Shown one piece after another: positions 1 through 64,000 of a DNA stretch of 64,000 nucleotides. The DNA is taken from NCBI GenBank assembly GCA_021413885.1, contig JAIOPM010000057.1:124001-188000 (forward strand), in the 5' to 3' direction. The position numbers and the translations under genes were made by a program. How positions within the stretch are numbered: position 1 is the first letter of the stretch; every line of letters begins with the position of its first letter. The notes under the pieces were generated by a model. That model did no database searches. It was not told the origin of the DNA and was given only the letters and a program-made list of their open reading frames with translations. Source of the stretch: Planctomycetota bacterium (GTDB lineage: Bacteria; Planctomycetota; UBA1135; GCA-002686595).

Positions 1-228
1 TTCGATCGTTGGAGCGAACGCGACGATCGCAGCGTGCGCGCGCTCGCGCCCGAGTTCGTCTTCTGCGACCTCGACGGTCTGCCGCTGAACGGCGAGCTGA
101 CCCATCCCGGCGCGCGCGTCGCGGTCTACGAAGTCGGCGACGGCGCGACCGCGAGAGCGCTCGCCGAGCGCGGGGTCGAGCTGGTCGAGACGTTCGACAT
201 CGCCAAGCTCGCGCGGGAACTCGCGTGA
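1..228 (+). CDS. Glycerophosphodiester phosphodiesterase, C-terminal fragment (5' end outside window)
   Basis: The frame is open from base 1 and encodes 75 residues before TGA at 226-228. The segments PEFVFCDLDGLPLNG, VAVYEVGD and GVELVETFDIAKLA match the C-terminal strand-helix pattern of the GDPD family (UgpQ/GlpQ type), in which the last TIM-barrel strand carries a VYEV motif followed by (V/I)ET. The family hydrolyses glycerophosphodiesters to glycerol-3-phosphate and an alcohol. The active-site HR and E-x-D motifs would lie upstream of the window and cannot be checked. The stop overlaps the GTG start of the glycerol-3-phosphate dehydrogenase gene, so release and oxidation of G3P are probably co-expressed. 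Confidence 0.72.
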   Translation, partial: FDRWSERDDRSVRALAPEFVFCDLDGLPLNGELTHPGARVAVYEVGDGATARALAERGVELVETFDIAKLARELA

Positions 229-1400
229 GCGCCGAGCCCGATTTCGATCTCGTCGTCGTCGGCGGCGGCATCCACGGCGTCGGCGTCGCGCAAGCGGCGG
301 CGGCGGCGGGACAACGCACGTTGCTGCTCGAGGAACGCGCGCTCGCCGCCGGCACGTCGTCGCGTTCGTCGAAGTTGATCCACGGCGGGCTGCGTTATCT
401 CGAGAGCGGTCAATGGCAACTCGTGCGCGAGTCGCTCGCCGAACGCGCGCTGTTGCTCCAACTCGCGCCGAAGCTCGTCCAGCTCGTCCCCTTCTTCCTC
501 CCGATCTACTCCGGCGGCCGACGCCGACCGTGGCAGATCCGCGCGGGGCTGACGCTCTACGCAACGCTCGGGAACTTGAAGCGCGAGGCGCTCTTCCAAC
601 GTCTGCCGCGGCGCGAGTGGAACGCGCTCGACGGGCTCGAGACGCGCGGGCTCGAAGCCGTCTTCCGTTATCACGACGGTCAAACCGACGACGCGGCGTT
701 GGTGCGCGCGGTCGCGGCGTCGGCGCGGCGTCTCGGCGCGACGATCGAAGTCGGCGCGAGCTTGGTCGCGGGACGGCGCGAGGACGAGCGTTGGATCCTC
801 GACGTTCGCGACGCGCGCGGCGAACGCACGCTCTCCGCGAACTGCGTCGTCAACGCGGCCGGTCCGTGGGTCGACGAAGTCTCGGGCCGGCTGCGTCCGA
901 TCCCGCCGCGGCCGCGCGTCGAGTTGGTCGCGGGCACGCACCTCGAGCTCGACGGCGCGCTCGAACGCGGCATCTACTACACCGAAGCGACCGACGGCCG
1001 CGCGGTGTTCCACATTCCGTGGAAGGGCCACACGTTGGTCGGCACGACCGAGACGCCGTACCGCGGCAAGCCGGCGGACCTGAAGCCGACGCGCGAGGAG
1101 ATCGACTACTTGCTCGCGACGTTCGCGCGCTACTTCCCGAGCCGTACGCCGAAGCTGCTCGACTCGTGGGCCGGCGCGCGCGTGCTGCCGTTCGCGAGCT
1201 CGAAGGCGTTCGACCGTCCGCGCGAAGTGCACTTCGTCTTCGACACGCCGCAACGCCCGCACTTCGTCGCGATCTACGGCGGCAAGTTGACCGGCTATCG
1301 GTTGACGGCGGAGAAGGCGCTGCACTTCCTCGCGCTCTCGCTGCCGACGCGCGCGGCGCTCGCGCCGACGAGCGAGATCCCGCTCGAGCCTGCGGACTGA
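225..1400 (+). CDS. glpD: FAD-dependent glycerol-3-phosphate dehydrogenase (GlpD-like, short form)
   Basis: The 391-residue protein starts at GTG 225, inside the stop of the upstream gene (GTGA overlap). Residues 10-18 (VVVGGGIHG) are the dinucleotide-binding GxGxxG loop. TSSRSSKLIHGGLRYLE near residue 45 is the signature of FAD-linked G3P dehydrogenases, and FHIPWKGHTLVGTTE plus the closing IYGGKLTGYR segment also fit. The enzyme oxidises G3P to dihydroxyacetone phosphate and passes electrons to quinone, which suits coupling to the phosphodiesterase before it. Family members are usually about 500 residues with a C-terminal helical domain; this one stops just after the FAD domain, so that domain is absent. 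No frameshifted remnant is visible in the 97 bp before the next gene. Confidence 0.85.
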   Translation: MSAEPDFDLVVVGGGIHGVGVAQAAAAAGQRTLLLEERALAAGTSSRSSKLIHGGLRYLESGQWQLVRESLAERALLLQLAPKLVQLVPFFLPIYSGGRRRPWQIRAGLTLYATLGNLKREALFQRLPRREWNALDGLETRGLEAVFRYHDGQTDDAALVRAVAASARRLGATIEVGASLVAGRREDERWILDVRDARGERTLSANCVVNAAGPWVDEVSGRLRPIPPRPRVELVAGTHLELDGALERGIYYTEATDGRAVFHIPWKGHTLVGTTETPYRGKPADLKPTREEIDYLLATFARYFPSRTPKLLDSWAGARVLPFASSKAFDRPREVHFVFDTPQRPHFVAIYGGKLTGYRLTAEKALHFLALSLPTRAALAPTSEIPLEPAD

Positions 1401-1497
1401 GACGCGAATCCTCGAAGACCGGATAACAGTCGTCGGGTTCGATCGACCGGAACGCGAACGCCTGTCTCGATCGCGCCACAGGCAGGGAGAACGAAGC

Positions 1498-2820
1498 ATG
1501 AATCGGATCGTCCTCGGAGCTCGCAACGGACTGGTGGCCGCGATCGTCGTCGTCGGACTCGCTCTCGACGGCCGTGCGCAGGACGGCGCGACCGCGGCGG
1601 AGTTCCAGGCGAGCCCGGACCACGGCCGACGGCGCAACGTCGCGGTGCTCGTCTTCGAAGGCGTCGAGTTGCTCGACTTCGCGGGTCCGGTCGAGGTCTT
1701 CACGCAAGCACAGGGCTGGGACGCACCGCTGCGCGTCTTCACCGTCGGCGTGACGACGCACGTGGTGCGCACATTGAACGGCGTCCAAGTCGTGCCCGAC
1801 TTCTCGGTCGATTCGAGTCCGCCGTGCGACATCCTCGTGATCCCCGGCGGCGAGGTCGCGTGCCTCGACGGCGATACGCCGCTCGCCCGCTTCATCCGCG
1901 AGCGCGTGCCGAAGGCCGAAGTCGCCTTCAGCGTGTGCAACGGCGCGTTCTCGCTCGCGAGCGCGGGCTTCCTCGACGGGCTCGACGCGACCACGCACTG
2001 GAGCGCGATCGGCTGGCTTCGCGAGGCGGCCCCGAAGGCGCGCGTTCACGCGGACCGGCGCTTCACCGACAACGGACACATCCTGACGGCCGCGGGCATT
2101 TCGGCGGGGATCGACGGAGCGCTGCACCTCGTCGAGCGCTTGCTCGGACCCGAGTGCGCGGTGCGCGCCGCGCGACGGATGGAGTACGACTGGCGCGCGG
2201 CGCCGACGACTCCGCAGCCGGCGGCGGATCCGATCGAGAGCGCGCGACGCGCGTGGTACGCGGAGGATTGGCCCCGCGTCGCGAACGAGTACGGCGCGCT
2301 CGCCCTGCGACGCGCGGAGGACGCGGTCGTGCAAGCGCGACTCGGCACGGCGCTGCTGTTCACGCGACGGACCGAAGAAGCGTTGCCGCACCTCGAGCTC
2401 GCGCGCAAGTTGGGCTCGCCGGAGCCGCGGTCGTTGCAGGCGCTCGGGCTCGCGTTGACCCGGCTCGGACGGACGGGCGAGGCACTGGAGCCGCTGCTCG
2501 CGGCGCGCGAACTCGCGCCCGACGATCTCGAGATCGCGCGCTCGCTCGGCGAAGCGCAGACCGACACGGGCCGCTATGGCGACGCGCTCGCGAACCTCGT
2601 TCGCGCACGCGCCTCCGGTCGCGGCGACGCGCGCATGGACGGCCGCATCGCGCGCTGTCGCGCGGCGCTTGGGGACGTCGACGGAGCGTTGAAGGAGCTC
2701 GACGAAGCGTTGCGACGCGAGCATCCGGAGCCGGCGAAGTTGCTCGAGGCTGCGGAGTTCGACGCGCTGCGCAAGGACGCGCGCTTCGAAGCCCTCGTCG
2801 CGCGCGCGAAGGGTTCCTAG
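1498..2820 (+). CDS. Exported DJ-1/PfpI-domain protein fused to TPR repeats
   Basis: The protein has 440 residues. A signal peptide covers about residues 1-27 (hydrophobic core followed by GRAQD). A DJ-1/PfpI (class I glutaminase amidotransferase-like) domain spans about 40-235, with the nucleophile-elbow Cys147 in FSVCNGAF and the usual VLVFEGVELLDFAGPVEVF opening. Residues 250-440 are tetratricopeptide repeats, for example LGLALTRLGRTGEALEPLL. PfpI-like domains of this type occur as N-terminal parts of AraC regulators or as isonitrile hydratase-like enzymes, normally cytoplasmic; a secreted form with TPRs is unusual. The start is supported by a purine-rich site (GGGAGAA) about 6 nt before ATG. 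The substrate is unknown. The 3' end abuts the convergent DoxX gene without a gap. Confidence 0.8.
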   Translation: MNRIVLGARNGLVAAIVVVGLALDGRAQDGATAAEFQASPDHGRRRNVAVLVFEGVELLDFAGPVEVFTQAQGWDAPLRVFTVGVTTHVVRTLNGVQVVPDFSVDSSPPCDILVIPGGEVACLDGDTPLARFIRERVPKAEVAFSVCNGAFSLASAGFLDGLDATTHWSAIGWLREAAPKARVHADRRFTDNGHILTAAGISAGIDGALHLVERLLGPECAVRAARRMEYDWRAAPTTPQPAADPIESARRAWYAEDWPRVANEYGALALRRAEDAVVQARLGTALLFTRRTEEALPHLELARKLGSPEPRSLQALGLALTRLGRTGEALEPLLAARELAPDDLEIARSLGEAQTDTGRYGDALANLVRARASGRGDARMDGRIARCRAALGDVDGALKELDEALRREHPEPAKLLEAAEFDALRKDARFEALVARAKGS

Positions 2821-3327
2821 CTACGCGGTTCGGCGCTCGTTCGTGCGTCCGAAGAACGCGCGATCGAGCGAGAGCGCGCCCGCGCCGAAGAGCGCGAGGT
2901 ACGCCAGCAGTGCGATGTAGAGGAATTCGCTGAGGCCGAAGAGCTCGTTGAGGAAGTCGATCGCACCCTCGGTCTTGCCGAGCTGGTCGCCATACGCAGT
3001 CTTCAGCGCGACGACCATGATCACCATCAGCGGAATCGACGCGAGGCGCGTGAAGAGGCCGATGAGAACGAGCAGTCCGCAACCGAACTCCATCGCGGCG
3101 GCGAACGGAGCTTGGAGCTCCGGCGCGGGGATGCCGAGGCCTCGAAAGTACTCGACCACTTTGTCGAGGTTGTGGAGCTTGCCCCAGCCACTGTGCACGA
3201 ACACGAGCCCGATGATGATGCGCGCGAGCAACGGCGCGATCCACGCGAGTCCGCTCGCAAGCGAAAGACCGGTCCCGCGAGCGCGGGCGAAGAGGGACGG
3301 GGCGGCGGGCGAGCTGGACGAGGCCAT
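2821..3327 (-). CDS. DoxX family membrane protein
   Basis: The protein has 168 residues and four predicted membrane helices. It carries the DoxX hallmarks RIIIGLVFVHSGWGKL (about residues 35-50) and FAAAMEFGCGLLVLIGLFTR (about 75-95). DoxX proteins are small quinone- or redox-associated membrane proteins of poorly defined function, found in thiosulfate:quinone oxidoreductase and in MRC complexes. I chose the internal ATG at 3327 because AGGAG lies six bases before it; a longer in-frame start at 3363 lacks this and would add an untypical Pro-rich leader. It is convergent with the PfpI-TPR gene and apparently monocistronic. A second DoxX paralogue lies at 18173-18649. Confidence 0.82.
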   Translation of the reverse strand: MASSSSPAAPSLFARARGTGLSLASGLAWIAPLLARIIIGLVFVHSGWGKLHNLDKVVEYFRGLGIPAPELQAPFAAAMEFGCGLLVLIGLFTRLASIPLMVIMVVALKTAYGDQLGKTEGAIDFLNELFGLSEFLYIALLAYLALFGAGALSLDRAFFGRTNERRTA

Positions 3328-3361
3328 GGGAACTCCTGGGGTCGGAACGGGGGCGCGACGC

Positions 3362-3367
3362 ACTCTA
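3362..3367 (-). promoter_or_regulatory. Candidate -10 element TAGAGT of the DoxX gene
   Basis: Read on the minus strand, TAGAGT fits the TANNNT core of a housekeeping -10 box and lies 34 nt before the ATG at 3327, with the ribosome site in between. No convincing TTGACA-like box is visible 16-18 nt upstream. Confidence 0.35.
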
Positions 3368-3421
3368 CGGGCGCGACGGGGCGTTGGATGCCGCGGTCCG
3401 CGCCGGATTTCGCGAGGTCGC

Positions 3422-4801
3422 TCAGCGCGCGCCGAGAATGAGCTCGCGCCGCACGAACGCGAGCGGCGCCGTGTCGTCGAACACGACCTTGTCGCCGTCG
3501 AGGGCGACGCCGAGGTCGCGCCACAAGGAACCGAGCTCCTTCGGCTCCGCCGCGTTGCCCATCCGCGCGTAGAGCTCGGCGAGTACGTTGGTCCCCGTCG
3601 CGCGATCGCCGATCTCGATCACGCGCTCGATCGAACTCGCACGCGTGAGGTTCCCCTCTTCGGCGAGCACCGCGACGAACACGTCGCGCAACGACTTCGC
3701 GTTGCGCGTGCGCGCGCGGATCTCGACGTCGGCGAGCAGACAGAAGATCGCGCCGCCGTAGTACGTGCGGCCCCAGGTGCGCGTGCGATCGAGGCCGGCG
3801 TCGTCCGCTTCCGGCAAGCCTTGGTCGTACTCGTCGAGCAGCGCGCGCCACACTTCGTTCTCGGCGAGGCGACCGGCGCGCGCGCGGAGCAGCGGCTCGA
3901 GGTACGTCGCGCTCCCCTCTTCGAGCCACTCTTGTTGCGGCGGCAGCGACGGCAGCGCGAGGTGAATCATCTCGTGGGTCAGAACCCAATCGCGTTCGAA
4001 CTCCACGTCCGTCGTCGCGGTGCCGACACTGACGTAGATCGAAGCGGCGCCGTTGCCGAGCGTACGACCCGAACCGATGCCGTGCGTTCCGCGCGGCGCG
4101 AGGAGCAGCAAGAGGCGGCGCACAGGACGCCTGCCGAGATACGTCTCGACCTCGTTCATCGCGGCCGAGGCCCAGTCATCGATCCCGGCGAGTTCGCCGA
4201 GCCTCACCGCCATCAGCGGCGCGATGACGACGCCGTCCATTCCGGTGGGAATCGGAATGATCTCACCGAACGCGCAAGGCACCGGGCCGTCGAGACTCGC
4301 GAGCTCGCCGACCAAGTCGTCCGGATCAGGCGAGGCGCACACGAACTTCTGGGGGGCCGTCTCCAGCACGGCGAGCCTGAAGCTCCCGTCGCCCCAGTTG
4401 GCCGAGTCGTGCAACAGGAACGCAGAGAGCGACGCGACGATCGCGTTGCCTCGCACGGCGGCGAGATCGACGTCGTCGAGCGAGCGAGCGGCTTCGCGAG
4501 CTGCGAAGCGCCAACGCACGGTCCGTGGCGCGGAAGACCTCGGAAGTCGCCATGCGCCGTCGACCGCGAAGAGCGGCGCGCCGCGTTCGTCTTCGACCTC
4601 CCGCACGAAACGCCGCGCTGCGGGGGCGACGGAGAGGTTCAGTGCTCCGCCGGGCGGAATGCGCGCTTCGAGCACGAGTTCGTCGGCGCGGACCACGACC
4701 TCGTAGTTCCACCGCGCGTCTGCGGCACGCTGCTCGGTCGCCGCGCACGCGACCGCGAAGAGAACGAGGCTCGCACTCGCGACGCATGAGGCGATCGACA
4801 T
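3422..4801 (-). CDS. Exported gluzincin-type zinc metallopeptidase (M1/M61-like)
   Basis: The protein has 459 residues with an N-terminal signal sequence ending near FAVACAA; Cys19 makes a weak lipobox, so it may be a lipoprotein. The catalytic signature is HEMIH at residues 276-280, followed by WLEEGSATYLEP in which Glu295 is the expected third zinc ligand. This is the HExxH...WxxEG(x)A arrangement of M1- and M61-like peptidases. The N-terminal 200 residues are beta-rich, as in that group, and a helical domain follows. At 459 residues it is shorter than classical aminopeptidase N. It probably acts in the periplasm or on the cell surface; the substrate is unknown. It is divergent from the symporter gene, with 72 bp between the start codons. 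Confidence 0.75.
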   Translation of the reverse strand: MSIASCVASASLVLFAVACAATEQRAADARWNYEVVVRADELVLEARIPPGGALNLSVAPAARRFVREVEDERGAPLFAVDGAWRLPRSSAPRTVRWRFAAREAARSLDDVDLAAVRGNAIVASLSAFLLHDSANWGDGSFRLAVLETAPQKFVCASPDPDDLVGELASLDGPVPCAFGEIIPIPTGMDGVVIAPLMAVRLGELAGIDDWASAAMNEVETYLGRRPVRRLLLLLAPRGTHGIGSGRTLGNGAASIYVSVGTATTDVEFERDWVLTHEMIHLALPSLPPQQEWLEEGSATYLEPLLRARAGRLAENEVWRALLDEYDQGLPEADDAGLDRTRTWGRTYYGGAIFCLLADVEIRARTRNAKSLRDVFVAVLAEEGNLTRASSIERVIEIGDRATGTNVLAELYARMGNAAEPKELGSLWRDLGVALDGDKVVFDDTAPLAFVRRELILGAR

Positions 4802-4810
4802 GGGCGCGCG

Positions 4811-4816
4811 AGTCTA
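4811..4816 (-). promoter_or_regulatory. Candidate near-leaderless -10 element TAGACT of the metallopeptidase gene
   Basis: TAGACT on the minus strand ends 9 nt before the ATG at 4801. With the usual 6-7 nt from -10 box to transcription start, the message would begin 2-3 nt before the start codon. No ribosome site is visible, in keeping with leaderless expression. Confidence 0.4.
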
Positions 4817-4859
4817 CTACGACGCCGAACTCGCCGTGGATTCGTGTCCGCCGAGCCGC

Positions 4860-4865
4860 CATACT
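4860..4865 (+). promoter_or_regulatory. Candidate near-leaderless -10 element CATACT of the symporter gene
   Basis: CATACT (one step from TATACT) ends 8 nt before the ATG chosen at 4874. The short interval and lack of a purine-rich ribosome site favour this ATG over the in-frame one at 4844 and suggest a leaderless message. Confidence 0.33.
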
Positions 4866-4873
4866 CCGCCGCG

Positions 4874-6166
4874 ATGAGTTCGTCGCTCTCCAAGCGCGTC
4901 CTGCTCGCCGCGATCGTCGGCGCGGCGCTCGGCGCGCTCGCGTTCAAACTGATCGGTCCGACCGCCGGCGTCGACGCGGCGACGATGACGAGCGAACAAC
5001 GCTGGCTCGCCGGCGCGATCCGCTACGTCATCGGGCCGATCGGCCAAGTCTTCCTGCGCCTGCTCTTCATGTTGGTCGCGCCGCTGCTCTTCGCGGCGTT
5101 GGCGCTCGGCATCGCGGGCTTGCGCGACATGAAGAGCCTCGGGCGCCTGGGCTTGAAGACGCTCGCGTACACGATCACCGTCTCGGCGATCGCGGTCGTG
5201 CTCGGCGTCGTCCTGGTCGAGCTCTTCCAACCCGGCGCCGGCGTCGACGACGCGTTGCGCGCGCGGATGCTCGCCGGCGCGGCCGAGCGCGCGGCGTCGG
5301 TCACCGGCACGGGCCCCGTGAAGACCGGCGTCGAACTGTTCGTTCAGATGGTGCCCGACAACGCGATCAAGGCGACCGCCAACGGCGACTACCTCGCGTT
5401 GATGGTGTTCGCGCTGTTCTTCGGCGTCGGCATGGTGCTGACGAAGAGCGCGAAGGTCGATGCGCTGCGCGACGCGCTCGAGGGCCTGTACGAAGTGATG
5501 ATGAAGCTGATCGCGCTGGTGATCGGCTTCGCGCCCGTCGGCGTGTTCGCGCTGATGTTCACGCTGACCGCGCAGCTCGGGTACGAGATCCTCTCGTTGC
5601 TCGCCGGCTACGTCGGCGTCGTGCTGCTCGGGCTCGCGCTGCACCAGTTCGTCGTCTACTCGCTCGCGTTGAAGTTCCTCGGGAAGATGAGCCCGGTCTT
5701 TTTCTTCAGGAGCGTGCAGGACGCGATGGTCACCGCGTTCTCGACCGCGTCGTCGAACGCGACGTTGCCGACCGCGCTACGCGTCGCCGAAGAACGCCTG
5801 AAGTTGCCGCCGCACGTCAGTCGCTTCGTGTTGACGCTCGGCTCGACCGCGAACCAGAACGGCACCGCGCTGTTCGAGGGCGTGACCGTGCTCTTCCTCG
5901 CGCAGTTCTACGGCGTCGAGCTCGCGATCTCGCAACAGCTGATGGTCGTCGCCGTCTGCGTGCTCGGCGGCATCGGAACCGCGGGCGTGCCGTCGGGTTC
6001 GCTGCCGGTGATCGCGTTGATCCTCGGCATGATCGGCGTGCCGGTCGAGGGCGTCGGGATCATCGTCGGCGTCAACGGCTTCCTCGACATGTGCCGCACG
6101 ACACTCAACGTCACCGGCGATCTCGTCGCCGCCGTCGTCGTCTCGCGCGGAGAAGAGCGGACGTGA
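4874..6166 (+). CDS. Dicarboxylate/amino acid:cation symporter (DAACS, SLC1 fold)
   Basis: The 430-residue inner-membrane transporter has the two hairpin motifs of the GltP/DctA family. STASSNATLPTAL is the serine-rich re-entrant loop HP1. TANQNGTALFEG is the helix 7 motif that corresponds to NMDGT in most members, here with Gln-Asn in place of Met-Asp. GVPSGSLPVIALIL matches HP2. It imports glutamate, aspartate or C4-dicarboxylates with Na+ or H+. The Gln in the NMDGT position would alter a sodium-binding residue, so ion coupling may differ (inference). The stop codon overlaps the GTG of the next gene. Confidence 0.88.
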   Translation: MSSSLSKRVLLAAIVGAALGALAFKLIGPTAGVDAATMTSEQRWLAGAIRYVIGPIGQVFLRLLFMLVAPLLFAALALGIAGLRDMKSLGRLGLKTLAYTITVSAIAVVLGVVLVELFQPGAGVDDALRARMLAGAAERAASVTGTGPVKTGVELFVQMVPDNAIKATANGDYLALMVFALFFGVGMVLTKSAKVDALRDALEGLYEVMMKLIALVIGFAPVGVFALMFTLTAQLGYEILSLLAGYVGVVLLGLALHQFVVYSLALKFLGKMSPVFFFRSVQDAMVTAFSTASSNATLPTALRVAEERLKLPPHVSRFVLTLGSTANQNGTALFEGVTVLFLAQFYGVELAISQQLMVVAVCVLGGIGTAGVPSGSLPVIALILGMIGVPVEGVGIIVGVNGFLDMCRTTLNVTGDLVAAVVVSRGEERT

Positions 6167-6564
6167 CGCGCGAGCGCGAAGAGCGTTTCGGGCGCGCGCC
6201 GGTCGGCGCGTTCTTCGGCTTCGTCTTGCGCGAACGAACGTCCGCGAGCGCGCGCATCGAGCTCCCGCCGAAGCAAGAGTTCGTGCAGCAAGAAGGCCGT
6301 CTGCACGGCGGTGTGATCGCGACGCTCGCCGACACGACGGCGGTGTGGCTCGTCCATCCGGATCTCGACGACGGTCAGTCGATGACCAGCATCGAGTTCA
6401 AGCTCAACTTCCTGCGCGCCGCGACGGTCGACGGCGGAGTGCTCGTCGCCGACGCGAAGCTCGTGAAGCTGGGCCGCACGATCGCGTTGATCGACGTCGA
6501 AGTCGCCCAGGGTGGCGAGCTCGTCGCCAAGGGGCTCTTCACGTATTTGATGATGACGCGCTGA
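6163..6564 (+). CDS. PaaI/YdiI-type hotdog-fold thioesterase
   Basis: The 133-residue protein starts at GTG 6163 within the stop of the symporter gene (GTGA). QEGRLHGGVIATLADTTAV (about residues 42-60) is the hotdog active-site loop and helix (HGG followed by a central acidic residue), and SMTSIEFKLNFLRAA is the following strand pair. Family members hydrolyse acyl- or aryl-CoA thioesters in the cytoplasm as homotetramers. The in-frame sequence upstream of 6163 is antisense to the symporter and Arg-rich, so the GTG is the credible start. The gene is convergent with the next gene, 7 bp away. Confidence 0.84.
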   Translation: MTREREERFGRAPVGAFFGFVLRERTSASARIELPPKQEFVQQEGRLHGGVIATLADTTAVWLVHPDLDDGQSMTSIEFKLNFLRAATVDGGVLVADAKLVKLGRTIALIDVEVAQGGELVAKGLFTYLMMTR

Positions 6565-6575
6565 CAGCTCGTCAG
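6561..6575. terminator. Small hairpin spanning a convergent junction
   Basis: CTGAC-AGCTC-GTCAG forms a 5-bp stem with a 5-nt loop that contains both convergent stop codons. There is no T-tract, so a termination role is only suggested by its position. Confidence 0.25.
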
Positions 6576-8776
6576 TTGACGAAGTCGATCTGGAACGCGT
6601 TCGAGAGGTTGATCGCCTTCGAGCACGGGCTCGAGATGCTGTCGCGGAACCACGCCTGGAAGTACCACGTCGTGCCCGGCTGGAGCTGCGCGGAAGCGAG
6701 GCTCACCGGGTTGATCAACGTGAACACTCCGACCGGCCCCGAGTTCTGCACGGTGAAGCGCTTGGTCGAGCCGCCGACGCAGCGCAAGCCGTCGCCGAAC
6801 ACCACGCCGGTGCCGCCGCCGACCAGACCGGTGCCCGTGTAGACGAGCCCGAACTTGTTGCTCGGCACGTGGATCACGTAGATCGCGGTGTCGTGCGCGG
6901 AGACGCTCGCTCCGCCGAAGTTGTAGAGCAACGCGCCCTTGCCCGACGTGTTGCGGCAACCTTCGCCGTGGCCGCCGACGTTGCCGCACGGACACGGCTT
7001 GCCGGTGCCGTCGCCGAAGCACACGGACGTGCCGGTGCCGGGGCGACATTCGTCGGGTTGACCGTCGGCGTCGACGTCGAAGCTCGAGGTCGCGAGCTCG
7101 CACGCATCGCCGACGCCGTCGCCGTCGCAGTCCTGCTGCAGCGGATTGAAGATCGGCGGGCAGTTGTCGACGCACGTCGCGAGCCCGTCACCGTCGACGT
7201 CCGCGTCGGACACTCCGCAACCGCAGTTGCCGGGCGCGATCTTGAACGGATCGGTCGGACAGCCGTCGAGGCAGTTCGCGATGCCGTCGTTGTCGGTGTC
7301 GGTGTCGGCGACGCCGCAACCGCATTGACCGGGTGCGGTCTTGCCCGGATCGCTCGGGCAACCGTCGACGCAGTTCGCGACGCCGTCGCCGTCGCTGTCG
7401 GTGTCGGGATTGCCGCAACCGCATTGGCCCGCCGCGATCTTGCCCGGATCGGCAGGGCAACCGTCGATGCAGTTCGCGACGCCGTCGCCGTCGTTGTCGG
7501 TGTCGGGGTTGCCGCAACCGCACGCGCCGGGATTGGACTTGGTCGGATCGTTCGGGCAACCGTCGAAGCAATTCGGCACGCCGTCGCCGTCGGAGTCGGT
7601 GTCCGCGATGCCGCAGCCGCAGGCTCCCGGGTTGGTCTTGTTCGCGTCGTTCGGGCAACCGTCGATGCAGTTCGCGACGCCGTCGCCGTCGCTGTCGGTG
7701 TCGGCGATGCCGCAGCCGCAGGTGCCGGGGCTCGTCTTCAACGCATCGTTCGGACAACCGTCGATGCAGTTCGGCACGCCGTCGCCGTCGCTGTCGGTTT
7801 CCGCGACGCCGCAACCGCACGCGCCGGGCAACACCTTCGCCGCGTCGAGCGGGCAGCCGTCGGCACAGTCGCTCGTTCCATCCTGGTCCGCGTCGTTCGG
7901 CGCGCACGAGCAATCGCCGAGCGCCGCAGTAACGCGCAAGTAGAAACCGCCGTACGGATCACCGAGCAGGCCTTGGCAACCGCTGGTCTGTGTGCTCGAA
8001 CCTTCGCGGTAGTAAACGTCGTCGTTGCCGAGCCCGGTGCCGAGGTTGCCCGGGTTCTTGAAGACGGTGCCGTCGCCGATCGGACAGAAGCCGGGTTGCG
8101 CGAGGTCGCCCGCGATCACGAAGCCGCCGACGGTCGCGAGCGTCGTGCCCGTCTGGTTCGGCATCGAGAGCGCATAACCGAAGCCGTCGGCGTTCGGCGC
8201 GCCGGTCCACACGCCGTCGGCGTCGCCGCGCATGCAGAACTCCGAGCCGCCGGCGAGATCGACGGTGACGGTGTAGCAGACGAGCTTGCCGAGCTGGTTC
8301 GACGCGGGCAGGCCGGTCAACGTGAAGTCGGCGATCGGCGCGCCGGCCGCGGCGAGCGATTGGCAATCGTCGTAGTCCTGGAAGAAGCGCACGCGCACCG
8401 TCGCGCCCGGACCGCCGGACGCGAGCTGCAGCTCGCGCGTGCAGTACGAGATCTCGAACGCGGTGATGCGGTAGCTCTGGTTGAAGCCCATCGTCGGCGC
8501 GGGCGCATTCGTCGACGGGACCTCGCCGTCGTCGATCACCGTCGAGCCCGAGAGCAGCGGCGCGAACTGATTGGTCGGGCAGGTGTTCGCGTAGACGACG
8601 CCGCCGATGGTGAACTTCGCTCCGTCGATCGTCGGAGACGTCGCGTGCAGCGTGTGCGTCGCGACCTCATACGTGCCGCCGTAACGGATGTCGGTGCCGC
8701 ACGGCTCGCATTCGCGCCCTTGCGCGGCGACTGCACCGGTGAGTACGAAGCCAGCCAACCAACGAATCGAATCCAT
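6572..8776 (-). CDS. Secreted protein with seven 33-residue Cys/Asp repeats (thrombospondin type 3-like)
   Basis: The protein has 734 residues. The signal peptide is residues 1-19 (cleavage after VAAQ). A beta-rich domain of unknown family with paired cysteines spans about 20-315. Seven repeats of exactly 33 residues fill 320-550, with consensus CGCG-x2-D(T)D-x-D(G)DG-x-x-(N)C-x-DGCP-x-D-x-x-K-x-x-PG; the last is degenerate. A C-terminal domain (about 570-734) starts near CFGDG and ends WYFQAWFRDS...NLSN. Asp-rich DxDxDG spacing is typical of calcium binding in thrombospondin type 3 repeats, and paired Cys suggest disulfides, hence export. Start: AAGGGG lies 6 nt before the ATG. The C-terminal domain is shared with the protein at 10357-15714 and may be an anchoring or secretion module (inference). 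No catalytic domain is recognised. Confidence 0.85.
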   Translation of the reverse strand: MDSIRWLAGFVLTGAVAAQGRECEPCGTDIRYGGTYEVATHTLHATSPTIDGAKFTIGGVVYANTCPTNQFAPLLSGSTVIDDGEVPSTNAPAPTMGFNQSYRITAFEISYCTRELQLASGGPGATVRVRFFQDYDDCQSLAAAGAPIADFTLTGLPASNQLGKLVCYTVTVDLAGGSEFCMRGDADGVWTGAPNADGFGYALSMPNQTGTTLATVGGFVIAGDLAQPGFCPIGDGTVFKNPGNLGTGLGNDDVYYREGSSTQTSGCQGLLGDPYGGFYLRVTAALGDCSCAPNDADQDGTSDCADGCPLDAAKVLPGACGCGVAETDSDGDGVPNCIDGCPNDALKTSPGTCGCGIADTDSDGDGVANCIDGCPNDANKTNPGACGCGIADTDSDGDGVPNCFDGCPNDPTKSNPGACGCGNPDTDNDGDGVANCIDGCPADPGKIAAGQCGCGNPDTDSDGDGVANCVDGCPSDPGKTAPGQCGCGVADTDTDNDGIANCLDGCPTDPFKIAPGNCGCGVSDADVDGDGLATCVDNCPPIFNPLQQDCDGDGVGDACELATSSFDVDADGQPDECRPGTGTSVCFGDGTGKPCPCGNVGGHGEGCRNTSGKGALLYNFGGASVSAHDTAIYVIHVPSNKFGLVYTGTGLVGGGTGVVFGDGLRCVGGSTKRFTVQNSGPVGVFTLINPVSLASAQLQPGTTWYFQAWFRDSISSPCSKAINLSNAFQIDFVN
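7127..7819 (-). repeat. Tandem 99-bp coding repeat, 7 units
   Basis: Successive Cys-Gly-Cys-Gly codons start at 7819 and recur every 99 bp down to 7225, with no indels. The DNA is strongly conserved between units (for example the recurring ccgtcgccgtcg tract), so units may be gained or lost by slippage or recombination. The unit nearest the 3' end diverges after DNCPP. Confidence 0.9.
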
Positions 8777-9276
8777 GACGAACCCCTTCCATGAACCTGC
8801 GCTAGCGAAGCAACTCGCCGTCTCCGCGTGCGAGCGCGGCTCCGACGAGACGAGGCCGAAAATTCTAGTTGAGGCCTTGTCTCTCCGCGGCGGCGGCCGC
8901 GGACGGATTCGCGAAATCGTCGAACCAATACGCGACGCCGCGTGCTGTACGACGACGGGAATCGACGGAACCGAGCGAGGGTTCGGTTCGTCGCTCGTCG
9001 CTTTTCGGTCGTGATCGGAACGTGCAAGCGTCCCGAGCCGCGCGGTTTCGCGCGCTCGACGCGACGCACCGTGCGTTGACGGAGCCTCCTCCGCCGCGCC
9101 GGACCGAGCGTGTGCGGGTTCGAACCCGTTCGTGCTTCGATCCGTGCTCCGGCGCGGGCGCGAGCAGCACGCGCATCGTCGTGTCGTCGATGAACGGGAC
9201 GTGAAGACCGAGTTCGACGCGAAGCGGCGCGACGACGCGCGTGCTTCGGAGACTCGACCGAAAAGGTCCGGTCGTT
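8777..9276. other. 500-bp intergenic region without a recognisable gene
   Basis: Open frames on both strands here are Arg/Ser-rich and match nothing I recognise. The only signals I see are TAGAAT (minus strand, 8862-8867) and the ribosome site of the secreted-protein gene. A 14-bp palindrome at 9115-9128 resembles a tRNA T-arm, but no tRNA can be folded around it. The right part follows the stop of the alcohol dehydrogenase gene and has no clear terminator. Confidence 0.6.
8862..8867 (-). promoter_or_regulatory. Candidate -10 element TAGAAT of the secreted repeat-protein gene
   Basis: TAGAAT on the minus strand is a five-of-six match to TATAAT. It lies 85 nt before the start codon at 8776, which would give a leader of about 78 nt carrying a proper ribosome site. 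No clear -35 box is seen. Confidence 0.4.
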
Positions 9277-10260
9277 TCAGGGCAACAGGACCGCGGCTCC
9301 CGCGATCCGCCCCGCGCGCAAGTCGTCGAGCGCGACGTTCGCGACGGCGAGCGCGTAGGGCACGGGCTCGACGCGCAACGGCACGCGCGCGGCGAGCGCG
9401 AGGAATTCCTCGCCGTCGCGCCGCGTCAGGTTCGCGATCGAACGCAACACGCGCTCGCCCCACAGCAACGAGTACGGGAACGACGGGATGTCGCTCATGT
9501 GGATGCCCGCGCACACGACGGTGCCGCCGCGCGCGACTTGCGCGAGCGCGCGCGGGACGAGCTCCCCCACCGGCGCGAAGAGCAACGCCGCGTCGAGCTC
9601 CGACGGCGCGAGCTCGAGCGACGAACCCGCCCATTCCGCGCCGAGCGAACGAGCAAGCGCTTGCGCCGCTCGATCGCCCGGCCGCGTGAACGCGAAGACG
9701 CGCCGGCCTTCGTGCCGCGCGAGCTGCAGGACGAGATGCGCGGCGGCGCCGAAGCCCCAGAGCCCGAGGCGCTCAGGGTCGCCGGCCGCGCGCAACGCGC
9801 GGTAGCCGATCGCGCCGGCGCAGAGGAGCGGCGCGGCGTGCAGCGAGTCGTAGTTCTCCGGCAGTGCAAACGCGAAGCGCTCGTCGACGCGCACGAACTC
9901 GGCGAAGCCGCCGTCGGTGTCGTAGCCGGTGAAGCGCGCGGCGGCGCGCAGGTTCTCGCGGCCGCTCGTACAGCTCGCGCAACGACCGCACACGCTACTC
10001 AGCCAACCGACGCCGATGCGCTCGCCGACCGCGAAACGCTCCGCGCCCGGCCCGCGTTCGACGACGTCGCCGACGATTTCGTGACCGGGGACGCGCGGCA
10101 GTCCGCGCGGTTCGAGGTCGCCGTCGACGAGATGGAGATCGGTGCGGCACACCGCGCACGCGCGCACGGCGATCAGCACTTCGCCGGCGGCCGGCCGCGG
10201 ACGCTCGAGCTCGCGCCCCGCCAACGCGCCGCGCGACGACTCGAGGACCATCGCTCGCAT
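9277..10260 (-). CDS. Zinc-dependent alcohol dehydrogenase (MDR family) lacking the fourth structural-zinc cysteine
   Basis: The 327-residue cytoplasmic enzyme belongs to the medium-chain dehydrogenase family, propanol-preferring or AdhA-like branch. CAVCRTDLHLVDG supplies the catalytic-zinc Cys, PGHEIVGDV the His-Glu pair, and GLWGFGAAAHLVLQLA the NAD(P)-binding loop. The structural-zinc lobe reads CGRCASCTSGRENLRAAARF, where family members have Cys after ENL; here it is Arg (CGC codon), so one of four ligands is missing. The ATG at 10260 gives the canonical MRAMVLE start; an upstream ATG at 10335 would add an atypical leader. The gene lies 96 bp downstream of the 1785-residue secreted protein gene on the same strand. 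A reduced or absent structural zinc is inferred, not shown. Confidence 0.85.
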   Translation of the reverse strand: MRAMVLESSRGALAGRELERPRPAAGEVLIAVRACAVCRTDLHLVDGDLEPRGLPRVPGHEIVGDVVERGPGAERFAVGERIGVGWLSSVCGRCASCTSGRENLRAAARFTGYDTDGGFAEFVRVDERFAFALPENYDSLHAAPLLCAGAIGYRALRAAGDPERLGLWGFGAAAHLVLQLARHEGRRVFAFTRPGDRAAQALARSLGAEWAGSSLELAPSELDAALLFAPVGELVPRALAQVARGGTVVCAGIHMSDIPSFPYSLLWGERVLRSIANLTRRDGEEFLALAARVPLRVEPVPYALAVANVALDDLRAGRIAGAAVLLP

Positions 10261-10356
10261 CGCGCCGTGGATACCGCACCGCGAAGGCGCCATCAAGCAG
10301 CGCGGGGCGCCGCGCACACGCGCGACGCCCCGCATTTCGGGAGTCTTCCGTCGGGA

Positions 10357-13300
10357 TCAGGGCAAGAAGTCGACCTTCAAGCCGTTCGACAAGTTCTGCG
10401 AGGTACCGCACGGGCTGGCGAGCACGTCACGGTGCCAGACCTGGAAGTACCAGGTGGAGCCCGCGACGATCAGCGCCGGAGCCGCGGCCGCCGGGTTCGT
10501 GCGGACGAACGAACCGGTCGCTCCGCTCGATTGCGCGCCGAAGCGCTTGATGAAGCCCTTCACGCAGCGCAAGCCGTCCTTGAACGGCAGACCGGCTCCG
10601 CCGATCTGAGCATCGGACGAGCCCATGTAGACCAAGCCGAACTTGTTGACCGGCATGCGCACCACGTAGAGCGTGGTGTTGCCGGCGCCGACGCTCGCGC
10701 CGCCGAGGTTGTAGAGCAACGCGCCGTTGCCGGTCGAGTTCGCGCAACCTTCACCGGTACCGCCGGAGTTGCCGCACGGGCAAGGAGTCTGGCTTCCGTC
10801 GCCGAAGCAGAACGGCGTGCCCACACCTTGCTCGCAATCGTCCGGGATGGTGTTGGAGTTCGTGTCGAGCGAGAAGTTCGACACGAGGTCGCACGCGTCA
10901 CCGACGCCGTTCCCGTTGCAGTCTTGCTGACCCGGGTTGGCGATGGTGTCGCAGTTGTCGTTGCAGTCGGCGATGCCGTCGGTGTCGGTGTCGGTGTCGG
11001 CCGTACCGCAACCACATTGACCCGGAGCGACCTTGTTCGCGTCGTTCGGGCAACCATCGACGCAGTCGGCGGTGCCGTCATTGTCGGTGTCGGTGTCGGT
11101 GAAGCCGCAACCACACTGACCCGGAGCGATCTTGTTGGAATCGGTCGGGCAGAGGTCGTTGCAGTCGGCCGTACCGTCGTTGTCGCTGTCGGTGTCGGCG
11201 AAGCCGCAACCGCATTGACCCGGAGCGATCTTGTTCGGATCGTTCGCGCAGAGGTCGTTGCAGTCGGCGGTGCCGTCGCTGTCGGTGTCGGTGTCGGCGA
11301 AGCCGCAACCGCATTGACCCGGAGCGATCTTGTTCGGATCGCTCACGCAACCGTCGAAGCAATCGAAGGTGCCGTCGCTGTCGGTGTCGACGTCCGCGAC
11401 GCCGCAGCCACAGATGCCCGGCGCGATCTTGTTCGGATCGGTCGGGCAAGCGTCGCTGCAGTCGATGGTGCCGTCACCGTCGGTGTCGGCGTTGCTGTCG
11501 ATGAAGCCGCAACCACAGGTGCCGGGCGCGATCTTGTTCGGATCGGTCGGGCAGAGGTCGTTGCAGTCCGCGGTGCCGTCGTTGTCGGTGTCGGTGTCGG
11601 CGAAGCCGCAACCACATTGACCCGGAGCGATCTTGTTCGGATCGGCGGGGCAGAGGTCGTTGCAGTCGGCGGTGCCGTCACTGTCGCTGTCGGTATCCGG
11701 CACACCGCAACCGCATTGGCCCGGAGTGATCTTGTTCGGATCGCTCGCGCAGCCGTCGTTGCAGTCAGGCGTACCGTCGCTGTCCGAATCGGTGTCGGCG
11801 ATGCCGCAACCGCACGCGCCCGGAGCGATCTTGAAGGGATCGTTCGCGCAGGCGTCGTTGCAGTCAGGCGTACCGTCGGAGTCCGAATCGGTGTCGGCGA
11901 AGCCGCAACCACACGTGCCGGGAGCGATCTTGTTCGGATCAGCCGGGCAGAGGTCGTTGCAGTCCGGAGTGCCGTCGGAGTCGGTGTCGGTGTCGGCCGT
12001 GCCGCAACCGCACGTACCCGGAGCGATCTTGTTCGGATCGGTCGGGCAGAGGTCGTTGCAGTCGGCCGTGCCGTCCGCGTCGGTGTCGGTGTCGGCGATG
12101 CCGCAACCGCACTGACCCGGATTCGCCTTGCCCGAATCGTTCGGGCAGAGGTCGCCGGAGTTGGCCACGTAGCCCGGAGGCGCGGTGCAGCCGACGACCG
12201 TCGCTCCGTTCGGATCACCGAAGCCGTCGCCGTCGACGTCCGCGTAGAACGTCGTGCCGCCGGTGGAGACGCTGATGCCGTAGTCCTCGACCTCGCCGTA
12301 CGTGAACGTCACGCACGGGTTGGTCTGCGAGAAAGCGGCCGTGACGGAAGTGTCGCCCATGCCGACGCGCACTCGCGCGTTGCCGAGCGACGCGCCGAAC
12401 GGGACCGAGATCGTGCCGTTGAAGTAACCGGTCACGCTGTTGGTCGTCGTGGGCACGCCGAGCGAGTCCACCGGTCCGAGGCCGCCGTTCAACTGGTACA
12501 CCTCGCCCGAATCGTTGAGCGTGAGGTTCTGGTTCCAATCGACCCACACGGTGCAGCGGTCGACCATGTAGGAACCCGGCACCGTCACCTTGATCGGGTA
12601 GGTGCCGCACCGCGCGACCGCAGTCGACAGCGGATAGAGCGTGTACTTGTCGTTGGCCGTCAGTGCCGGCGTGTTGTCGATCGTGCCGAACTCGACACGG
12701 CCGATCTTCTCGAACGTGATGTCCGTGGAGGTCGACGCGCAGTAGTTCGGGCAGGTGAGCGTGAGCTTCGCCGTGCCGACCGCCGAGCCGTTGCCGCTGA
12801 CCAACAAGTAGTACGTCACACCCGCGGTGCTCGACCACGAAACGGTCGAACGATCGGGCGAGACGCACACGCCGTCGTCGTCGTTGTCGCCGACGCAGAC
12901 CAGCGACCCGCACGTGCCGGAGAACACCGACAGACGCGTGTCGTAGGTCGTGCCCGGATCACACGTCGTCGCCGTCATGGCGAAGCCGGTGCCGGTGACC
13001 GAGTACCACACGCCCGGAGCGGTGAGCACCGGTCCGCAAGCCGGCGCGGTGTCGACCGTGGCGAGCGTCGTGTCGGACGTCACCGACCCGCCGCACGTCG
13101 CGGGCAAAGCTCCCGAGCACAGGTCGTTGCCGGGCGCGGCCGGAGGTCCGACGACCAGGGTGTAGTCCTCGATGTTGCCGAAGCTCGTCGAGCCGCACGG
13201 GGTCGGGGCGGTGCTGAAGTTCAGGCGCACGCGCATGCGCGTGTTCCCGAGCGCGGCACCGAACGGCACGTTGAGCGTGCCGGTGTAGATCGCCGTGCCG

Positions 13301-15714
13301 CCGTTGCTGAGCACGGTCGACTCACCGGAGTCGGTGAAGACGCCGTTGTGGTTCCAGTCGCTGTAGACCGTGACCAAGTCGCTCGAGAACCAGGTGCCGA
13401 TCGTGACGGTGATGAGCGCCGAGCTGCCTTGCGCCACGTTCGTCGACTGCGTGCAGTGGAAGTCCTCGTAGCCCGGGACCGCGACGCACGCCGTTGTGTT
13501 GTTGATCGTGCCGATCTTCGTGTTGCTGATGAACTCGTCCGTGCCGCAGACGAAGCCCGTCGCGGTCGACGAGCAGTAACCGGTGGTCACCGTCGCCGAG
13601 CCGTTCGCCGAACGCGCTTGCGCGTCGAGGATCGTGAAGGCGATCGTCTTGAGGCCGTCGGTCAGACAGCTCGAGACCACTTGGTTGACGGTGAAGACGT
13701 TGTCGTTCGCCGTGACGTCCGGAGCGATGCCGTCGTCGAAGAGGCTGGTCGTCGACGAGCCGCCGAGCGAGGTCATGTTCGCCGTGACCGTGATGCCCGA
13801 GCTGGTCGGGTTCGTGCCCGGCGTGACCGTGACGGTCATCGTGACCGTCGCCCCGCCTTGCACCGTGCTCGGCGTGATCGCGCCCACGCCGCTCGGCGGC
13901 GTCGGACCGACGAACGACGCGGCGATGCTGAACGCGCCGCCCGAACCGATGCCCTTGTCGGACACGCGGATCAGATAGGTGCCGGCCGGTTGCGCGGTCG
14001 CCGTCAAGCAGGACGACGGACCGCCGCAAGGCGCGCCGCCGCAATCGTCGTTGCACGCGACTTGAGCGCCGCCGCAAGTTGCGTAGATCGCCACCGCGGT
14101 GTCGATCGCCGAACCGCACGTGGTGACCGAGATGTCGCCGGTGCTCGGAGTCGTGACCTTGTACCAGACGTCACGGCCGCTCGCGTCGCACGACGAGGTG
14201 CCGTCGGTCGTCGCGAGGATCGTCGTGCCGGCGATCGGCGCGCCGCCGAGCGTGAGCGCCACGGCGGTCGCGCAGGTGTCGTTCGACGGAGCTTGGCCGC
14301 TGACGCGCAGGTGGTACGGCTTCCAGTTCGTCGAAGTCGACGAGAAGTGCTGGACGCGGATCACGTACGGCGTGCCCGCGGTCAAAGCGACGGTCGCGGT
14401 CGCGAGGTTGAAGCTCGTCGTTCCGGGGCAGCCGTCGTCCTTGCACGAATTCGTGGTCGGAACGACCAGGTTCGCCGTCGTCGCCGGCGTGCCGGTGTGC
14501 ACCGAGACGATCAAGTCCTGGTTCACGCTGGTCATGCAGCTGCTGATGGTCCAGTTGCCGGTCGTGCTCGGCGTGAAGTAGTGGTACGTGTCGGGGCCGA
14601 AGCCGCCCGCGCACGACGACGATCCGACGTCGAGCGTCGCGTTGGTGATCGTGCTGGTCTGGAGACCGCCGCTTCCGGGGAACGTGAACTGCGCGACATT
14701 CGCGCCCGCCACGTTGTTCAGCGGCGCCGCGACCGACGTCACGTTCAGGATGGCGACCAGGTTCGCGCTGTTCGCGCCGTCGACGATCGAGACCGGGAGG
14801 TTGTACATCCCGGGGTTCGTGCCGGCCGGAATGACGAAGGTGTTCAGCGTGAACACGTTGCCGACCGGAGCGCCCATCGATTGCGCGGCGGAGCCGCCGA
14901 CGGTCGAGAGATTGATGGTCGCGGTCGCGCTACCGGAGATCGTGCCTCCGGCGCAGACCGACGCGGTCGCCGTAATCGTCGGCGTCGCGCCCGTCGCGGC
15001 CGAGATGTTCGAGGCGCTGCCGCTCAACGCGTTCGACGTGCACGTCGAGTTGCGCGGGTTCGGCGTGCCGGCGACGAAGTCGACGTTGTTGAAGTTCGTG
15101 TCGTTCGCTCCGCAACCGGTACGGACGACCGCGAGAAGCGTCGTCGGTGCGGGAGTGTTGTTCGCGGAAGTGCCGGCGGGAGCGCACGGCGCACCGCCTG
15201 CTTCACGCGCGTCGGCGCTCGTGCCGTAGCCGACGAAGTCGACGAGCACGCTACCGGCGGGCGGAACGCAGCACTGACCGGTCGCGGCGGAAACGCTCGC
15301 GCCCTGGATCAGGCCGAGCTTGCCGGTCGTGGTCGACATCAAGATCGTCGCCGCGGTTTGATCGGGCAGCGGCAACGGCAACGCAGTGCTCGTCGTCGAC
15401 GGGTTCTGCATGCGCACGAGGTAGTAGCCGCGCGCCGGAACCGAGCCCGTCAATCCGAGGCGCGTCCACGACGTGCCGGCCGACGAGGTGTAGTGCAACG
15501 AATAGGTGGTCAGGTCGACCGACGACGCACCCGCGTTGAAGAGTTCCACGTAGGCCGCGTTCGGCACCGTGCCGCTGCTCGGCGTGTTGGGCCAAAGCTG
15601 ACTGATGCGCACCTGCGCGCTGGACGGAAGCGCGAACAGTGCGAGCGCAGCGCCGACCGACAGCACGGTGCGACACGCACGTCCTGCGATCGCCGCGAGG
15701 AAAGACGAAGCCAT
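10357..15714 (-). CDS. Giant secreted multidomain protein: lamin-tail, two GEVED domains, twelve Cys/Asp repeats
   Basis: The protein has 1785 residues, with a signal peptide over about residues 1-33 (cleavage after SSAQ). A lamin-tail-like domain spans about 34-190 (VELFNAGASSVDLTTYSLHY; ARGYYLVR). Beta-sandwich modules of the pre-peptidase C-terminal type follow to about 700, for example DVWYKVTTPSTG. Two GEVED domains centre near residues 800 and 1080 (SDWNHNGVFTDSGES and VDWNQNLTLNDSGEVYQL, each ending in a (N/G)xxEDY motif). Twelve CGCG repeats occupy about 1202-1599, eleven of 33 and one of 35 residues. The C-terminal domain, about 1630-1785, is homologous to that of the protein at 6572-8776. 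GAGGA six bases before ATG supports the start. There is no enzyme motif; it is probably a calcium-stabilised surface or matrix protein. Confidence 0.85.
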   Translation of the reverse strand: MASSFLAAIAGRACRTVLSVGAALALFALPSSAQVRISQLWPNTPSSGTVPNAAYVELFNAGASSVDLTTYSLHYTSSAGTSWTRLGLTGSVPARGYYLVRMQNPSTTSTALPLPLPDQTAATILMSTTTGKLGLIQGASVSAATGQCCVPPAGSVLVDFVGYGTSADAREAGGAPCAPAGTSANNTPAPTTLLAVVRTGCGANDTNFNNVDFVAGTPNPRNSTCTSNALSGSASNISAATGATPTITATASVCAGGTISGSATATINLSTVGGSAAQSMGAPVGNVFTLNTFVIPAGTNPGMYNLPVSIVDGANSANLVAILNVTSVAAPLNNVAGANVAQFTFPGSGGLQTSTITNATLDVGSSSCAGGFGPDTYHYFTPSTTGNWTISSCMTSVNQDLIVSVHTGTPATTANLVVPTTNSCKDDGCPGTTSFNLATATVALTAGTPYVIRVQHFSSTSTNWKPYHLRVSGQAPSNDTCATAVALTLGGAPIAGTTILATTDGTSSCDASGRDVWYKVTTPSTGDISVTTCGSAIDTAVAIYATCGGAQVACNDDCGGAPCGGPSSCLTATAQPAGTYLIRVSDKGIGSGGAFSIAASFVGPTPPSGVGAITPSTVQGGATVTMTVTVTPGTNPTSSGITVTANMTSLGGSSTTSLFDDGIAPDVTANDNVFTVNQVVSSCLTDGLKTIAFTILDAQARSANGSATVTTGYCSSTATGFVCGTDEFISNTKIGTINNTTACVAVPGYEDFHCTQSTNVAQGSSALITVTIGTWFSSDLVTVYSDWNHNGVFTDSGESTVLSNGGTAIYTGTLNVPFGAALGNTRMRVRLNFSTAPTPCGSTSFGNIEDYTLVVGPPAAPGNDLCSGALPATCGGSVTSDTTLATVDTAPACGPVLTAPGVWYSVTGTGFAMTATTCDPGTTYDTRLSVFSGTCGSLVCVGDNDDDGVCVSPDRSTVSWSSTAGVTYYLLVSGNGSAVGTAKLTLTCPNYCASTSTDITFEKIGRVEFGTIDNTPALTANDKYTLYPLSTAVARCGTYPIKVTVPGSYMVDRCTVWVDWNQNLTLNDSGEVYQLNGGLGPVDSLGVPTTTNSVTGYFNGTISVPFGASLGNARVRVGMGDTSVTAAFSQTNPCVTFTYGEVEDYGISVSTGGTTFYADVDGDGFGDPNGATVVGCTAPPGYVANSGDLCPNDSGKANPGQCGCGIADTDTDADGTADCNDLCPTDPNKIAPGTCGCGTADTDTDSDGTPDCNDLCPADPNKIAPGTCGCGFADTDSDSDGTPDCNDACANDPFKIAPGACGCGIADTDSDSDGTPDCNDGCASDPNKITPGQCGCGVPDTDSDSDGTADCNDLCPADPNKIAPGQCGCGFADTDTDNDGTADCNDLCPTDPNKIAPGTCGCGFIDSNADTDGDGTIDCSDACPTDPNKIAPGICGCGVADVDTDSDGTFDCFDGCVSDPNKIAPGQCGCGFADTDTDSDGTADCNDLCANDPNKIAPGQCGCGFADTDSDNDGTADCNDLCPTDSNKIAPGQCGCGFTDTDTDNDGTADCVDGCPNDANKVAPGQCGCGTADTDTDTDGIADCNDNCDTIANPGQQDCNGNGVGDACDLVSNFSLDTNSNTIPDDCEQGVGTPFCFGDGSQTPCPCGNSGGTGEGCANSTGNGALLYNLGGASVGAGNTTLYVVRMPVNKFGLVYMGSSDAQIGGAGLPFKDGLRCVKGFIKRFGAQSSGATGSFVRTNPAAAAPALIVAGSTWYFQVWHRDVLASPCGTSQNLSNGLKVDFLP
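10918..12111 (-). repeat. Tandem 99-bp coding repeat, 12 units (one of 105 bp)
   Basis: Cys-Gly-Cys-Gly codons begin at 12111 and recur to 11016. Eleven units are 99 bp and one, carrying DSNADTDGDG, is 105 bp. Long blocks such as gatcttgttcggatc recur almost unchanged in most units, pointing to recent unit duplication or gene conversion. Confidence 0.9.
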
Positions 15715-15810
15715 GTGGAGTCCTCGAGAATTGGGGGTTGGGAGAATCCGCGCTCTGCGGGACAGAGCGCCGGGCGAGAGAACAGGATTGTCATCCGCCA
15801 CGATCCGTTC

Positions 15811-15830
15811 TGGGAAGCCCCCGCTTCCCA
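15811..15830. repeat. Perfect 8-bp inverted repeat in the leader region
   Basis: TGGGAAGC, CCCC and GCTTCCCA form an 8-bp stem with a 4-nt loop, 97 nt before the start codon of the giant secreted-protein gene. It could be a terminator stem (no T-tract on the minus strand), an RNA structure in the leader or an operator; the sequence alone does not decide. Confidence 0.45.
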
Positions 15831-15920
15831 GTTTCTGAAGGTTTCGTAAGGGACCTCGCAAACGTTCGAGCAGGCCGAGACGACCGATCCGGACACACGG
15901 CGCTTACATCCGGCAGCGGC

Positions 15921-15944
15921 AAAAAATGACACCCATGCCATGGG
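15921..15944 (-). terminator. Candidate intrinsic terminator of the aminotransferase/sulfotransferase pair
   Basis: On the minus strand CCCAT-GGC-ATGGG forms a short stem, followed after TGTCA by six T residues. It lies about 88 nt downstream of the aminotransferase stop. The stem is only 5 bp, so the call is tentative. Confidence 0.35.
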
Positions 15945-16031
15945 AGCCCGCGCAATCCGGGGTGACTCTCGGTCCAGGTCGGGCGAAACGCCGGGTCGCG
16001 GCCGAGCGGACGCCGCGCGCTTCGGCCCCGG

Positions 16032-16931
16032 TCAGAAAGGAAGGCGCTCGCCCGCGGTCTTCGTCAGCGCGGCGAAGAGTTCGGCGAGTCGCGCCGTCAT
16101 CAACCCCGGTCGGCCGTCGCCGATCACACGTCGGTCGCACTCGATCACGGCGACGAGCTCCCCCATCGTTCCGGTCGTGAACACTTCGTCAGCCGCATAG
16201 ACCTCCGACAACGTGATGCGTCGTTCGAACGTCGGGAGCGCGGCGTCGCGCGCGAGCGCGAGCACCGTCGCGCGCGTGATGCCGGGCAAGCACGAGTCGG
16301 CGGTCGGCGTGTGCAGCTCGCCGCGTCGAACCAAGAACACGTTGGTCGCGTTGGTCTCGGAGACGAAGCCGTCGACGTCGAGCATCAACGCGTCGTCGAC
16401 ACCCGCGTGATCGGCGTCGAGCTTCGCGAGGATGTTGTTGATCAAGTTGTTGTGGTGGATCTTCGAGTCGATGCACTGCGGCGAGTTGCGCCGCCACGCC
16501 GACGTGACGAGACGGATGCCGCGCTTGTCGTAGACGGGCGCCTTCCACTCGGCGAGCACGATCAAGCAGCAGCCCGCTTGGTTATGACGCGGGCTCATGC
16601 CGCTCGTCACCTTCTCGCCGCGCGTCAACGTCAGACGGACGTGCGCGCCGTCGCGCATGCCGTTCGCCTTCAACGTGTCGAAGAGCGCGCGCTTCACGTC
16701 GTCGCGGCTCGGCACGCCGGCGAACGCCAACGCCTTCGCGGACGCGAACAGTCGCTCGAGGTGCAGGTCGAGCGCGAACACGCGACCGTCGTAGACCCGC
16801 AAACCCTCCCACACCGCGTCGCCGCCTTGCACCGAGCTGTCGAACACCGAAACCTTCGCTTCGGCGCGCGGGACGAGCTTGCCTCCGACGTGGACGACGA
16901 GCTCGGCGTTGCGCGGATCGGGTAGCGCCAT
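16032..16931 (-). CDS. PLP-dependent aminotransferase class IV (branched-chain/D-amino acid type)
   Basis: The protein has 299 residues. SKIHHNNLINNILAK carries the PLP-binding lysine (Lys157), and TNVFLVRRGELHTP and PGITRATVLALA are the fold-type IV cofactor-contact segments. FDSSVQGGDAVWEGLRVYDG at 30-49 is the N-terminal domain signature. Class IV members include branched-chain aminotransferase, D-alanine transaminase and aminodeoxychorismate lyase; the sequence does not clearly settle which. The ATG at 16931 follows the stop of the sulfotransferase-like gene by 2 nt, with GAAGAGG inside that gene's end as a ribosome site. The pairing suggests that the two enzymes work on one substrate. 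Confidence 0.85.
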   Translation of the reverse strand: MALPDPRNAELVVHVGGKLVPRAEAKVSVFDSSVQGGDAVWEGLRVYDGRVFALDLHLERLFASAKALAFAGVPSRDDVKRALFDTLKANGMRDGAHVRLTLTRGEKVTSGMSPRHNQAGCCLIVLAEWKAPVYDKRGIRLVTSAWRRNSPQCIDSKIHHNNLINNILAKLDADHAGVDDALMLDVDGFVSETNATNVFLVRRGELHTPTADSCLPGITRATVLALARDAALPTFERRITLSEVYAADEVFTTGTMGELVAVIECDRRVIGDGRPGLMTARLAELFAALTKTAGERLPF

Positions 16932-16933
16932 GC

Positions 16934-17695
16934 TCACACCTCTTCTTCCTTCGTCGCCCGGATCGCGAGCGCCGCGAGCCGCTCGTAGTACGGCTTGCAC
17001 TCCTTCAAGACCGGCGCCAAACGCCGCGGGAACGGCGCGGTCTTCCGGCGATGGGCTTGGAAGCCGGTCGACGTGTGCACGTTCGCGTACCAATACTTCG
17101 CCCAGCAACCGTCCTCGGCGCGCGCGCCCGGCCGCCACGTCAACATCCGCGCTTGGAAGCGCAGACCGAGGCGACGGCAGAGTTCGGTCAACACGACGCG
17201 CGGATCGTCGAGCAACGCGCGCGCCTCGAGCACCGGCGGATCCTGACCGAGCGCGATCAGTTGATCGAGCAACTCGCACTGCGTCCGATAACCGGTGTCG
17301 GCGAGCGTCGGCGTCGCGAGGTTTTGCGCGAGCGACGGCAACATCTCCGCCGGATCGCGCGTCAGCAGCACGTTCGCGGTGTGCGCGAGGAACCCGCGGT
17401 CGAGGTCGACCAAGTGGTGCGCCATCTGCTTGAAGAAGACCACCGGTCGATCGCACGGCCCCAGGATCACTTGCTCGACGACGCGCGAACCGCGCGTGTC
17501 CATCGCCGCCAACACTTCGGCGCGACCGGGATGCTCGACGCCCGAGACGCGCAAGTAGTGGCCGTACAGCGGCTCGTCGACGACGCGCGTGTCGGTGCGC
17601 TGCGCGAACGCGTACATCAACGCGGTCGACACGTTGCGCGGACCGGACCACAGGTTGATCCGCAGCGCGCTGTCGGGTTGAAATCGAGTGACCAT
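16934..17695 (-). CDS. Sulfotransferase-like P-loop protein paired with the class IV aminotransferase
   Basis: The protein has 253 residues. LWSGPRNVSTALMYAF (about 15-30) is a P-loop-like 5'-PAPS-binding motif of the sulfotransferase fold, and LLTRDPAEMLPSLAQN near 125 resembles the 3'-phosphate-binding RxP...S segment. VVDEPLYGHYL near 43-53 is characteristic of a subfamily often annotated with branched-chain aminotransferases. I recall plant proteins in which a domain of this type is fused to a class IV aminotransferase; that is from memory. It may sulfate or otherwise bind a phospho-adenosine ligand. Start: ATG at 17695, 42 nt after a TAGAGT box. The in-frame sequence further upstream lies antisense to the YbjQ gene. 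Confidence 0.72.
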   Translation of the reverse strand: MVTRFQPDSALRINLWSGPRNVSTALMYAFAQRTDTRVVDEPLYGHYLRVSGVEHPGRAEVLAAMDTRGSRVVEQVILGPCDRPVVFFKQMAHHLVDLDRGFLAHTANVLLTRDPAEMLPSLAQNLATPTLADTGYRTQCELLDQLIALGQDPPVLEARALLDDPRVVLTELCRRLGLRFQARMLTWRPGARAEDGCWAKYWYANVHTSTGFQAHRRKTAPFPRRLAPVLKECKPYYERLAALAIRATKEEEV

Positions 17696-17736
17696 CGTGG
17701 AATCGCAGGCTCGTCCGTCCGCGAGACGAGCGCCAG

Positions 17737-17742
17737 ACTCTA
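17737..17742 (-). promoter_or_regulatory. Candidate -10 element TAGAGT of the sulfotransferase/aminotransferase pair
   Basis: TAGAGT on the minus strand lies 41 nt before the ATG at 17695. TTTCGG sits 17 nt upstream as a weak -35. Confidence 0.4.
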
Positions 17743-17788
17743 ACGCCCGCACATCCGGCCCGAAACGCACACAAGCAAGCGAGAACCC

Positions 17789-18106
17789 GTGCTCATCACC
17801 ACCACATCCCACGTCGAAGGCCGCCCGATTCAGGACATCAAGGGTCTGGTCGTCGGCCACGCCGTGGTCGCTGTCGACATCTTCGAGGGCAAGGACGTCG
17901 AGATCGCCAAAGGCGTGAAGCGCGTCGGCGCGTACGAACGGACCTTCACGTTCGCGCGCAACGCGGCGATGGCCGAGCTGCTCGCCGACGCCAAGTCCAA
18001 GGGCGCGAACGCGATCGTCGACCTGCACCTGCAATTCGGCGAGGTCGATCCCACCTCCGACGCATCGATCTTCGCGTCGTTCACCGGCACCGCGGTCGTG
18101 GTCTGA
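17789..18106 (+). CDS. YbjQ family (UPF0145, DUF74) protein
   Basis: The 105-residue protein starts with GTG. LITTTSHVEGRPIQDIKGLVVGHA at the N-terminus and ANAIVDLHLQFG near the C-terminus are the hallmarks of the YbjQ/UPF0145 family, small pentameric proteins whose biochemical role is unknown and which are sometimes labelled heavy-metal binding. Length matches the family (about 105 residues). It is divergent from the sulfotransferase-like gene and 66 bp upstream of a DoxX gene on the same strand. Confidence 0.87.
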   Translation: MLITTTSHVEGRPIQDIKGLVVGHAVVAVDIFEGKDVEIAKGVKRVGAYERTFTFARNAAMAELLADAKSKGANAIVDLHLQFGEVDPTSDASIFASFTGTAVVV

Positions 18107-18172
18107 CGCCCTGCTGGATTCGTCGGCCGCCGCGCGGTAGTAATCCGGCGCCGACGCACGCCGTCGGATCCC

Positions 18173-18649
18173 ATGGCCAAAGCCGCCGCGTCTTCCGCGT
18201 CTCCGGGCGAAGCTCCGAACTGGAGCCTCGCCATCCTGCGCCTCTACATCGGTTGGATCCTGCTGTCCGCCGGTTGGGCCAAGTTGATGGCGGGCACCGG
18301 CGCGGAGTTAGTCACCGCGCAGTCGGGCCGCATCGCGTCGTCGCCGAATTGGTATCGATGGTTCGGCCAGGACGTGGTGCTCGCGCACCCGGGGCTCTTC
18401 GCCTTCCTCATCCAATGGGGCGAGATCGTCGGCGGCGTGCTGCTCTTCCTCGGCGTCCTCGTGCGCCCGGTCGGCGTCGCGGTCGCGTTCATGATGCTGA
18501 ACTTCTACTTCTGCGGACCGCTCGGCCAGCAGGGCTACGTGCTGCTGATGGCGGTGTGCGCGAGCGTGCTCGCGCTGTCGCGCGCCGGCAATCGCCTGGG
18601 CGTCGACGGCTGGATCGGCGGGAGCCTGCCGCGCTGGCTCACTTGGTGA
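18173..18649 (+). CDS. DoxX family membrane protein (second paralogue)
   Basis: The protein has 158 residues and four membrane helices. ILRLYIGWILLSAGWAKLM (about 22-40) and QWGEIVGGVLLFLGVLVRPV (about 83-102) match the DoxX fold, including the conserved GWAKL and the acidic residue in helix 2. It differs from the copy at 2821-3327 in an insertion with GQDVVLAHP before helix 2. The function of such stand-alone DoxX proteins is unclear; a redox or quinone-linked role is assumed from the family. The gene converges on the ferredoxin gene with a hairpin between the stops. Confidence 0.8.
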   Translation: MAKAAASSASPGEAPNWSLAILRLYIGWILLSAGWAKLMAGTGAELVTAQSGRIASSPNWYRWFGQDVVLAHPGLFAFLIQWGEIVGGVLLFLGVLVRPVGVAVAFMMLNFYFCGPLGQQGYVLLMAVCASVLALSRAGNRLGVDGWIGGSLPRWLTW

Positions 18650-18650
18650 G

Positions 18651-18675
18651 CGCGAGCCGTTCACTCCGGCTCGTG
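18651..18675. terminator. Candidate bidirectional terminator between DoxX and ferredoxin genes
   Basis: CGAGCCG-TTCACTC-CGGCTCG forms a perfect 7-bp GC-rich stem with a 7-nt loop, extendable by a G-T and a C-G pair. It fills the 31-bp gap between two convergent stops. No T-tract is present. Confidence 0.42.
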
Positions 18676-18680
18676 TTCGC

Positions 18681-18965
18681 CTAGCGTTCGATCGGCCGCA
18701 CGGCGATGTCGCCGTTGATGACGAGCTGACACCCGAGCCGCGCACCTTTGACGTCGGTGCACATCTCGACGGTCTCCTTCTCGTCGTCGGTCGCGGGGTT
18801 GACGTTCTCCGCGCCGCTCTCGAGCGTCAGGCAGCACGTCCCGCAGCTCCCGACCGTGCAACCGAAATCGTGGGGCGCGTTGTTCTTCCGACAGAAGTCG
18901 AGGAACTTCGTACCGGCCGGCACTTCGTGGGTCTGACCGGTGACGAGGAAGGTGAGCTTGGGCAT
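18681..18965 (-). CDS. 2Fe-2S ferredoxin (plant/adrenodoxin-like fold)
   Basis: The protein has 94 residues. Cys36, Cys41, Cys44 and Cys79 have the C-x4-C-x2-C...C spacing of the beta-grasp 2Fe-2S ferredoxins (GCTVGSCGTCCLTLESG, then LGCQL). An extra cysteine, Cys45, directly follows the third ligand. It carries single electrons in the cytoplasm; the partner is not evident from the neighbours, though a Rieske oxygenase is encoded at 55.8 kb. A -35/-10 pair precedes the gene with a leader of about 54 nt. Confidence 0.88.
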   Translation of the reverse strand: MPKLTFLVTGQTHEVPAGTKFLDFCRKNNAPHDFGCTVGSCGTCCLTLESGAENVNPATDDEKETVEMCTDVKGARLGCQLVINGDIAVRPIER

Positions 18966-19025
18966 CGCGTCGACGGAATCGGCTGGGGTTCGGAACGCGC
19001 CTCTCGGACGCGAAATCGGGCACGC

Positions 19026-19053
19026 ACTTTACGCGAGCGTTCGCACCGCGCAA
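19026..19053 (-). promoter_or_regulatory. Candidate promoter of the ferredoxin gene (TTGCGC, 16 nt, TAAAGT)
   Basis: On the minus strand TTGCGC (19053-19048) and TAAAGT (19031-19026) are separated by 16 nt and lie 60 nt upstream of the ATG. This is the best matched pair of -35 and -10 boxes in the window. Confidence 0.5.
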
Positions 19054-19078
19054 GAGCGCCGAGCCCGCGCCACCGCGC

Positions 19079-19084
19079 TAGGAT
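19079..19084 (+). promoter_or_regulatory. Candidate near-leaderless -10 element TAGGAT
   Basis: TAGGAT ends 10 nt before the ATG of the histidine phosphatase gene at 19095, which has no ribosome site. Confidence 0.4.
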
Positions 19085-19094
19085 CCGCGCGCCG

Positions 19095-19754
19095 ATGACC
19101 CCGCCTTCACCTGCCCGCCCGCATCCGGGGTTCGGAACCGGCGCCGAACTCTGGTTCTTCCGCCACGGCGAGGTGCACCCCGACTGGCACGGTCGAGCGT
19201 ACGGCGGGATGGACGTACCGCTCTCCGACCGCGGCGTCGCCGACACGGAAGAGCGCGTGCACGCGTTCGGCGCGCTCCCCTTCCGCAACGTGGTGTCGTC
19301 CAACTTGGTGCGCGCGCGCGCCCTCGGCGAAGGGCTCGCGAGGAAGACCGGCGCCGAGCTCGAGATCACCCCCGCGCTCGCGGAGATCCAGCGCGGCGAA
19401 TGGGCCGGCCAATCGATCGCGAAGCTCCACGCAACGCGGCCCGCCGAAGTCGCCGCGTACTTCGCGGACCCGTGGAACTTCGTCGTGCCGAAGGCCGAGA
19501 GCGATCGCGACGTGTTCGCGCGCGCGTGGCCGGCCGTCGAACGCACGGTCCTCGCTCCGCGCGGCGGACTCGTCGCGGTCACCGCGCACTACAACGTGAT
19601 CCGCGTGCTCGTCGCGTACTTGCTCGGCGTCGCGCCGTGCGATTCGTTCTGCTTGCGCGTCGACCTCGCGAGCGCCGTAGCCCTGCGCGACGACGTCGGC
19701 GGTTGGAAATTGCTGCGTTCCAACGTGCGCACGCCCGAGGGGAGCCGCGCGTGA
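19095..19754 (+). CDS. Histidine phosphatase family protein (phosphoglycerate mutase-like)
   Basis: The protein has 219 residues. FFRHGEVHPD contains the catalytic His24 in the RHGE motif, GMDVPLSDRGVADTE is the following conserved segment, ALAEIQRGEWAGQSI carries the proton-donor region, and VTAHYNVIRVL holds the second His. The motif order is that of CobC/GpmB-like acid phosphatases. The substrate is unknown; the immediate neighbour is a glycosyltransferase whose ATG overlaps this stop by one base (TGATG), which suggests a role in sugar-phosphate metabolism of the glycan cluster. The ATG at 19095 is chosen because the upstream in-frame sequence is antisense to the ferredoxin gene. Confidence 0.83.
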   Translation: MTPPSPARPHPGFGTGAELWFFRHGEVHPDWHGRAYGGMDVPLSDRGVADTEERVHAFGALPFRNVVSSNLVRARALGEGLARKTGAELEITPALAEIQRGEWAGQSIAKLHATRPAEVAAYFADPWNFVVPKAESDRDVFARAWPAVERTVLAPRGGLVAVTAHYNVIRVLVAYLLGVAPCDSFCLRVDLASAVALRDDVGGWKLLRSNVRTPEGSRA

Positions 19755-20935
19755 TGCGCGTGCTCTTCGTCTCGCCGGTCGTCCCGTGGCCGCCGGAATC
19801 CGGCGGTCGCATGCGCACCTACAACTTGCTCAAGGCGTTGTCGGGTCGAGCAGAGATCCATCTGCGCGCGGTGCTCGAGCCGGGGCAAGAAGACCGCGCG
19901 CTCGATCCGTTGCGCGCGTGCTGCGCGAGCGCGATGGGCTTCGAACGTTCGCGGCCGAGCACGCTCGAGCGCTGGAAACGCGCGCGCATCGAACGTTGGT
20001 TCCATTCGCCGACGCTGCAGGCGAAGTTGGTCGACGATCTCGCGCACGGACACTTCGACCTCGTCCATCTCGACGAGCTGCTGCTCGTCCGCACGCTGCC
20101 CGACGCGCCGAACGTTCCGGTGATCGTGCACCACCACAAGCTCGACACGGTTCTGCACGAGCTGCTCCCCGCGCGCGCGCCGCTCGCGAAACAGTTCGAC
20201 GTGTGGAAGCTCCATCGCCTCGAGGCCGAGTCCGCGCGTCGCTTCCGTCATCACGTCGTGTGCAGCCTCGACGACGCGCGCATCCTCGGCGAGCGTCATC
20301 CCGAGCTCGTCCTCGGCGCGGTCGAGTCGGGCTTCGATCCCGAGTACTTCGCGCCCAGCGTTCCGCCGCCGCCGCGCAGCGCGAACCGTCTGCTCTTCGT
20401 CGGCAGCATGAACTACACGCCGAACGTCGACGCCGTGCTGCAGTTCGTCGACAACGCCCTGCCCGGCATCGTGCGCGAGCGCCCCGACGTCGTGCTCGAC
20501 GTCGTCGGCGCCGAGCCGCCGCGCGAAGTGCTCGCGCTCGAATCGCCGCACGTGCACGTCGAAGGCTTGGTCGCGGACGTGCGGCCGTATCTCGAACGCG
20601 CGGCGGCGCTGGTGATCCCGCTGCGCATCGGCGGCGGCACGCGGCTCAAGCTCGTCGAGGCGGTCGCGATGAATTGCCCGGTGATCAGCACCTCGATCGG
20701 CGCGCAAGGGCTCGCCTTCCGCGACGACGAGCATGTGGTGCTCGCGGCGGACGGCGCCAACTTCACGCGCGCGACCCTCGCGCTCCTCGCCGATCCCGCG
20801 CGCGCCGCCGAACGCGCCGCGCGAGCGCGCAAGCTCGCACTCGCGACGTACCCGTGGAGCCGTCTCGCCGAACGTCTGCTCGAATGTTGGCGCCGCGCGG
20901 CCGAGCCCGCGAGACGCACCGGCACGCGCGGCTAG
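19754..20935 (+). CDS. GT4-family glycosyltransferase
   Basis: The 393-residue protein has a GT-B fold. The N-terminus MRVLFVSPVVPWPPESGGRM contains the donor-side glycine loop. The C-terminal half has RLLFVGSMNYTPNVDAV and VIPLRIGGGTRLKLVEAVA, the nucleotide-sugar binding region with the E-x7-E pattern of GT4. It should transfer an activated sugar to a growing polysaccharide or lipid carrier at the cytoplasmic face; donor and acceptor cannot be told. It is translationally coupled to the histidine phosphatase and 28 bp upstream of a giant YfhO-like membrane protein. Confidence 0.85.
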   Translation: MRVLFVSPVVPWPPESGGRMRTYNLLKALSGRAEIHLRAVLEPGQEDRALDPLRACCASAMGFERSRPSTLERWKRARIERWFHSPTLQAKLVDDLAHGHFDLVHLDELLLVRTLPDAPNVPVIVHHHKLDTVLHELLPARAPLAKQFDVWKLHRLEAESARRFRHHVVCSLDDARILGERHPELVLGAVESGFDPEYFAPSVPPPPRSANRLLFVGSMNYTPNVDAVLQFVDNALPGIVRERPDVVLDVVGAEPPREVLALESPHVHVEGLVADVRPYLERAAALVIPLRIGGGTRLKLVEAVAMNCPVISTSIGAQGLAFRDDEHVVLAADGANFTRATLALLADPARAAERAARARKLALATYPWSRLAERLLECWRRAAEPARRTGTRG

Positions 20936-20963
20936 ACGCCGCGACGACGAGAGCGATCCAAGC

Positions 20964-23930
20964 ATGTCGGCGCCGAATTCGCTCGCAGCTCGAACACCCG
21001 CCGACACGGCGCGCGGACGGCTCGGCTTCGTCGTCGCGTTCGCGCTCTGCCTCACGGTCTTCTTCGGCGACGCGCTCGTCGGCCTCGGCGAGAAAAGCTA
21101 CACGTCCGCCGACTTCACGCAGTCGCATGTCTTGACCAGCCTCGGCGAACGTCATCGCCCCGGTAATCCGACGATCAGCGATCCGGTCGTCGAGATGCAA
21201 ACGTGGCTGCGCTTCGCACGCGACGAAGTGCACGGCGGCGAACTGCCGCTCTGGAATCCGTACAACGGTTGCGGCCAGCCCCTGCTCGCGAACGCGCAGT
21301 CCGCGGTGCTCTCGCCGTTCAGCCTGCCGTTCTACGTGTCGCGCTTCGACGTCGCGTTGCTCGTCTCGGCGTTGCTCAAGGTAGCCGTCGCGGGCGCGGC
21401 GATGGCGCTCTTCCTGCGACGCCTCGGACTCGGCCAACTCGCGACGACGTTCGGCGCGCTCGCGTTCGCGTTCTCCGGCGAGATGATCGTGTTGCTCGCG
21501 TACCCGCATTCCGCGGTGATCGCGACGCTGCCGCTCGGGCTCTTCTTCCTCGAAGGCGCGCTCGCCGCGGTCGAGCATCGTCGCGGCCGCGCGCGCGTGA
21601 CGCTCGAGCTCGGCGGCTTCGCGCTCGCGCTCGCGGCCGGTCTGCTCGCCGGACATCCCGAGCCCTTCAACTGCGGACTAGTGCTCGACGCGGCGTGGTT
21701 CGTCGCGCGTTCGTGGCAGATCGCGCGCGCGAGCGGTGCGCGCGGCGACGCCGTCCGTCGTTGCGCGAAGCTCGCGCTCGGCGTGGGCGGCGCGACACTC
21801 GCCGCGGTCGCGCTCGCGGCGCCGCAAGTGCTGCCGTTCCTCGAGTACTACGCGCGCTGCGGTCTGGCCGGCAGCCGCGGCTACACGCCGCTGCCGAGCC
21901 TCGAACGCACGTGGCCGTATCTCCTCTTCCCGACCGCGGTCGGCATGCCGATCCCCGATCGAGCGCTCGGCCTCGCCGCGCCCGCGCCGAGCTTCGAGCT
22001 CGTCAACGGCGCGTACGTCGGCGGCGCCGTGTTGCTCGGCGCGCTGGTCGCGCTCGCGTTCGGCTCCGCTCGGCGCAAAGCGTTCGCGTTCGTCGTACTC
22101 GCGTGCGCTTGGCTGCTGCTCGGCATCGACGCGCTCGGGCTCGGCCGCGTGTACGACACGGCGACGCTCGTCGGACACTTCCTGCCGCTGACGCGCGCGC
22201 ATCCGGTGTGGACGATCTCGCTCTGCGCGCTCGCGGCGTGCGGAGTCGACGAGCTCGTCAAGCTCGCGAGCCCTCGGCGCACGCTCGCGCTCGGCGTCGC
22301 GGCGTTCGCGCTGGTAGCGGTCGGCGCCGCGTGGGTCCGGGCGAACACGCTGTTCGTCGAACAAGCAGTCGGCCAGGGCGACGCTCTCGTGGGCACGGTG
22401 CACACGAGCGTTCAGCGCGATGCGCGGCTCGTCGTCGCGGCGTGCGCGGCGTGCGCGTGCGCCGTCGCGTGGGCGGCATGGACCGCGAGCCGGCGCGCGC
22501 GACTCGTCTGCGGCGCGGTGCTCGTCGCGGCGAGCTTCGTCACCACCGGTGGGTTGCTGCGCGACTACAACCCGACCGTCGAGAATCGCTTCGTGTTCCC
22601 GGAGACGCCCGCGATCGCGACCTTGCGCGCGAGCGTCGGCGATGCGCGCGTGCTCGTCCTCGGCGAGAACGGACTGCCCCCGGAGACCAACACCGCGTAC
22701 CGACTCGCGGTGCCGGCCGGTTTCGACGGGTTGCACGTGCGCGTACAGGACGAGCTCTACCTCGCGCTCTTCGACGCGAAGGGCGCGTGGCGCGATCCGC
22801 GTCGCGCCTCGACACGCGCGCTCGAACTTTTCGGCGTCGAGTCCATCGTCACCGCGGGCGACTGGGTGCCGATCGGCACCGCGCTCGGTGAACGCCAGCT
22901 GCAACGCCGCGTCGACTACGCGCCGATCGCGCTCCCGCACGACGGCGCGCTCGAGCAGCGCTTCGTCTGCGACCGCACGCGTCTCTCACGCGTCGCCGTC
23001 GTCGTCTCGACGGTCGCCGGCTCGGTCGCGAACGGTGCGGACGCGACGCTGCGTCTGCGCGAGCTCGACTCAGGGCTAGTCGTCGCCGAGCGCACGCTCG
23101 CCGCCGCGGAGTTGCGCGCCGACACTTTCTACCCGAGCGACTTCCGCCTCCACGCGATCCCGTTTCTCTCGAAGGGCGTGCACACGCTGCGCTTCGCGAC
23201 GCTCGAGTTCGCGCCGCACGAGGATTCGCTCGGGAAGAGCTACGTGTTGTCGCTCGCGACGAACACGGAAAACGCGAACGGCGCGCCGTTCGCGTGGAGG
23301 ACGAAACAGCTCTCGGTCGCGAGCGCCGAACTCGCGCTCGTCGGCGCGCGCGCGGAAGGCACGCTGCTCTTCGACTACGCCGCCGACCCGGAGTTCGCGC
23401 CCGAAGGCAAGGTCGCCCGCCTCTCGCTGTGGAAGTTCACGCGCGGCCTCGGGCCGTACTTCTCCGTCGCCGAAGCGCTCGAGTCGCCGTCGGAGGCAGC
23501 GACGTTCGCCGCGTTGAAGCGCGACGAGCTCGATCCGTACCGCGCGGTGATCCTCGAGCGCGAGACGCCGGCGGCGAGCGACGCGACGACGCTCGAGTTC
23601 CCGGCGCGACTCGCGAACGCCGAGCCCGCCGTGCGCGCGAACATCGTCGAACGGACAGCGACGCGCGTGAAGCTCGCTGTCGAACGCGCGACGCCGGGTT
23701 GGCTAGTCGCCGCGCAGACCTGGTATCCGGGCTGGGTCGCGACGGTGAACGGCGAGGAGCGCCCGCTGCGCCGCGCGAACTTCGCGTTCCAGGCGGTCGC
23801 GGTTCCGGCGGGGAATTCGATCGTCGAGCTCGAGTTCCGCCCGCGCTCGTTCCGCGTCGGCCTCGCCGTCGCGCTCGCGACGTGCGTGCTCGGAGCGTTC
23901 GTCGTCGCTCGCGCCTTGCGCGCGGCGTGA
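20964..23930 (+). CDS. Large YfhO-like membrane protein
   Basis: The protein has 988 residues with about 12-13 membrane helices between residues 20 and 560, then a large soluble C-terminal region (about 600-960) and a last helix (about 965-985). WNPYNGCGQPLLANAQSAVL in the first periplasmic loop and LPLTRAHPVWTIS are typical of YfhO-like proteins. The closing AAQTWYPGWVATVNGEERPL segment (about 916-935) is their conserved C-terminal element. YfhO is linked to glycosylation of lipoteichoic acid in Firmicutes and the fold is GT-C-like; here a role in transferring lipid-linked sugars across the membrane is inferred. It lies directly downstream of the GT4 gene. Confidence 0.75.
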   Translation: MSAPNSLAARTPADTARGRLGFVVAFALCLTVFFGDALVGLGEKSYTSADFTQSHVLTSLGERHRPGNPTISDPVVEMQTWLRFARDEVHGGELPLWNPYNGCGQPLLANAQSAVLSPFSLPFYVSRFDVALLVSALLKVAVAGAAMALFLRRLGLGQLATTFGALAFAFSGEMIVLLAYPHSAVIATLPLGLFFLEGALAAVEHRRGRARVTLELGGFALALAAGLLAGHPEPFNCGLVLDAAWFVARSWQIARASGARGDAVRRCAKLALGVGGATLAAVALAAPQVLPFLEYYARCGLAGSRGYTPLPSLERTWPYLLFPTAVGMPIPDRALGLAAPAPSFELVNGAYVGGAVLLGALVALAFGSARRKAFAFVVLACAWLLLGIDALGLGRVYDTATLVGHFLPLTRAHPVWTISLCALAACGVDELVKLASPRRTLALGVAAFALVAVGAAWVRANTLFVEQAVGQGDALVGTVHTSVQRDARLVVAACAACACAVAWAAWTASRRARLVCGAVLVAASFVTTGGLLRDYNPTVENRFVFPETPAIATLRASVGDARVLVLGENGLPPETNTAYRLAVPAGFDGLHVRVQDELYLALFDAKGAWRDPRRASTRALELFGVESIVTAGDWVPIGTALGERQLQRRVDYAPIALPHDGALEQRFVCDRTRLSRVAVVVSTVAGSVANGADATLRLRELDSGLVVAERTLAAAELRADTFYPSDFRLHAIPFLSKGVHTLRFATLEFAPHEDSLGKSYVLSLATNTENANGAPFAWRTKQLSVASAELALVGARAEGTLLFDYAADPEFAPEGKVARLSLWKFTRGLGPYFSVAEALESPSEAATFAALKRDELDPYRAVILERETPAASDATTLEFPARLANAEPAVRANIVERTATRVKLAVERATPGWLVAAQTWYPGWVATVNGEERPLRRANFAFQAVAVPAGNSIVELEFRPRSFRVGLAVALATCVLGAFVVARALRAA

Positions 23931-23937
23931 CGCTCGC

Positions 23938-25416
23938 TCAACCGCCGAACAGCTTGCGCCAGAAGCCGCGCGGCTCCCGCGGTGTCGACGCCGACGCGCT
24001 GGTCGCCGGCGCGAGCCCGTCGATCGGTTGCGCGAGCCGCGGCATGCGGCCGGTCTTCGCGACGATCGTCTCGACGTACGCGCGTTCGAGGTCGACCGCG
24101 AGCGCCGCGACGGTGCGCGTCGTCGGCCGCGCGGCGGCCCAACGTTCGCGCGCGGCGCGGTCGCGGGCGAAGCGCTCGAGCGCATCGCGCCACGCGAAGA
24201 CGTCGCCCGCGCGCACGACCAGACCGCCTTGTCCGCCTTGCGCGGCGTCGGCGAGCGCTCCCATGTCGCTGACGAGCACCGGCAATCCGGCCGCGCGAGC
24301 TTCACGCACGCCGAGGCCGAACGTTTCGTGCCACACGCTCGGCGCCGCGACACCGTCGAGCCGCGCGAGCACGCCGGGCAGTTCGCGATGCTCGTACGCG
24401 CCGCACAGACGGATGCGCGAGTCGCCGCGGACGAGCTCCTGCAAGGCTTCGAGCGTCGACGCGTCGCCGTGGTACGTCCACGCCGGTCCGTAGAACGCGA
24501 GCCGCAGGTTGGGCGCATCCGCTTGCGTGAACGCGCGCGCGAGCTCGAGCACGCCTTTGCTCGCGAAGAGCGCGCCGAGGACGCCGATCGTGAGTTCGCC
24601 TTCGCGGTGCGCGAGCTTCGCGCGCTCCGCGGCGACAGCGTGACGCAACTCGTCGGCGTCGATGCCGTACTCGAGGAGCTCGAGCCGCGCGCGCGCGACG
24701 CCGGACGCGACGAAGACTTCTTGGGCCGCGCGCGATGGCACGAACAAACGCGCCGGCGCTTCGAGCATCGCCAACGCGAAACTGGTGCGCGCTCCCGCCG
24801 CCGCCGCGTCGTCGGCGAGCACCTCGTCGTCGGGTCCGACGAGCTTCGCTCCGCCCGCCGCGCCGAGATGCGCCCACGTCTTCGCGATGCACTCGCCGCA
24901 CGCCGCGGGCTCAGGCGTCGCGCACACCACGCCGTCGTGGCGGAACATCTGCCCGCGCGGACAGAGCATCCAGTAGTCGTGCAGCGACATGACGAGCGGA
25001 TTGCCGACCTCCGCGATCGCCCGCAGCGCGCCGGCGCCGAAGCCGGTCAAATGATGGACGTGGATGACGTCGCACGGCGTTTCCGCCATCCATGCGAGCA
25101 CCACGTCCTCCGCGCGCCGATTGCGGATCACGTCGGCGAGCGCGCGTTGATCGTGATAGCGGTACGCCATGCGCCGGACTTCGACGCCGTCGACGTGCTC
25201 GATCGACGTCGAGTACGGCTCGCGGCCCTCGCGACCGTCGAGCGCGAGGACGTGCACGCGGTGACCGCGAGCGATCAACGCGCGCGCCGTCGCGGCCGTG
25301 TGCGTCTCGACGCCGCCGGGATCGGGATGCCAACCCTGCGCGATGAAGCCGACGTCGAGGCCGACGGCCTTGACGTGCTTGCCCAGTGCATCGGTCGAAA
25401 TCGGCGTGGCGGTCAT
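23938..25416 (-). CDS. GT4-family glycosyltransferase with cysteine-rich insertion
   Basis: The protein has 492 residues. The N-terminal domain has GWHPDPGGVETHTAATARAL (donor-side loop) and DVIHVHHLTGFG. An insertion reads LHDYWMLCPRGQMF followed by three more cysteines in CATPEPAACGECI (about residues 145-180). The C-terminal domain has LTIGVLGALFASKGVLELA and GVREARAAGLPVLVSDMG with the GT4 E-x7-E type region. The Cys cluster recurs in the next gene and may bind a metal or form a structural knuckle (inference). The ATG overlaps the stop of the upstream GT4 gene (ATGA). A short Pro/Arg-rich tail ends in GFWRKLFGG. Confidence 0.83.
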   Translation of the reverse strand: MTATPISTDALGKHVKAVGLDVGFIAQGWHPDPGGVETHTAATARALIARGHRVHVLALDGREGREPYSTSIEHVDGVEVRRMAYRYHDQRALADVIRNRRAEDVVLAWMAETPCDVIHVHHLTGFGAGALRAIAEVGNPLVMSLHDYWMLCPRGQMFRHDGVVCATPEPAACGECIAKTWAHLGAAGGAKLVGPDDEVLADDAAAAGARTSFALAMLEAPARLFVPSRAAQEVFVASGVARARLELLEYGIDADELRHAVAAERAKLAHREGELTIGVLGALFASKGVLELARAFTQADAPNLRLAFYGPAWTYHGDASTLEALQELVRGDSRIRLCGAYEHRELPGVLARLDGVAAPSVWHETFGLGVREARAAGLPVLVSDMGALADAAQGGQGGLVVRAGDVFAWRDALERFARDRAARERWAAARPTTRTVAALAVDLERAYVETIVAKTGRMPRLAQPIDGLAPATSASASTPREPRGFWRKLFGG

Positions 25417-26744
25417 CGACGAGAGTTCTCCTCGCGCACGCGAGCGTACACGGCTTCGATGCGATCGACGTGAGCCGCGAAGCCGAGCGCGAGTCCCGGT
25501 TCCTTCACGCGGCGACGCTTGCGGAGCACGACGTCGCGCAGGACGTTCGCGAGCGCGAGCGCGTCGCTCGGCGGGAAGACGTCGCCGAACCGCGGCGCTT
25601 CGACGACTTCGGCGAGACCGCGCACGTCGCTGGCGACGATCGGCACGCCGGCGGCGCGCGCTTGCAGCGCGGCGAACGGCGCGTTCTCCATCCACAGCGA
25701 CGGCACGACGATCGCGGAGAGATGACGGAAGAGTTCGGGCACCTCCGCGTGCTCGATCGAAGCGTGGATCGCGACGCGCTCGTCCGCGTCCGCCATCGCT
25801 TGGCCGACGTAGTCGCGGTAGCGCTCACCCGCCGAATCGCCGTAGAACTCGACGCGCCACGGCTCGACCGATTCCGGCAGGCGGCGCGCCATGAGCTTCA
25901 CGGCATCGAGCAGCACGTGCGGCCCCTTGTGCGGCGCGTACTGACCGAGGAACGCGATGCGCACGAGCGCGTCGGTCGGTTCCGCGCGCGCGGCGATGAA
26001 CGGCGTCTCGTCGAAGGCGTAGGTGAGCTCCTCGATGCGCGCTCGCTCGAAACCGGCGCGCACGAAGACCTCGGCGAGCGCGCGCGTCGGCGCAATGAAG
26101 CGATCGATCGAACGCGCGGCGACGGCGATCGTGCGCTCGCGTTCCGCGACGTCGGCGGCGGTCACGACGCGGCCCGCGCCGCCGAGCGCGGCCGCCGCGC
26201 GTACGGCGACGCGCTTGGTCAGGAGCTCGAGCCCGTGCGCGTCGAAGCTCGACGGCTCGCGGATGCAGCGCGCGCACGTCGCCGGCGGATGCGGCCCGCC
26301 GCAGTCGCGCGAATGCCAGTCGAACATCTGCCCGCGGTGACACAGGAGCCCGAAGTCGGTCAACGTGACGACGTTCGGCACGCCGCGCGCGCGCGCGATC
26401 TCCGGCAAGCGCACCGACAGGCCCCACAGGAGATAGTTGAAGTGCACGAGCTCGAACCGCTCGCGCTCGAGCAACGCATCGAACGCGCTCTCGACCGTCG
26501 CGTTGCGATAGCTGTCGGCGAGCGGCTTCGCCGGATCCGGCGGGTTCGCGATCACGAAAACGCGGAAACCGTCGGACTCCGAGACGTCGATCGTTCCGCG
26601 CGGACGAGTCCGATCGCGGACCGCGTGCAGGATCGCGACCTCGTGCCCGCGCGCAGCGAGACCGCGCGCCAGCTGGTGCGTGTAGAACTCGGTCCCCCAC
26701 CGACCTCGGGGAGGAAAACCGCGCGAGACGAGCAGGAGCTTCAT
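25413..26744 (-). CDS. GT4-family glycosyltransferase with cysteine-rich insertion
   Basis: The protein has 443 residues. MKLLLVSRGFPPRGRWGTEF begins the GT-B N-domain; here the usual GG loop is RWGTE. FELVHFNYLLWGLSVRLP and VTLTDFGLLCHRGQMFDW follow, then CGGPHPPATCARCI, giving the same Cys-...-RGQM-...-Cys-x(n)-Cys-x2-Cys pattern as its neighbour. The C-domain has RIAFLGQYAPHKGPHVLLDA and FAALQARAAGVPIVASDVRG. It is probably a sugar transferase of the same pathway as the overlapping downstream gene. It begins 31 bp after the stop of the sulfatase-fold protein gene, so the three are likely one transcription unit. Confidence 0.85.
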   Translation of the reverse strand: MKLLLVSRGFPPRGRWGTEFYTHQLARGLAARGHEVAILHAVRDRTRPRGTIDVSESDGFRVFVIANPPDPAKPLADSYRNATVESAFDALLERERFELVHFNYLLWGLSVRLPEIARARGVPNVVTLTDFGLLCHRGQMFDWHSRDCGGPHPPATCARCIREPSSFDAHGLELLTKRVAVRAAAALGGAGRVVTAADVAERERTIAVAARSIDRFIAPTRALAEVFVRAGFERARIEELTYAFDETPFIAARAEPTDALVRIAFLGQYAPHKGPHVLLDAVKLMARRLPESVEPWRVEFYGDSAGERYRDYVGQAMADADERVAIHASIEHAEVPELFRHLSAIVVPSLWMENAPFAALQARAAGVPIVASDVRGLAEVVEAPRFGDVFPPSDALALANVLRDVVLRKRRRVKEPGLALGFAAHVDRIEAVYARVREENSRR

Positions 26745-26775
26745 CGCGCCAAGCGGCTCGGGGCGCGGACGACGC

Positions 26776-28275
26776 TCACTTCGCCTCCGCGGGCGGCGTC
26801 GATTTCGGCTCGAGAGTCGCAGCCGTCGACGCGCCGAGCCAAGTGCGCGCCTGCCAACGCTCGCGCGCGCGTTCGGCGCGTTGGAACCAACCTTCGCCGG
26901 CGACGCTGAGCTCGGCGCGCGCGTCGAGCCCCTCGAGCGCGTCGATCAAGTGCCCCGGCCGCGGCGAACGCGTACGGTCGTGATAGACCTCGCGAATCTC
27001 GTCGACGTGATCGCGATCGTCGCCGAACCACGAGCGCACGAGCTCGGCGTCGAGCGCGCGTCCCGGCCGCACGCGTTCGAGACAGTGGTCGTGATCGATC
27101 ACCACCCAACCGGGTTGGTAGCCCGAGCTCGCGAACGCGAGACCGCGCGACGTCGCCCGCGTTCCGCGCAGGACGTCGAGCAACGGCTCGCCGTGCATCG
27201 CTTCGCCCTGCAGCGCCTCGCCGGGCGGCGCGAACCCCGCGCACGCGAGCAACGTCGGCGCGACGTCGACCAATCCGACGGCGTCGGCGAACGTCCGCGG
27301 CTCGAGCGCGATCGCTTTCGCCGGCCGCAAGATCCACGGCACGTGCAGGTCCGCGTCGGCGAGCGTGCCCGAGTCGAGGTAGAGCCCGGTTTCACCGAAG
27401 CTCAGCCCGTACGCGCCGACGATGCAGACCGTGACGTCGTCGAAGCGGCCGAGCTGCTTCAGGTGCGCGAAGAGCCGACCGAGTTGGCGATCGAGCTTGT
27501 GCACCGCGCCGTCGTACGTCGCTTCGTACTCGCCGAGCGTGCGCGCGCTCCCGCGCCAACGCGAACGCGGCAGCGCGAAGAACGTGCGGTCGCCGATGCC
27601 GACCGGCGGGAGATCGGCAAGCTCGGGCCGCGGCGGATAGTACGTGTCCCACTGCGACGGCGGCTCGGACCACACACGCTCGAGATCGTGGAGGTGCAGG
27701 TACGCGAACCAATTCTCGGCGCGCGGCAAGTTCTTGAGCCACTGCTCGAAGTGCTCGGACACGCCCGACACGCCGAGGTCGGCGGGCCGCGTGTCCTCGT
27801 CGATCTCGCACGCCATGAAGTCGGTGAAGCCGCGCGCGAAGCCGAAGTTGGTGGCGAGCGCCGGATCGTCGACGAACGCCGACGTCGCCCAACCGTGGCG
27901 CAGGAACTCCTTCGCGAGAGACGGCGCGTCGTCGGGCACTTGCCACGTCGTCAATTGGTTGGGAATCACTTCCTGCGGCAGGATGCGGCGAGCGATCGTC
28001 GCGTCGCAGCCGGTCAAGAGCGCGGCGTGCGACGGCACCATGCGTGGCGCGGACGCGTAGGCGCGCTCGAAGCTGACGCCTTGCTTCGCCAACGCGTCGA
28101 GGATCGGCGTCGTGTCACGGTCGTAGCCGCCGGAGCCCGTGTGATCGGCGCGCAACGCGTCGATGGAGATCAACAGCACGCCGCGCCCGGCTCCGTGGTT
28201 CGACGCGCGCGGTCCGCACGCGACGAGCAACGCGACCGGAGCCGCGATCCAGAGCCAACGTGCGTCGCGCTTCAT
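26776..28275 (-). CDS. Sulfatase-fold lipoprotein with degenerate active site (probable pseudoenzyme)
   Basis: The protein has 499 residues with lipobox LLVAC (Cys20). The alkaline phosphatase/sulfatase fold is clear: LLISIDALRADHTG (first metal Asp), TPILDALAKQGVSFERAYA, PSHAALLTG and WFAYLHLHD. Two key sites are altered. The nucleophile position, Cys, Ser or Thr in C-x-P-S-(R/H), is Met in RMVPSH. The DHG metal-binding motif expected before the conserved GExxxY is GAYG in IVGAYGLSFGE. A sulfatase without a nucleophile and without this metal pair should not hydrolyse sulfate esters, so a binding or structural role is inferred. It is first in a run with two GT4 genes and follows the Bat operon by 70 bp. 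The ATG at 28275 gives the best lipoprotein signal. Confidence 0.8.
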   Translation of the reverse strand: MKRDARWLWIAAPVALLVACGPRASNHGAGRGVLLISIDALRADHTGSGGYDRDTTPILDALAKQGVSFERAYASAPRMVPSHAALLTGCDATIARRILPQEVIPNQLTTWQVPDDAPSLAKEFLRHGWATSAFVDDPALATNFGFARGFTDFMACEIDEDTRPADLGVSGVSEHFEQWLKNLPRAENWFAYLHLHDLERVWSEPPSQWDTYYPPRPELADLPPVGIGDRTFFALPRSRWRGSARTLGEYEATYDGAVHKLDRQLGRLFAHLKQLGRFDDVTVCIVGAYGLSFGETGLYLDSGTLADADLHVPWILRPAKAIALEPRTFADAVGLVDVAPTLLACAGFAPPGEALQGEAMHGEPLLDVLRGTRATSRGLAFASSGYQPGWVVIDHDHCLERVRPGRALDAELVRSWFGDDRDHVDEIREVYHDRTRSPRPGHLIDALEGLDARAELSVAGEGWFQRAERARERWQARTWLGASTAATLEPKSTPPAEAK

Positions 28276-28345
28276 CGTGGCGCACAGCTTCGCGGTCGCG
28301 AGGGGCGGACACAAGCACCGTGCGACGGGCCGAGACCCGAGTCGC

Positions 28346-29104
28346 TCAGCGCGCGAGCGCGAAGACGCTCTCCTCGCGGACCCAACCCGACGCGTTCAGG
28401 ACGCCGCCGACCTGGACCCAACCGGGCAAACCGTCGCGGCGCCGCACGGTCGCGCCGGCGGGCAACGTCTCGATCGTCGTCGCTTCGCCGCGCGGTTCGC
28501 TCTTCAAGGCCGCGCCCGACTTCTCGATGACGAGCAAGCCGTCGGCGCGCTCGCGCTCGAGCGCCTTGACCCACGGCACCAACGCGAGGAGCGCGAAGAC
28601 ACCGAACAGGAACGCGAGTCGCTTCCACAACGCGCCGCCGCGGAAGGCTTCGAGCAGCAACGCGGCAACGAACGCGCCGAGAACCGCGAGCGCGAACCAA
28701 CTCGCTTCGGCGACGGTCCACACGTCGACGACGCGCTGCACCGTCGAGGCGAGGTCGCCTTTGTCGAACGGCTCGAAGCCGCCTTCGCGGCGCGCGAACT
28801 CGAGGTTCGCGCGCACCTTGCCGTCGCGCGGCGCGAGCCGGCGCGCGGCGCTGAACCAACCGACCGCCTGCGGGAAGTCGCCCGCGCGCGCGGTCGCGTT
28901 GCCGAGGTCGAAGCACAACGCCGCGCGATCGACGTCGGCCGTCGGATCGTCGAGCGTCGCGAGCCAGTGCGAACGCGCGCGCGCGAAGTCGCCGGCGCGG
29001 TAGGCCGCGACGCCGGCGTCGAAGCTCGCGCGGCCGGAGCTCTGCGCCGACGCGGCGAACGCGAGCAGTGCGAAGACGAGTAGACGGATGAAGAGGCGCG
29101 CCAT
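28346..29104 (-). CDS. BatE-like protein: signal peptide, TPR, membrane helices, SH3-like tail
   Basis: The protein has 252 residues. The signal sequence ends at SAQ (about residue 21). TPR units follow (FDAGVAAYRAGDFARARSHW; FDLGNATARAGDFPQAVGWF) to about 110, then two hydrophobic helices (about 128-185), then an SH3-type segment (about 195-245, GLLVIEKSGAALKSEP and GWVQVGGV). This is the organisation of BatE in Bat (Bacteroides aerotolerance) operons. It sits at the operon's end; the ATG shares one base with the batD stop (TGATG). It probably acts as a periplasmic adaptor; no enzymatic motif is present. Confidence 0.8.
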   Translation of the reverse strand: MARLFIRLLVFALLAFAASAQSSGRASFDAGVAAYRAGDFARARSHWLATLDDPTADVDRAALCFDLGNATARAGDFPQAVGWFSAARRLAPRDGKVRANLEFARREGGFEPFDKGDLASTVQRVVDVWTVAEASWFALAVLGAFVAALLLEAFRGGALWKRLAFLFGVFALLALVPWVKALERERADGLLVIEKSGAALKSEPRGEATTIETLPAGATVRRRDGLPGWVQVGGVLNASGWVREESVFALAR

Positions 29105-30855
29105 CACAGTCCTCCCGCGATCAAGCGATCGGCGAGCGCGAGCACGCGACCGGAGTCGACGTCCTGAGCTTCGCCGGACCACGCGCTGCGTTCGAGCAGG
29201 GCGAGCTCGCGCTCGAGTTCGTGCGCGAGCTCCGTCTCGATCGGTGCGGCGCTCGCTGCGTCGACGCGTCGACCGATCCACGCCTCGCGCGGTTCCTTGC
29301 TGCGCGCGCCGAGGAATTCGCAGAAGGCTTCCATGCGACCGCGCGCGTCGGCGGCACGCGCGAGCTCGCGCTCGAGGTTCTTGCGCGCTCGACGTCTGCG
29401 CCTCTCGGCCGGCGCGTTCGGATCGCCGCGGCGACGGACCCGCGCGCGCAGCCCGAGCACCAGCGCCGGCGCGAGCACGAACGCGCCGAGCAGGAACTCG
29501 CCCGGCACCGGTGCGAAGCTCCGCCGCGGCGTCGCCTTGGCGTCGACGTCGACGAGGTCTTCGGACGAACGCTTGGTCTCGCCGGGGACGTCGAGCGACT
29601 TCGCGTCGGTCAACGGCCGCACGTGGATCGTGATCGGCGGCGTCGCGAGGCGCCGGTACATCATCTTCTCGGGATCGAAGACCGGCATCTCGAGCGGCGG
29701 GATCGCTTGGATCGACGGCTCGAGCGGCGCGAGGTCGTACACGACGACGCGGCGATCGACCGCCTTCGTCTCGGTCTTGCCGTACACGCGGAAACCGCGG
29801 AACGCGTCCTGGTGCGACGGATCGGGCGCTTCGAAGAACTCGAGGTTGCCCGCGCCGCTCCACTCGACCTTGAACTTGATCGAGTCGCCGGCGGTGACGT
29901 CGCGCGGCTCGGCGCCGGCCTTGACGACGAACGTGCCGACCGCGCCGCCGAAGTCGAACGGACGACCTTCTTCAGGCAACGGGATCACGTCGATCGCGAG
30001 CGGTTCGCCGCGCGCGAAAAATTGCTCGGCGCGTTCGAGCGACTGGCGCAGCGCGAAGAAGTCGTCGCGCGCGACGACGCGGCCGAACTCGAGCGAGCTC
30101 GTCGAGAACTCGAGCTTACCCGCGCGCGTCGGCGTGAAGCTCTTGGTCATCCGGAACGTGCGGAACGTTGCGCCGCCGATCACGGTGGGCTCGACTTCCT
30201 CGAAGTGCTCGAAGCGCTCGGTGTCGATGAACACATACACGTCGTTCGGCGTGCGCGAAGGCTGAGCGACCGGGTTCTCGACCGTGCCTTCGAGCTGCGT
30301 CCACCACGGCAGCGAGAGGATCGCGTAGTTGAAGCGCGAACGGCGCACGTCCCAGCCGAAGCGCACCTCGACCGTGAACGGTTGGCCGTCGATCACCTTC
30401 TTCGACGAAGGAATCACTTGGACGAAGCCGAGGTCCTCGCCTTGGAGATCGGCGACGACGGTCAGCGAGAGCGGTGCGCTCTGCACCGCTCGACCGCCGA
30501 TGCGCACCGTGATCGCGGGGATCGTGAACTCGCCGGTCTTCTCGGGGCGCACCTGAGTGCTCCACGTCAGCGCCTGGTACTGCACGACGCGTCCGCCGGC
30601 GAACGTCGTCGAGCTCTGCCGCGACGGACCGCCGAAGCGACCGATCGCGAGGCCGGGCACGACGGGGAGCGCGTCGACGGTCGCGTCGGCCGCGTTCTCG
30701 ACGCTCAACTGCAGCACCAGCGCTTCGCCGAGCTTCGCGACGCCGGTCGAGAGCTTCGCCGTCACGCGCGGTTCCGCGCCCTGCGCGGCGGCGAACGCGG
30801 CGAGCAGCCACGCGCCGAACACGACTCGCAGCACGAACCCCCGAGTCTTCGTCAT
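29104..30855 (-). CDS. batD: BatD-like oxygen-tolerance protein
   Basis: The protein has 583 residues, with a signal peptide ending around FAAAQGAE. Repeated beta-sandwich domains follow: ARLS...VENAADATVD-type strands, RPEKTGEFTIPAITVRIGG, and VEVRFGWDVRRSRFN. Then come one membrane helix (about residues 470-490) and a cytoplasmic helical tail. TGEFTIPAITVRIGG is close to the BatD signature in which strands build a 'protein BatD' domain. Bat proteins are tied to oxidative or envelope stress, with the mechanism unsettled. The batC stop lies 2 bp upstream of this ATG and the BatE start overlaps its stop, so the order matches known bat clusters. Confidence 0.85.
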   Translation of the reverse strand: MTKTRGFVLRVVFGAWLLAAFAAAQGAEPRVTAKLSTGVAKLGEALVLQLSVENAADATVDALPVVPGLAIGRFGGPSRQSSTTFAGGRVVQYQALTWSTQVRPEKTGEFTIPAITVRIGGRAVQSAPLSLTVVADLQGEDLGFVQVIPSSKKVIDGQPFTVEVRFGWDVRRSRFNYAILSLPWWTQLEGTVENPVAQPSRTPNDVYVFIDTERFEHFEEVEPTVIGGATFRTFRMTKSFTPTRAGKLEFSTSSLEFGRVVARDDFFALRQSLERAEQFFARGEPLAIDVIPLPEEGRPFDFGGAVGTFVVKAGAEPRDVTAGDSIKFKVEWSGAGNLEFFEAPDPSHQDAFRGFRVYGKTETKAVDRRVVVYDLAPLEPSIQAIPPLEMPVFDPEKMMYRRLATPPITIHVRPLTDAKSLDVPGETKRSSEDLVDVDAKATPRRSFAPVPGEFLLGAFVLAPALVLGLRARVRRRGDPNAPAERRRRRARKNLERELARAADARGRMEAFCEFLGARSKEPREAWIGRRVDAASAAPIETELAHELERELALLERSAWSGEAQDVDSGRVLALADRLIAGGL

Positions 30856-30857
30856 CG

Positions 30858-32042
30858 CTACCAATCCTTCTCCGCGCTCCGGTGACGGGAGCGACGCAAA
30901 CGCGCTTCGAGCGCCTTGCCTTCCTTCTCGATCTCGTCGAGCTGACTCAGGATCCGCATCACTTCCTCGCGGGTCAGCACGCGCTCGTCCTCGCCCGGCT
31001 TCGGCTCGCCTGCGACGTCGTCCTTCTTCTCGTCCGCCTTCTGCGCCTGCTCGTCCTTCGCCTTCTCTGCGTCCGACTTCTGTTCGTCGGCCTTCTTCTG
31101 TTCGTCCGTCTTCTGCTCGTCGGACTTCTCGTCCTTGCCCTGCTGGTCCTTCTTCTCGTCGGACTGCGGTTGGTCGGGCTTCGAGCCGTCCTTCTTCTCC
31201 TGCGACGGATCTTGGTCGGACTTGTCGGGCTTCGAGTCCTTGGAGTCCTGCTTCTGATCGTCCTTCTTGTCCGGATCCTGCTTCTGATTCGGATCCTGGC
31301 TCTGTTGCTTCTGCTGGTCTTCCTGCTGCTGCTTGCGTTGAGCCTCGATCTCGCGCAAACGCCTCTGGATGAACTCGAGGTTCGCGCGCGTGTCCTCGCC
31401 GTGCCAATCGGCGCGCAGGCGCTCGACGAGTTCGTTCCGCGCGACGCGGTACGCGTTCTCCAACGCGTCGAGCGGATCGGCGCCCTTCGGCGCGGGACCT
31501 TGCGGGAGCGGCGCGTTCTGCTGCGCCTCGCGCAACCGCTCGGCGAGCCCGAGCGAGATCGCGCCGACGTCGTAGCCCGCGTCGAGCCGCAGCGCGCCCG
31601 GCCCGGCGAGCGCGAGCGCGGTGCGGAAGCGTGCTTGCGCTTCCGCCGCCTTGCCGCCGCGATCGAGCGCGACGCCGGCGGCGTAGTGGATCTCGCCGCG
31701 GCCCGCGGAACTCAAACCTCCGAGTCCGAACGCGGCGACGGCGGGCTCGACGAGATCGAAACCGCGCCGCACCCACGCGTGCTCGCCTTCGAAACTCGTG
31801 CGCAACTTCGACCACGCGTTCGGCGCGAGCAACGCGTCCGCGAGCCCGAGCGCGACGTCGGTCTTGCCTTCGCCGACCGCGGCCTGCAGAGAACTGAGTC
31901 CGTCGGCGGGACCGTCGAACTTCGGGAGTTCCGGCTTGGGCGCGGGCTCGACCGCGACCGGAGCGGGAGTTTGCGCCGGAGCGTTCTGCGTCGGAGCACT
32001 CGGAACCGGTGCTTGGAACCACGCGAAGAGCAACGCGATCAC
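30858..32042 (-). CDS. batC: BatC-like TPR protein with long Lys/Asp/Gln/Ser-rich segment
   Basis: The protein has 394 residues and starts at GTG 32042 inside the batB stop (GTGA). A short hydrophobic start is followed by a Pro/Ala linker. A TPR region covers about 50-220 (HYAAGVALDRGGKAAEAQAR; VARNELVERLRADW; TRANLEFIQRRL). Residues 230-350 are a highly charged low-complexity tract built of QKQD/KSDEQK-type words. The end (about 355-394) is VLTREEVMRILSQLDEIEKE, as in BatC C-termini. The tract is probably disordered and, being free of Arg codons, stands out from the Arg-rich neighbourhood. Its role is unknown; it may tether partners. Confidence 0.78.
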   Translation of the reverse strand: MIALLFAWFQAPVPSAPTQNAPAQTPAPVAVEPAPKPELPKFDGPADGLSSLQAAVGEGKTDVALGLADALLAPNAWSKLRTSFEGEHAWVRRGFDLVEPAVAAFGLGGLSSAGRGEIHYAAGVALDRGGKAAEAQARFRTALALAGPGALRLDAGYDVGAISLGLAERLREAQQNAPLPQGPAPKGADPLDALENAYRVARNELVERLRADWHGEDTRANLEFIQRRLREIEAQRKQQQEDQQKQQSQDPNQKQDPDKKDDQKQDSKDSKPDKSDQDPSQEKKDGSKPDQPQSDEKKDQQGKDEKSDEQKTDEQKKADEQKSDAEKAKDEQAQKADEKKDDVAGEPKPGEDERVLTREEVMRILSQLDEIEKEGKALEARLRRSRHRSAEKDW

Positions 32043-33079
32043 GACGAGCCCTCCGCGCGCGCCGCGCCGAAACGTCGCTCGCGCAAACCGAACTCGGCGA
32101 GCATGCAGCCGAGCGCGAGCGCGAGGAACCATTGGAAGCGATCGTGCGGAACGCGCTCCTCGCCGCTCTCGTACACGCGACCTTCGAGCTGCTTGATCCG
32201 CTTGTGATAGAGATCGCTGAGCGGCGTCGGCGATTGCGTCGACGCGAGGAACGTGCCGCCGGTCGCTTCGGCAACCGCGGTCAAGCTCGCGACGTCCATC
32301 GCGGAAACGACCTCTTTCCCCTCGCCGTCGCGCAGGAAACCCTCGGTGCCGTCCTCGCGCGCGAGCGGGATCTTGCCGCCTTCCTCGGTGCCCATGCCGA
32401 GCACGAAGACGCGCACGCCGTGGTCGGCGGCGCGCTTCGCCTGCTCGCGGCCCTTGCCTTCGAGATCCTCGCCGTCGGTGACGAGCACGATGGCTTGGTA
32501 CGCGCTCGAGGCCTGATCGAAGAAGAGCAACGCGCGCTCGAGCGCCGCGCCGAGGTCGGTGCCGCCGAGCGTGTTGTCCTCGGTGTCGACGAACGCGAGC
32601 AACTTCTCGAGCGTCGCCGCGTCGTGCGTCAACGGCGCGACCTCGCGCGCCTCGCCGCTGAACGCGACCAACGCGGCGCGGTCGCCTTGGAGTTCGCCGA
32701 AGAGCGCCGCGATCTCGCGCTTCGCGCGCGTCAGACGATCGGGCTTGACGTCGCGCACCAACATCGAACGCGACGTGTCGAGGCAGACGACGAGGTCGAG
32801 CCCGCGCCGCTCGACCGGCCGCAGCGTGTAACCGCGCACCGGCCCGGTCGCCGCGACCGCGAGACAACCGAGCGCCGCCGCCGCGAGCGCGACGCGCGCG
32901 CGTTCGCGGTTCGCGGAGCTCTTCGGGAACATGCGCTCGAGACGTTTCGGCACCGCGAGGCGCCGCCGATCGCGCGCGCGCCGCGCGAGCCCGTACACGC
33001 CGACGATCGCGACCGCCGCCGCGGCGACGAGCCACGCGAGCGCGTTCGGACGCAGGAGCTCGAAACCGACGAGCGTCAT
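32039..33079 (-). CDS. batB: BatB-like von Willebrand factor A domain membrane protein
   Basis: The protein has 346 residues. Two N-terminal membrane helices (about 12-30, 62-78) and one at the C-terminus (about 315-335) flank a VWA domain. The metal-ion-dependent adhesion site is complete: Asp101-x-Ser103-x-Ser105 (DTSRS), the Thr in GGTDLG and the Asp in TDGED. This is BatB architecture. The ATG overlaps the batA stop (ATGA) and the stop overlaps the batC GTG start (GTGA). It is likely to form a membrane complex with BatA. Confidence 0.87.
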   Translation of the reverse strand: MTLVGFELLRPNALAWLVAAAAVAIVGVYGLARRARDRRRLAVPKRLERMFPKSSANRERARVALAAAALGCLAVAATGPVRGYTLRPVERRGLDLVVCLDTSRSMLVRDVKPDRLTRAKREIAALFGELQGDRAALVAFSGEAREVAPLTHDAATLEKLLAFVDTEDNTLGGTDLGAALERALLFFDQASSAYQAIVLVTDGEDLEGKGREQAKRAADHGVRVFVLGMGTEEGGKIPLAREDGTEGFLRDGEGKEVVSAMDVASLTAVAEATGGTFLASTQSPTPLSDLYHKRIKQLEGRVYESGEERVPHDRFQWFLALALGCMLAEFGLRERRFGAARAEGSS

Positions 33080-34137
33080 GCGACGCGCCTCGCCCACGTC
33101 GATGCCGAGAGCCACGCGACGAGATAGAGCACGATCGCCGGTTCGAGGAACCAACGGTAGAGATCGAAGGTCTCGACGAAGCGACGTTCTTCGCGCGGCG
33201 TGCGTTCGAGGCGCTCGATCTCGGTGTACGTCTTCTCGAGCTCGCTCTCGTCGCGCGCGCGGAAGAAGCGCCCGCCGGTCTCCTTCGCGATGTTCTCGAG
33301 GTCGGTGGTGTCGAGCTCCTGCTTGACCGGCCGCAGCCGACCGAACACGTCGGGCTGATAGACGAACTTGCCGGCGAGGATCGTGTAGACGCGCACCTTG
33401 GCTTCGGCCGCGAGCTTGGCCGCCGTCGCCGGCGTGATGTCGTCGATGTTGTTCTCGCCGTCGGTCAGCAGCACGACGACCTTCGACTTCGAGTTGCTCT
33501 CGCGCATCACCGCGACGGCCTTCGCGAGCGCGCGACCGATCGCGGTGCCGTCCTCGGCCTCGTACTTGACGAGCTCGACCGACTTCAGGAGTCCGGTCAA
33601 CGCATCGGCGTCGAGCGTGAACGGGCAGACGAGCTCCGGGTAGCGCGCGAACACCATCAAACCGACGTTGTCCTGCGCGCCGACTTGATCGCGCATGCGC
33701 CGCTCGGCGAACGCGCCAACGACTTGCTTGACGACTTCGAGGCGGTTGAGCTTCGGATCGAGGTCCGGGTACTGCATCGAGCCCGAACGATCGACCGCGC
33801 ACAGGATGTCGACGCCTTCCGCGTCGACGGTGCGTTGCTCGTTCGCGCGCACCGGCCGCGAGAGCGCGATGGTCGCGAGGCCGAGCGCGACGAGCTGCAG
33901 CACGGCGACCGCCCACGCGCAACGTTGGTTCCACGAACGCGGCAAGTGCGTCGCCGGCAGGAACGAAACGCGCGCCGCCGCGCGGCCCGCGCGCGCGCGA
34001 CCGAAAGCGAACAGCGCGATTCCGAGGGGCAGGAGCGCGAGGCACCAAGGATTGGCGAGGTAGTAATCGCCCCACACGTGGAACTCGGCGCCGCCGGTGC
34101 CTTTCTGCTCGGCCGTAGCTTGGAGCAGCGCGATCAC
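33076..34137 (-). CDS. batA: BatA-like von Willebrand factor A domain membrane protein
   Basis: The protein has 353 residues and starts with GTG at 34137, overlapping the upstream stop (GTGA). Two N-terminal helices (about 31-47, 78-97) precede a VWA domain with Asp116-x-Ser118-x-Ser120 (DRSGS), EDGTAIGRAL and LLTDGENN, so the metal site is intact. One C-terminal helix lies near 330-348. VYTILAGKFVYQPDVFGRLR and LDTTDLENIAKETGGRFF match the BatA subfamily. The N-terminus runs about 30 residues before the first helix, longer than usual, but no in-frame internal start has a better context. Confidence 0.87.
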   Translation of the reverse strand: MIALLQATAEQKGTGGAEFHVWGDYYLANPWCLALLPLGIALFAFGRARAGRAAARVSFLPATHLPRSWNQRCAWAVAVLQLVALGLATIALSRPVRANEQRTVDAEGVDILCAVDRSGSMQYPDLDPKLNRLEVVKQVVGAFAERRMRDQVGAQDNVGLMVFARYPELVCPFTLDADALTGLLKSVELVKYEAEDGTAIGRALAKAVAVMRESNSKSKVVVLLTDGENNIDDITPATAAKLAAEAKVRVYTILAGKFVYQPDVFGRLRPVKQELDTTDLENIAKETGGRFFRARDESELEKTYTEIERLERTPREERRFVETFDLYRWFLEPAIVLYLVAWLSASTWARRVA

Positions 34138-35036
34138 TTCGTCGCCTCCACCGGAGCTTCGAGGCGCTTCAGGATTTCGCGCGCGCCGCCGATGCGTTCG
34201 CGCGCCGCCCAGTGCGTCGCCGCCGCGCCGCCGTACTTCACTTCGGCGCACGCCGCGAGCAACGCTTCGAGTCGTTCGCGCTCGGGGCCGATCTTCGCCG
34301 CGAGGCCGGCGTCGGCGAGCGCGCGTTCGAACCACTCGTCGTCGGCGAGGCCGGAACGTTCGACGCCCGCGCGGCGATCGACTTCGCCGCGCACGATGCG
34401 CGTCAGCGCGAAATGCGCTTCGCGCGCGGCGTCCGTGCGTTCGAGGTCGCTGCGCTCGAGCTCGTCGAGCCGCGTCAACGCGCTCGCCGCGACCGGCGCC
34501 GGCCGCGCGCGACGACGGAGAGCGCGCGCGACAACGAACGCCGCGCCGAACGCGACCAAGAGCGCGAGACCGACGAGCCACGGCCACGCCTCGCGTTGCG
34601 GACCGAAGTCGGGCGCGGAGCGGAAACCTTTCGGCGGACGCTCGTGCTCCGCGTCGCCGAGCACGCTCTTCACCGCGACGTGCGGCGCGCTCGAGAAGAT
34701 CGAGACGCTGTCGCCGTGCGCCGCGATCTCGACCTTCAGCGGAGCGAGGTCGCGTTCGCCGGGCTCGAGCGAAACGACCGTCGCGCGCAGCGTCGTGCGC
34801 GCGCGGTCGGGACGGCCGTCGACGGGACGACTGCGCGGTTCGTCCTTCGAGAGCACGACCCACGAATCGTCGAGGCCGAGTTTTTCGTCGGCGACGCGCG
34901 CGGTCGACTCCAACGGATGCTCGACTTCGAGCACGAGCTCGATCGGCTCGCCGACCTCGACGCTCTTGCGTTCCGCGAGCCAAGTCGCGGTCGCGTCGCT
35001 GGACTGCGCGCAGAGCAACAACAGCGTCGCGATCAA
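34134..35036 (-). CDS. DUF4381-like membrane protein of the Bat operon, TTG start
   Basis: The protein has 300 residues, with a signal sequence of about 10 hydrophobic residues ending in LLLLCAQ. A beta-sandwich domain (about 15-165; VEVGEPIELVLEVEHPLEST is a BatD-like strand set) is followed by one membrane helix (WPWLVGLALLVAFGAAFVVA) and a cytoplasmic helical domain of about 110 residues. The slot between the DUF58 and batA genes is usually filled by such a protein. The only start that respects the upstream coding end is TTG 35036, whose last two bases lie in the DUF58 stop (TTGA); an ATG further up would overlap by 320 nt. Confidence 0.7.
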   Translation of the reverse strand: MIATLLLLCAQSSDATATWLAERKSVEVGEPIELVLEVEHPLESTARVADEKLGLDDSWVVLSKDEPRSRPVDGRPDRARTTLRATVVSLEPGERDLAPLKVEIAAHGDSVSIFSSAPHVAVKSVLGDAEHERPPKGFRSAPDFGPQREAWPWLVGLALLVAFGAAFVVARALRRRARPAPVAASALTRLDELERSDLERTDAAREAHFALTRIVRGEVDRRAGVERSGLADDEWFERALADAGLAAKIGPERERLEALLAACAEVKYGGAAATHWAARERIGGAREILKRLEAPVEATK

Positions 35037-35956
35037 CGGGCCCCCCGACGACGGCGACGAGCCTTGAAGAACTGGATCACCGGCGCGGCGACGTCGCGCG
35101 CGGTCGAGAGCTCGATCGAATCGCAACCGGCGCGCGCGAGCAGCGCTTGGAAACCGGCGCGGCGCGCCGCCGCGGCCTCGGCCCACTTCGCGCGCACCGC
35201 GGACGAACGCGTGTCGACTTCGCGGAGCTCGCCGCTCTCGAGGTCGGAGAGCAGGATGACCCCCGCCTCGGGCAACGCATCCTCGAACGGATCGACGACG
35301 CGCACGAGCACGACGTCGTGGCGCCGCGCGAGCGGCACGAGTTGATCGGACCATTCACGCCGCGCGTGCACGTCGGCGAAGTCGCTGACGAGCAGGATGA
35401 ACGAACGCCGCCGCAGCATGCGGCGCGCCTGTTCGAGCGCATGCGCGAAGTCGGTGCCGCCGTCGGTCGGCTCGGCCGCGATCACCTCGCGCACGAGGCG
35501 CGACACCGCGCCGCCGCCTTTCGCCGCCGGCAAGTGCAAACCCATCTCGCGGCCGAAGAGCCGCAGGCCGACGCGATCTTGGTGACGTTGCGCGACGAAC
35601 GCTATCAACGCGCAGAACTGCGCGGCGAGTTCGCGTTTGGTCGCTTCACGCGTGCCGAAGTCCATCGAGCGACTGGTGTCGACGAGGAGTTCGACCGAGA
35701 GCTCGCGCTCCTCCACGTACTTCTTGACGAACGGCTGTTGCGCGCGCGCGGTGCGTTTCCAATCGATCGAGCGCACGTCGTCGCCCGCCTCGTACGGCCG
35801 CACTTCGTCGAACTCGATGCCGGAGCCGCGAAACGTCGAGTGGTACGCGCCGGCGAGCGCGTCGTCGACGAGCTTGTGCGTGCGGATCTGGATCTGGCGC
35901 ACGCGCGCCATCAGGTCGCTCGCGACGACGCCGGTCTTCTCGCTCTCCACGCTCAC
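35033..35956 (-). CDS. DUF58 domain protein (VWA-like), Bat operon
   Basis: The protein has 307 residues and a GTG start. GSGIEFDEVRPYEAGDDVRSIDWKRTAR-type sequence at about 45-72 is the DUF58 signature (conserved R-x-Y-x-x-GD-D-x-R-x-I-(D/N)-W). LLVDTSRSM (about 90-98) is a DxSxS metal site and TDGGTDFAHAL supplies the Thr. DUF58 proteins act next to MoxR ATPases, and the pair is thought to be a chaperone-like maturation module. It begins 13 bp after the moxR stop and overlaps the next gene by 4 nt. Confidence 0.9.
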   Translation of the reverse strand: MSVESEKTGVVASDLMARVRQIQIRTHKLVDDALAGAYHSTFRGSGIEFDEVRPYEAGDDVRSIDWKRTARAQQPFVKKYVEERELSVELLVDTSRSMDFGTREATKRELAAQFCALIAFVAQRHQDRVGLRLFGREMGLHLPAAKGGGAVSRLVREVIAAEPTDGGTDFAHALEQARRMLRRRSFILLVSDFADVHARREWSDQLVPLARRHDVVLVRVVDPFEDALPEAGVILLSDLESGELREVDTRSSAVRAKWAEAAAARRAGFQALLARAGCDSIELSTARDVAAPVIQFFKARRRRRGAR

Positions 35957-35969
35957 GGTCGGTCGTCCA

Positions 35970-36965
35970 CTACGGAACGGGCACCGTCTCGAGCAAGCGA
36001 TCGATCAGCTTGTCGGACGTGACGCCTTCCGCATCCGCTTCGTAGGTCGGGATGATGCGGTGACGCAGGACGTCGTGCGCAACGCGCTTGATGTCGCCGG
36101 GCACGACGAAGCTGCGGTTGTCGAGCAACGCGTTCGCGCGGCTCATCAACGCGAGCCAGATCGAAGCGCGCGGACTCGCGCCGTAGCGGATGCGCGGCGC
36201 GAGCTCGGCCAAGCCGTTCGCCTTCGGATCGCGCGTCGCGTGGACCAACGTGACGATGTACTGCTTCAAGCGCGCGTCGAGGACGACGCGGTCGACCGCG
36301 AGCCGCGCGGTGCGGATCTCGTCGAGCGACACCACCGAACGCACCTTGACCGGCGCTACAGTGCGCGCCATGCGCTCGAGCACCGCGAGTTCCTCTTCCT
36401 TCGACGGATAGCGGATCACCAACTTCAGCGCGAAACGATCGAGCTGCGCCTCGGGCAACGAGTACGTCCCCTCTTGCTCGAGCGGGTTCATCGTCGCGAG
36501 GACGAGGAACGGATCGGGCAGCGCGAAACTGTGCCCGCCGATCGAGACCTGGCGCTCCTGCATCGCCTCGAGCAACGCCGACTGCACCTTCGCCGGCGCG
36601 CGGTTGACTTCGTCGGCCAGGACGAAGTTCGCGAAGACCGGGCCCTTGCGGATGGTGAACTCGCCGGTCTTGACGTTGTAGACCTCGGTCCCGATCAGGT
36701 CGGACGGCAGGAGATCGGGCGTGAATTGGAGGCGCGCGAAGCTGGCATTGACCGCGCCGGCGAGCGTCGACGCCGCGAGCGACTTCGCGAGGCCGGGCAC
36801 GCCCTCGAGCAGGACGTGGCCGCCGCCGAGCAGCGCGAGCGTCAGGCCGTGAACCAGCTCGCCCTGGCCGATGATGACCTCGGAAACGGCGGTGGCGAGC
36901 TCGCCGATCCAGGGATGGTCGTTCACGGCGCGAGGTGCGCCGGTGGCGGGGTGCGTCAACGTCAT
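35970..36965 (-). CDS. moxR: MoxR-family AAA+ ATPase
   Basis: The protein has 331 residues. Walker A is GVPGLAKS (55-62), Walker B is FVLADEVNRAP, sensor 1 lies in LATMNPLEQEGTY and the Arg finger in LPEAQLDRF. The C-terminal lid carries RYGASPRASIWL. MoxR ATPases remodel or activate client proteins, often the VWA proteins encoded beside them, here four in the same operon. It is the first gene of an eight-gene unit running to 28346. The start is ATG 36965; a TAGAAT -10 box lies 73 nt upstream. Confidence 0.93.
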   Translation of the reverse strand: MTLTHPATGAPRAVNDHPWIGELATAVSEVIIGQGELVHGLTLALLGGGHVLLEGVPGLAKSLAASTLAGAVNASFARLQFTPDLLPSDLIGTEVYNVKTGEFTIRKGPVFANFVLADEVNRAPAKVQSALLEAMQERQVSIGGHSFALPDPFLVLATMNPLEQEGTYSLPEAQLDRFALKLVIRYPSKEEELAVLERMARTVAPVKVRSVVSLDEIRTARLAVDRVVLDARLKQYIVTLVHATRDPKANGLAELAPRIRYGASPRASIWLALMSRANALLDNRSFVVPGDIKRVAHDVLRHRIIPTYEADAEGVTSDKLIDRLLETVPVP

Positions 36966-37274
36966 GGCCTCTGCGGTTGGGTTGGAACGGCGCGTCTACG
37001 GGTCGGCGACGGAGCCGTTGGCGCGCGTGGGGCCGCGGATTCTAGTGTTCGCCGGACGCGATCGCCGCCTGCATACCGCGGCCTTGCGCGGCGACGGGTG
37101 GAGCGGACGGCGAGCCCGCGTCTCGGAGGGTTCCGCGTCTTCGAGGTTCCGGCCTGACGCATTCCCTACGGCGCGGGGATGTAGGCTGCACGCGCCCGAG
37201 CTCGGACTTCGTTCGAGACCCGAAGGCGGCGATCGGGATCCAGGCCGCACCTGACGGCGAGAGGAACGAAGACG
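36966..37274. other. 309-bp divergent intergenic region between moxR and the beta-helix gene
   Basis: The region contains a TAGAAT box (37039-37044, minus) for the MoxR operon, a weaker TAGGCT (37182-37187, plus) and the ribosome site GAGAGGA for the gene at 37275. No coding potential is seen. Confidence 0.6.
37039..37044 (-). promoter_or_regulatory. Candidate -10 element TAGAAT of the MoxR-Bat operon
   Basis: TAGAAT on the minus strand lies 73 nt before the moxR ATG and is the strongest -10 match in the divergent region. No good -35 is visible. Confidence 0.4.
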
Positions 37275-38522
37275 ATGTTTCGATTCACGCGCGCTGCGAC
37301 ACGAACCCTCACCGTGCTGTCCCTGGCGGCGGCGGCGAATGCCGGCGTCACCGTGCTCGGCAACCCGGGTCTCGGAACGTTCACTACGATCCAGTCGGCC
37401 GTCGACGCGGCGAGCCACGGTGATGTGTTGATCGCAACGTCGGGGAGCTACGCGAGCTTCACGATCGACGACAAGGCGCTGACGGTGATCGGCCACGGCG
37501 TGGTCAACGTCGCGGGAACCTGCACGGTCAAGAACCTCGCGACGAACCATCGAGCCGCGTTGATCGGACTGCGGATCACCGCGCCCAATGTGAGCAGCGG
37601 GACGTCCTCCGCTCTCGTGCTCCAGAACGATCTCGGCATCGTCGGCGTCCAGGACTGCACGCTGAAGGGCGGCGGGAACCACGACATCTCCTCGGGCGCG
37701 CCGAGCGGCAACGGCGCCACCGCGACGAACTGCCAACGCGTGATGATCGCGGCGAGCACGTTGACCGGCGGGTCCACCGGTTACTCGCCCGGCGAGTGGC
37801 CGCGCGGCGGCGGGTGCGGCCTCGAAGCCGCGAGCAGCGCGGTCGCTCTCTACGACTGCACGTTGACCGGCGGACTCGGCTCCCAGGAAACGTCGCCGAG
37901 CGGTGGCGAAGGCGGCGACGCATGCCGCGTCACCGGTTGGGGCGTATTCGCGTCGGGCTGCACGCTGACCGGCGGTTGGGGCGGATCGGGCGACTACATC
38001 GGAACGACGACGCAGGGCGACGGCGGCGACGGACTCCAGGTCACGAGCGGCCAGGCGAAGCTGCTCGACTGCACGCTGGTCGCCGGCAAGCACGCGACGT
38101 TCCCGCCATTCATCGTCGGCGTCGACGGACAACCGTTGAATGCCACGAGCGCGATCGTCAAGCAGTACGCGGGTGCGAAGCGCACGCTCGCCGCGATGCC
38201 AATCGTCAACGACAAGAGCGTGTTCTCGCTGACCGTGACGGGAACGCCCGGCGATCGCGTGTGGCTCCTTCAGGACCTACAGCCGACGTACCTCCCGATC
38301 GGACCGTTCATCGGCGTCGCGACGATCGCGCTGCCGTGGAAGCTCCTGTTGCAGCCGGCCAACGTGATCGGCCCGAGCGGCAGCCTGACGATCAATCTGC
38401 CGATCAGCGACTACACCGGTCCGTCCGCCGGTTGGATGTGGCACCTGCAAGGTCTCTGCATCGACGCGAGCGGCAAGCGCTACCTCACGACGCCGCGCGC
38501 GGTGCTCGTGCTCGACACCTAG
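37275..38522 (+). CDS. Secreted right-handed beta-helix protein
   Basis: The protein has 415 residues with a signal peptide of residues 1-23 (LSLAAAANAG). The opening TFTTIQSAVDAASHGDVLIA is the usual lead-in to parallel beta-helix (pectin lyase-like) domains. Coils follow to about residue 280 with recurring CTL(T/K)GG turns (DCTLKGGG, TLTGGSTG, CTLTGGLG, CTLTGGWG). The last 130 residues form a separate beta domain of unknown family. No lyase catalytic residues can be assigned. GAGAGGA ten bases before ATG supports the start. Likely a surface-associated carbohydrate-binding or adhesive protein (inference). Confidence 0.8.
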   Translation: MFRFTRAATRTLTVLSLAAAANAGVTVLGNPGLGTFTTIQSAVDAASHGDVLIATSGSYASFTIDDKALTVIGHGVVNVAGTCTVKNLATNHRAALIGLRITAPNVSSGTSSALVLQNDLGIVGVQDCTLKGGGNHDISSGAPSGNGATATNCQRVMIAASTLTGGSTGYSPGEWPRGGGCGLEAASSAVALYDCTLTGGLGSQETSPSGGEGGDACRVTGWGVFASGCTLTGGWGGSGDYIGTTTQGDGGDGLQVTSGQAKLLDCTLVAGKHATFPPFIVGVDGQPLNATSAIVKQYAGAKRTLAAMPIVNDKSVFSLTVTGTPGDRVWLLQDLQPTYLPIGPFIGVATIALPWKLLLQPANVIGPSGSLTINLPISDYTGPSAGWMWHLQGLCIDASGKRYLTTPRAVLVLDT

Positions 38523-38534
38523 TCGTTCGAACGA
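38523..38534. repeat. 12-bp perfect palindrome in a convergent junction
   Basis: TCGTTCGAACGA occupies most of the 15-bp gap between the beta-helix and MscS gene stops. As it has no loop it is a weak hairpin; its position is the only hint of function. Confidence 0.3.
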
Positions 38535-38537
38535 GCG

Positions 38538-40247
38538 TCAGCTCTTCGACACGTCGCTCGCCGCCGCGCGTCCGCGCTCCCGCGCTTCGTCGCGGCTGCG
38601 CGGCGTGTCGGGGTGAACGGCGTCCTCAGGTCTAGCGACGTGCAGCGTCGTCGTCGGGAACGCGAGGCCGACGTTGAGGCGTTGGGCGAGTTCGAGCACT
38701 CCGCTGTAGATCGCGTGGCGTTCGGCGACGTCGTCGCGGAAGCCCGGCGCGAGCACGTAGAACTGCATCAACACGTCGACGGAGCTCGCCGAGAGTTGGT
38801 AGAGCGAAACCTCGAAGTTGTCCTGACGCGCGTTCGGGTTGCGGCGGATCAGCTCGCGCACGCCCTCGCAGAACGCCTCGATCTTCGCGGGCGGCGTGTC
38901 GTACGTCAGCGACAGGAACGCGCGGATGCGCCGATGGCGCCGCGCGCCGAGGTTGTCGACGTTCGCCGAGATGAAGCGCGAGTTCGGCACCGTGATCAGA
39001 CTGTCCTCGCCGGTGCGCAAGCGCGTTGAACGGAAGCCGACGTCCTCGACCGTACCCTCGACGTCGCCGACCTTGATCACGTCACCGAGCTGGAAGGGCT
39101 TGTCGAGCAACACCGTGAACGTGCCGAACAGGTTCTCGATCGAATCCTTCGCCGCGAAGCCCAACGCCAACGTGCCGATCGAGATCCCGGCGACCAGACT
39201 GGTGACGTCGTCGGTGATCAATGTCGCGAGATAGAGGATGCCGACGACGGCGACGACGATCTTCAACGTGCGGCGCAAGAGCGGCACGAGCACGTCGTCG
39301 AACTTGTTCTCGGTCTGCGCGGCGCGCTCGGCGAGGAACGACGACGCGACGTCGACGAGACGGAACGCGGCCCACACCGCGGCGACGTCGAGCACCAGGC
39401 TCGCCGCGAAGAACAGGATGCCGTACGCCGCGGGCTCGACGTCGAGCAACACCAACCCGCGCGCGACCATCAGCGCGGTGATCAACAGCGCGAGCGGTCG
39501 CTCGAACGACGCGAGCAACGCACGATCGACGCGGATGCCGTCGGCGCGGCCGAGGCGATCGACGCCGTGGCGGAACACCACCGACACCAGGAGCTTCAGC
39601 GCCCAACCGGCGAGCATCAGTGCGAGCAACCCGAGCCACTGCCAATCCTCGAGCCAGAAGTGGATCTCTTGGAACCGCACCGGCACCGTCGCGCGCACGC
39701 GCTCGGAGAGCGTCATCCGCTTGCCCGCGCCGGCGACCAGCGGCCAGTCCTGAACGACGCTCCACCAATCGGAGACGCGCTCGACCACCGAGCGCCCGAA
39801 CACCCAACGACCGTCGGAAAGGCGCGTGAACTCGAGCGTGAAGACGTCGGACGGATGACGGTCGTTGACGAGGTCGATCGTCCACGTCGTGCTGTCGCCG
39901 ACCAGGGCGCGATCGGCGTACTTCGTCGGATCGAACGGCACGACGCGATCGAGCACGAAGTCGAGGTCCTCCGCGACGCGCCCCGCCGCATAGTCGGCTT
40001 CCTTAGCCGCCATGTGGCGCACGTCGAAGCACGCCTTGGCGACGCTCCGCTGCGCCTCGTCGCGTTGGTTCTTCCACGCGGTGATCGCGCGCTGGTAGGT
40101 CGTCATCGAAGTTCGCGGATCGGCGAACTCCGGGCTCGTCGTCGGCCCTTGGACGACGGGACGCGCGAACGCGAGCGCGCCGCAGACGAGGACGAAGCAC
40201 AACGCGCCGACGCAGCGGCGCAGGATCGAGACGTCAGGAATCGCCAT
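38538..40247 (-). CDS. MscS-family mechanosensitive channel
   Basis: The 569-residue protein is longer than E. coli MscS (286). A signal peptide (cleavage near AFA) and a periplasmic domain to about 185 precede five or so membrane helices (about 190-390). The pore-lining helix and beta domain contain TLALGFAAKDSIENLFG and PFQLGDVIKVGDVEGTVEDVG, the MscS hallmarks, followed by ITVPNSRFISANVDNL. The C-terminal alpha/beta domain ends at about 540, with an Arg-rich tail. It releases solutes on hypo-osmotic shock. The start overlaps the end of the lytic transglycosylase gene by 14 nt, linking both with the HEAT protein gene. Confidence 0.9.
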   Translation of the reverse strand: MAIPDVSILRRCVGALCFVLVCGALAFARPVVQGPTTSPEFADPRTSMTTYQRAITAWKNQRDEAQRSVAKACFDVRHMAAKEADYAAGRVAEDLDFVLDRVVPFDPTKYADRALVGDSTTWTIDLVNDRHPSDVFTLEFTRLSDGRWVFGRSVVERVSDWWSVVQDWPLVAGAGKRMTLSERVRATVPVRFQEIHFWLEDWQWLGLLALMLAGWALKLLVSVVFRHGVDRLGRADGIRVDRALLASFERPLALLITALMVARGLVLLDVEPAAYGILFFAASLVLDVAAVWAAFRLVDVASSFLAERAAQTENKFDDVLVPLLRRTLKIVVAVVGILYLATLITDDVTSLVAGISIGTLALGFAAKDSIENLFGTFTVLLDKPFQLGDVIKVGDVEGTVEDVGFRSTRLRTGEDSLITVPNSRFISANVDNLGARRHRRIRAFLSLTYDTPPAKIEAFCEGVRELIRRNPNARQDNFEVSLYQLSASSVDVLMQFYVLAPGFRDDVAERHAIYSGVLELAQRLNVGLAFPTTTLHVARPEDAVHPDTPRSRDEARERGRAAASDVSKS

Positions 40248-41013
40248 GGGTTTCTTCGGGGGCGAGCGGTCCGACGAACGTCGCCGAGGGTGCTCTCGTC
40301 GCTGCGTTCGGGGTCGCGCCGGGCGCGGGCGGACCGATCGGGGCGAGGATGTTACCGCGCGCCGCGAAGAAGTCGCGTTCGTCGAGAACGGTGCGCACGT
40401 ACTCCAACACGTCGGAGCGCCCGGAGCTCTCCGCCGCGTCGCGCCAACGCGCGTAGCTCCCCGCCTCCTTGATCCAACGCTCGAGGCGACCGGGGCCGGC
40501 GTTGTACGCGATCAACGCGCGCTCGACGTCGCCGTCGTAGCGGTCGAGCAACCACAGGAGATGGTGCGCGCCGATGCGCGCGTTGAGCTCGCCGTCCTCG
40601 AGCAGCTCGCTGCGCGTCGGCGGATCGAGACCGATCAACACCGCGCGTTCGATCGCGGTCTCGAGCTTCAACTGGAAGAGCCCGAGCGCGTTCGCGCCCG
40701 ACAACGCGCCGACCTTGCCGCGGCTCTCGACGAACACCAGGCCCGCGAGCAGATTGGGATCGAGCCCGACTTCGAGGCCGACGCGGCGCAGGAGCGCGGC
40801 GTGACCTTCGACGCGCGCGGCGCCGCTCGACACCGAGAGTTCGCGGCGCACTTCGCTCGCCGCGCGCGTCAGCGGTCGGCGCATCTCGGCCGCGAGAGCG
40901 ATCGCGAGGACCGCGACGACGCCGAACGCGATCCAACGCCGGACGTGCGCGACGCGCGGTCGCCGCCCTGCGCCTCGAGCGCCCGCGAGGACTCGGTCCC
41001 CGCGCGCCTTCAC
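40234..41013 (-). CDS. Membrane-anchored lytic transglycosylase (SLT family 1)
   Basis: The protein has 259 residues and starts with GTG inside the upstream stop (GTGA). A membrane anchor covers about 27-42. The SLT domain (about 72-215) has the catalytic glutamate Glu96 in FVESRGKVGALSGANALGLF and the conserved LIAYNAGPGRLERWI. It cleaves peptidoglycan between MurNAc and GlcNAc at the periplasmic face. This is notable for the Planctomycetota, where peptidoglycan was long disputed. It is encoded between the HEAT protein and the MscS channel, overlapping both. Confidence 0.88.
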   Translation of the reverse strand: MKARGDRVLAGARGAGRRPRVAHVRRWIAFGVVAVLAIALAAEMRRPLTRAASEVRRELSVSSGAARVEGHAALLRRVGLEVGLDPNLLAGLVFVESRGKVGALSGANALGLFQLKLETAIERAVLIGLDPPTRSELLEDGELNARIGAHHLLWLLDRYDGDVERALIAYNAGPGRLERWIKEAGSYARWRDAAESSGRSDVLEYVRTVLDERDFFAARGNILAPIGPPAPGATPNAATRAPSATFVGPLAPEETHGDS

Positions 41014-44000
41014 GGAAAGCGGGGCGCGAGCTTCTCGCGCAACGCGGCGAGCCACGCGTCGCGCTCTTGACCGACGGCGGGGAGACGTCCGAGGTCGCGG
41101 CCGGCGAGCTTCGAGAGCTCGCGCCGCGCGCGTTCCGCGAGGTGCGCTTCGGGCCGCGCCGCGAGCGCGCACAGGAAATCGAGCGACGCCTTCGAACCGC
41201 CGTTGACGAACGCGTCGGCCGGCGGCGCGGAGACGTGCGCGAGCTCGCCGCCTTGGCGCAACCACGCGCTCGGATCGTCATGCACGACGGTGTCCCACCA
41301 GTCCCACCACTTGCCGGCGGCGTCGGTTTCGCGGCGCAGGTCGACGCACGTGAGCACGCAGAGTTCGCTCGCGACCTCGGCGTCGTGCGGCGTCTCGGTG
41401 AAGAGCGTCAAGAGGAGCGGCGCCGCTTCGGGCACGCACTGTTCGGCGAGCAGCAAGACCGCCTCGCGTCGCCCGGTGCCGGTGCTGCGCGCGGCGCGCA
41501 GCAATTCGTCGTGGGCGCTCGCTCCGAGTCGCACGAGGCCTTCGCGCGCCGGAGCGAACAACGGCGAACTCGGGCCCTTCGCCAACAGGTTGGTGAAGAG
41601 CGGCGCGGTCTGCGGATCGCCGAGCGACGCGAGCCCGCGCGCCGCGGCGACCTCGAGCGTTTCGTCGGAACCGGAGAGCGCGATCATCAGCGCGTCGAAC
41701 GCGCCTTCGCCGCCGAGTTTACCCGCGGCCTCGAGCGCGGCGGCGCGCAGCTTGCCTTCGCCGGTCCGCGCGAGCAGCAGGATGCGCGTGCGCGCGGCCT
41801 CGACCTTGTGCTCGCCGAGCGCGAGCACCGTCGCGACCTGGACCGGCGGCACCGGATCGGCGAGCAACTTCTCGAGCGCCGCCCAATCCGCGTCGTGATC
41901 GCTCTCGAGTCCTCCGCGCGCGAGTTCGTCCGCCGCGACGCCGCGCAGCAACGGTTCCTCGGAACTCGCCGCGGCGCGGAGGTTCGCGCGGCCGGACGCC
42001 GCGAGCACGCGCGCGATGTCGGCGACGCCCGACGAGCCGAGGTGCACCGCGATCGTGACCGCCAGTTCGTTCGCCAACGTCGCGTCGAGCGGCGCGTCGT
42101 CGCCGTGCAGCGAAAGCGCGGCACGTTCGGCGAGCGCGATCAGACGTTCGGCGCGCTCGTTCGCGGAATTCTCCTCGGCGAGGCGCGCGACCAGCGGCGC
42201 GAAATCGGGCGACGCGACGACCGCGGGATCGGCGTAGAGCGCTTCGAGCTCGCGCACGCCGCGGTCGCGATCGGTGAGCGCCGCGGTCGCGAGCGACGCG
42301 AACACGCAGCCTTTCAAGCGCAGCTTGCGCTCGAGTTCGGAATGCTCGGAGTCCCACCAACCGCGGTCCGCGCGCCACCAATCGAGTTGGGTCGCGAAGC
42401 GATTCTCGTCGCGGTAACGCTGCCACGCGTTGCGTTCGCGCACCGCCGACGCGGCATCCCACGCGCGTTCGAACCACGGTTCGGCGCTCGCGCCGCCGAA
42501 GCGGAAGAGCTTCTTGCGCGCGCCGACCGCGAGCTCGAACGAACGCGCGCCGCCGGAGAGCGCGCCGCGCGTGCCGGGCAAACGTTCGGCGGAGAGCAAA
42601 CCATCGCGACGCGCGAGCTCGACCAGACCTTGCGCCTCCGTCGGCGAGAGCGCGAGCACCTCCCCCGCCGCAGCGGAAGCCTCGCCGCGTTCGGCGGCGT
42701 CGGGCCCGAGCAACGTGAACGCCTCGGCGCGACCGCTGGTGCCGCGCACGGTGATGCGCAAGCTGCCGACCTCGGCGGGCAAGATGCCGAGCGCCGCGCG
42801 CGCCGCGACGAAGTCTTTGCCTTTCGCGGTCCACCAATCGAACCACGCCGGACCGTTCGAACCGAACTCCTCGCCCGAGATCAACGCGAGCCGGCGCGAC
42901 GCGACGCCGAGCAACGCGCTGAAGTCGTTGGAGAAATCCTGACCGCTGACGACGCGCAGCAAACGCACCGGCACGTCGCGATCGAGCCACGGCGTCGGCG
43001 CGCTGGAGTCGTCGCGGAAACCGATGCCGGCGAGCGCCGCGGCGCAGACGCCTGAGACGAACGGATCGCCGCGTTCGAGGCCGGCGAGCAACGACTCGAC
43101 GTGCGCTGGCCCGAGGATCGGCCGCAGCTTGGTGTCCTCGCGCTCGAGGATCGTCACCAACGCGTACGCGCCTTCGCGCAACACCCATTGGAGTTTGAAC
43201 GCGCGGCCGAGCAGCTCGGCGTCGAGCGTCTCGTCGTCGCGCATCGCGAGCGCGGTCGCGGCGCGATATGCGACTTGCGCGGAACGATCCTTCAGACGTT
43301 CGAGCAGCAGCTCGGTCGACGCCGGCCCCGGGATCGCGGCGACGAGTTCGACCGCGCGATGGCGTCCGTCGCTCTGCTCGCAACCGAGCGGATAGCGCAG
43401 GAACGGCAACAGGTCCGGCGAGAGATGAGCGGAGAGCTGCTTGTACGCCGCGGACCGCACCGCGCCTTGCGAGTGGCCCAGCAATTCGCACAGGAGCCGC
43501 GGCGACGCGCGCACCGGATCGATCTCGATCAACGCGCGCATCAACGCGGCGGAGACGTTCGGCGCGAGCTTGTTCTTGATGCGGGCGACCACCAACTCGA
43601 AGTCGCGTTCTTCGCCGCCGGCGAGCAACACGCGCGCGCCCGCGACCATCGTCGGCCCGTGATCCGACGCGAGCGCGAAACGACCGGCGGTCAGGCCTTC
43701 GCGGCCGAGCTGGCCCAAGCTCTGCGCCGCTTGGTCGACCAAGCGGTGATCGACGTCGCGCACCTTGCGCAGTTCCGCGAGCACGAAACCCGCGGCGCCG
43801 CGCGGTGCGTCCAGCGGATTCGGTTCGGCCTCGGTGCCCGGCGCGCTCGGCGTGCCGGGAGCGACCGGACTCGTGTTCGGCGGCGGAACCCGCGCGGGCG
43901 CGGAATCCGGCGGACGCGAACCGGGCGTCGGCAGGTCGAGATCCTGGGAGCCCTTCTTCTGCGCGGGCTTCGGATCGAGCGGCGTCGCGAGGTTGCCGCT

Positions 44001-44156
44001 CTTCGTCGTCGGTGCTTCGACTCCGGAAGGCGCTTCGAGCGCGGGCGGCGTCGGCTTCGTGATCGGCGGACGCGCCGGCAATTCGAGTTGGCCGTGAGCG
44101 AGCGAGCTCGCTGCGAGAGCGAACATCAAACTCGCGAACACGGATCGAAACGACAT
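41010..44156 (-). CDS. Large exported HEAT-repeat protein
   Basis: The protein has 1048 residues, with a signal peptide ending at AHG (about residue 21). A Pro-rich linker (about 25-110) is followed by HEAT-like helical repeats (for example DRSAQVAYRAATALAM and GEGAFDALMIALSGSDETLEVAAARGLASLG) over most of 120-430 and 640-1040. Between them is a beta-containing section of about 150 residues. Aromatic clusters recur: AWFDWWTAKGKDF, LDWWRADRGWWDSEHSELE and KWWDWWDTVVHDD. Such HEAT proteins act as scaffolds; the target is unknown. It is the first gene of a unit with the lytic transglycosylase and MscS. A TATCTT box lies 42 nt upstream. Confidence 0.8.
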   Translation of the reverse strand: MSFRSVFASLMFALAASSLAHGQLELPARPPITKPTPPALEAPSGVEAPTTKSGNLATPLDPKPAQKKGSQDLDLPTPGSRPPDSAPARVPPPNTSPVAPGTPSAPGTEAEPNPLDAPRGAAGFVLAELRKVRDVDHRLVDQAAQSLGQLGREGLTAGRFALASDHGPTMVAGARVLLAGGEERDFELVVARIKNKLAPNVSAALMRALIEIDPVRASPRLLCELLGHSQGAVRSAAYKQLSAHLSPDLLPFLRYPLGCEQSDGRHRAVELVAAIPGPASTELLLERLKDRSAQVAYRAATALAMRDDETLDAELLGRAFKLQWVLREGAYALVTILEREDTKLRPILGPAHVESLLAGLERGDPFVSGVCAAALAGIGFRDDSSAPTPWLDRDVPVRLLRVVSGQDFSNDFSALLGVASRRLALISGEEFGSNGPAWFDWWTAKGKDFVAARAALGILPAEVGSLRITVRGTSGRAEAFTLLGPDAAERGEASAAAGEVLALSPTEAQGLVELARRDGLLSAERLPGTRGALSGGARSFELAVGARKKLFRFGGASAEPWFERAWDAASAVRERNAWQRYRDENRFATQLDWWRADRGWWDSEHSELERKLRLKGCVFASLATAALTDRDRGVRELEALYADPAVVASPDFAPLVARLAEENSANERAERLIALAERAALSLHGDDAPLDATLANELAVTIAVHLGSSGVADIARVLAASGRANLRAAASSEEPLLRGVAADELARGGLESDHDADWAALEKLLADPVPPVQVATVLALGEHKVEAARTRILLLARTGEGKLRAAALEAAGKLGGEGAFDALMIALSGSDETLEVAAARGLASLGDPQTAPLFTNLLAKGPSSPLFAPAREGLVRLGASAHDELLRAARSTGTGRREAVLLLAEQCVPEAAPLLLTLFTETPHDAEVASELCVLTCVDLRRETDAAGKWWDWWDTVVHDDPSAWLRQGGELAHVSAPPADAFVNGGSKASLDFLCALAARPEAHLAERARRELSKLAGRDLGRLPAVGQERDAWLAALREKLAPRFP

Positions 44157-44198
44157 GACGGCAGTTTGCGGGTGGTGTCCTACCGCTGCGGGGCGAAG

Positions 44199-44204
44199 AA
44201 GATA
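44199..44204 (-). promoter_or_regulatory. Candidate -10 element TATCTT of the HEAT-SLT-MscS unit
   Basis: TATCTT on the minus strand matches TANNNT and lies 42 nt before the ATG at 44156. No obvious -35. Confidence 0.35.
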
Positions 44205-44315
44205 CCCGAAGCGTGACGTGCGCGCCGTTTCGGCGCGGCCCGAACGTCGCGAGCTCGCGCGGACGAGCGCCATCCCGTGCGCGGTCCCGTCCGCCAGCTC
44301 CAAAGGTCCGACTCG

Positions 44316-45197
44316 ATGCTCGACACGTCCGTTTCCTCGCCTCACGGCGCTCCGTTGCTCCGCATAGCGAGCCTCTGCCCCGCCGCGACCGAGATCGTCG
44401 CCGCGTTGGGAGCGACCGATCGTCTGGTCGGCGTCTCCCACGAGTGCGATTGGCCGTCGGAAGTGCGCGGTCGAGCGGTGCTCACGCGCGCGAGAACCGA
44501 CGGCTCGAGCCGCGACGTCGAGCTCGCGGCGCTCGCCGACGCGCGGCCCGACGTGATCCTGACCGACGTTGCGCGAACGATCGACGTGGGCGCGGCGCGC
44601 GTCGTCGTGCTCGCGGCGAAGAACCTCGCCGGCGTGTGGCGCTCGATCGAAGCGGTCGCCGATGCGCTCGGGATCCACGCGCACGGCGCCGCGGTCGTCG
44701 CGACGTTGCAGCGGCGCGTCGAAGCGGTCGCGTCGCGCGCTCGACGTCTGCCGCGACATCCGCGCGTGCTGACGATCGAACGGATCGAGCCGGTGACGCT
44801 CGGCGGGAATTGGATTCCGGAGCTCATCAGGCTCGCCGGCGGCGTGGCGGTCGGCGCGCAGGGCTCCGTGCTCGATCTGCGCGGACTGCAGAAGCTCTCG
44901 CCCAAGCCCGACACCGTCGTGTTCGCGCCGCGCGGGCTGACGATCGGCAACTCGTTGATGGAGATCGCGAAGTTGAAGGAGCTGATCGGCTCGGTCGACT
45001 GGCCCGCCTCCATCGACGGCGAGGTCTACCTCTGCAACGGCCGCGCGTACTTCGATCGAGCGGGCCCGCGCCTCGTCGAGTCCCTCGAGATCCTCGCGGC
45101 GTGCGTGCACCCGTTCGAGTTCCGCGACTTCGCGACGCAACACGTACTCGGTTTCCAACGCCTCGGCCTGCGTCGAGCCGCGGTCGCCGCTCGCTGA
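44316..45197 (+). CDS. Cobalamin-binding protein, BtuF-like, without signal peptide
   Basis: The protein has 293 residues. RIASLCPAATEIVAALG and LVGVSHECDWPSEV at the N-terminus and WPASIDGEVYLCNGRAYFDR near residue 230 mark the helical-backbone periplasmic-binding fold of the BtuF/FecB superfamily, in the branch annotated as cobalamin-binding protein. No signal sequence is visible, so it may act in the cytoplasm; many members of this branch share that oddity. AAAGGT lies 9 nt before the ATG at 44316, preferred over the ATG at 44277. No ABC permease or ATPase is nearby. Confidence 0.8.
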   Translation: MLDTSVSSPHGAPLLRIASLCPAATEIVAALGATDRLVGVSHECDWPSEVRGRAVLTRARTDGSSRDVELAALADARPDVILTDVARTIDVGAARVVVLAAKNLAGVWRSIEAVADALGIHAHGAAVVATLQRRVEAVASRARRLPRHPRVLTIERIEPVTLGGNWIPELIRLAGGVAVGAQGSVLDLRGLQKLSPKPDTVVFAPRGLTIGNSLMEIAKLKELIGSVDWPASIDGEVYLCNGRAYFDRAGPRLVESLEILAACVHPFEFRDFATQHVLGFQRLGLRRAAVAAR

Positions 45198-45228
45198 ACG
45201 CGCGCGTTCTTGCGACGATCGCCGCCCC

Positions 45229-46149
45229 ATGGCGGACCTCGCGCGCTCGATCGGGAACACGTCGCTCGTCGAACTCCGTCGGATCGTTCCGCCGGGCGCC
45301 GCGCGCGTGTTCGTGAAGGTCGAGTCCGCCAATCCGACCGGTTCGCACAAGGACCGCATGGCGCTCGCGATGATCGAAGCGGCCGAGGCGCGCGGCGAGT
45401 TGCGACATGGGATGACGGTGCTCGAGTGCACCGGCGGCAACACCGGTTGTTCGCTCGCGTGGGTGTGCGCGGTCAAGGGCTATCGCTTCACGGTCGTGTC
45501 GTCGGACGCGTACTCGAAGGAGAAGCTCGACACCATGCGCGCGTTCGGCGCGGAGCTCGTGATCGAGCCCGCCGTCGGCGGACGAATCACGCCCGATCTG
45601 TGGCCGCGGATGCTCGCGCGCGCCGAGGCGTTGCGCCGCGAGCCGCACGTCTTCTACACCGATCAATTCCACAACCGCGATGCGCAGACGGGCCAAGCGC
45701 GGCTCGGCGCGGAGATCGCGGACGAGCTCGCGCGCGTCGACGCCTTCTGCGCGATGGTCGGGACCGCGGGCCTCTTGATCGGCGCGGGCCGCGCGCTGCG
45801 CGAGCGCTTCCCCGCAGTGCGAATCGTCGCGCTCGAGCCGACGACTTCCGCGGTTCTCTCCGGCGGCGCGCCGGGCTCCCATCGCGTCGACGGCACCGCG
45901 TCGGGCTTCGTCCCGCCGCTGTTCGATCGCGAGGTCGCTCGCGAAGTGCGCGCGCTCGACGAAACGCTCGGCCGCGAAACCGCGCGACGACTCGCGCGCG
46001 AAGAGGGCCTGTTCGCCGGCACGTCGACCGGGATGAACGTCGCGGCGGCGCTCGAGCTCGCGCGCGAGCTCGGGCCCGACCGCGTCGTCGTCACCGTCGC
46101 GTGCGACTCCGGCCTGAAGTACCTCTCCGGCGATCTGTTCGCGCCGTGA
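45229..46149 (+). CDS. Cysteine synthase-family PLP enzyme
   Basis: The protein has 306 residues with the fold-type II PLP domain. The Schiff-base Lys41 lies in NPTGSHKDRM, and LECTGGNTGCSLAWV is the phosphate/substrate loop (usually TSGNTG). LFAGTSTGMNVAAAL is the C-terminal cofactor loop and VACDSGLKYLSG the closing motif. The family makes cysteine from O-acetyl- or O-phosphoserine and sulfide, with some members being cystathionine beta-synthases. It starts 31 bp after the cobalamin-binding gene on the same strand. The length is normal for CysK-type enzymes, with no CBS extension. Confidence 0.87.
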   Translation: MADLARSIGNTSLVELRRIVPPGAARVFVKVESANPTGSHKDRMALAMIEAAEARGELRHGMTVLECTGGNTGCSLAWVCAVKGYRFTVVSSDAYSKEKLDTMRAFGAELVIEPAVGGRITPDLWPRMLARAEALRREPHVFYTDQFHNRDAQTGQARLGAEIADELARVDAFCAMVGTAGLLIGAGRALRERFPAVRIVALEPTTSAVLSGGAPGSHRVDGTASGFVPPLFDREVAREVRALDETLGRETARRLAREEGLFAGTSTGMNVAAALELARELGPDRVVVTVACDSGLKYLSGDLFAP

Positions 46150-46156
46150 GGTCGCC

Positions 46157-46906
46157 CTACTTCTTGGGCTCCTCGACGTAGCTCTGGTGCAGATCGACCG
46201 GCACCGACTTGCGCAGCTTGAGGTTCAGGAACTCGACGAAGACCGAGAACGCCATCGCAAAGTAGATGTAGCCCTTCTCGACGTGCGCGCCCCAGCCCTC
46301 GGCGACCAACATCACGCCGATCAGGAGCAGGAACGACAGCGCGAGCATCTTCATCGTCGGGTGGCGATCGATGAAGCCGGAGATCGCGCCGGAGAAGACC
46401 ATCATCACGATCACCGCAGCGACCACCGCCGCGATCATCACGCCGACGTGTTGCGCCATGCCGACCGCGGTGATCACCGAGTCGAGCGAGAACACGATGT
46501 CGAGGATCGCGATCTGCACCAGGATCGAAGCGAACGACGCCGCCTTCGCGCCTTTGCCGCCGTGCGCGCCCGCGCCCTCGAGCTTGTCGTGGATCTCGAA
46601 CGTCGCCTTGCCGAGCAGGAACAGACCGCCGATCAAAAGGATGAGGTCACGCCCGCTGATCGAATGTCCCCACGGCTGGAAGAGCGGATTCTTGAGCTGC
46701 ATCACCCAGCTCAACGAGAGCAGCAACCCGATCCGCGTCAGCATCGCGAGGCCGAGACCGATCTTGCGGGCCTTGTCGCGCTGCTCCGTCGGCAACTTCC
46801 CGACCAGGATCGAGATGAAGACGATGTTGTCGATGCCGAGGACGATCTCGAGCGCGGTCAAGGTGACCAGCGCGATGAGATTCTCGGAGGTGAAGATGCC
46901 TTCCAC
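46157..46906 (-). CDS. TerC-family integral membrane protein
   Basis: The protein has 249 residues and about seven membrane helices. ALEIVLGIDNIVFISILVG and DIVFSLDSVITAVGMAQH are the two repeated acidic motifs of TerC proteins, which place Asp/Asn in the membrane for metal (Mn2+) export. AFSVFVEFLNLKLRK near the C-terminus is the third family hallmark. Likely a manganese exporter or a metal-loading factor for exported enzymes (family knowledge). It is convergent with the cysteine synthase gene, 7 bp apart. Confidence 0.9.
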   Translation of the reverse strand: MEGIFTSENLIALVTLTALEIVLGIDNIVFISILVGKLPTEQRDKARKIGLGLAMLTRIGLLLSLSWVMQLKNPLFQPWGHSISGRDLILLIGGLFLLGKATFEIHDKLEGAGAHGGKGAKAASFASILVQIAILDIVFSLDSVITAVGMAQHVGVMIAAVVAAVIVMMVFSGAISGFIDRHPTMKMLALSFLLLIGVMLVAEGWGAHVEKGYIYFAMAFSVFVEFLNLKLRKSVPVDLHQSYVEEPKK

Positions 46907-46930
46907 GGGGATGCCTGGGGTTCGAGGGGC

Positions 46931-49018
46931 TCAGATGGAACCGGCGAGAGGACCGTCGCGCAAGTACGCGATGCGGACTTCCTCGCGGGTCGACACGACT
47001 TCGCGGGCGAACAGGAGTTCTTCGAGGTCGTCCGCGAACGTCGCGAGGCCTTCGTGGTTCTCACCGGCTTGACGCAGGCCGGTCAAGTCGCCCATGCCGC
47101 GCGACGCGAGGTCGGCCTCGGCGATGGCGAAGCCGTCGTGCTCGCGCTCGAGCCGCCGAAAGCGCTCGGCCGCGATCGTCTTGCCGAGCAGGAAGAAGCA
47201 ACTATCGCGGGCTCCGCGTCCGACGCGGCCACGGAGTTGGTGGAGTTGCGCGAGGCCGAGACGCTCGGCTTCCTCGACGACCATCGCGGTCGCCGTCGGA
47301 ACGTCGACGCCGACTTCGATCACCGTCGTTGCGACGAGCAAGCGGCTCGCGCCGGAACGAAAACGCTCGAGGCGGCGCGAGCGTTCGTCGCGCTCGAGGC
47401 GGCCGTGGACGAGCTCGACGCCGAACCGCGCGAACTCGGAGCGCGTGAAGAGCTCGTGGCGTTTCTCCGCGCCGCGCGCGTCGTCCGCGCCGCCGGCGTC
47501 GATGCGCGGCACGACCCAGTACGCGCGTTCGCCGGCGTCGAGGCGTTCGAGCAGCAGCTTCTTCAACTCCGCGCGCTCGCTCGGTTGGATCCAACGCGTC
47601 GTCGTCCGTCCGCGGCCCGCCGGTTTCTCGCGCAGCGTGCTGACCTCGAGGTCGCCGTAGAGCGCGAGGGCGAGCGTGCGCGGAATCGGCGTCGCGGTCA
47701 GCAGCAGGACGTGCGTGCCGCGCCCTTTCGCCGCGAGGCGCGCGCGTTGTTCGACGCCGAAGCGATGTTGCTCGTCGATCACCGCGAGCGCGAGGTCCTG
47801 GAACTCGACCGACTCCGCGAGCAAAGCGTGCGTGCCGAAGACGACCCGCGCGGCGCCGTCGCGCAGACGCTCGGCCTCGCGGCGCCGTTCGCGCGGCGCG
47901 AGAGATCCGACCAACAGCGCGGTCTCGACGCCGGCGCGCGCGAAGAACTCGGCGAGGCTCGCGCGATGTTGTTCGGCGAGGATCTCGGTCGGCGCGAGCA
48001 AGGCGGCTTGCGCGCCGGCGCGCGCCGCGAGCGCGCACGCGAACGCCGCGACCAACGTCTTGCCGGAGCCGACGTCGCCTTGAAGGAGTCGTCGCATCGG
48101 CGTCGCGCGCGCGAGATCGTTGCGCAGCGTCTCGCACGCGCGCCGTTGGTCGCCGGTCGGCGTGTGGCCGAGCGCGTCGAGCAACGCGACGACCGTCGCG
48201 TCGTCGACGTCGAGCGCACGGGCCTCGCGCTCGCGGCCCGCGCGCGAACGCGTGACCAAACGCGCTTGCAGCTCGAGCAACGGCTCCAGCGCCGCGCGTC
48301 TCCGCGCACGTTCGAATTCCTCGAGGCTCTTTGGCGCGTGCAACAGTCGCACGGCTTCAGCGAGCGTCGGTAGCCCGCGCGATGCGAGAGCGCGCGCGTC
48401 GAGCGCCTCGACGCAGCGCTCGCTCCAGAGTTCCGCCGCGCGACGACACAGTTCGCCGACGAAGCCCGCGGCGAGGCCGTCGGCGCTCGGGTACGTCGCG
48501 ACCAATTCGCCTTCGCGCGGGAACGGACGTTCGCTCGAAGCGAGACGCTCGGCGACCAGCACCGGCCCCTTCGAATCGACGACCTTGCCGTGGATCTCGA
48601 CGTCCTCGCCCTTCGCGAAACGCTCGCGCAACCAACTCTGGTTGAAGAACAGCACGTCGATCGAGCCCGTCTCGTCGCCGACGGTGACGCGCACCAGCGA
48701 ACGCGCGCCGAAACGCGAGAAGCGCGAGCGCTCGACGCGTCCGGCGATGACGACGCGCGCTCCGAGCGACGCGCGCGCAACGACCGCGGTCGTGCGTCCG
48801 GGCCAGACTTCGAGGCGCCGCGGCAATAGCAAACAGAGATCGCGCAGCGAGCGCACGCCGAGCGCCTCGAGCCGTTTCACGCGCGCGGGTCCGACGCCCG
48901 AGAGATCGGTCAACGCGCCGTCGTCACGCGGGGCGGACGAACTCCGCTCGGGCGCGGTCTTCCGCTCCGGTGCCGCGCTTCGCCCGGGGGACACGCTTCG
49001 CTTCCGGCGCGTCTTCAC
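46931..49018 (-). CDS. recG: ATP-dependent DNA helicase RecG
   Basis: The protein has 695 residues, close to the 693 of E. coli. The N-terminal wedge/OB domain contains VVIAGRVERSRFSRFGARSL and LFFNQSWLRERF. Helicase motifs: I GDVGSGKT (about 310), Ia LAPTEILAEQH, II IDEQHRFG, III LLTATPIPRTLAL, V VATTVIEVGVDVP and VI LHQLRGRVGRG, followed by the TRG-like C-terminus. It remodels stalled replication forks and branched DNA. The GTG start at 49018 overlaps the upstream lipoprotein stop (GTGA); the first 40 residues are Arg/Ser-rich and poorly conserved. Confidence 0.95.
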   Translation of the reverse strand: MKTRRKRSVSPGRSAAPERKTAPERSSSAPRDDGALTDLSGVGPARVKRLEALGVRSLRDLCLLLPRRLEVWPGRTTAVVARASLGARVVIAGRVERSRFSRFGARSLVRVTVGDETGSIDVLFFNQSWLRERFAKGEDVEIHGKVVDSKGPVLVAERLASSERPFPREGELVATYPSADGLAAGFVGELCRRAAELWSERCVEALDARALASRGLPTLAEAVRLLHAPKSLEEFERARRRAALEPLLELQARLVTRSRAGREREARALDVDDATVVALLDALGHTPTGDQRRACETLRNDLARATPMRRLLQGDVGSGKTLVAAFACALAARAGAQAALLAPTEILAEQHRASLAEFFARAGVETALLVGSLAPRERRREAERLRDGAARVVFGTHALLAESVEFQDLALAVIDEQHRFGVEQRARLAAKGRGTHVLLLTATPIPRTLALALYGDLEVSTLREKPAGRGRTTTRWIQPSERAELKKLLLERLDAGERAYWVVPRIDAGGADDARGAEKRHELFTRSEFARFGVELVHGRLERDERSRRLERFRSGASRLLVATTVIEVGVDVPTATAMVVEEAERLGLAQLHQLRGRVGRGARDSCFFLLGKTIAAERFRRLEREHDGFAIAEADLASRGMGDLTGLRQAGENHEGLATFADDLEELLFAREVVSTREEVRIAYLRDGPLAGSI

Positions 49019-51354
49019 GGCCGACGGAACACTCGGTTCAACGCGAGCTCGGCCGGCTTCGACTGCGGCGAGTACCCGCGATCGTCCGGACCGCCGGCTT
49101 TCGGGTCGGTGCTCCAACACCAGAGGTACGCGCCGCCTTGCGGCTGCCGGTCCTTCGCCGTGCGAGCGAGCGCTTCGCCCCACGCCTCGACGAGCCGCGC
49201 CTGCATGTCGCCGTCGTAGTCGCCTTGCGGCAACTCGGCGAGCTTCCACGCATCGCGCGTCGACGAGAAACCGATCTCGGTGACGAGCACCGGTCGCGCG
49301 TGGAGACTCGCGAGCTCGGCGAGGTTGCCGAGCCAACCTTGCATCGCGCGCACGGCGCGTTCGCGCGAGAACTCCGGCCCGAGTCCGTCGATGACGATGT
49401 CCGGCATCACGTCGATGCCGACGAAGTCCATCTGGCCCCAGAACTGGATCGACTCCGCTTCGTAGAGCGAGCCCGCCGCGAACGTCAGCGCTCCGGTGAA
49501 GGCGCCGCGCGCCTTCGCGATCAGGTCCTCCCAACGACGCGCGCGGCCCGGCAGGTCCTTGCGCTCCCACGTGTTCCACTGCGTCGGCTTGGTCACCGAC
49601 GCCGAAGCGATCTCACCTGCGACGCAGTAGATCTCCGCGCCCGCGAGTTCGGCGAGCAACGCGTAGTGCACGGTCGTGCGCTCGAGCGCCGCGAAGTAGG
49701 CGTCCCAACCGTCGGGCGCGAGCACCAGAGTCGCTCCTGCGAGCGACGCCGTCCGCGTCGCGAGCAACTGCGGCCGCACCATCACGTTGAGGTTGAACTC
49801 CTTCGCGCGCAGCGCGCCGACGAAGAGCTCGAGGTCCGACGCACTCGCCGCGAAATCGTGCAACGCGCCGCCGGCTTGCATCGGCGCGCCCGCATCGACG
49901 AACGACGAGAAGACGAGTGCGACCGCGTCCGTGCCGAGGTTCTTCGCCGCGCCGAGGCTCAGCACGTACGCCGACGAACCGAAGCCGACCGCGTTGACGC
50001 GCGGATCGAACTGGGGCGCGACCATATCGACGCCGCGGCGGAAACCGCGCCGTTGGATCACGATCGTGCGCTTCTTGCGCACGTCCGCGAGTTCGGCTTC
50101 GTTCGCGGCGACGGCCTTGTCGAGCCACGCGCGGAACTCGCTCTCGAGCGTCGCATCGGCGGCGAGCGTGCGCGCGCCGGTCCACAGCTCGCGCAAGCCT
50201 TCGCGGCCGAGCCTCGGGTAGAGCACCCGCACCAACCCGGCACGCGCCGGTTCGAGCACGAGCGGCGAGACGCGCGTCGCCGGGTCGACGAGTTGCGCGA
50301 CCGTCGGCACGAGCCCCGCGCGCGCGAGGTGCGCGAGCCAACGCTCGAGCTCCTTACCGTACCACGTGCCCGCGGCCTCGACGCCGATCGCGCGCGTCAA
50401 CCACTCCGCGTGCGACGCACCGAGCACTTCGCGCGCGACGAGTTGCGCGAGCGCCGCGCCGCCGTCGTCGGGGATGCCGTCGGTGACCAACGCGCGCAGT
50501 CTCGGACGGATCGGGTTCAGGACCGCGAGCTCGCCCGCGCCCGCGACCGTCAACATCGCGTCGACCGTGTAGTGCGTGAAGACCGTCGGATGCACGCGCG
50601 TGCTCTCGCCCTCCGCGAGCAACGTCGCGTCGAGGCGCGTGAGCGCGCGTTCCCACGCTTCGATCGAGCGGTCGAGCCGTTCCGTCGAGAGCGACACAGG
50701 CCGGTGCACGTCGAAGCGCGGCCGCGCCACCACCACCGCGCCGGTCGTCTGCGCGACGCGCGGCGAAGCGAGATCGATCGACGGCGGCGGCGAACCGCTC
50801 GGCGAACGCCAGAGCAGGCCGCGTTCGACGAGCTCGCCGTCCGCGAAGAGCTGCCACGACGGTTCCGCGCACGGCGTCAGGTCGCCGAGCAATTTCGCGG
50901 CGTCGACCGCGGTGTGAGCGAGCGCGAGCGTCACCGGCAATCCGGGCCGCGCGGGATCGGCGAAGGTCGCGAGGAACGCGAAGCCGCTCTCGTTGCGCGC
51001 GCGGTCGGCGAGCTCCGGACCGAGGCGGCGCGAACTGTCGGTCGCCTCCCCGATCCGCTCGATCTCGACCAACGCCGCCGCGACGCCCGGAGTGTCCGCG
51101 TCGCCGATCAGCATCCGCGGCGCGTCGGAATTCGCGACGGCGCCGAGGGGCTCCGTGCGCTCGACCTTCCAACGTCCGTCGCGTTCGAGGCGCGCGATCG
51201 TCGTCGCGAGCGCTTCCACCGCGGGGCCGTCCACGACGGAGACCTCGAGCGTCGTGCACGCGGCGAGGTTGCGCGCGAGCGTGAACGGATCGTCCCCCGC
51301 GGGGCGGGAGCACGCCGACACGAACAGCGCGACGAAGACGAGCGAACGACCCAC
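49015..51354 (-). CDS. Lipoprotein with C-terminal glycosidase-like (GH113-type) TIM-barrel domain
   Basis: The protein has 779 residues with lipobox FVSAC (Cys17). Residues 20-200 form an unrecognised domain. Residues 220-400 are helical and contain AREVLGASHAEWLTRAIG, which faintly resembles a gluzincin peptidase helix without HExxH. Residues 410-779 look like a TIM barrel: FWGQMDFVGIDVMPDI and RPVLVTEIGFSS match the DFVGID and (T/F)TEIG strand ends of GH113-like hydrolases, the Glu in TEIG being a candidate catalytic residue. The C-terminus GGAYLWCWSTDP fits the last strand. Start: GTG 51354, giving the best lipoprotein signal; none with a ribosome site is visible. The stop overlaps recG. 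Confidence 0.6.
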   Translation of the reverse strand: MGRSLVFVALFVSACSRPAGDDPFTLARNLAACTTLEVSVVDGPAVEALATTIARLERDGRWKVERTEPLGAVANSDAPRMLIGDADTPGVAAALVEIERIGEATDSSRRLGPELADRARNESGFAFLATFADPARPGLPVTLALAHTAVDAAKLLGDLTPCAEPSWQLFADGELVERGLLWRSPSGSPPPSIDLASPRVAQTTGAVVVARPRFDVHRPVSLSTERLDRSIEAWERALTRLDATLLAEGESTRVHPTVFTHYTVDAMLTVAGAGELAVLNPIRPRLRALVTDGIPDDGGAALAQLVAREVLGASHAEWLTRAIGVEAAGTWYGKELERWLAHLARAGLVPTVAQLVDPATRVSPLVLEPARAGLVRVLYPRLGREGLRELWTGARTLAADATLESEFRAWLDKAVAANEAELADVRKKRTIVIQRRGFRRGVDMVAPQFDPRVNAVGFGSSAYVLSLGAAKNLGTDAVALVFSSFVDAGAPMQAGGALHDFAASASDLELFVGALRAKEFNLNVMVRPQLLATRTASLAGATLVLAPDGWDAYFAALERTTVHYALLAELAGAEIYCVAGEIASASVTKPTQWNTWERKDLPGRARRWEDLIAKARGAFTGALTFAAGSLYEAESIQFWGQMDFVGIDVMPDIVIDGLGPEFSRERAVRAMQGWLGNLAELASLHARPVLVTEIGFSSTRDAWKLAELPQGDYDGDMQARLVEAWGEALARTAKDRQPQGGAYLWCWSTDPKAGGPDDRGYSPQSKPAELALNRVFRRP

Positions 51355-51367
51355 GGCTCGCGCGAGT

Positions 51368-52513
51368 CTACGCGGACGGCGGACGGTTGGAAGCGCCGCG
51401 CGCGGCCGCTTCGTCGAGCACCTCGCGGTAGAGCGCTTCGTAGCTCGCGACCATGCGGTCGACGTGGAACGTCTCGCGGATGCGGGCCGGTCCGGCGGAG
51501 CCGCAACGTTCACGCAGCTCACGCCCACAGAGCATGCGTTCGAGCGCCGCCGCCAACGCGCCCGCGTCGTCGGGCGGCACGAGCAGGCCGGTCGAGCCGT
51601 CGACGACCGCTTCGCCGAGCCCGCCGACGTTCGAGGCGACCAACGGCCGACCCGCGGCCATCGCTTCGAGCGCGGCGACGCCGAGGCCTTCGCGACGCGA
51701 CGGCATCACGAACACGTCCGCGGCGCCGAGTAAATCGGCCGCGTCGCGGCGCGCGCCGAGGAACTGCACGCGTTCGGCGAGGCCGAGCGTGCGCGCGCGC
51801 TTCTCGAGCTTCGCGCGCGCGTCGCCTTCGCCGCCGAGCCAGACGCGCGGACGGAGTTGCTTCTTCTCGAGCTCCGCCAACGCGTCGAAGAGCACGTCGA
51901 GCCCCTTGCGCGGCACCAACGCGCCGAGCGCGAGCAGCACGAGCTCATCTTCGTTCGCCCCGAGCTCCGCGCGCACCGCCGCGCGATCGCGCCGCGGCAC
52001 GACCGACGCCGGGTCGATCGAACTCCAGATCAAGCGGATGCGATCGGTAGGCACGCCACCGCGCTCGAGGGCGCGTGCGACCGCCGGCGAGATCGCCGCG
52101 ACGCGCTTGGTCAGCGAGCGATAGATCAACCGCGAACGCACGCCGCCGCTCACCTTGCGATCCATGCGCCGCGTCGTGATCGCCGGCACATGCGCGAGAC
52201 GCGCGGCGAGCCCGCCGAGCCACGTCGCGCGGCCGCTGTGCAGGTGGACGAGCGAAGCGCTGCTCTCGCGGAACGCGCGCCGCAACGCCATCACCGCGGT
52301 GCCGTGCAGGTCGTTGCGCATCGCGACCGGCCGCGCGTCGATGCCGAGGGCGAGCGCTCGCTCGAGCGCCGCGCTGCCCGGCGGGGCGACCAACACGTTG
52401 CGCCACCCGCGCTTCGCCAACCCCTCCATCAAGAGGAAGACCTGGACCTCGCCGCCGGAGAAACCGGTCTCGGCGTCGACGTGGACGATCGTGGTCGGCG
52501 GCGGAGAGCTCAC
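51368..52513 (-). CDS. GT4-family glycosyltransferase
   Basis: The protein has 381 residues. VHVDAETGFSGGEVQVFLL is the donor-side GGxxxQ loop, SLVHLHSGRATWLGGLAARL the second N-domain strand-helix, and LLALGALVPRKGLDVLFDAL opens the C-domain. PSRREGLGVAALEAMAAGRP has the E-x7-E motif. It resembles lipopolysaccharide or capsule GT4 enzymes. I chose GTG 52513 because the conserved N-terminal strand follows after about seven residues; an ATG at 52657 would add an Arg-rich leader antisense to the next gene's promoter. The gene lies 13 bp before the lipoprotein gene. Confidence 0.83.
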   Translation of the reverse strand: MSSPPPTTIVHVDAETGFSGGEVQVFLLMEGLAKRGWRNVLVAPPGSAALERALALGIDARPVAMRNDLHGTAVMALRRAFRESSASLVHLHSGRATWLGGLAARLAHVPAITTRRMDRKVSGGVRSRLIYRSLTKRVAAISPAVARALERGGVPTDRIRLIWSSIDPASVVPRRDRAAVRAELGANEDELVLLALGALVPRKGLDVLFDALAELEKKQLRPRVWLGGEGDARAKLEKRARTLGLAERVQFLGARRDAADLLGAADVFVMPSRREGLGVAALEAMAAGRPLVASNVGGLGEAVVDGSTGLLVPPDDAGALAAALERMLCGRELRERCGSAGPARIRETFHVDRMVASYEALYREVLDEAAARGASNRPPSA

Positions 52514-52631
52514 GCGACGCTCATCGGAACACGGGCGCGCCGGGGAGTCCACGCGTCGTTCGCGTCGAACGAGCGCGCTCGGCGCCGTTCGAAGTTCGTG
52601 ATGTGTCGCGAGAGACCGGACGCCGTGGATT

Positions 52632-52637
52632 GACAAT
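52632..52637 (+). promoter_or_regulatory. Candidate near-leaderless -10 element GACAAT
   Basis: GACAAT (four of six to TATAAT) ends 7 nt before the ATG at 52645. No ribosome site is present. Confidence 0.28.
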
Positions 52638-52644
52638 CGCCGCG

Positions 52645-53577
52645 ATGGGTCCGACAAGGGAAGCGGTGTTCTTCCTCGTCGCGCTCCTCGTGGTGTCGTT
52701 GCTCGTGCTCGCGCCGTGGGGCCCGGGCAATCACCTCGAGTTCGAGGCGCGCGTTTTCCGCCGCAGGCGCGAGCTCCTCCCCGCCCGCGTCGCCGACTTG
52801 ATCGACGCCGAGCGGCCTGCGTGGCAATACGGTCACATCGCGGCCGACATCATCAACTTCAAGGCGTTCGGCGGTCACTACAACCACTGCCATCGCTGGA
52901 CGATCGTCGAGTCGATGCTCGGGCTCTCGAAGTCGAAGGCGGAGGAAGCGTTCGTCCTCGGCTACCTCTCCCACCTCGCCGCCGACACGATCGCGCACAA
53001 TCACTTCGTGCCGTATCACCTCGCGCGGTATTCGCGCGGGCACAAGCTCGGTCACGTGTATTGGGAGGCGAACGCCGATCGCTTCGTGTCCGAGGATCGG
53101 TGGCACGCGATCACGGTGCTCAAGTGGGACCATCGGTTGGCGCGGCTCGACGAGCTCGTCAACTCGACCGTGCCGCGCAAGGCGTTGTCGATGGGCGCCA
53201 ACAAGTTGATCTTCAATCACGTGCTGCTGTCGAACGAGCGCAAGCTGTGGCGCAAGAACATCGAACGCTTCCATCCGCGCAATCGACTGCGGCTCGACCG
53301 GAAGTTCCTCGACATGTTCCAACGCGCCGCGGTCGAACGCATCGCGCTCGCGTTGCGTTCGGACGGGCGCGACAAGCTCGCCCACATCGACACCAACGGG
53401 AAGCAGGCGCAGGAACTCGCGCTCACCCTGCGCGCGGCGATCGTCGAACGGTTCCCGCGCGGCAAGGAACGCGACGCCGCGCTGGAGAAGACGGCCGGTG
53501 TCTTCCTCGAAGGGATGCAATCCCCGCCGCCGAAGCCGGCCGGCGGACGCAGCGAAGTGTGGAAGCGCGTCGGTTAG
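52645..53577 (+). CDS. Zinc-dependent phospholipase C-family protein
   Basis: The protein has 310 residues with an N-terminal hydrophobic signal or anchor (about 8-27). The zinc-ligand histidines and acids of the phospholipase C/S1-P1 fold can be recognised: YGHIAADII, FGGHYNHCHRWT, and LGYLSHLAADTIAHNHFVPY, where the H-x3-D-x3-H pattern is typical. The family hydrolyses phospholipid or nucleotide phosphodiesters extracytoplasmically, but many distant members are uncharacterised. The ATG at 52645 gives the better signal sequence than 52603. Its stop codon lies within the left arm of a large inverted repeat. Confidence 0.72.
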   Translation: MGPTREAVFFLVALLVVSLLVLAPWGPGNHLEFEARVFRRRRELLPARVADLIDAERPAWQYGHIAADIINFKAFGGHYNHCHRWTIVESMLGLSKSKAEEAFVLGYLSHLAADTIAHNHFVPYHLARYSRGHKLGHVYWEANADRFVSEDRWHAITVLKWDHRLARLDELVNSTVPRKALSMGANKLIFNHVLLSNERKLWRKNIERFHPRNRLRLDRKFLDMFQRAAVERIALALRSDGRDKLAHIDTNGKQAQELALTLRAAIVERFPRGKERDAALEKTAGVFLEGMQSPPPKPAGGRSEVWKRVG

Positions 53578-53686
53578 CGTACGGAGCCAGCCTCAACTCG
53601 GCCGTTTTCGCGGGGGGGAAGCGCTTGCAGCAACTCCGAGCGTGGGGCCCGCGAAAACGGCCGAGTTGAGGCTGGCTCCGTACGCT
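53576..53686. repeat. Perfect 39-bp inverted repeat (33-nt loop) filling a convergent junction
   Basis: Bases 53576-53614 and 53648-53686 are exact reverse complements over 39 nt, separated by 33 nt. The left arm begins inside the TAG stop of the phospholipase-like gene; the right arm ends 1 nt before the stop codon of the convergent lipoprotein gene at 53688. Such an RNA hairpin would be far more stable than an ordinary terminator. It could be a bidirectional terminator, a dispersed palindromic repeat or a non-autonomous mobile element. No second copy is in this window. No target-site duplication can be recognised. Confidence 0.95.
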
Positions 53687-53687
53687 C

Positions 53688-55634
53688 TTACCCGATCCGG
53701 CACCAACGGACCACGAGGTCGGTCTTGTCGCCGTCCTTGTTGTAGTCCTTGTCTGCCGCGGCCTCGTCCGCGATCCACGCCGCGCCGATGTTGCCGTTGC
53801 CCTCGACGATCGGACGATCCGCGATGTCATTCGCCGTGCCGAGCGAAAGGAAGTTCGAACCGTTGAGCGCGGTGCGCGCCACGATCGTGTCGAGCTTGTC
53901 GCCGTCGCCGTTCCAGTCGGTCTTGTCGGCCGCTTCGCTGATGCGGAAGAAGAGCACGCTGTGGTGGATCGTGATGCCGGCGTTCGCGGCGCTGGTCGCC
54001 ACGCGCGGCCAGAAGAAGTCGAGGTCGGTGGACGAGCCGAAGAGCGAGAGACCCGGCAGCGAATCGCCGGTGTCGCCGTCGTCGTTGCCGAGCGACGAAT
54101 CCGCGGCGCTGCCGAGGTTCTGCGCCCAGACGGACTCTTGGAACGCGATGCGCGCTTGATCGTGCGGCCGGCCTTCACCGAGCCACGTCGTGCCGAAGAA
54201 CAGCGTCGACGAGGACGAGTGATCGGTGACCCACGTCGTCGGACTGGCCGGATCGATCCACGCGAGCAGCTTGTTGTCCGCCGCGTTGCCGTCGTAGTTT
54301 GCATCGTCCTCGGACTCGTCGATCACGGCGAGCAACTTGTCGTTCAAGTCGGTCAAGCCCGACGCGCCGCCCGGCGTCGAATCGGCGACCGCGACCAGGC
54401 GCGTGTCGTCGCGCTCGGGCGCGGTCGGCGTGCCGATCTTCACCCAGCGCACGATCTCGTCGGTGAAGTCACCGTCGTCGTTCAAGTCGCACGCGCCGCC
54501 GCCTTCGTCGGCTTCGTCCGCGATCGTCGCGACCGCGTTCGACGTGCACACGATCTGATCGCGACCGACGAGCCCGGTGTTGACCGGGGGATCGGCGATC
54601 GGATCGGTGTTCCAATCCTTGAAGACCAGGAAGTGCAGGACGTCGTCGGTCGTGTCGGTGTCGGTGTAGGTCGGGCAGTTGAGCGGCTTCCACGTCCCCG
54701 GGAACAACGACGCGTCGTTCAAGCCGGTCAGCGCCGAACCCTCGGCCGCTTCGTTGACCAGGAAGCCGACGATCCAGTTGTCCGCCGCGGTTTGGTTCGC
54801 GCGGAACGGCGTGCTGTCGTCGCGCACCGCGAGCTCGACCGACGCGTACACCGCGGCCGGGTCGGTCGCGTTGAGGATCGCGAGCACGAACCCGTCGGTC
54901 TGATCGCCGTCCGAGTTCAGGTTCTGCGTCTCGACGGTCTCGTCTTCATAGAGGAAGAGCAGACCTTCGTCGTTGCCGAGGATGCGCGGGTGGTGGACGA
55001 ACGCCGCGTCGGCGGCGGTGATCGTCACCGGCGTGACCGGCGCAGTCGGATCGATGTAGGCGAGCGTCGAGTCTCCGTTCGCAAGACCCGCGGTCGAGTC
55101 GCTGCGCGTATAGTAGAGGCGGCCGTCGACTTCGAGCAGGTCGTGATTCGACTCGTCCTCGAGATCGTCGACGAACTCGACGGTCGGCGCCGAGGGGCTC
55201 GACAAGCCCGCACCGGTCGTCGGGTAGTGGCAGAGCACGATGTCGCTGGTGTCCGCGTCGTTGTTCCAGTCGAAGCCGTCGAGGGACTCGTCGACTTCGA
55301 GGTACACGTCGCTGCCGACGACCGCGAAGTCGACCGCGGCGACGCCGAGCACCGTCTCGGCCTTCGACACCATGTTGACGACGACCGCGACCGAGTCCGC
55401 GGTGTCCGCGTCGCCGTTGAGATCGGTGCCGGCACCGATCGTCGATTCGTCGGCTTGGAACACGAGCCACCGACCGTCGACCGCGATGCGTCCGCCGGAA
55501 GTGATCGCCTCGTCGGTCGAGAACGGCGTGAAGATCGTGTCGCCGCCTCCCCCACCGCCTCCGCCGCAAGCGGAGAGCGAACCGAGCACGCACGAGGCGA
55601 AGAAGGTGCGGGTGAGCCAGGACGAGTGATTCAT
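53688..55634 (-). CDS. Lipoprotein with repeated DxNxDxDxxD calcium-type loops
   Basis: The protein has 648 residues. The signal ends in lipobox LSAC (Cys22), followed by eight glycines, a flexible tether. The rest looks like a beta-propeller or repeated beta-sandwich in which at least six loops share the pattern D-x-N-x-D-(G/A)-D-x-x-D: TDLNGDADTAD, FDWNNDADTSD, NLNSDGDQTD, CDLNDDGDFTDE, TDWNGDGDKLD and KDYNKDGDKTD. Each is followed by a strand such as IVRWVKI or LVVRWCRI. The spacing is that of EF-hand-like calcium loops. I do not recognise a named family. The ATG at 55634 is chosen for the lipoprotein signal. A TAGATT box lies 43 nt upstream. Confidence 0.8.
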   Translation of the reverse strand: MNHSSWLTRTFFASCVLGSLSACGGGGGGGGDTIFTPFSTDEAITSGGRIAVDGRWLVFQADESTIGAGTDLNGDADTADSVAVVVNMVSKAETVLGVAAVDFAVVGSDVYLEVDESLDGFDWNNDADTSDIVLCHYPTTGAGLSSPSAPTVEFVDDLEDESNHDLLEVDGRLYYTRSDSTAGLANGDSTLAYIDPTAPVTPVTITAADAAFVHHPRILGNDEGLLFLYEDETVETQNLNSDGDQTDGFVLAILNATDPAAVYASVELAVRDDSTPFRANQTAADNWIVGFLVNEAAEGSALTGLNDASLFPGTWKPLNCPTYTDTDTTDDVLHFLVFKDWNTDPIADPPVNTGLVGRDQIVCTSNAVATIADEADEGGGACDLNDDGDFTDEIVRWVKIGTPTAPERDDTRLVAVADSTPGGASGLTDLNDKLLAVIDESEDDANYDGNAADNKLLAWIDPASPTTWVTDHSSSSTLFFGTTWLGEGRPHDQARIAFQESVWAQNLGSAADSSLGNDDGDTGDSLPGLSLFGSSTDLDFFWPRVATSAANAGITIHHSVLFFRISEAADKTDWNGDGDKLDTIVARTALNGSNFLSLGTANDIADRPIVEGNGNIGAAWIADEAAADKDYNKDGDKTDLVVRWCRIG

Positions 55635-55677
55635 GGGCGCTTCGATCGGCTGAAGACGGGGACGGCGCGAGGTTCCG

Positions 55678-55683
55678 AATCTA
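55678..55683 (-). promoter_or_regulatory. Candidate -10 element TAGATT of the lipoprotein gene
   Basis: TAGATT on the minus strand lies 43 nt before the ATG at 55634. TATTCC is present 17 nt upstream as a weak -35. Confidence 0.38.
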
Positions 55684-55755
55684 ACGCGGTGGCCCCCCTG
55701 GGAATAGCGAACAAGCGCATCCATCGAGCGAGCGTCTCCGCACGCGGACCGAGAT

Positions 55756-56850
55756 TCACGGAATCGTCAGGAACCGCGAGAGCAGTCGATGGAAGTGGTG
55801 CACGCCGCTCTCGCGCGTCGGTGAGTAGCGTCCGCGCGGTCGCAGACGCGCCGCGAGAGCGCTTTGCACGCTCGCGACGACGCGCTCGTCCTCGAACTCG
55901 ACCAGGGCGAGATCGCCGCTCGCGCCGCGGCCGAGCAACGTCGCGTCCCAGACGTAGGTCCGGAAGCGCACTCGTGTGCGCGCGGGCCCGAGCGGCTGAA
56001 CGACGTTCAACGACACGCCCCACGGGTAGACGTTGAGCAGCGTCGACGGGAAGAGCAGCGCGTAGTAGCCCGCGATGCGCCGTCCGTGGTCCGGTGAACT
56101 CTTCGGCGGCTCGAGCGCCGGATCGTCGCCGCGCGCGACGCCGATCTGGAGCGAGGCGAACGGGAAGAGCTCGGTGCGGTAGTCCGCGTAGTCGACCGTC
56201 TTCGCCAACGCCGGATGGACGTACGGAATGTGGAAGCCCTCGAGGAAGTTCTCGCAGTAGAGCGCCCAGTGCGCCGCGACCTCGAAATCGCGCGACCGGG
56301 ACGCGTCGTAGCGCGCGCTCGCGAACGGCAAGTGCCCGAGGTACGGCGCGAGCGGACCGAACCACGCGTCGAAGCCGTGATCGGGAGCGAGCGACGCGAA
56401 GAGCATCGGCCCGTGTTCGGCGAGCGCGACTCGGCGGAGATCGTCGGCCGCCGACGGAAAGCCCTCGACGCCCTCGAACTCGGGCATCGAGAGGCAACGC
56501 CCGCCGAGGTCGAAACGTCGGCCGTGGTACGGACAACGCAGGACGTTGCCTTCGCTCGCGGAATCGCAGATCAAGGCGCCGCGGTGCGTGCAGACGTTCG
56601 ACAACGCGCGCAACTCCCCGCCCTCGCCGCGCGTGAGCAGCAGCGGCTCGCCGAGGGAACCGGGTGCGAGCGTCACGGGCCGAGCCCGGCCGCTCGAAGG
56701 CGCGAGCTCCGCGTCCGCGAGCCAATGCCACGTCCGCGCGAAGACGCGCTCTAGAACTCGCTCGTGCCACGCCGGATCGAGATAGAATTCCGGTTTCGGT
56801 GTGCGCGCGCGCCGCACGTCGGCGTCGACGTCCAACGGATCCGCTTCCAT
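55756..56850 (-). CDS. Rieske 2Fe-2S oxygenase, ring-hydroxylating alpha-subunit type
   Basis: The protein has 364 residues. The Rieske domain (about 40-150) has Cys87-x-His89 and Cys106-x2-His109 in CTHRGALICD and CPYHGRRFDLGG. The catalytic domain has ENFLEGFHIPYVHP, giving His207 and His212 of the mononuclear iron site, and FEDERVVASVQ near 310, which carries the expected third ligand Asp. The family oxygenates aromatics or quaternary amines (choline or glycine betaine monooxygenase relatives); the substrate is not evident. It needs an electron donor such as the ferredoxin at 18.7 kb (inference). The ATG at 56850 sits 6 nt after a TACACT box. Confidence 0.88.
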   Translation of the reverse strand: MEADPLDVDADVRRARTPKPEFYLDPAWHERVLERVFARTWHWLADAELAPSSGRARPVTLAPGSLGEPLLLTRGEGGELRALSNVCTHRGALICDSASEGNVLRCPYHGRRFDLGGRCLSMPEFEGVEGFPSAADDLRRVALAEHGPMLFASLAPDHGFDAWFGPLAPYLGHLPFASARYDASRSRDFEVAAHWALYCENFLEGFHIPYVHPALAKTVDYADYRTELFPFASLQIGVARGDDPALEPPKSSPDHGRRIAGYYALLFPSTLLNVYPWGVSLNVVQPLGPARTRVRFRTYVWDATLLGRGASGDLALVEFEDERVVASVQSALAARLRPRGRYSPTRESGVHHFHRLLSRFLTIP

Positions 56851-56856
56851 CGTCGG

Positions 56857-56862
56857 AGTGTA
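56857..56862 (-). promoter_or_regulatory. Candidate leaderless -10 element TACACT of the Rieske gene
   Basis: TACACT on the minus strand ends 6 nt before the ATG at 56850, so transcription would start at or next to the start codon. Confidence 0.45.
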
Positions 56863-56885
56863 GCGCGACGGGGCGCGAGCTCGCG

Positions 56886-57158
56886 TCACGCCTGCTCGTC
56901 GTTCGCGCCGCGACCGGTCTCGTGCGCGAGCCAACGGAAGAACAGGCCGCGTCGCAGGCGCTCGGCGACTTCGTCTTCCGGCACGCCGTCGCTGCGACTC
57001 CACGCGAGGCCGACGCGCGTCAGCAGATCGACGCGCAGCCGCAGCTCGTCCGCCGCGTCCGGATGGCGCATGCAGAGATCGTCGAGCACCTGTTCACCGA
57101 CGCGCTGCATGCGTTCGAGGTACTCGATGACCAACCGATCGGCGAGGGCGTCTTGCAT
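56886..57158 (-). CDS. Small helical protein resembling the N-terminal segment of planctomycete kinases
   Basis: The protein has 90 residues, probably all helical. LVIEYLERMQRVGEQVLDDL and CMRHPDAADELRLRVDLL resemble the short helical stretch (about LxxYLxxxxxGxxxxLxxxCxxHPxxAxxLR) that precedes serine/threonine kinase or sigma-factor-associated domains in planctomycete proteins; this is pattern recognition, not a domain hit. Here it stands alone without a kinase. It lies 35 bp upstream of the Rieske gene on the same strand and is divergent from the LtaS-like gene. It is short, so it may not be a real gene, but its hydrophobic periodicity is good. Confidence 0.5.
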   Translation of the reverse strand: MQDALADRLVIEYLERMQRVGEQVLDDLCMRHPDAADELRLRVDLLTRVGLAWSRSDGVPEDEVAERLRRGLFFRWLAHETGRGANDEQA

Positions 57159-57210
57159 GCTTTCGCGAACCAGAACGCGCGCGCGGCGTTACGAACCTCT
57201 CCGAGCATTC

Positions 57211-57239
57211 TTGACGCGCGCGCTCCCGATCCTGCAAAT
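57211..57239 (+). promoter_or_regulatory. Candidate promoter of the LtaS-like gene (TTGACG, 17 nt, GCAAAT)
   Basis: TTGACG is a strong -35 match and is followed after 17 nt by GCAAAT, a poor -10, which ends 9 nt before the ATG at 57249. Confidence 0.33.
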
Positions 57240-57248
57240 GGGCCGTCC

Positions 57249-59225
57249 ATGGAACCGAACGTCGACTCCGATCCTCGACGTTCGTGGCGTTTCGTCGCGC
57301 GGCCGGCGTGGATCGTGCTCGCGCACCTCGCGGTCTACGCGGCGGCGCGCGTGGTGCTCTACCTCGCGTGGCCGGGGGATTTCGGCGAGCTCGGGCTCGC
57401 CGGACTCCGACGCGCGGCGGTCGCGGGTCTGCGCTTCGATCTCTCGATCGTCGCGATCGGACTCGCGCCGGCGATCGTCGCGTTGTCGCTGCCGTGGCGT
57501 TTCGCCGCGAGCGCGCGTTGGCGCGACGCGTGGGCGTGGTGGGGTTTCGCGAGTCTGTTGCTCGGCACGGCGCTGTTGATCGGCGACGGCTGCTACGTCG
57601 GGCTGGTGCACCGACACATCGGCGTCGAGCTCGCGGCGCTCGACGAGGATCTCGATCTGCTGATCGGCATGGCGGTCGGCGAATACTTGCCCGCGGTGCT
57701 CGGGATCGGCGCGTTCGGCGTGGTCGCGTTCTTTCTCTGGCGCACGCTGATGCGTTGGGACGCGCGGCGTTTCGGCCGCGCGCTCTCGCCGGTCTGGAGT
57801 CCGTTGGTCGTCGCGCTCGCGTTGCTCGTCGCGATCCGCGGCAACGTCTCGGGCAAACCGATCGGCGTGGTCGACGCGTTCGAGTCGGGCTCGGTCGCCG
57901 AGGGTTACCTGACGCTCAACGGTCCGTTCAGCGTGTGGCACAGCTCCCGCAACGCGCGGCCGAAAGCGGTCGAGTACATGCCGTGGAAGGACGCGGTCGC
58001 GAGCGTGCGCGGCGCGGTGCTCGCGCCGAACGAGAAGGCCGGCGACGAAGAGCTGCCGATCCAACGCGCGCGCGCGCCGCGTTCCGGCCCGCGGCCGAAC
58101 GTGATGGTCGTGCTGCTCGAGAGCTGGGACGCGCTCGCCGTCGACGCGATCCGCGGACGGCGCGGACTTCCGCCGCTCGGATTGACGCCGCGCTTCGACG
58201 CGCTCGCGAAGGAAGGCGTGCTCTATCCGCGCTTCCACGCCGCGGGTCAGCGCAGCATGGACGGTTTCTCCGCGGTGCTCTGCGGCTTCCCGACGTTGCC
58301 GGGCATGCCGTACATCGGACGCGGCATGGAGCAGAGTCGGCTCGGATTCCTCGGCGAGCTCTTCGCGCGCGAAGGCTGGTCGACGTTCTTCCTCCAAGGT
58401 TCGAAGCGGCGTTCGTTCCGAGGCAACGCGATCGCGGCGCTCGCGGGCTTCGACGTGTACGAAGGCATGGAGGACGTCGTCGAACACCAAGGCAAGGAGC
58501 CGATGGCGGATTGGGGTGCGTGGGACGACGACGCGTTCGCGGAGACGGCGCGGCTCGCGCGCGGAGCGAAGAGTCCGTTCCTCGGCTTCGTCTTCACGAC
58601 GTCGACGCATCCGCCGTTCCAGGTTCCTACGGCCGAGTTCGAACGCTTCGCGCCCGACGAGCAACTCCACCGCTACTGGAACAGCATCGCGTACGCCGAC
58701 TGGAGCCTCGGTCGCTTCTTCGACGGCGCGAAACGCGACGGTTGGTTCGCGAACACGGTCTTCGTCCTCGTCGCCGATCACACCAGCGGTCTCTCCGCGT
58801 CCGACGGAACGCCCGCGAGCTTGCACCACATTCCGTGTCTCGTGATCGCGCCCGGTCTCGCGCCCGCGATCGACGAGCGGATCACCAGCCAACTCGACGT
58901 GCTGCCGACGTTGGTCGATCTCGCCGGCATCGCGCGGCCGTACGCGGCGTTCGGTCGTTCGCTGCTCGAGCCCGGTGAGCGCGGTGCGTGGTGCATCCGC
59001 GGCAATCTCGTGTTGCGCGTCGAGGAGAGCGGTTGGGTCCTGCACAACACGAAGGCGCGCCTGGAGGCGAAGGCGTCGACCGCCGCGACGGACCTCGACG
59101 CGATCGAGCGGCGGTTGCTCGCGTTCGTCCAAGTCGCGACGCTCGCGCTGCGCCGCAACCAGGTCTATCGGCCCGAAGCGGCGATGGCGCCGTCGGTCCC
59201 GGTCAGTACGATGCCCGTTCGATGA
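57249..59225 (+). CDS. LtaS/OpgB-like phosphoglycerol transferase (membrane-anchored sulfatase fold)
   Basis: The protein has 658 residues. Five membrane helices (about 18-210) are followed by an extracytoplasmic alkaline phosphatase-fold domain (about 275-600). VVLLESWDAL gives the first metal acid; AGQRSMDGFSAVLCGFPTLP holds the nucleophile region, where Ser replaces the Thr usual in LtaS; FVFTTSTHPPF and VLVADHTSG supply the remaining metal ligands (DH). This is the domain order of lipoteichoic acid synthase and OpgB, which move phosphoglycerol from phosphatidylglycerol to a glycan. In an organism without teichoic acids the acceptor is probably a periplasmic or surface glycan (inference). 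Its stop overlaps the sulfotransferase gene start. Confidence 0.82.
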   Translation: MEPNVDSDPRRSWRFVARPAWIVLAHLAVYAAARVVLYLAWPGDFGELGLAGLRRAAVAGLRFDLSIVAIGLAPAIVALSLPWRFAASARWRDAWAWWGFASLLLGTALLIGDGCYVGLVHRHIGVELAALDEDLDLLIGMAVGEYLPAVLGIGAFGVVAFFLWRTLMRWDARRFGRALSPVWSPLVVALALLVAIRGNVSGKPIGVVDAFESGSVAEGYLTLNGPFSVWHSSRNARPKAVEYMPWKDAVASVRGAVLAPNEKAGDEELPIQRARAPRSGPRPNVMVVLLESWDALAVDAIRGRRGLPPLGLTPRFDALAKEGVLYPRFHAAGQRSMDGFSAVLCGFPTLPGMPYIGRGMEQSRLGFLGELFAREGWSTFFLQGSKRRSFRGNAIAALAGFDVYEGMEDVVEHQGKEPMADWGAWDDDAFAETARLARGAKSPFLGFVFTTSTHPPFQVPTAEFERFAPDEQLHRYWNSIAYADWSLGRFFDGAKRDGWFANTVFVLVADHTSGLSASDGTPASLHHIPCLVIAPGLAPAIDERITSQLDVLPTLVDLAGIARPYAAFGRSLLEPGERGAWCIRGNLVLRVEESGWVLHNTKARLEAKASTAATDLDAIERRLLAFVQVATLALRRNQVYRPEAAMAPSVPVSTMPVR

Positions 59226-60109
59226 ATGCGCAAAACGCACACGCGACGGCGCCGGTGATCCTGCTCGGGATGCACCGTTCGGGGACGACGATGATCGCGG
59301 AGTTGCTCGATCGGCTCGGCCTCTTCCTCGGCGACGAGCTCGAGTCGAATCACGAGGCGGTGTACTTCCTCGGCGTCGACGACGAGCTCTTCAGCCGCTG
59401 CAACGCGAGCTGGGACCAACCCGCGCCGATGGTGCGTTTCTTCGAGCACCCGGAAGCGGTCGAACTCTCGCGCGCCGCCGTCGCCGCCGACCTCGAGTCG
59501 AAGAACTTCAAGAGTTTCGTCGGCTGGAAGCAGCACCTGAAACGCGGCGGCGCGAGCGGCCTCGATCGTCCGTGGGGCTTCAAGGATCCGCGCGTGGTGT
59601 TCACGTTGCCGCTGTGGATCTCGCTCTTCCCGAACGCCAAGTTGGTCGCCGTTCAACGCAACGGCATCGACGTCGCCAATTCTCTTTTGACGCGCGAGAA
59701 GAAACGTCTCGCCCATCAAGTCGAGGTCTTCGAGCGCCGCATGGAACGCCGCGCGCCGCACCGCCGACTCGCGCGTGCCGCGTACAAGGGTTCGCCGAGG
59801 TGCTTGAGCTTCGAAGGTGCGTTCGGCTTGTGGGAGGAGTACGTCGAGCGGCTCGAGCAGGTGCTCGCGACTTCGACGCGTCCGACCTTCACCGTGCGCT
59901 ACGAGGACTTCGTGGCAAGCCCGCGCGAACCGCTCGCCGCCCTCGCCCATTTCTGCGGCTTGACCAAGTTCTCCCCCGCCGACTTCGACGCAGCGCTCAT
60001 CGAAGTCGACTCGTCGCGCGGCAACGCCTTCAAGCAGTCGAAGCCGAGCCCGGAAGTGGCGAAGGCGCTCGCAAGTCCGTGGATGAAAACGCTGGGCTAC
60101 GCTCGGTAG
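59222..60109 (+). CDS. Sulfotransferase family protein
   Basis: The protein has 295 residues. GMHRSGTTMIAELLDRLG (P-loop at 16-23) binds the 5'-phosphosulfate of PAPS, and VAVQRNGIDVANSLLTREKK near 145-165 is the 3'-phosphate motif (R-x7-S). FTVRYEDFVASPREPLAAL is the conserved E-D-F/L-x-x-x-P segment. It should transfer sulfate to a sugar, lipid or other acceptor. The ATG overlaps the LtaS-like stop (ATGA), so the two are translationally coupled. Together they may decorate one envelope glycan with sulfate and phosphoglycerol (inference). Confidence 0.85.
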   Translation: MNAQNAHATAPVILLGMHRSGTTMIAELLDRLGLFLGDELESNHEAVYFLGVDDELFSRCNASWDQPAPMVRFFEHPEAVELSRAAVAADLESKNFKSFVGWKQHLKRGGASGLDRPWGFKDPRVVFTLPLWISLFPNAKLVAVQRNGIDVANSLLTREKKRLAHQVEVFERRMERRAPHRRLARAAYKGSPRCLSFEGAFGLWEEYVERLEQVLATSTRPTFTVRYEDFVASPREPLAALAHFCGLTKFSPADFDAALIEVDSSRGNAFKQSKPSPEVAKALASPWMKTLGYAR

Positions 60110-60135
60110 TCACCAAGCCTCGGGCCACTTTCGCG

Positions 60136-60141
60136 TATCGT
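60136..60141 (+). promoter_or_regulatory. Candidate -10 element TATCGT of the orphan gene
   Basis: TATCGT lies 54 nt before the ATG at 60196. No -35 match is seen at the right spacing. Confidence 0.3.
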
Positions 60142-60195
60142 CGAGATTTGGGAACCCAGCAGGCGACCTCACACCGATCTCACCAAGGCACAGAC

Positions 60196-60768
60196 ATGAG
60201 CTCCGCACTGCATGCTGACCGGGTGGCTGACATGGAGCGCTGGGTCATCGGCCAATGGATGCACTTTGTTCTCACAGACGAGGTTTGGCGCGCTTTCGGC
60301 TTCTCGAAGCGTCCGCGACGCGGAGCGCTGTTCGAATTCCTTGTACCCCGCAGTCGAGTGCGCTACGAGAGTTACGTGATTCGTGAGGCAAGTATCGTCT
60401 TCTTGACGCTCGTGAGATGCGCCACCGCTACATCAAGTCATCCTCAGATCGCTACGCAAGTCCAAGATGACTGCGTCTCGTTACTCGCAAACGAACGACC
60501 GCTGTGGCAGGCATTTCGATTCGAGAGCTCACACCAAGCTCGCACGTACATCGCCAAAGGACTCGAAGACTACGCCGCGAGGCTCACTGCAGGTGTTGAG
60601 TTCGCCACAGCCATCAACGGAACATGTTACAAGCGGTACCTCGCCCTGCAGGCCGATCGCGTCGTGGATGAGAAGTTCCGCGGCAAGGCTGTTGTCGGCA
60701 TGATCCAACTGTCGATTCAATTCGGCGCGATGACAAGCGCGATCCGCCGCAGGCTAGACGAATCATGA
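60196..60768 (+). CDS. Hypothetical protein of atypical, lower-GC composition
   Basis: The 190-residue protein is mostly helical and soluble. I do not recognise a family. Features: WVIGQWMHFVLTDEVWRAFG, then ESYVIREASIVFLTLVRCAT, then a middle section with QDDCVSLLANERPLWQAFRF, and a C-terminal helix IQLSIQFGAMTSAIRRRL. GC is about 57% in a sample line (60241-60300), well below the window's usual level, and codons such as ttt, tta-poor but act, aca, atc-rich mixes are freer than in the neighbours. The gene is flanked by 86 and 50 bp of similarly lower-GC DNA and has no integrase or direct repeats. It is likely to have been acquired by transfer. Confidence 0.6.
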   Translation: MSSALHADRVADMERWVIGQWMHFVLTDEVWRAFGFSKRPRRGALFEFLVPRSRVRYESYVIREASIVFLTLVRCATATSSHPQIATQVQDDCVSLLANERPLWQAFRFESSHQARTYIAKGLEDYAARLTAGVEFATAINGTCYKRYLALQADRVVDEKFRGKAVVGMIQLSIQFGAMTSAIRRRLDES

Positions 60769-60793
60769 CTCGCACCTCCAGGGGAGTAAGTAC

Positions 60794-60808
60794 CTCTCCC
60801 AGGGAGAG
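60794..60808. terminator. Palindromic hairpin between convergent genes
   Basis: CTCTCCCAGGGAGAG is a 15-nt odd palindrome that can form a 5-bp stem with a 5-nt loop. It lies between the orphan gene stop and the convergent glycosyltransferase stop. No T-tract. Confidence 0.35.
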
Positions 60809-60818
60809 ATTCATGGAT

Positions 60819-61814
60819 TCATCTTTGTGATGACAGAAGGCGCGAGAACGTCGCCCATTGGGCGGCCACGACATCGTACGAAAACCGCCTCTCGATGCGC
60901 ACACGGCCCGTAGTACCGAAGTGCGCAGCGAGCGTGCGGTCGCGAAGGAGGCGTTCGAGAGCGACGGTCCATTCGGCGTCGGTCGAAACCAGCAGGCCGT
61001 TGGTCTCGTGCTCGACCACCTGCGCGTTCATGCCGACCTTCGTTGCCACCACCGGCAGACCGGACGCCATGTATTGGAGGAGCTTGTACGCGCACTTCCC
61101 CTGCGACCACGGCGAATCGATCTCGAGCGGCATGATGCCGACGTCGCAGCGCGCGAGTTCGCGCTCCTGGCCCTCGAGCGACCACGCGATGTTCTCGACA
61201 TGGACGCCCTCGATCGCGAGCTCGGCGTTCGAGATCACGACGAGGCGATAGTCGATGCGCTTCGCGAGTTCGCGCAACGGCGCCGCGAGCGCGCGCACGT
61301 AGAGCAAATTGGTGCCGAGCCCGATCCACGCGATGCGCGGGATCGCGTTGGGCTTGCGCTCGCTCGCGCGCGGAACGTCGGTCGGAACCGGCGATGGCGC
61401 GACGAGGATCGGGAGCTTCGACTTGCGACACGCGTCCGCGAGATAGTCGTTGCCCGCGATCACCGCGTCGTAGATCGCGAGCATGCGCCGAAACCGCCGC
61501 ATGCGATGGTGCGAGAAGTACGTGCCCTTGCGCAGACGCTTGCGCAGGAAGACCGCGTCGTCGAAGTCGAACACGAGTGGCGGCTTGATGCGCCGGAGCC
61601 ACAGACTTTCGAGCAGCGTCGGCAATTCCTTGTGCACCATCACGACGTCGGCGTCGCCGAGGCGCGCGAGCAAACGGCGACGCTCCGTGAAGCTCTTCGG
61701 GAACGGCGACACGACGAGTTCGATCCCGTGCTTCGCCAGATACGGCGCCATCTGGTGCACGCGGATGCGCGACGACGGGACGTCGAGACCCTTCGCGATC
61801 GCGTGGAGCTTCAC
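60819..61814 (-). CDS. Glycosyltransferase (GT4-like)
   Basis: The 331-residue protein starts with GTG at 61814 inside the upstream GT4 stop (GTGA). The N-terminus KLHAIAKGLDVPSSRIRVHQ is a variant of the GT-B loop without GG. PLVFDFDDAVFLRKR (about 85-100) is the DFDDA motif seen in GT4 enzymes of surface polysaccharide clusters, and CAYKLLQYMASGLPVVATKVG is the C-domain donor region, with Lys/Gln-rich start in place of E-x7-E. It should be a sugar transferase in the same pathway as the overlapping gene. A frame beginning further upstream at 61877 is Arg-rich and non-conserved. Confidence 0.78.
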   Translation of the reverse strand: MKLHAIAKGLDVPSSRIRVHQMAPYLAKHGIELVVSPFPKSFTERRRLLARLGDADVVMVHKELPTLLESLWLRRIKPPLVFDFDDAVFLRKRLRKGTYFSHHRMRRFRRMLAIYDAVIAGNDYLADACRKSKLPILVAPSPVPTDVPRASERKPNAIPRIAWIGLGTNLLYVRALAAPLRELAKRIDYRLVVISNAELAIEGVHVENIAWSLEGQERELARCDVGIMPLEIDSPWSQGKCAYKLLQYMASGLPVVATKVGMNAQVVEHETNGLLVSTDAEWTVALERLLRDRTLAAHFGTTGRVRIERRFSYDVVAAQWATFSRLLSSQR

Positions 61815-62923
61815 CGCCGCGCTCCGTCGGCGAGATCGGCGTAGAGCGCTTCGTAGCGATCGACGATCGAGCTCCACGAATACTCCTTCGCACGCACGAG
61901 CGAGGCCCGGCCGAAACGCTCGCGCGCCGCGGCATCACCGAGCAGCTCGACGATCGCTCCCGCCAACGCTTCTTCGTCGTCGGGCGGAACGAGCAGGCCG
62001 TTCTCGCGCTCCGCGACGATTTCCCGGTTCCCGCCGACCGCCGTCACGACCAACGGCAATCCCGCGCCGAGCGCCTCGAGGTTCGCGTTCGAGAACGGCT
62101 CGCGCCGCGCCGACGAGACGAAGACCCACGCCGAGCGCAAGAACGCCGCCTTCGCGTCGCCGCTCAACATCCCAGGCAGCTCGACCGACGCGCCGAGACC
62201 GAGCTCGTCGACCAGGCGCGCGAGCGCCGCTCGCTCTTCGCCATCGCCGGCGAGCACCAACCTCGCTCCGCTCACACGTTCGCGCACGCGAGCGAAGGCC
62301 CGCAACAACACGTCGAAGCCCTTCTTCGGATGGAAGATGCCCATCGCGGCGATCGTCGGAACGCTCGCGAGCTCGCGCGCCGCCGGCGGTGCGTCGCACG
62401 CATCGACCGCGTTCGGGATGCGCACGATGCGCTCGTCGGGCACGCCGAGTTCGCGCACGAGCTCGACGAGCTCGACGCTCTGCGCGACGACGCGCGTCGC
62501 CGCCTGCAACGTGCGCGCGATCCGCGCCTCGAGCACCGGATTCTTGCGGAACGTTTCGTCGGGCAGGATGTCGAAGCCGATCGGCCGCACGACCCACGGA
62601 CGCTTCGCGATGCGCGCGTACGCCGCGACCGCATAGCCCGGCGGATAGGTTCCGTGCGCGTGGACGCAATCGGGCGGTTCGGCGAGGTGCGCACGCAGCA
62701 AGTGCATCGAGCCGTAGCTCGGCCACGCGCGCCGGTAGAACGGCTTGGTGTAGCGCAACACGCGATACGGAACGTCGAGCTCGTTCTCGAGCCCGCGTTT
62801 GCGCGCCGCGATCACGGTCACGCCGTGTCCGCGCTCCGTCAGCCGTCGCGCGAGCCCGTCGAGGAACACCTCGGCGCCGCCGACGACGGGCAGGAACGAT
62901 TGAGCGAAGAAGAGGAGCCGCAT
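61811..62923 (-). CDS. GT4-family glycosyltransferase
   Basis: The protein has 370 residues. MRLLFFAQSFLPVVGGAEVF has the GGAE donor loop, and DCVHAHGTYPPGYAVAAYAR follows. IAAMGIFHPKKGFDVLLRAF opens the C-domain and EPFSNANLEALGAGLPLVVT carries the E-x7-E motif (E-P-F-S-N-A-N-L-E). The enzyme is a retaining nucleotide-sugar transferase of envelope polysaccharide synthesis; sugar specificity is unknown. A TAGCCT box ends 12 nt before the ATG. It is divergent from a methyltransferase gene with 106 bp between them. Confidence 0.87.
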   Translation of the reverse strand: MRLLFFAQSFLPVVGGAEVFLDGLARRLTERGHGVTVIAARKRGLENELDVPYRVLRYTKPFYRRAWPSYGSMHLLRAHLAEPPDCVHAHGTYPPGYAVAAYARIAKRPWVVRPIGFDILPDETFRKNPVLEARIARTLQAATRVVAQSVELVELVRELGVPDERIVRIPNAVDACDAPPAARELASVPTIAAMGIFHPKKGFDVLLRAFARVRERVSGARLVLAGDGEERAALARLVDELGLGASVELPGMLSGDAKAAFLRSAWVFVSSARREPFSNANLEALGAGLPLVVTAVGGNREIVAERENGLLVPPDDEEALAGAIVELLGDAAARERFGRASLVRAKEYSWSSIVDRYEALYADLADGARR

Positions 62924-62935
62924 GGGCGCGGCGCG

Positions 62936-62941
62936 AGGCTA
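62936..62941 (-). promoter_or_regulatory. Candidate near-leaderless -10 element TAGCCT
   Basis: TAGCCT on the minus strand ends 12 nt before the ATG of the GT4 gene at 62923, implying a leader of about 5 nt. Confidence 0.35.
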
Positions 62942-63015
62942 GTCGAGCTTTCGGCGAGCGGCAAGCGCGCGGCCGGACGGCATCTCGCCGCATCGACTTC
63001 GTCGACGGGCTCCTC

Positions 63016-63021
63016 TAGTCT
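63016..63021 (+). promoter_or_regulatory. Candidate near-leaderless -10 element TAGTCT
   Basis: TAGTCT ends 8 nt before the GTG of the methyltransferase gene at 63030, and no ribosome site is present. Confidence 0.38.
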
Positions 63022-63029
63022 CTCGCCCA

Positions 63030-63872
63030 GTGCAGACACGCAAGCTGAAGGCGCCGCTGCCCGAGGGTCGCACGCTCGCGAGCGTGACGCGGCACTTCGA
63101 GATCGAGAGCGCGTTGGCGACGCGCCTCACGGCCGCGACGCGGGACGAACGCAAGCAGCTCTACCGCACGATGTACGCCGAACTCTTCGCGGCCGTGCCC
63201 GATCATCCGCGTCTGACGCGGCGCGCGAGCGAGAGCGACACGGCGCGCGACAACTGCACGAAACACGCGCTGGTCGAACGCTTTGTCGGTCCGTCGACGC
63301 GCCTCGCGGAGATCGGCGCGGGTGACGGACGTTTCGCGGTCGAGCTCGCGCGGCGCGTCGCGCACGTCACGGCCCTCGACATCTGCGATCAACTCGGGAG
63401 CGCCGCGCGGCCCGCGAATTTCGAGCTCGTGATCTACGACGGCTTCGAGGTTCCGCTCGCACCCGCGTCGCTCGACGTCGCGTTCAGCGATCAACTGCTC
63501 GAGCACTTGCACCCCGACGACGTCGCGTTGCATTTTGCGAGCGTGCGCCGCGCGCTCCGCCCCGGCGGAACGTACGTCCTGCGCACCCCCCACCGTCACG
63601 GCGGACCGCACGACGTGTCGCGTTACTTCCAGGACGAGCCAGCCGGTTTCCACCTGAAAGAGTGGACGTTCGCCGAGCTCGCGTGCCAGGCCGCGAGCGC
63701 CGACTTCGCGCGCATCGAGACGTTCCTGTTGCGCGACGATCATTTGCGGCCGATCGAGCGCGCCGAGATCGAACTCATCGAGCGTTGCGCCGCCGTCCTG
63801 CCGCGCGGGTTGCGTCGCAAGGTCGCGCGTCGCTGGTACCGTCACATCGTGCTCGCTTGCCGCGTCGCGTGA
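63030..63872 (+). CDS. Class I SAM-dependent methyltransferase
   Basis: The protein has 280 residues and a GTG start. RLAEIGAGDGRFAVELARRV (about 91-110) is motif I with the glycine-rich SAM loop, VTALDICDQ motif II, and VAFSDQLLEHLHPDDVALHF motif III of the Methyltransf_11/23 type. RALRPGGTYVLRTPHRHGGP follows. A 90-residue N-terminal helical region (RDERKQLYRTMYAELFAAVP) precedes the domain. Likely to methylate a sugar or lipid intermediate in the surrounding glycan cluster (inference from context). The stop shares one base with the ATG of the next gene (TGATG). Confidence 0.82.
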   Translation: MQTRKLKAPLPEGRTLASVTRHFEIESALATRLTAATRDERKQLYRTMYAELFAAVPDHPRLTRRASESDTARDNCTKHALVERFVGPSTRLAEIGAGDGRFAVELARRVAHVTALDICDQLGSAARPANFELVIYDGFEVPLAPASLDVAFSDQLLEHLHPDDVALHFASVRRALRPGGTYVLRTPHRHGGPHDVSRYFQDEPAGFHLKEWTFAELACQAASADFARIETFLLRDDHLRPIERAEIELIERCAAVLPRGLRRKVARRWYRHIVLACRVA

Positions 63873-64000
63873 TGAGCTCGGGTCTCCATACGGTCTTCTT
63901 CGTTTCGCTCGCGACGTTCGAGCTCGGACCGCAAGGACGCATCCTGCGGCTCGCGAAGGGTTGGCAAGCGCGCGGCTACTCGACCGCGATCGCGGCGTTG
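63872..64000 (+). CDS. Probable glycosyltransferase, N-terminal fragment (runs off the window)
   Basis: The frame is open from ATG 63872 to the window end, 43 codons. VFFVSLATFELGPQGRILRL followed by a helix with AKGWQARGYSTA resembles the first strand-loop-helix of GT-B glycosyltransferases, with GPQGR in place of the GGAER loop. Coupling to the methyltransferase stop and the glycan context support this, but 43 residues do not prove it. Confidence 0.55.
   Translation, partial: MSSGLHTVFFVSLATFELGPQGRILRLAKGWQARGYSTAIAAL

Follow-up and report, generated by a model that had tools for sequence, protein, structure and literature searches.

A perfect inverted repeat in a bacterial genome may be a terminator, a source of a small RNA or a part of a mobile element, and the locus described here raises the question of which of these accounts for a long hairpin lying exactly between two convergent genes. 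The window analysed is a stretch of 64,000 nucleotides from the metagenome-assembled genome (MAG) of an uncultured member of the Planctomycetota (87.6% complete, 62 contigs), which belongs to the family of Pla86 and Pla163.

Results

A perfect hairpin between two convergent stop codons

The two arms of the inverted repeat, at 53576-53614 (+ strand) and 53648-53686 (- strand), are 39 nt long and 100% complementary, and they enclose a spacer of 33 nt (53615-53647, GCGCTTGCAGCAACTCCGAG) that comparison of copies assigns to a recent subfamily. These arms and this spacer had been described base for base in the first-pass annotation of the window. No inverted repeat of its class in the 64-kb window exceeds the hairpin in length, and of the 25 longest it alone is perfect; the runner-up has 34 nt at 74%. 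The annotation had also called for a structure prediction: folded as RNA, the 141-nt stretch with the hairpin reaches -106.2 kcal/mol (z = -10.8), a value that none of 200 shuffles equalled. The upstream gene (52603-53577, + strand) encodes a protein of the zinc-dependent phospholipase C family (PF00882, E=5.5e-15), and its TAG stop codon at 53575-53577 shares 2 nt with the left arm. The convergent gene (53688-55724, - strand, 678 aa) is conserved in three same-genus genomes, its product has no match in a Pfam search, and its TAA stop codon at 53688-53690 begins one base past the right arm. The edges of the repeat thus coincide with both stop codons at this junction, as had been noted earlier. 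A search of the whole window against Rfam gave no match.

A dispersed family of covarying hairpins

Searching the window's own genome, another check that the annotation had proposed, revealed about 34 sites of a 105-bp unit, GTACGGAGCCAGCCTC...GAGGCTGGCTCCGTAC, a copy number that is a lower bound because repeats break the contigs of the MAG. Exact matches to the arm pattern numbered 28 forward and 27 reverse (55), and the reversed control gave 0. The arms come as inverted doublets; those without a close partner stand at a transposase gene on contig C7 or are truncated where a contig stops (C1 start, C56 end). Besides older copies, the alignment contains a recent subfamily of 91-97% identity, to which the window copy belongs. 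Alignment with the family consensus delimits the miniature element proper, GTAC...GTAC, at 53579-53683 (no strand), so that 53579-53614 and 53648-53683 are the element's share of the two arms, and the outer AGC (53576-53578) and GCT (53684-53686) are specific to the site. A search of a plasmid collection gave no match.

The arms covary. Changes on both sides were found in 9 of 35 pairs, 98.8% of the cells are paired, and 55 cells carry a double change against 18.0 in shuffles; when the partner was slid by 1-3 columns, the signal was gone and 32-42% of the cells were paired. One copy (L032:5844-5979) has a partial internal duplication of arm sequence and measures 136 nt instead of the usual ~101, and such palindromes therefore rearrange internally. 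Contigs of the window's genome (C1 start, C56 end) and many contigs of G009, a genome of the same family, end inside repeats, which means that these assemblies are broken and copies undercounted.

Sites without the repeat in related genomes

Three same-genus genomes, two of which (G002 and G003) are closely related, so that they are not fully independent observations, share this gene pair in unchanged order; their stop codons are separated by 31, 31 and 146 bp, and the repeat is missing. It is also missing at the sites L026, L022 (two) and L033 in the relatives compared. This comparison of empty sites, likewise suggested in the annotation, indicates that the window repeat is an insertion, although the empty sites are too diverged, and the gene content too different, for base-exact junctions. 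The G002 empty site reads TGAGC...GCTCGCTCA, and the outer AGC/GCT of the window arms may for this reason come from the target site. As RNA, the G002 site folds with GUGAGC/GCUC pairing but reaches a z of -0.6 only, and the G003 site forms no such stem. At the L022 and L033 junctions, compared with L199-L204, same-genus relatives hold ~3-4 kb of extra genes between the anchor genes; gene loss and repeat insertion thus coincide there.

A transposase gene between the same arms

On contig C7, two arms 1.2 kb apart bound an open reading frame of 363 aa (L034:5174-6265, - strand) whose product matches Y1_Tnp (PF01797, E=5e-7). The arms of this gene form a 30-nt perfect terminal inverted repeat (TIR). 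Residues H60 and H62 (HxH) and Y119 are invariant in 17 homologues of the C7 transposase. With the model for REP-associated tyrosine transposases (NF047646), the protein scores 54.8 bits, below the 80-bit cut-off. Its C-terminal extension holds no Pfam helix-turn-helix (HTH) domain, and one homologue has a sub-threshold match to sigma-70 region 4. A sequence search of the PDB with the transposase gave no match. The left tip of the full-length C7 element reads GTAACGG instead of GTACGG, and because of this the resident element may be partly defective. The C7 gene is the only Y1 gene found by a Pfam profile search of the genome; a protein search adds a second transposase of 49% identity at a contig end (C4:113-1114; genome G000, locus L208), which could be the actual mover of the copies.

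A motif common to element ends across homologues

Homologues of the transposase occur in 29 of the 61 genomes searched, a set that includes the complete genomes of Pla86 (CP036296) and Pla163 (CP036290), and those from a scan of GTDB genomes are mostly from Planctomycetota. Most homologues with readable flanks carry TIRs, whose length ranges from about 15 to more than 50 bp. At the 33 loci whose tips could be read, the TIRs start with the consensus RTAC[GC]G[AT]G[CT]C, in which RTAC was required by the tip search and the later positions alone are independent evidence; the C7 element was left out of this set because of its left tip. Similarity between TIRs shows a weak correlation with that between the transposases (Mantel r=0.24, p=0.004). 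Palindromes in other genomes resemble the ends of resident transposases as well: in G002, the single palindrome that was detected carries the ends seen at the transposase of the same genome; the correspondence is less close in G022; and of two palindromes nested in G009, the inner one is similar to the ends of one transposase present there.

Position of the copies relative to genes

Nearly all copies are intergenic, mostly within ~20 bp of a stop codon, and 29 of 37 stop-codon distances fall between -8 and 17 bp. Around the copies, genes were called by a simple hexamer model, so that boundaries are predicted and not curated; on these calls, 30 junctions occupied by copies divide into 11 convergent, 15 tandem and 4 divergent ones. 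All gene pairs in the same stretches number 45 convergent, 144 tandem and 43 divergent, and convergent junctions are thus enriched for copies. The earlier suggestion that the repeat inserts specifically at gene ends is borne out family-wide as far as the preference for intergenic, stop-proximal sites is concerned; edges at both stop codons, in contrast, are not general.

Discussion

Our results suggest that the repeat in the window is very probably a non-autonomous miniature element (MITE), REPIN-like, derived from the ends of a Y1 (HuH) transposase element of the RAYT/TIRYT type and moved in trans by the C7 transposase. We favor this because the repeat occupies some 34 sites, its arms covary, relatives have empty sites, a transposase gene stands between the same arms and the end motif is conserved among homologues. 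The dispersed palindromic repeat, REP- or MITE-like, that was one of the possibilities raised in the first-pass annotation is thus supported by the copies, the empty sites and the transposase. From sequence comparison we infer mobilisation by the C7 transposase with single-strand chemistry and with palindromes as chosen targets. The two TIRs of a transposase element would have been joined via a short spacer in a unit that lacks the gene, and the C7 transposase would recognise the single-stranded hairpin ends and mobilise copies in trans. These copies would settle in intergenic space, mostly beside stop codons and often near another copy, and some might land inside existing palindromic sequence, for example that of another copy.

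The position of the copies at gene 3' ends, the very stable fold and the compensatory changes in the stem might also be expected of a bidirectional terminator or a 3'-end stabiliser of mRNA, selected via RNA structure, in which case the copies would represent a terminator cassette that had been exapted. We sought a T-run after the hairpin on both strands of the family copies and found none (on average, 2.1 and 1.7 of 8 nt are T); the bidirectional terminator proposed in the annotation is thus unsupported by the sequence, and a canonical one is disfavored because this run is missing. Moreover, four copies lie at divergent junctions, three relatives have the junction of the window without the repeat, the strongly conserved tip sequence is unexpected for a terminator, and the link with a transposase gene would be left unexplained. 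Taken together, we regard an exapted terminator as very improbable. Many copies bracket one gene, and pairs of repeats might therefore be the borders of mobile gene cassettes or composite transposons, an integron-like idea. Clustered copies lie 0.4-3.2 kb apart: 15 distances between neighbours are shorter than 3.5 kb (a count that includes the distance across the C7 transposase element) where 0.8 are expected and 5 were the maximum in 2000 simulations; clustered copies are also more alike than others (0.877 vs 0.807 identity, p=0.001), and for the gene enclosed at L023 the relatives yielded no homologue. In contrast, the genes enclosed at L022 and L025 have homologues in the corresponding position in relatives, whose genomes have no match to the repeat (G001, G003) or a single one elsewhere (G002), and the enclosed genes are unrelated in kind. 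Since these genes keep their place at L022 and L025, the comparison favors local re-insertion rather than cassettes, and we give the cassette explanation hardly any credence.

A further explanation concerns the perfection of the arms rather than the origin of the copies: correction of palindromes by template switching at replication, acting on copies of any origin, might keep the arms perfect in place of fresh transposition. In agreement with this, the variable inner positions of the arms are symmetric even in divergent copies. Flanks also lengthen the palindrome beyond chance, by a mean of 3.9 bp vs 1.2 for cross-paired flanks (p=1e-4), and still by 2.6 bp without the copies L030 and L032; part of this symmetry could come from symmetric stop codons at convergent junctions. 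However, correction leaves the dispersal, the conserved GTAC tips and the association with a transposase unexplained. In addition, the flank extensions of L030 (15 and 19 bp) resemble the tips of an element in degenerate form (gtacggagtcagcg, gtgcggaaccagcg) and are therefore read as one element inside another, that is, as a nested insertion. We consider correction unlikely as the source of the perfect arms, and note that it is compatible with transposition and possibly acts in addition to it.

Nesting of this kind is seen on a larger scale in relatives of the window's genome. In G009, the locus L209 (G009:C98) holds at 1004-1207 a core of 204 bp with 88-nt perfect arms, extending outward to ~280 bp, in which two or three TIR-type hairpins are each nested in the centre of another. 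Both the ~233-bp compound and its ~124-bp inner unit are dispersed in that genome; the nested compound is itself multiplied as one unit. In Pla86 (CP036296), each TIR of the transposase is in its turn a nested palindrome of 156 bp (L071, 1266-1421 and 2528-2683), and about 30 further relatives of ~105 bp are dispersed; since this genome is complete, the nesting is not merely an artefact of MAG assembly. We tentatively propose, as a possibility that falls short of our preferred explanation of the repeat itself, that the HuH transposase of this family prefers the centres of palindromes (loops), those of its own older copies included, and that concentric growth might in this way lead to longer perfect palindromes that multiply as compounds. 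If true, this would provide both a route for the growth of palindromic mobile DNA and a hairpin-loop target rule. To our knowledge, such a rule has yet to be established for enzymes of the RAYT/TIRYT type.

Most knowledge of RAYT/REPIN biology comes from Proteobacteria. The element of this planctomycete appears to be of the TIRtron/REPIN kind, novel in its GTAC rather than GTAG foot. TIRtrons, which encode a TIR-associated tyrosine transposase or TIRYT (PMC3733652), probably correspond to subclass 2.1 of TnpA-REP in PMC6006769. As in the TIRtrons described in the part of PMC3733652 compared, a RAYT-like HuH transposase gene lies between long TIRs, the TIRs belong to dispersed families of moderate abundance that include dimers, and the protein is long, with a C-terminal extension. 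The features by which the TIRtron type is recognised, namely a Y1/HuH transposase with HxH and Tyr, long flanking TIRs and membership of these TIRs in a dispersed family, are all found here. By contrast, our TIRs start with RTAC[GC]G[AT]G[CT]C, and the published GGGGWSAS, which is common and not required according to the part compared, is absent; subclass 2.1, as outlined in PMC6006769, carries a C-terminal HTH (Bac_DnaA_C, HTH_23 or HTH_28), whereas Pfam detected none in our protein; and the planctomycete lineage and the nested compound palindromes differ from the TIRtrons of that account.

REPINs, doublets of REP sequences that form a hairpin (PMC3116915), resemble our element, as far as that article was compared, in having a dispersing unit of two inverted units and a spacer, compensatory changes in the stem, extragenic location and a specific transposase in the genome. 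They differ in their GTAG foot and in their abundance (hundreds of copies in SBW25, about 34 here). Furthermore, the arm in the window's genome has no clear small hairpin of the REPIN kind (z=+0.4), whereas the arms in G022, G009 and G002 have a small one. The palindrome-embedded position and the position at both stop codons have a precedent, since the REP dimers inside palindromes of A. variabilis (GTAG-15), T. roseum (GTAG-23) and H. neapolitanus (CGTC-1) are described in PMC3733652 as repeats within longer palindromes, beside both stops of convergent genes, where the element end can supply the stop codon. Those dimers, in the description compared, belong to another sequence family, and some of our outer palindromes resemble older elements of the type that they enclose, the compound of G009 having multiplied. 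For concentric accretion together with multiplication of the compound, we found no precedent in the parts of the TIRtron and REPIN literature compared. The new aspects are thus the clustering of copies, the palindromic flanks beyond chance and the concentric palindromes in relatives.

For TnpA-REP, the 5' foot tetranucleotide can guide the choice of the cleavage site: in one system, changing it from GTAG to GTAC shifted cleavage to GA/GT sites, and in a second system cleavage was lost with a GTAC foot (PMC8266576). These results give a concrete prediction for the GTAC-footed elements described here. With two transposase genes, about 34 miniature sites, ends that can be read to the base, insertion-free sister species, a family-wide end motif and concentric palindromes, one set of which stands at the transposase of the complete Pla86 genome, the system is a workable one. 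It makes addressable whether HuH elements enter hairpin loops, what brings them to gene ends and whether a GTAC vs GTAG foot serves as cleavage guide.

Finally, many proteins encoded near copies of the repeat (L023_5694-7226, L024_5265-6983, L025_5839-7569, L030_5842-7140 and others) have in common a C-terminal domain of ~140 aa with 30-55% identity, which may be a secretion or surface domain specific to the lineage.
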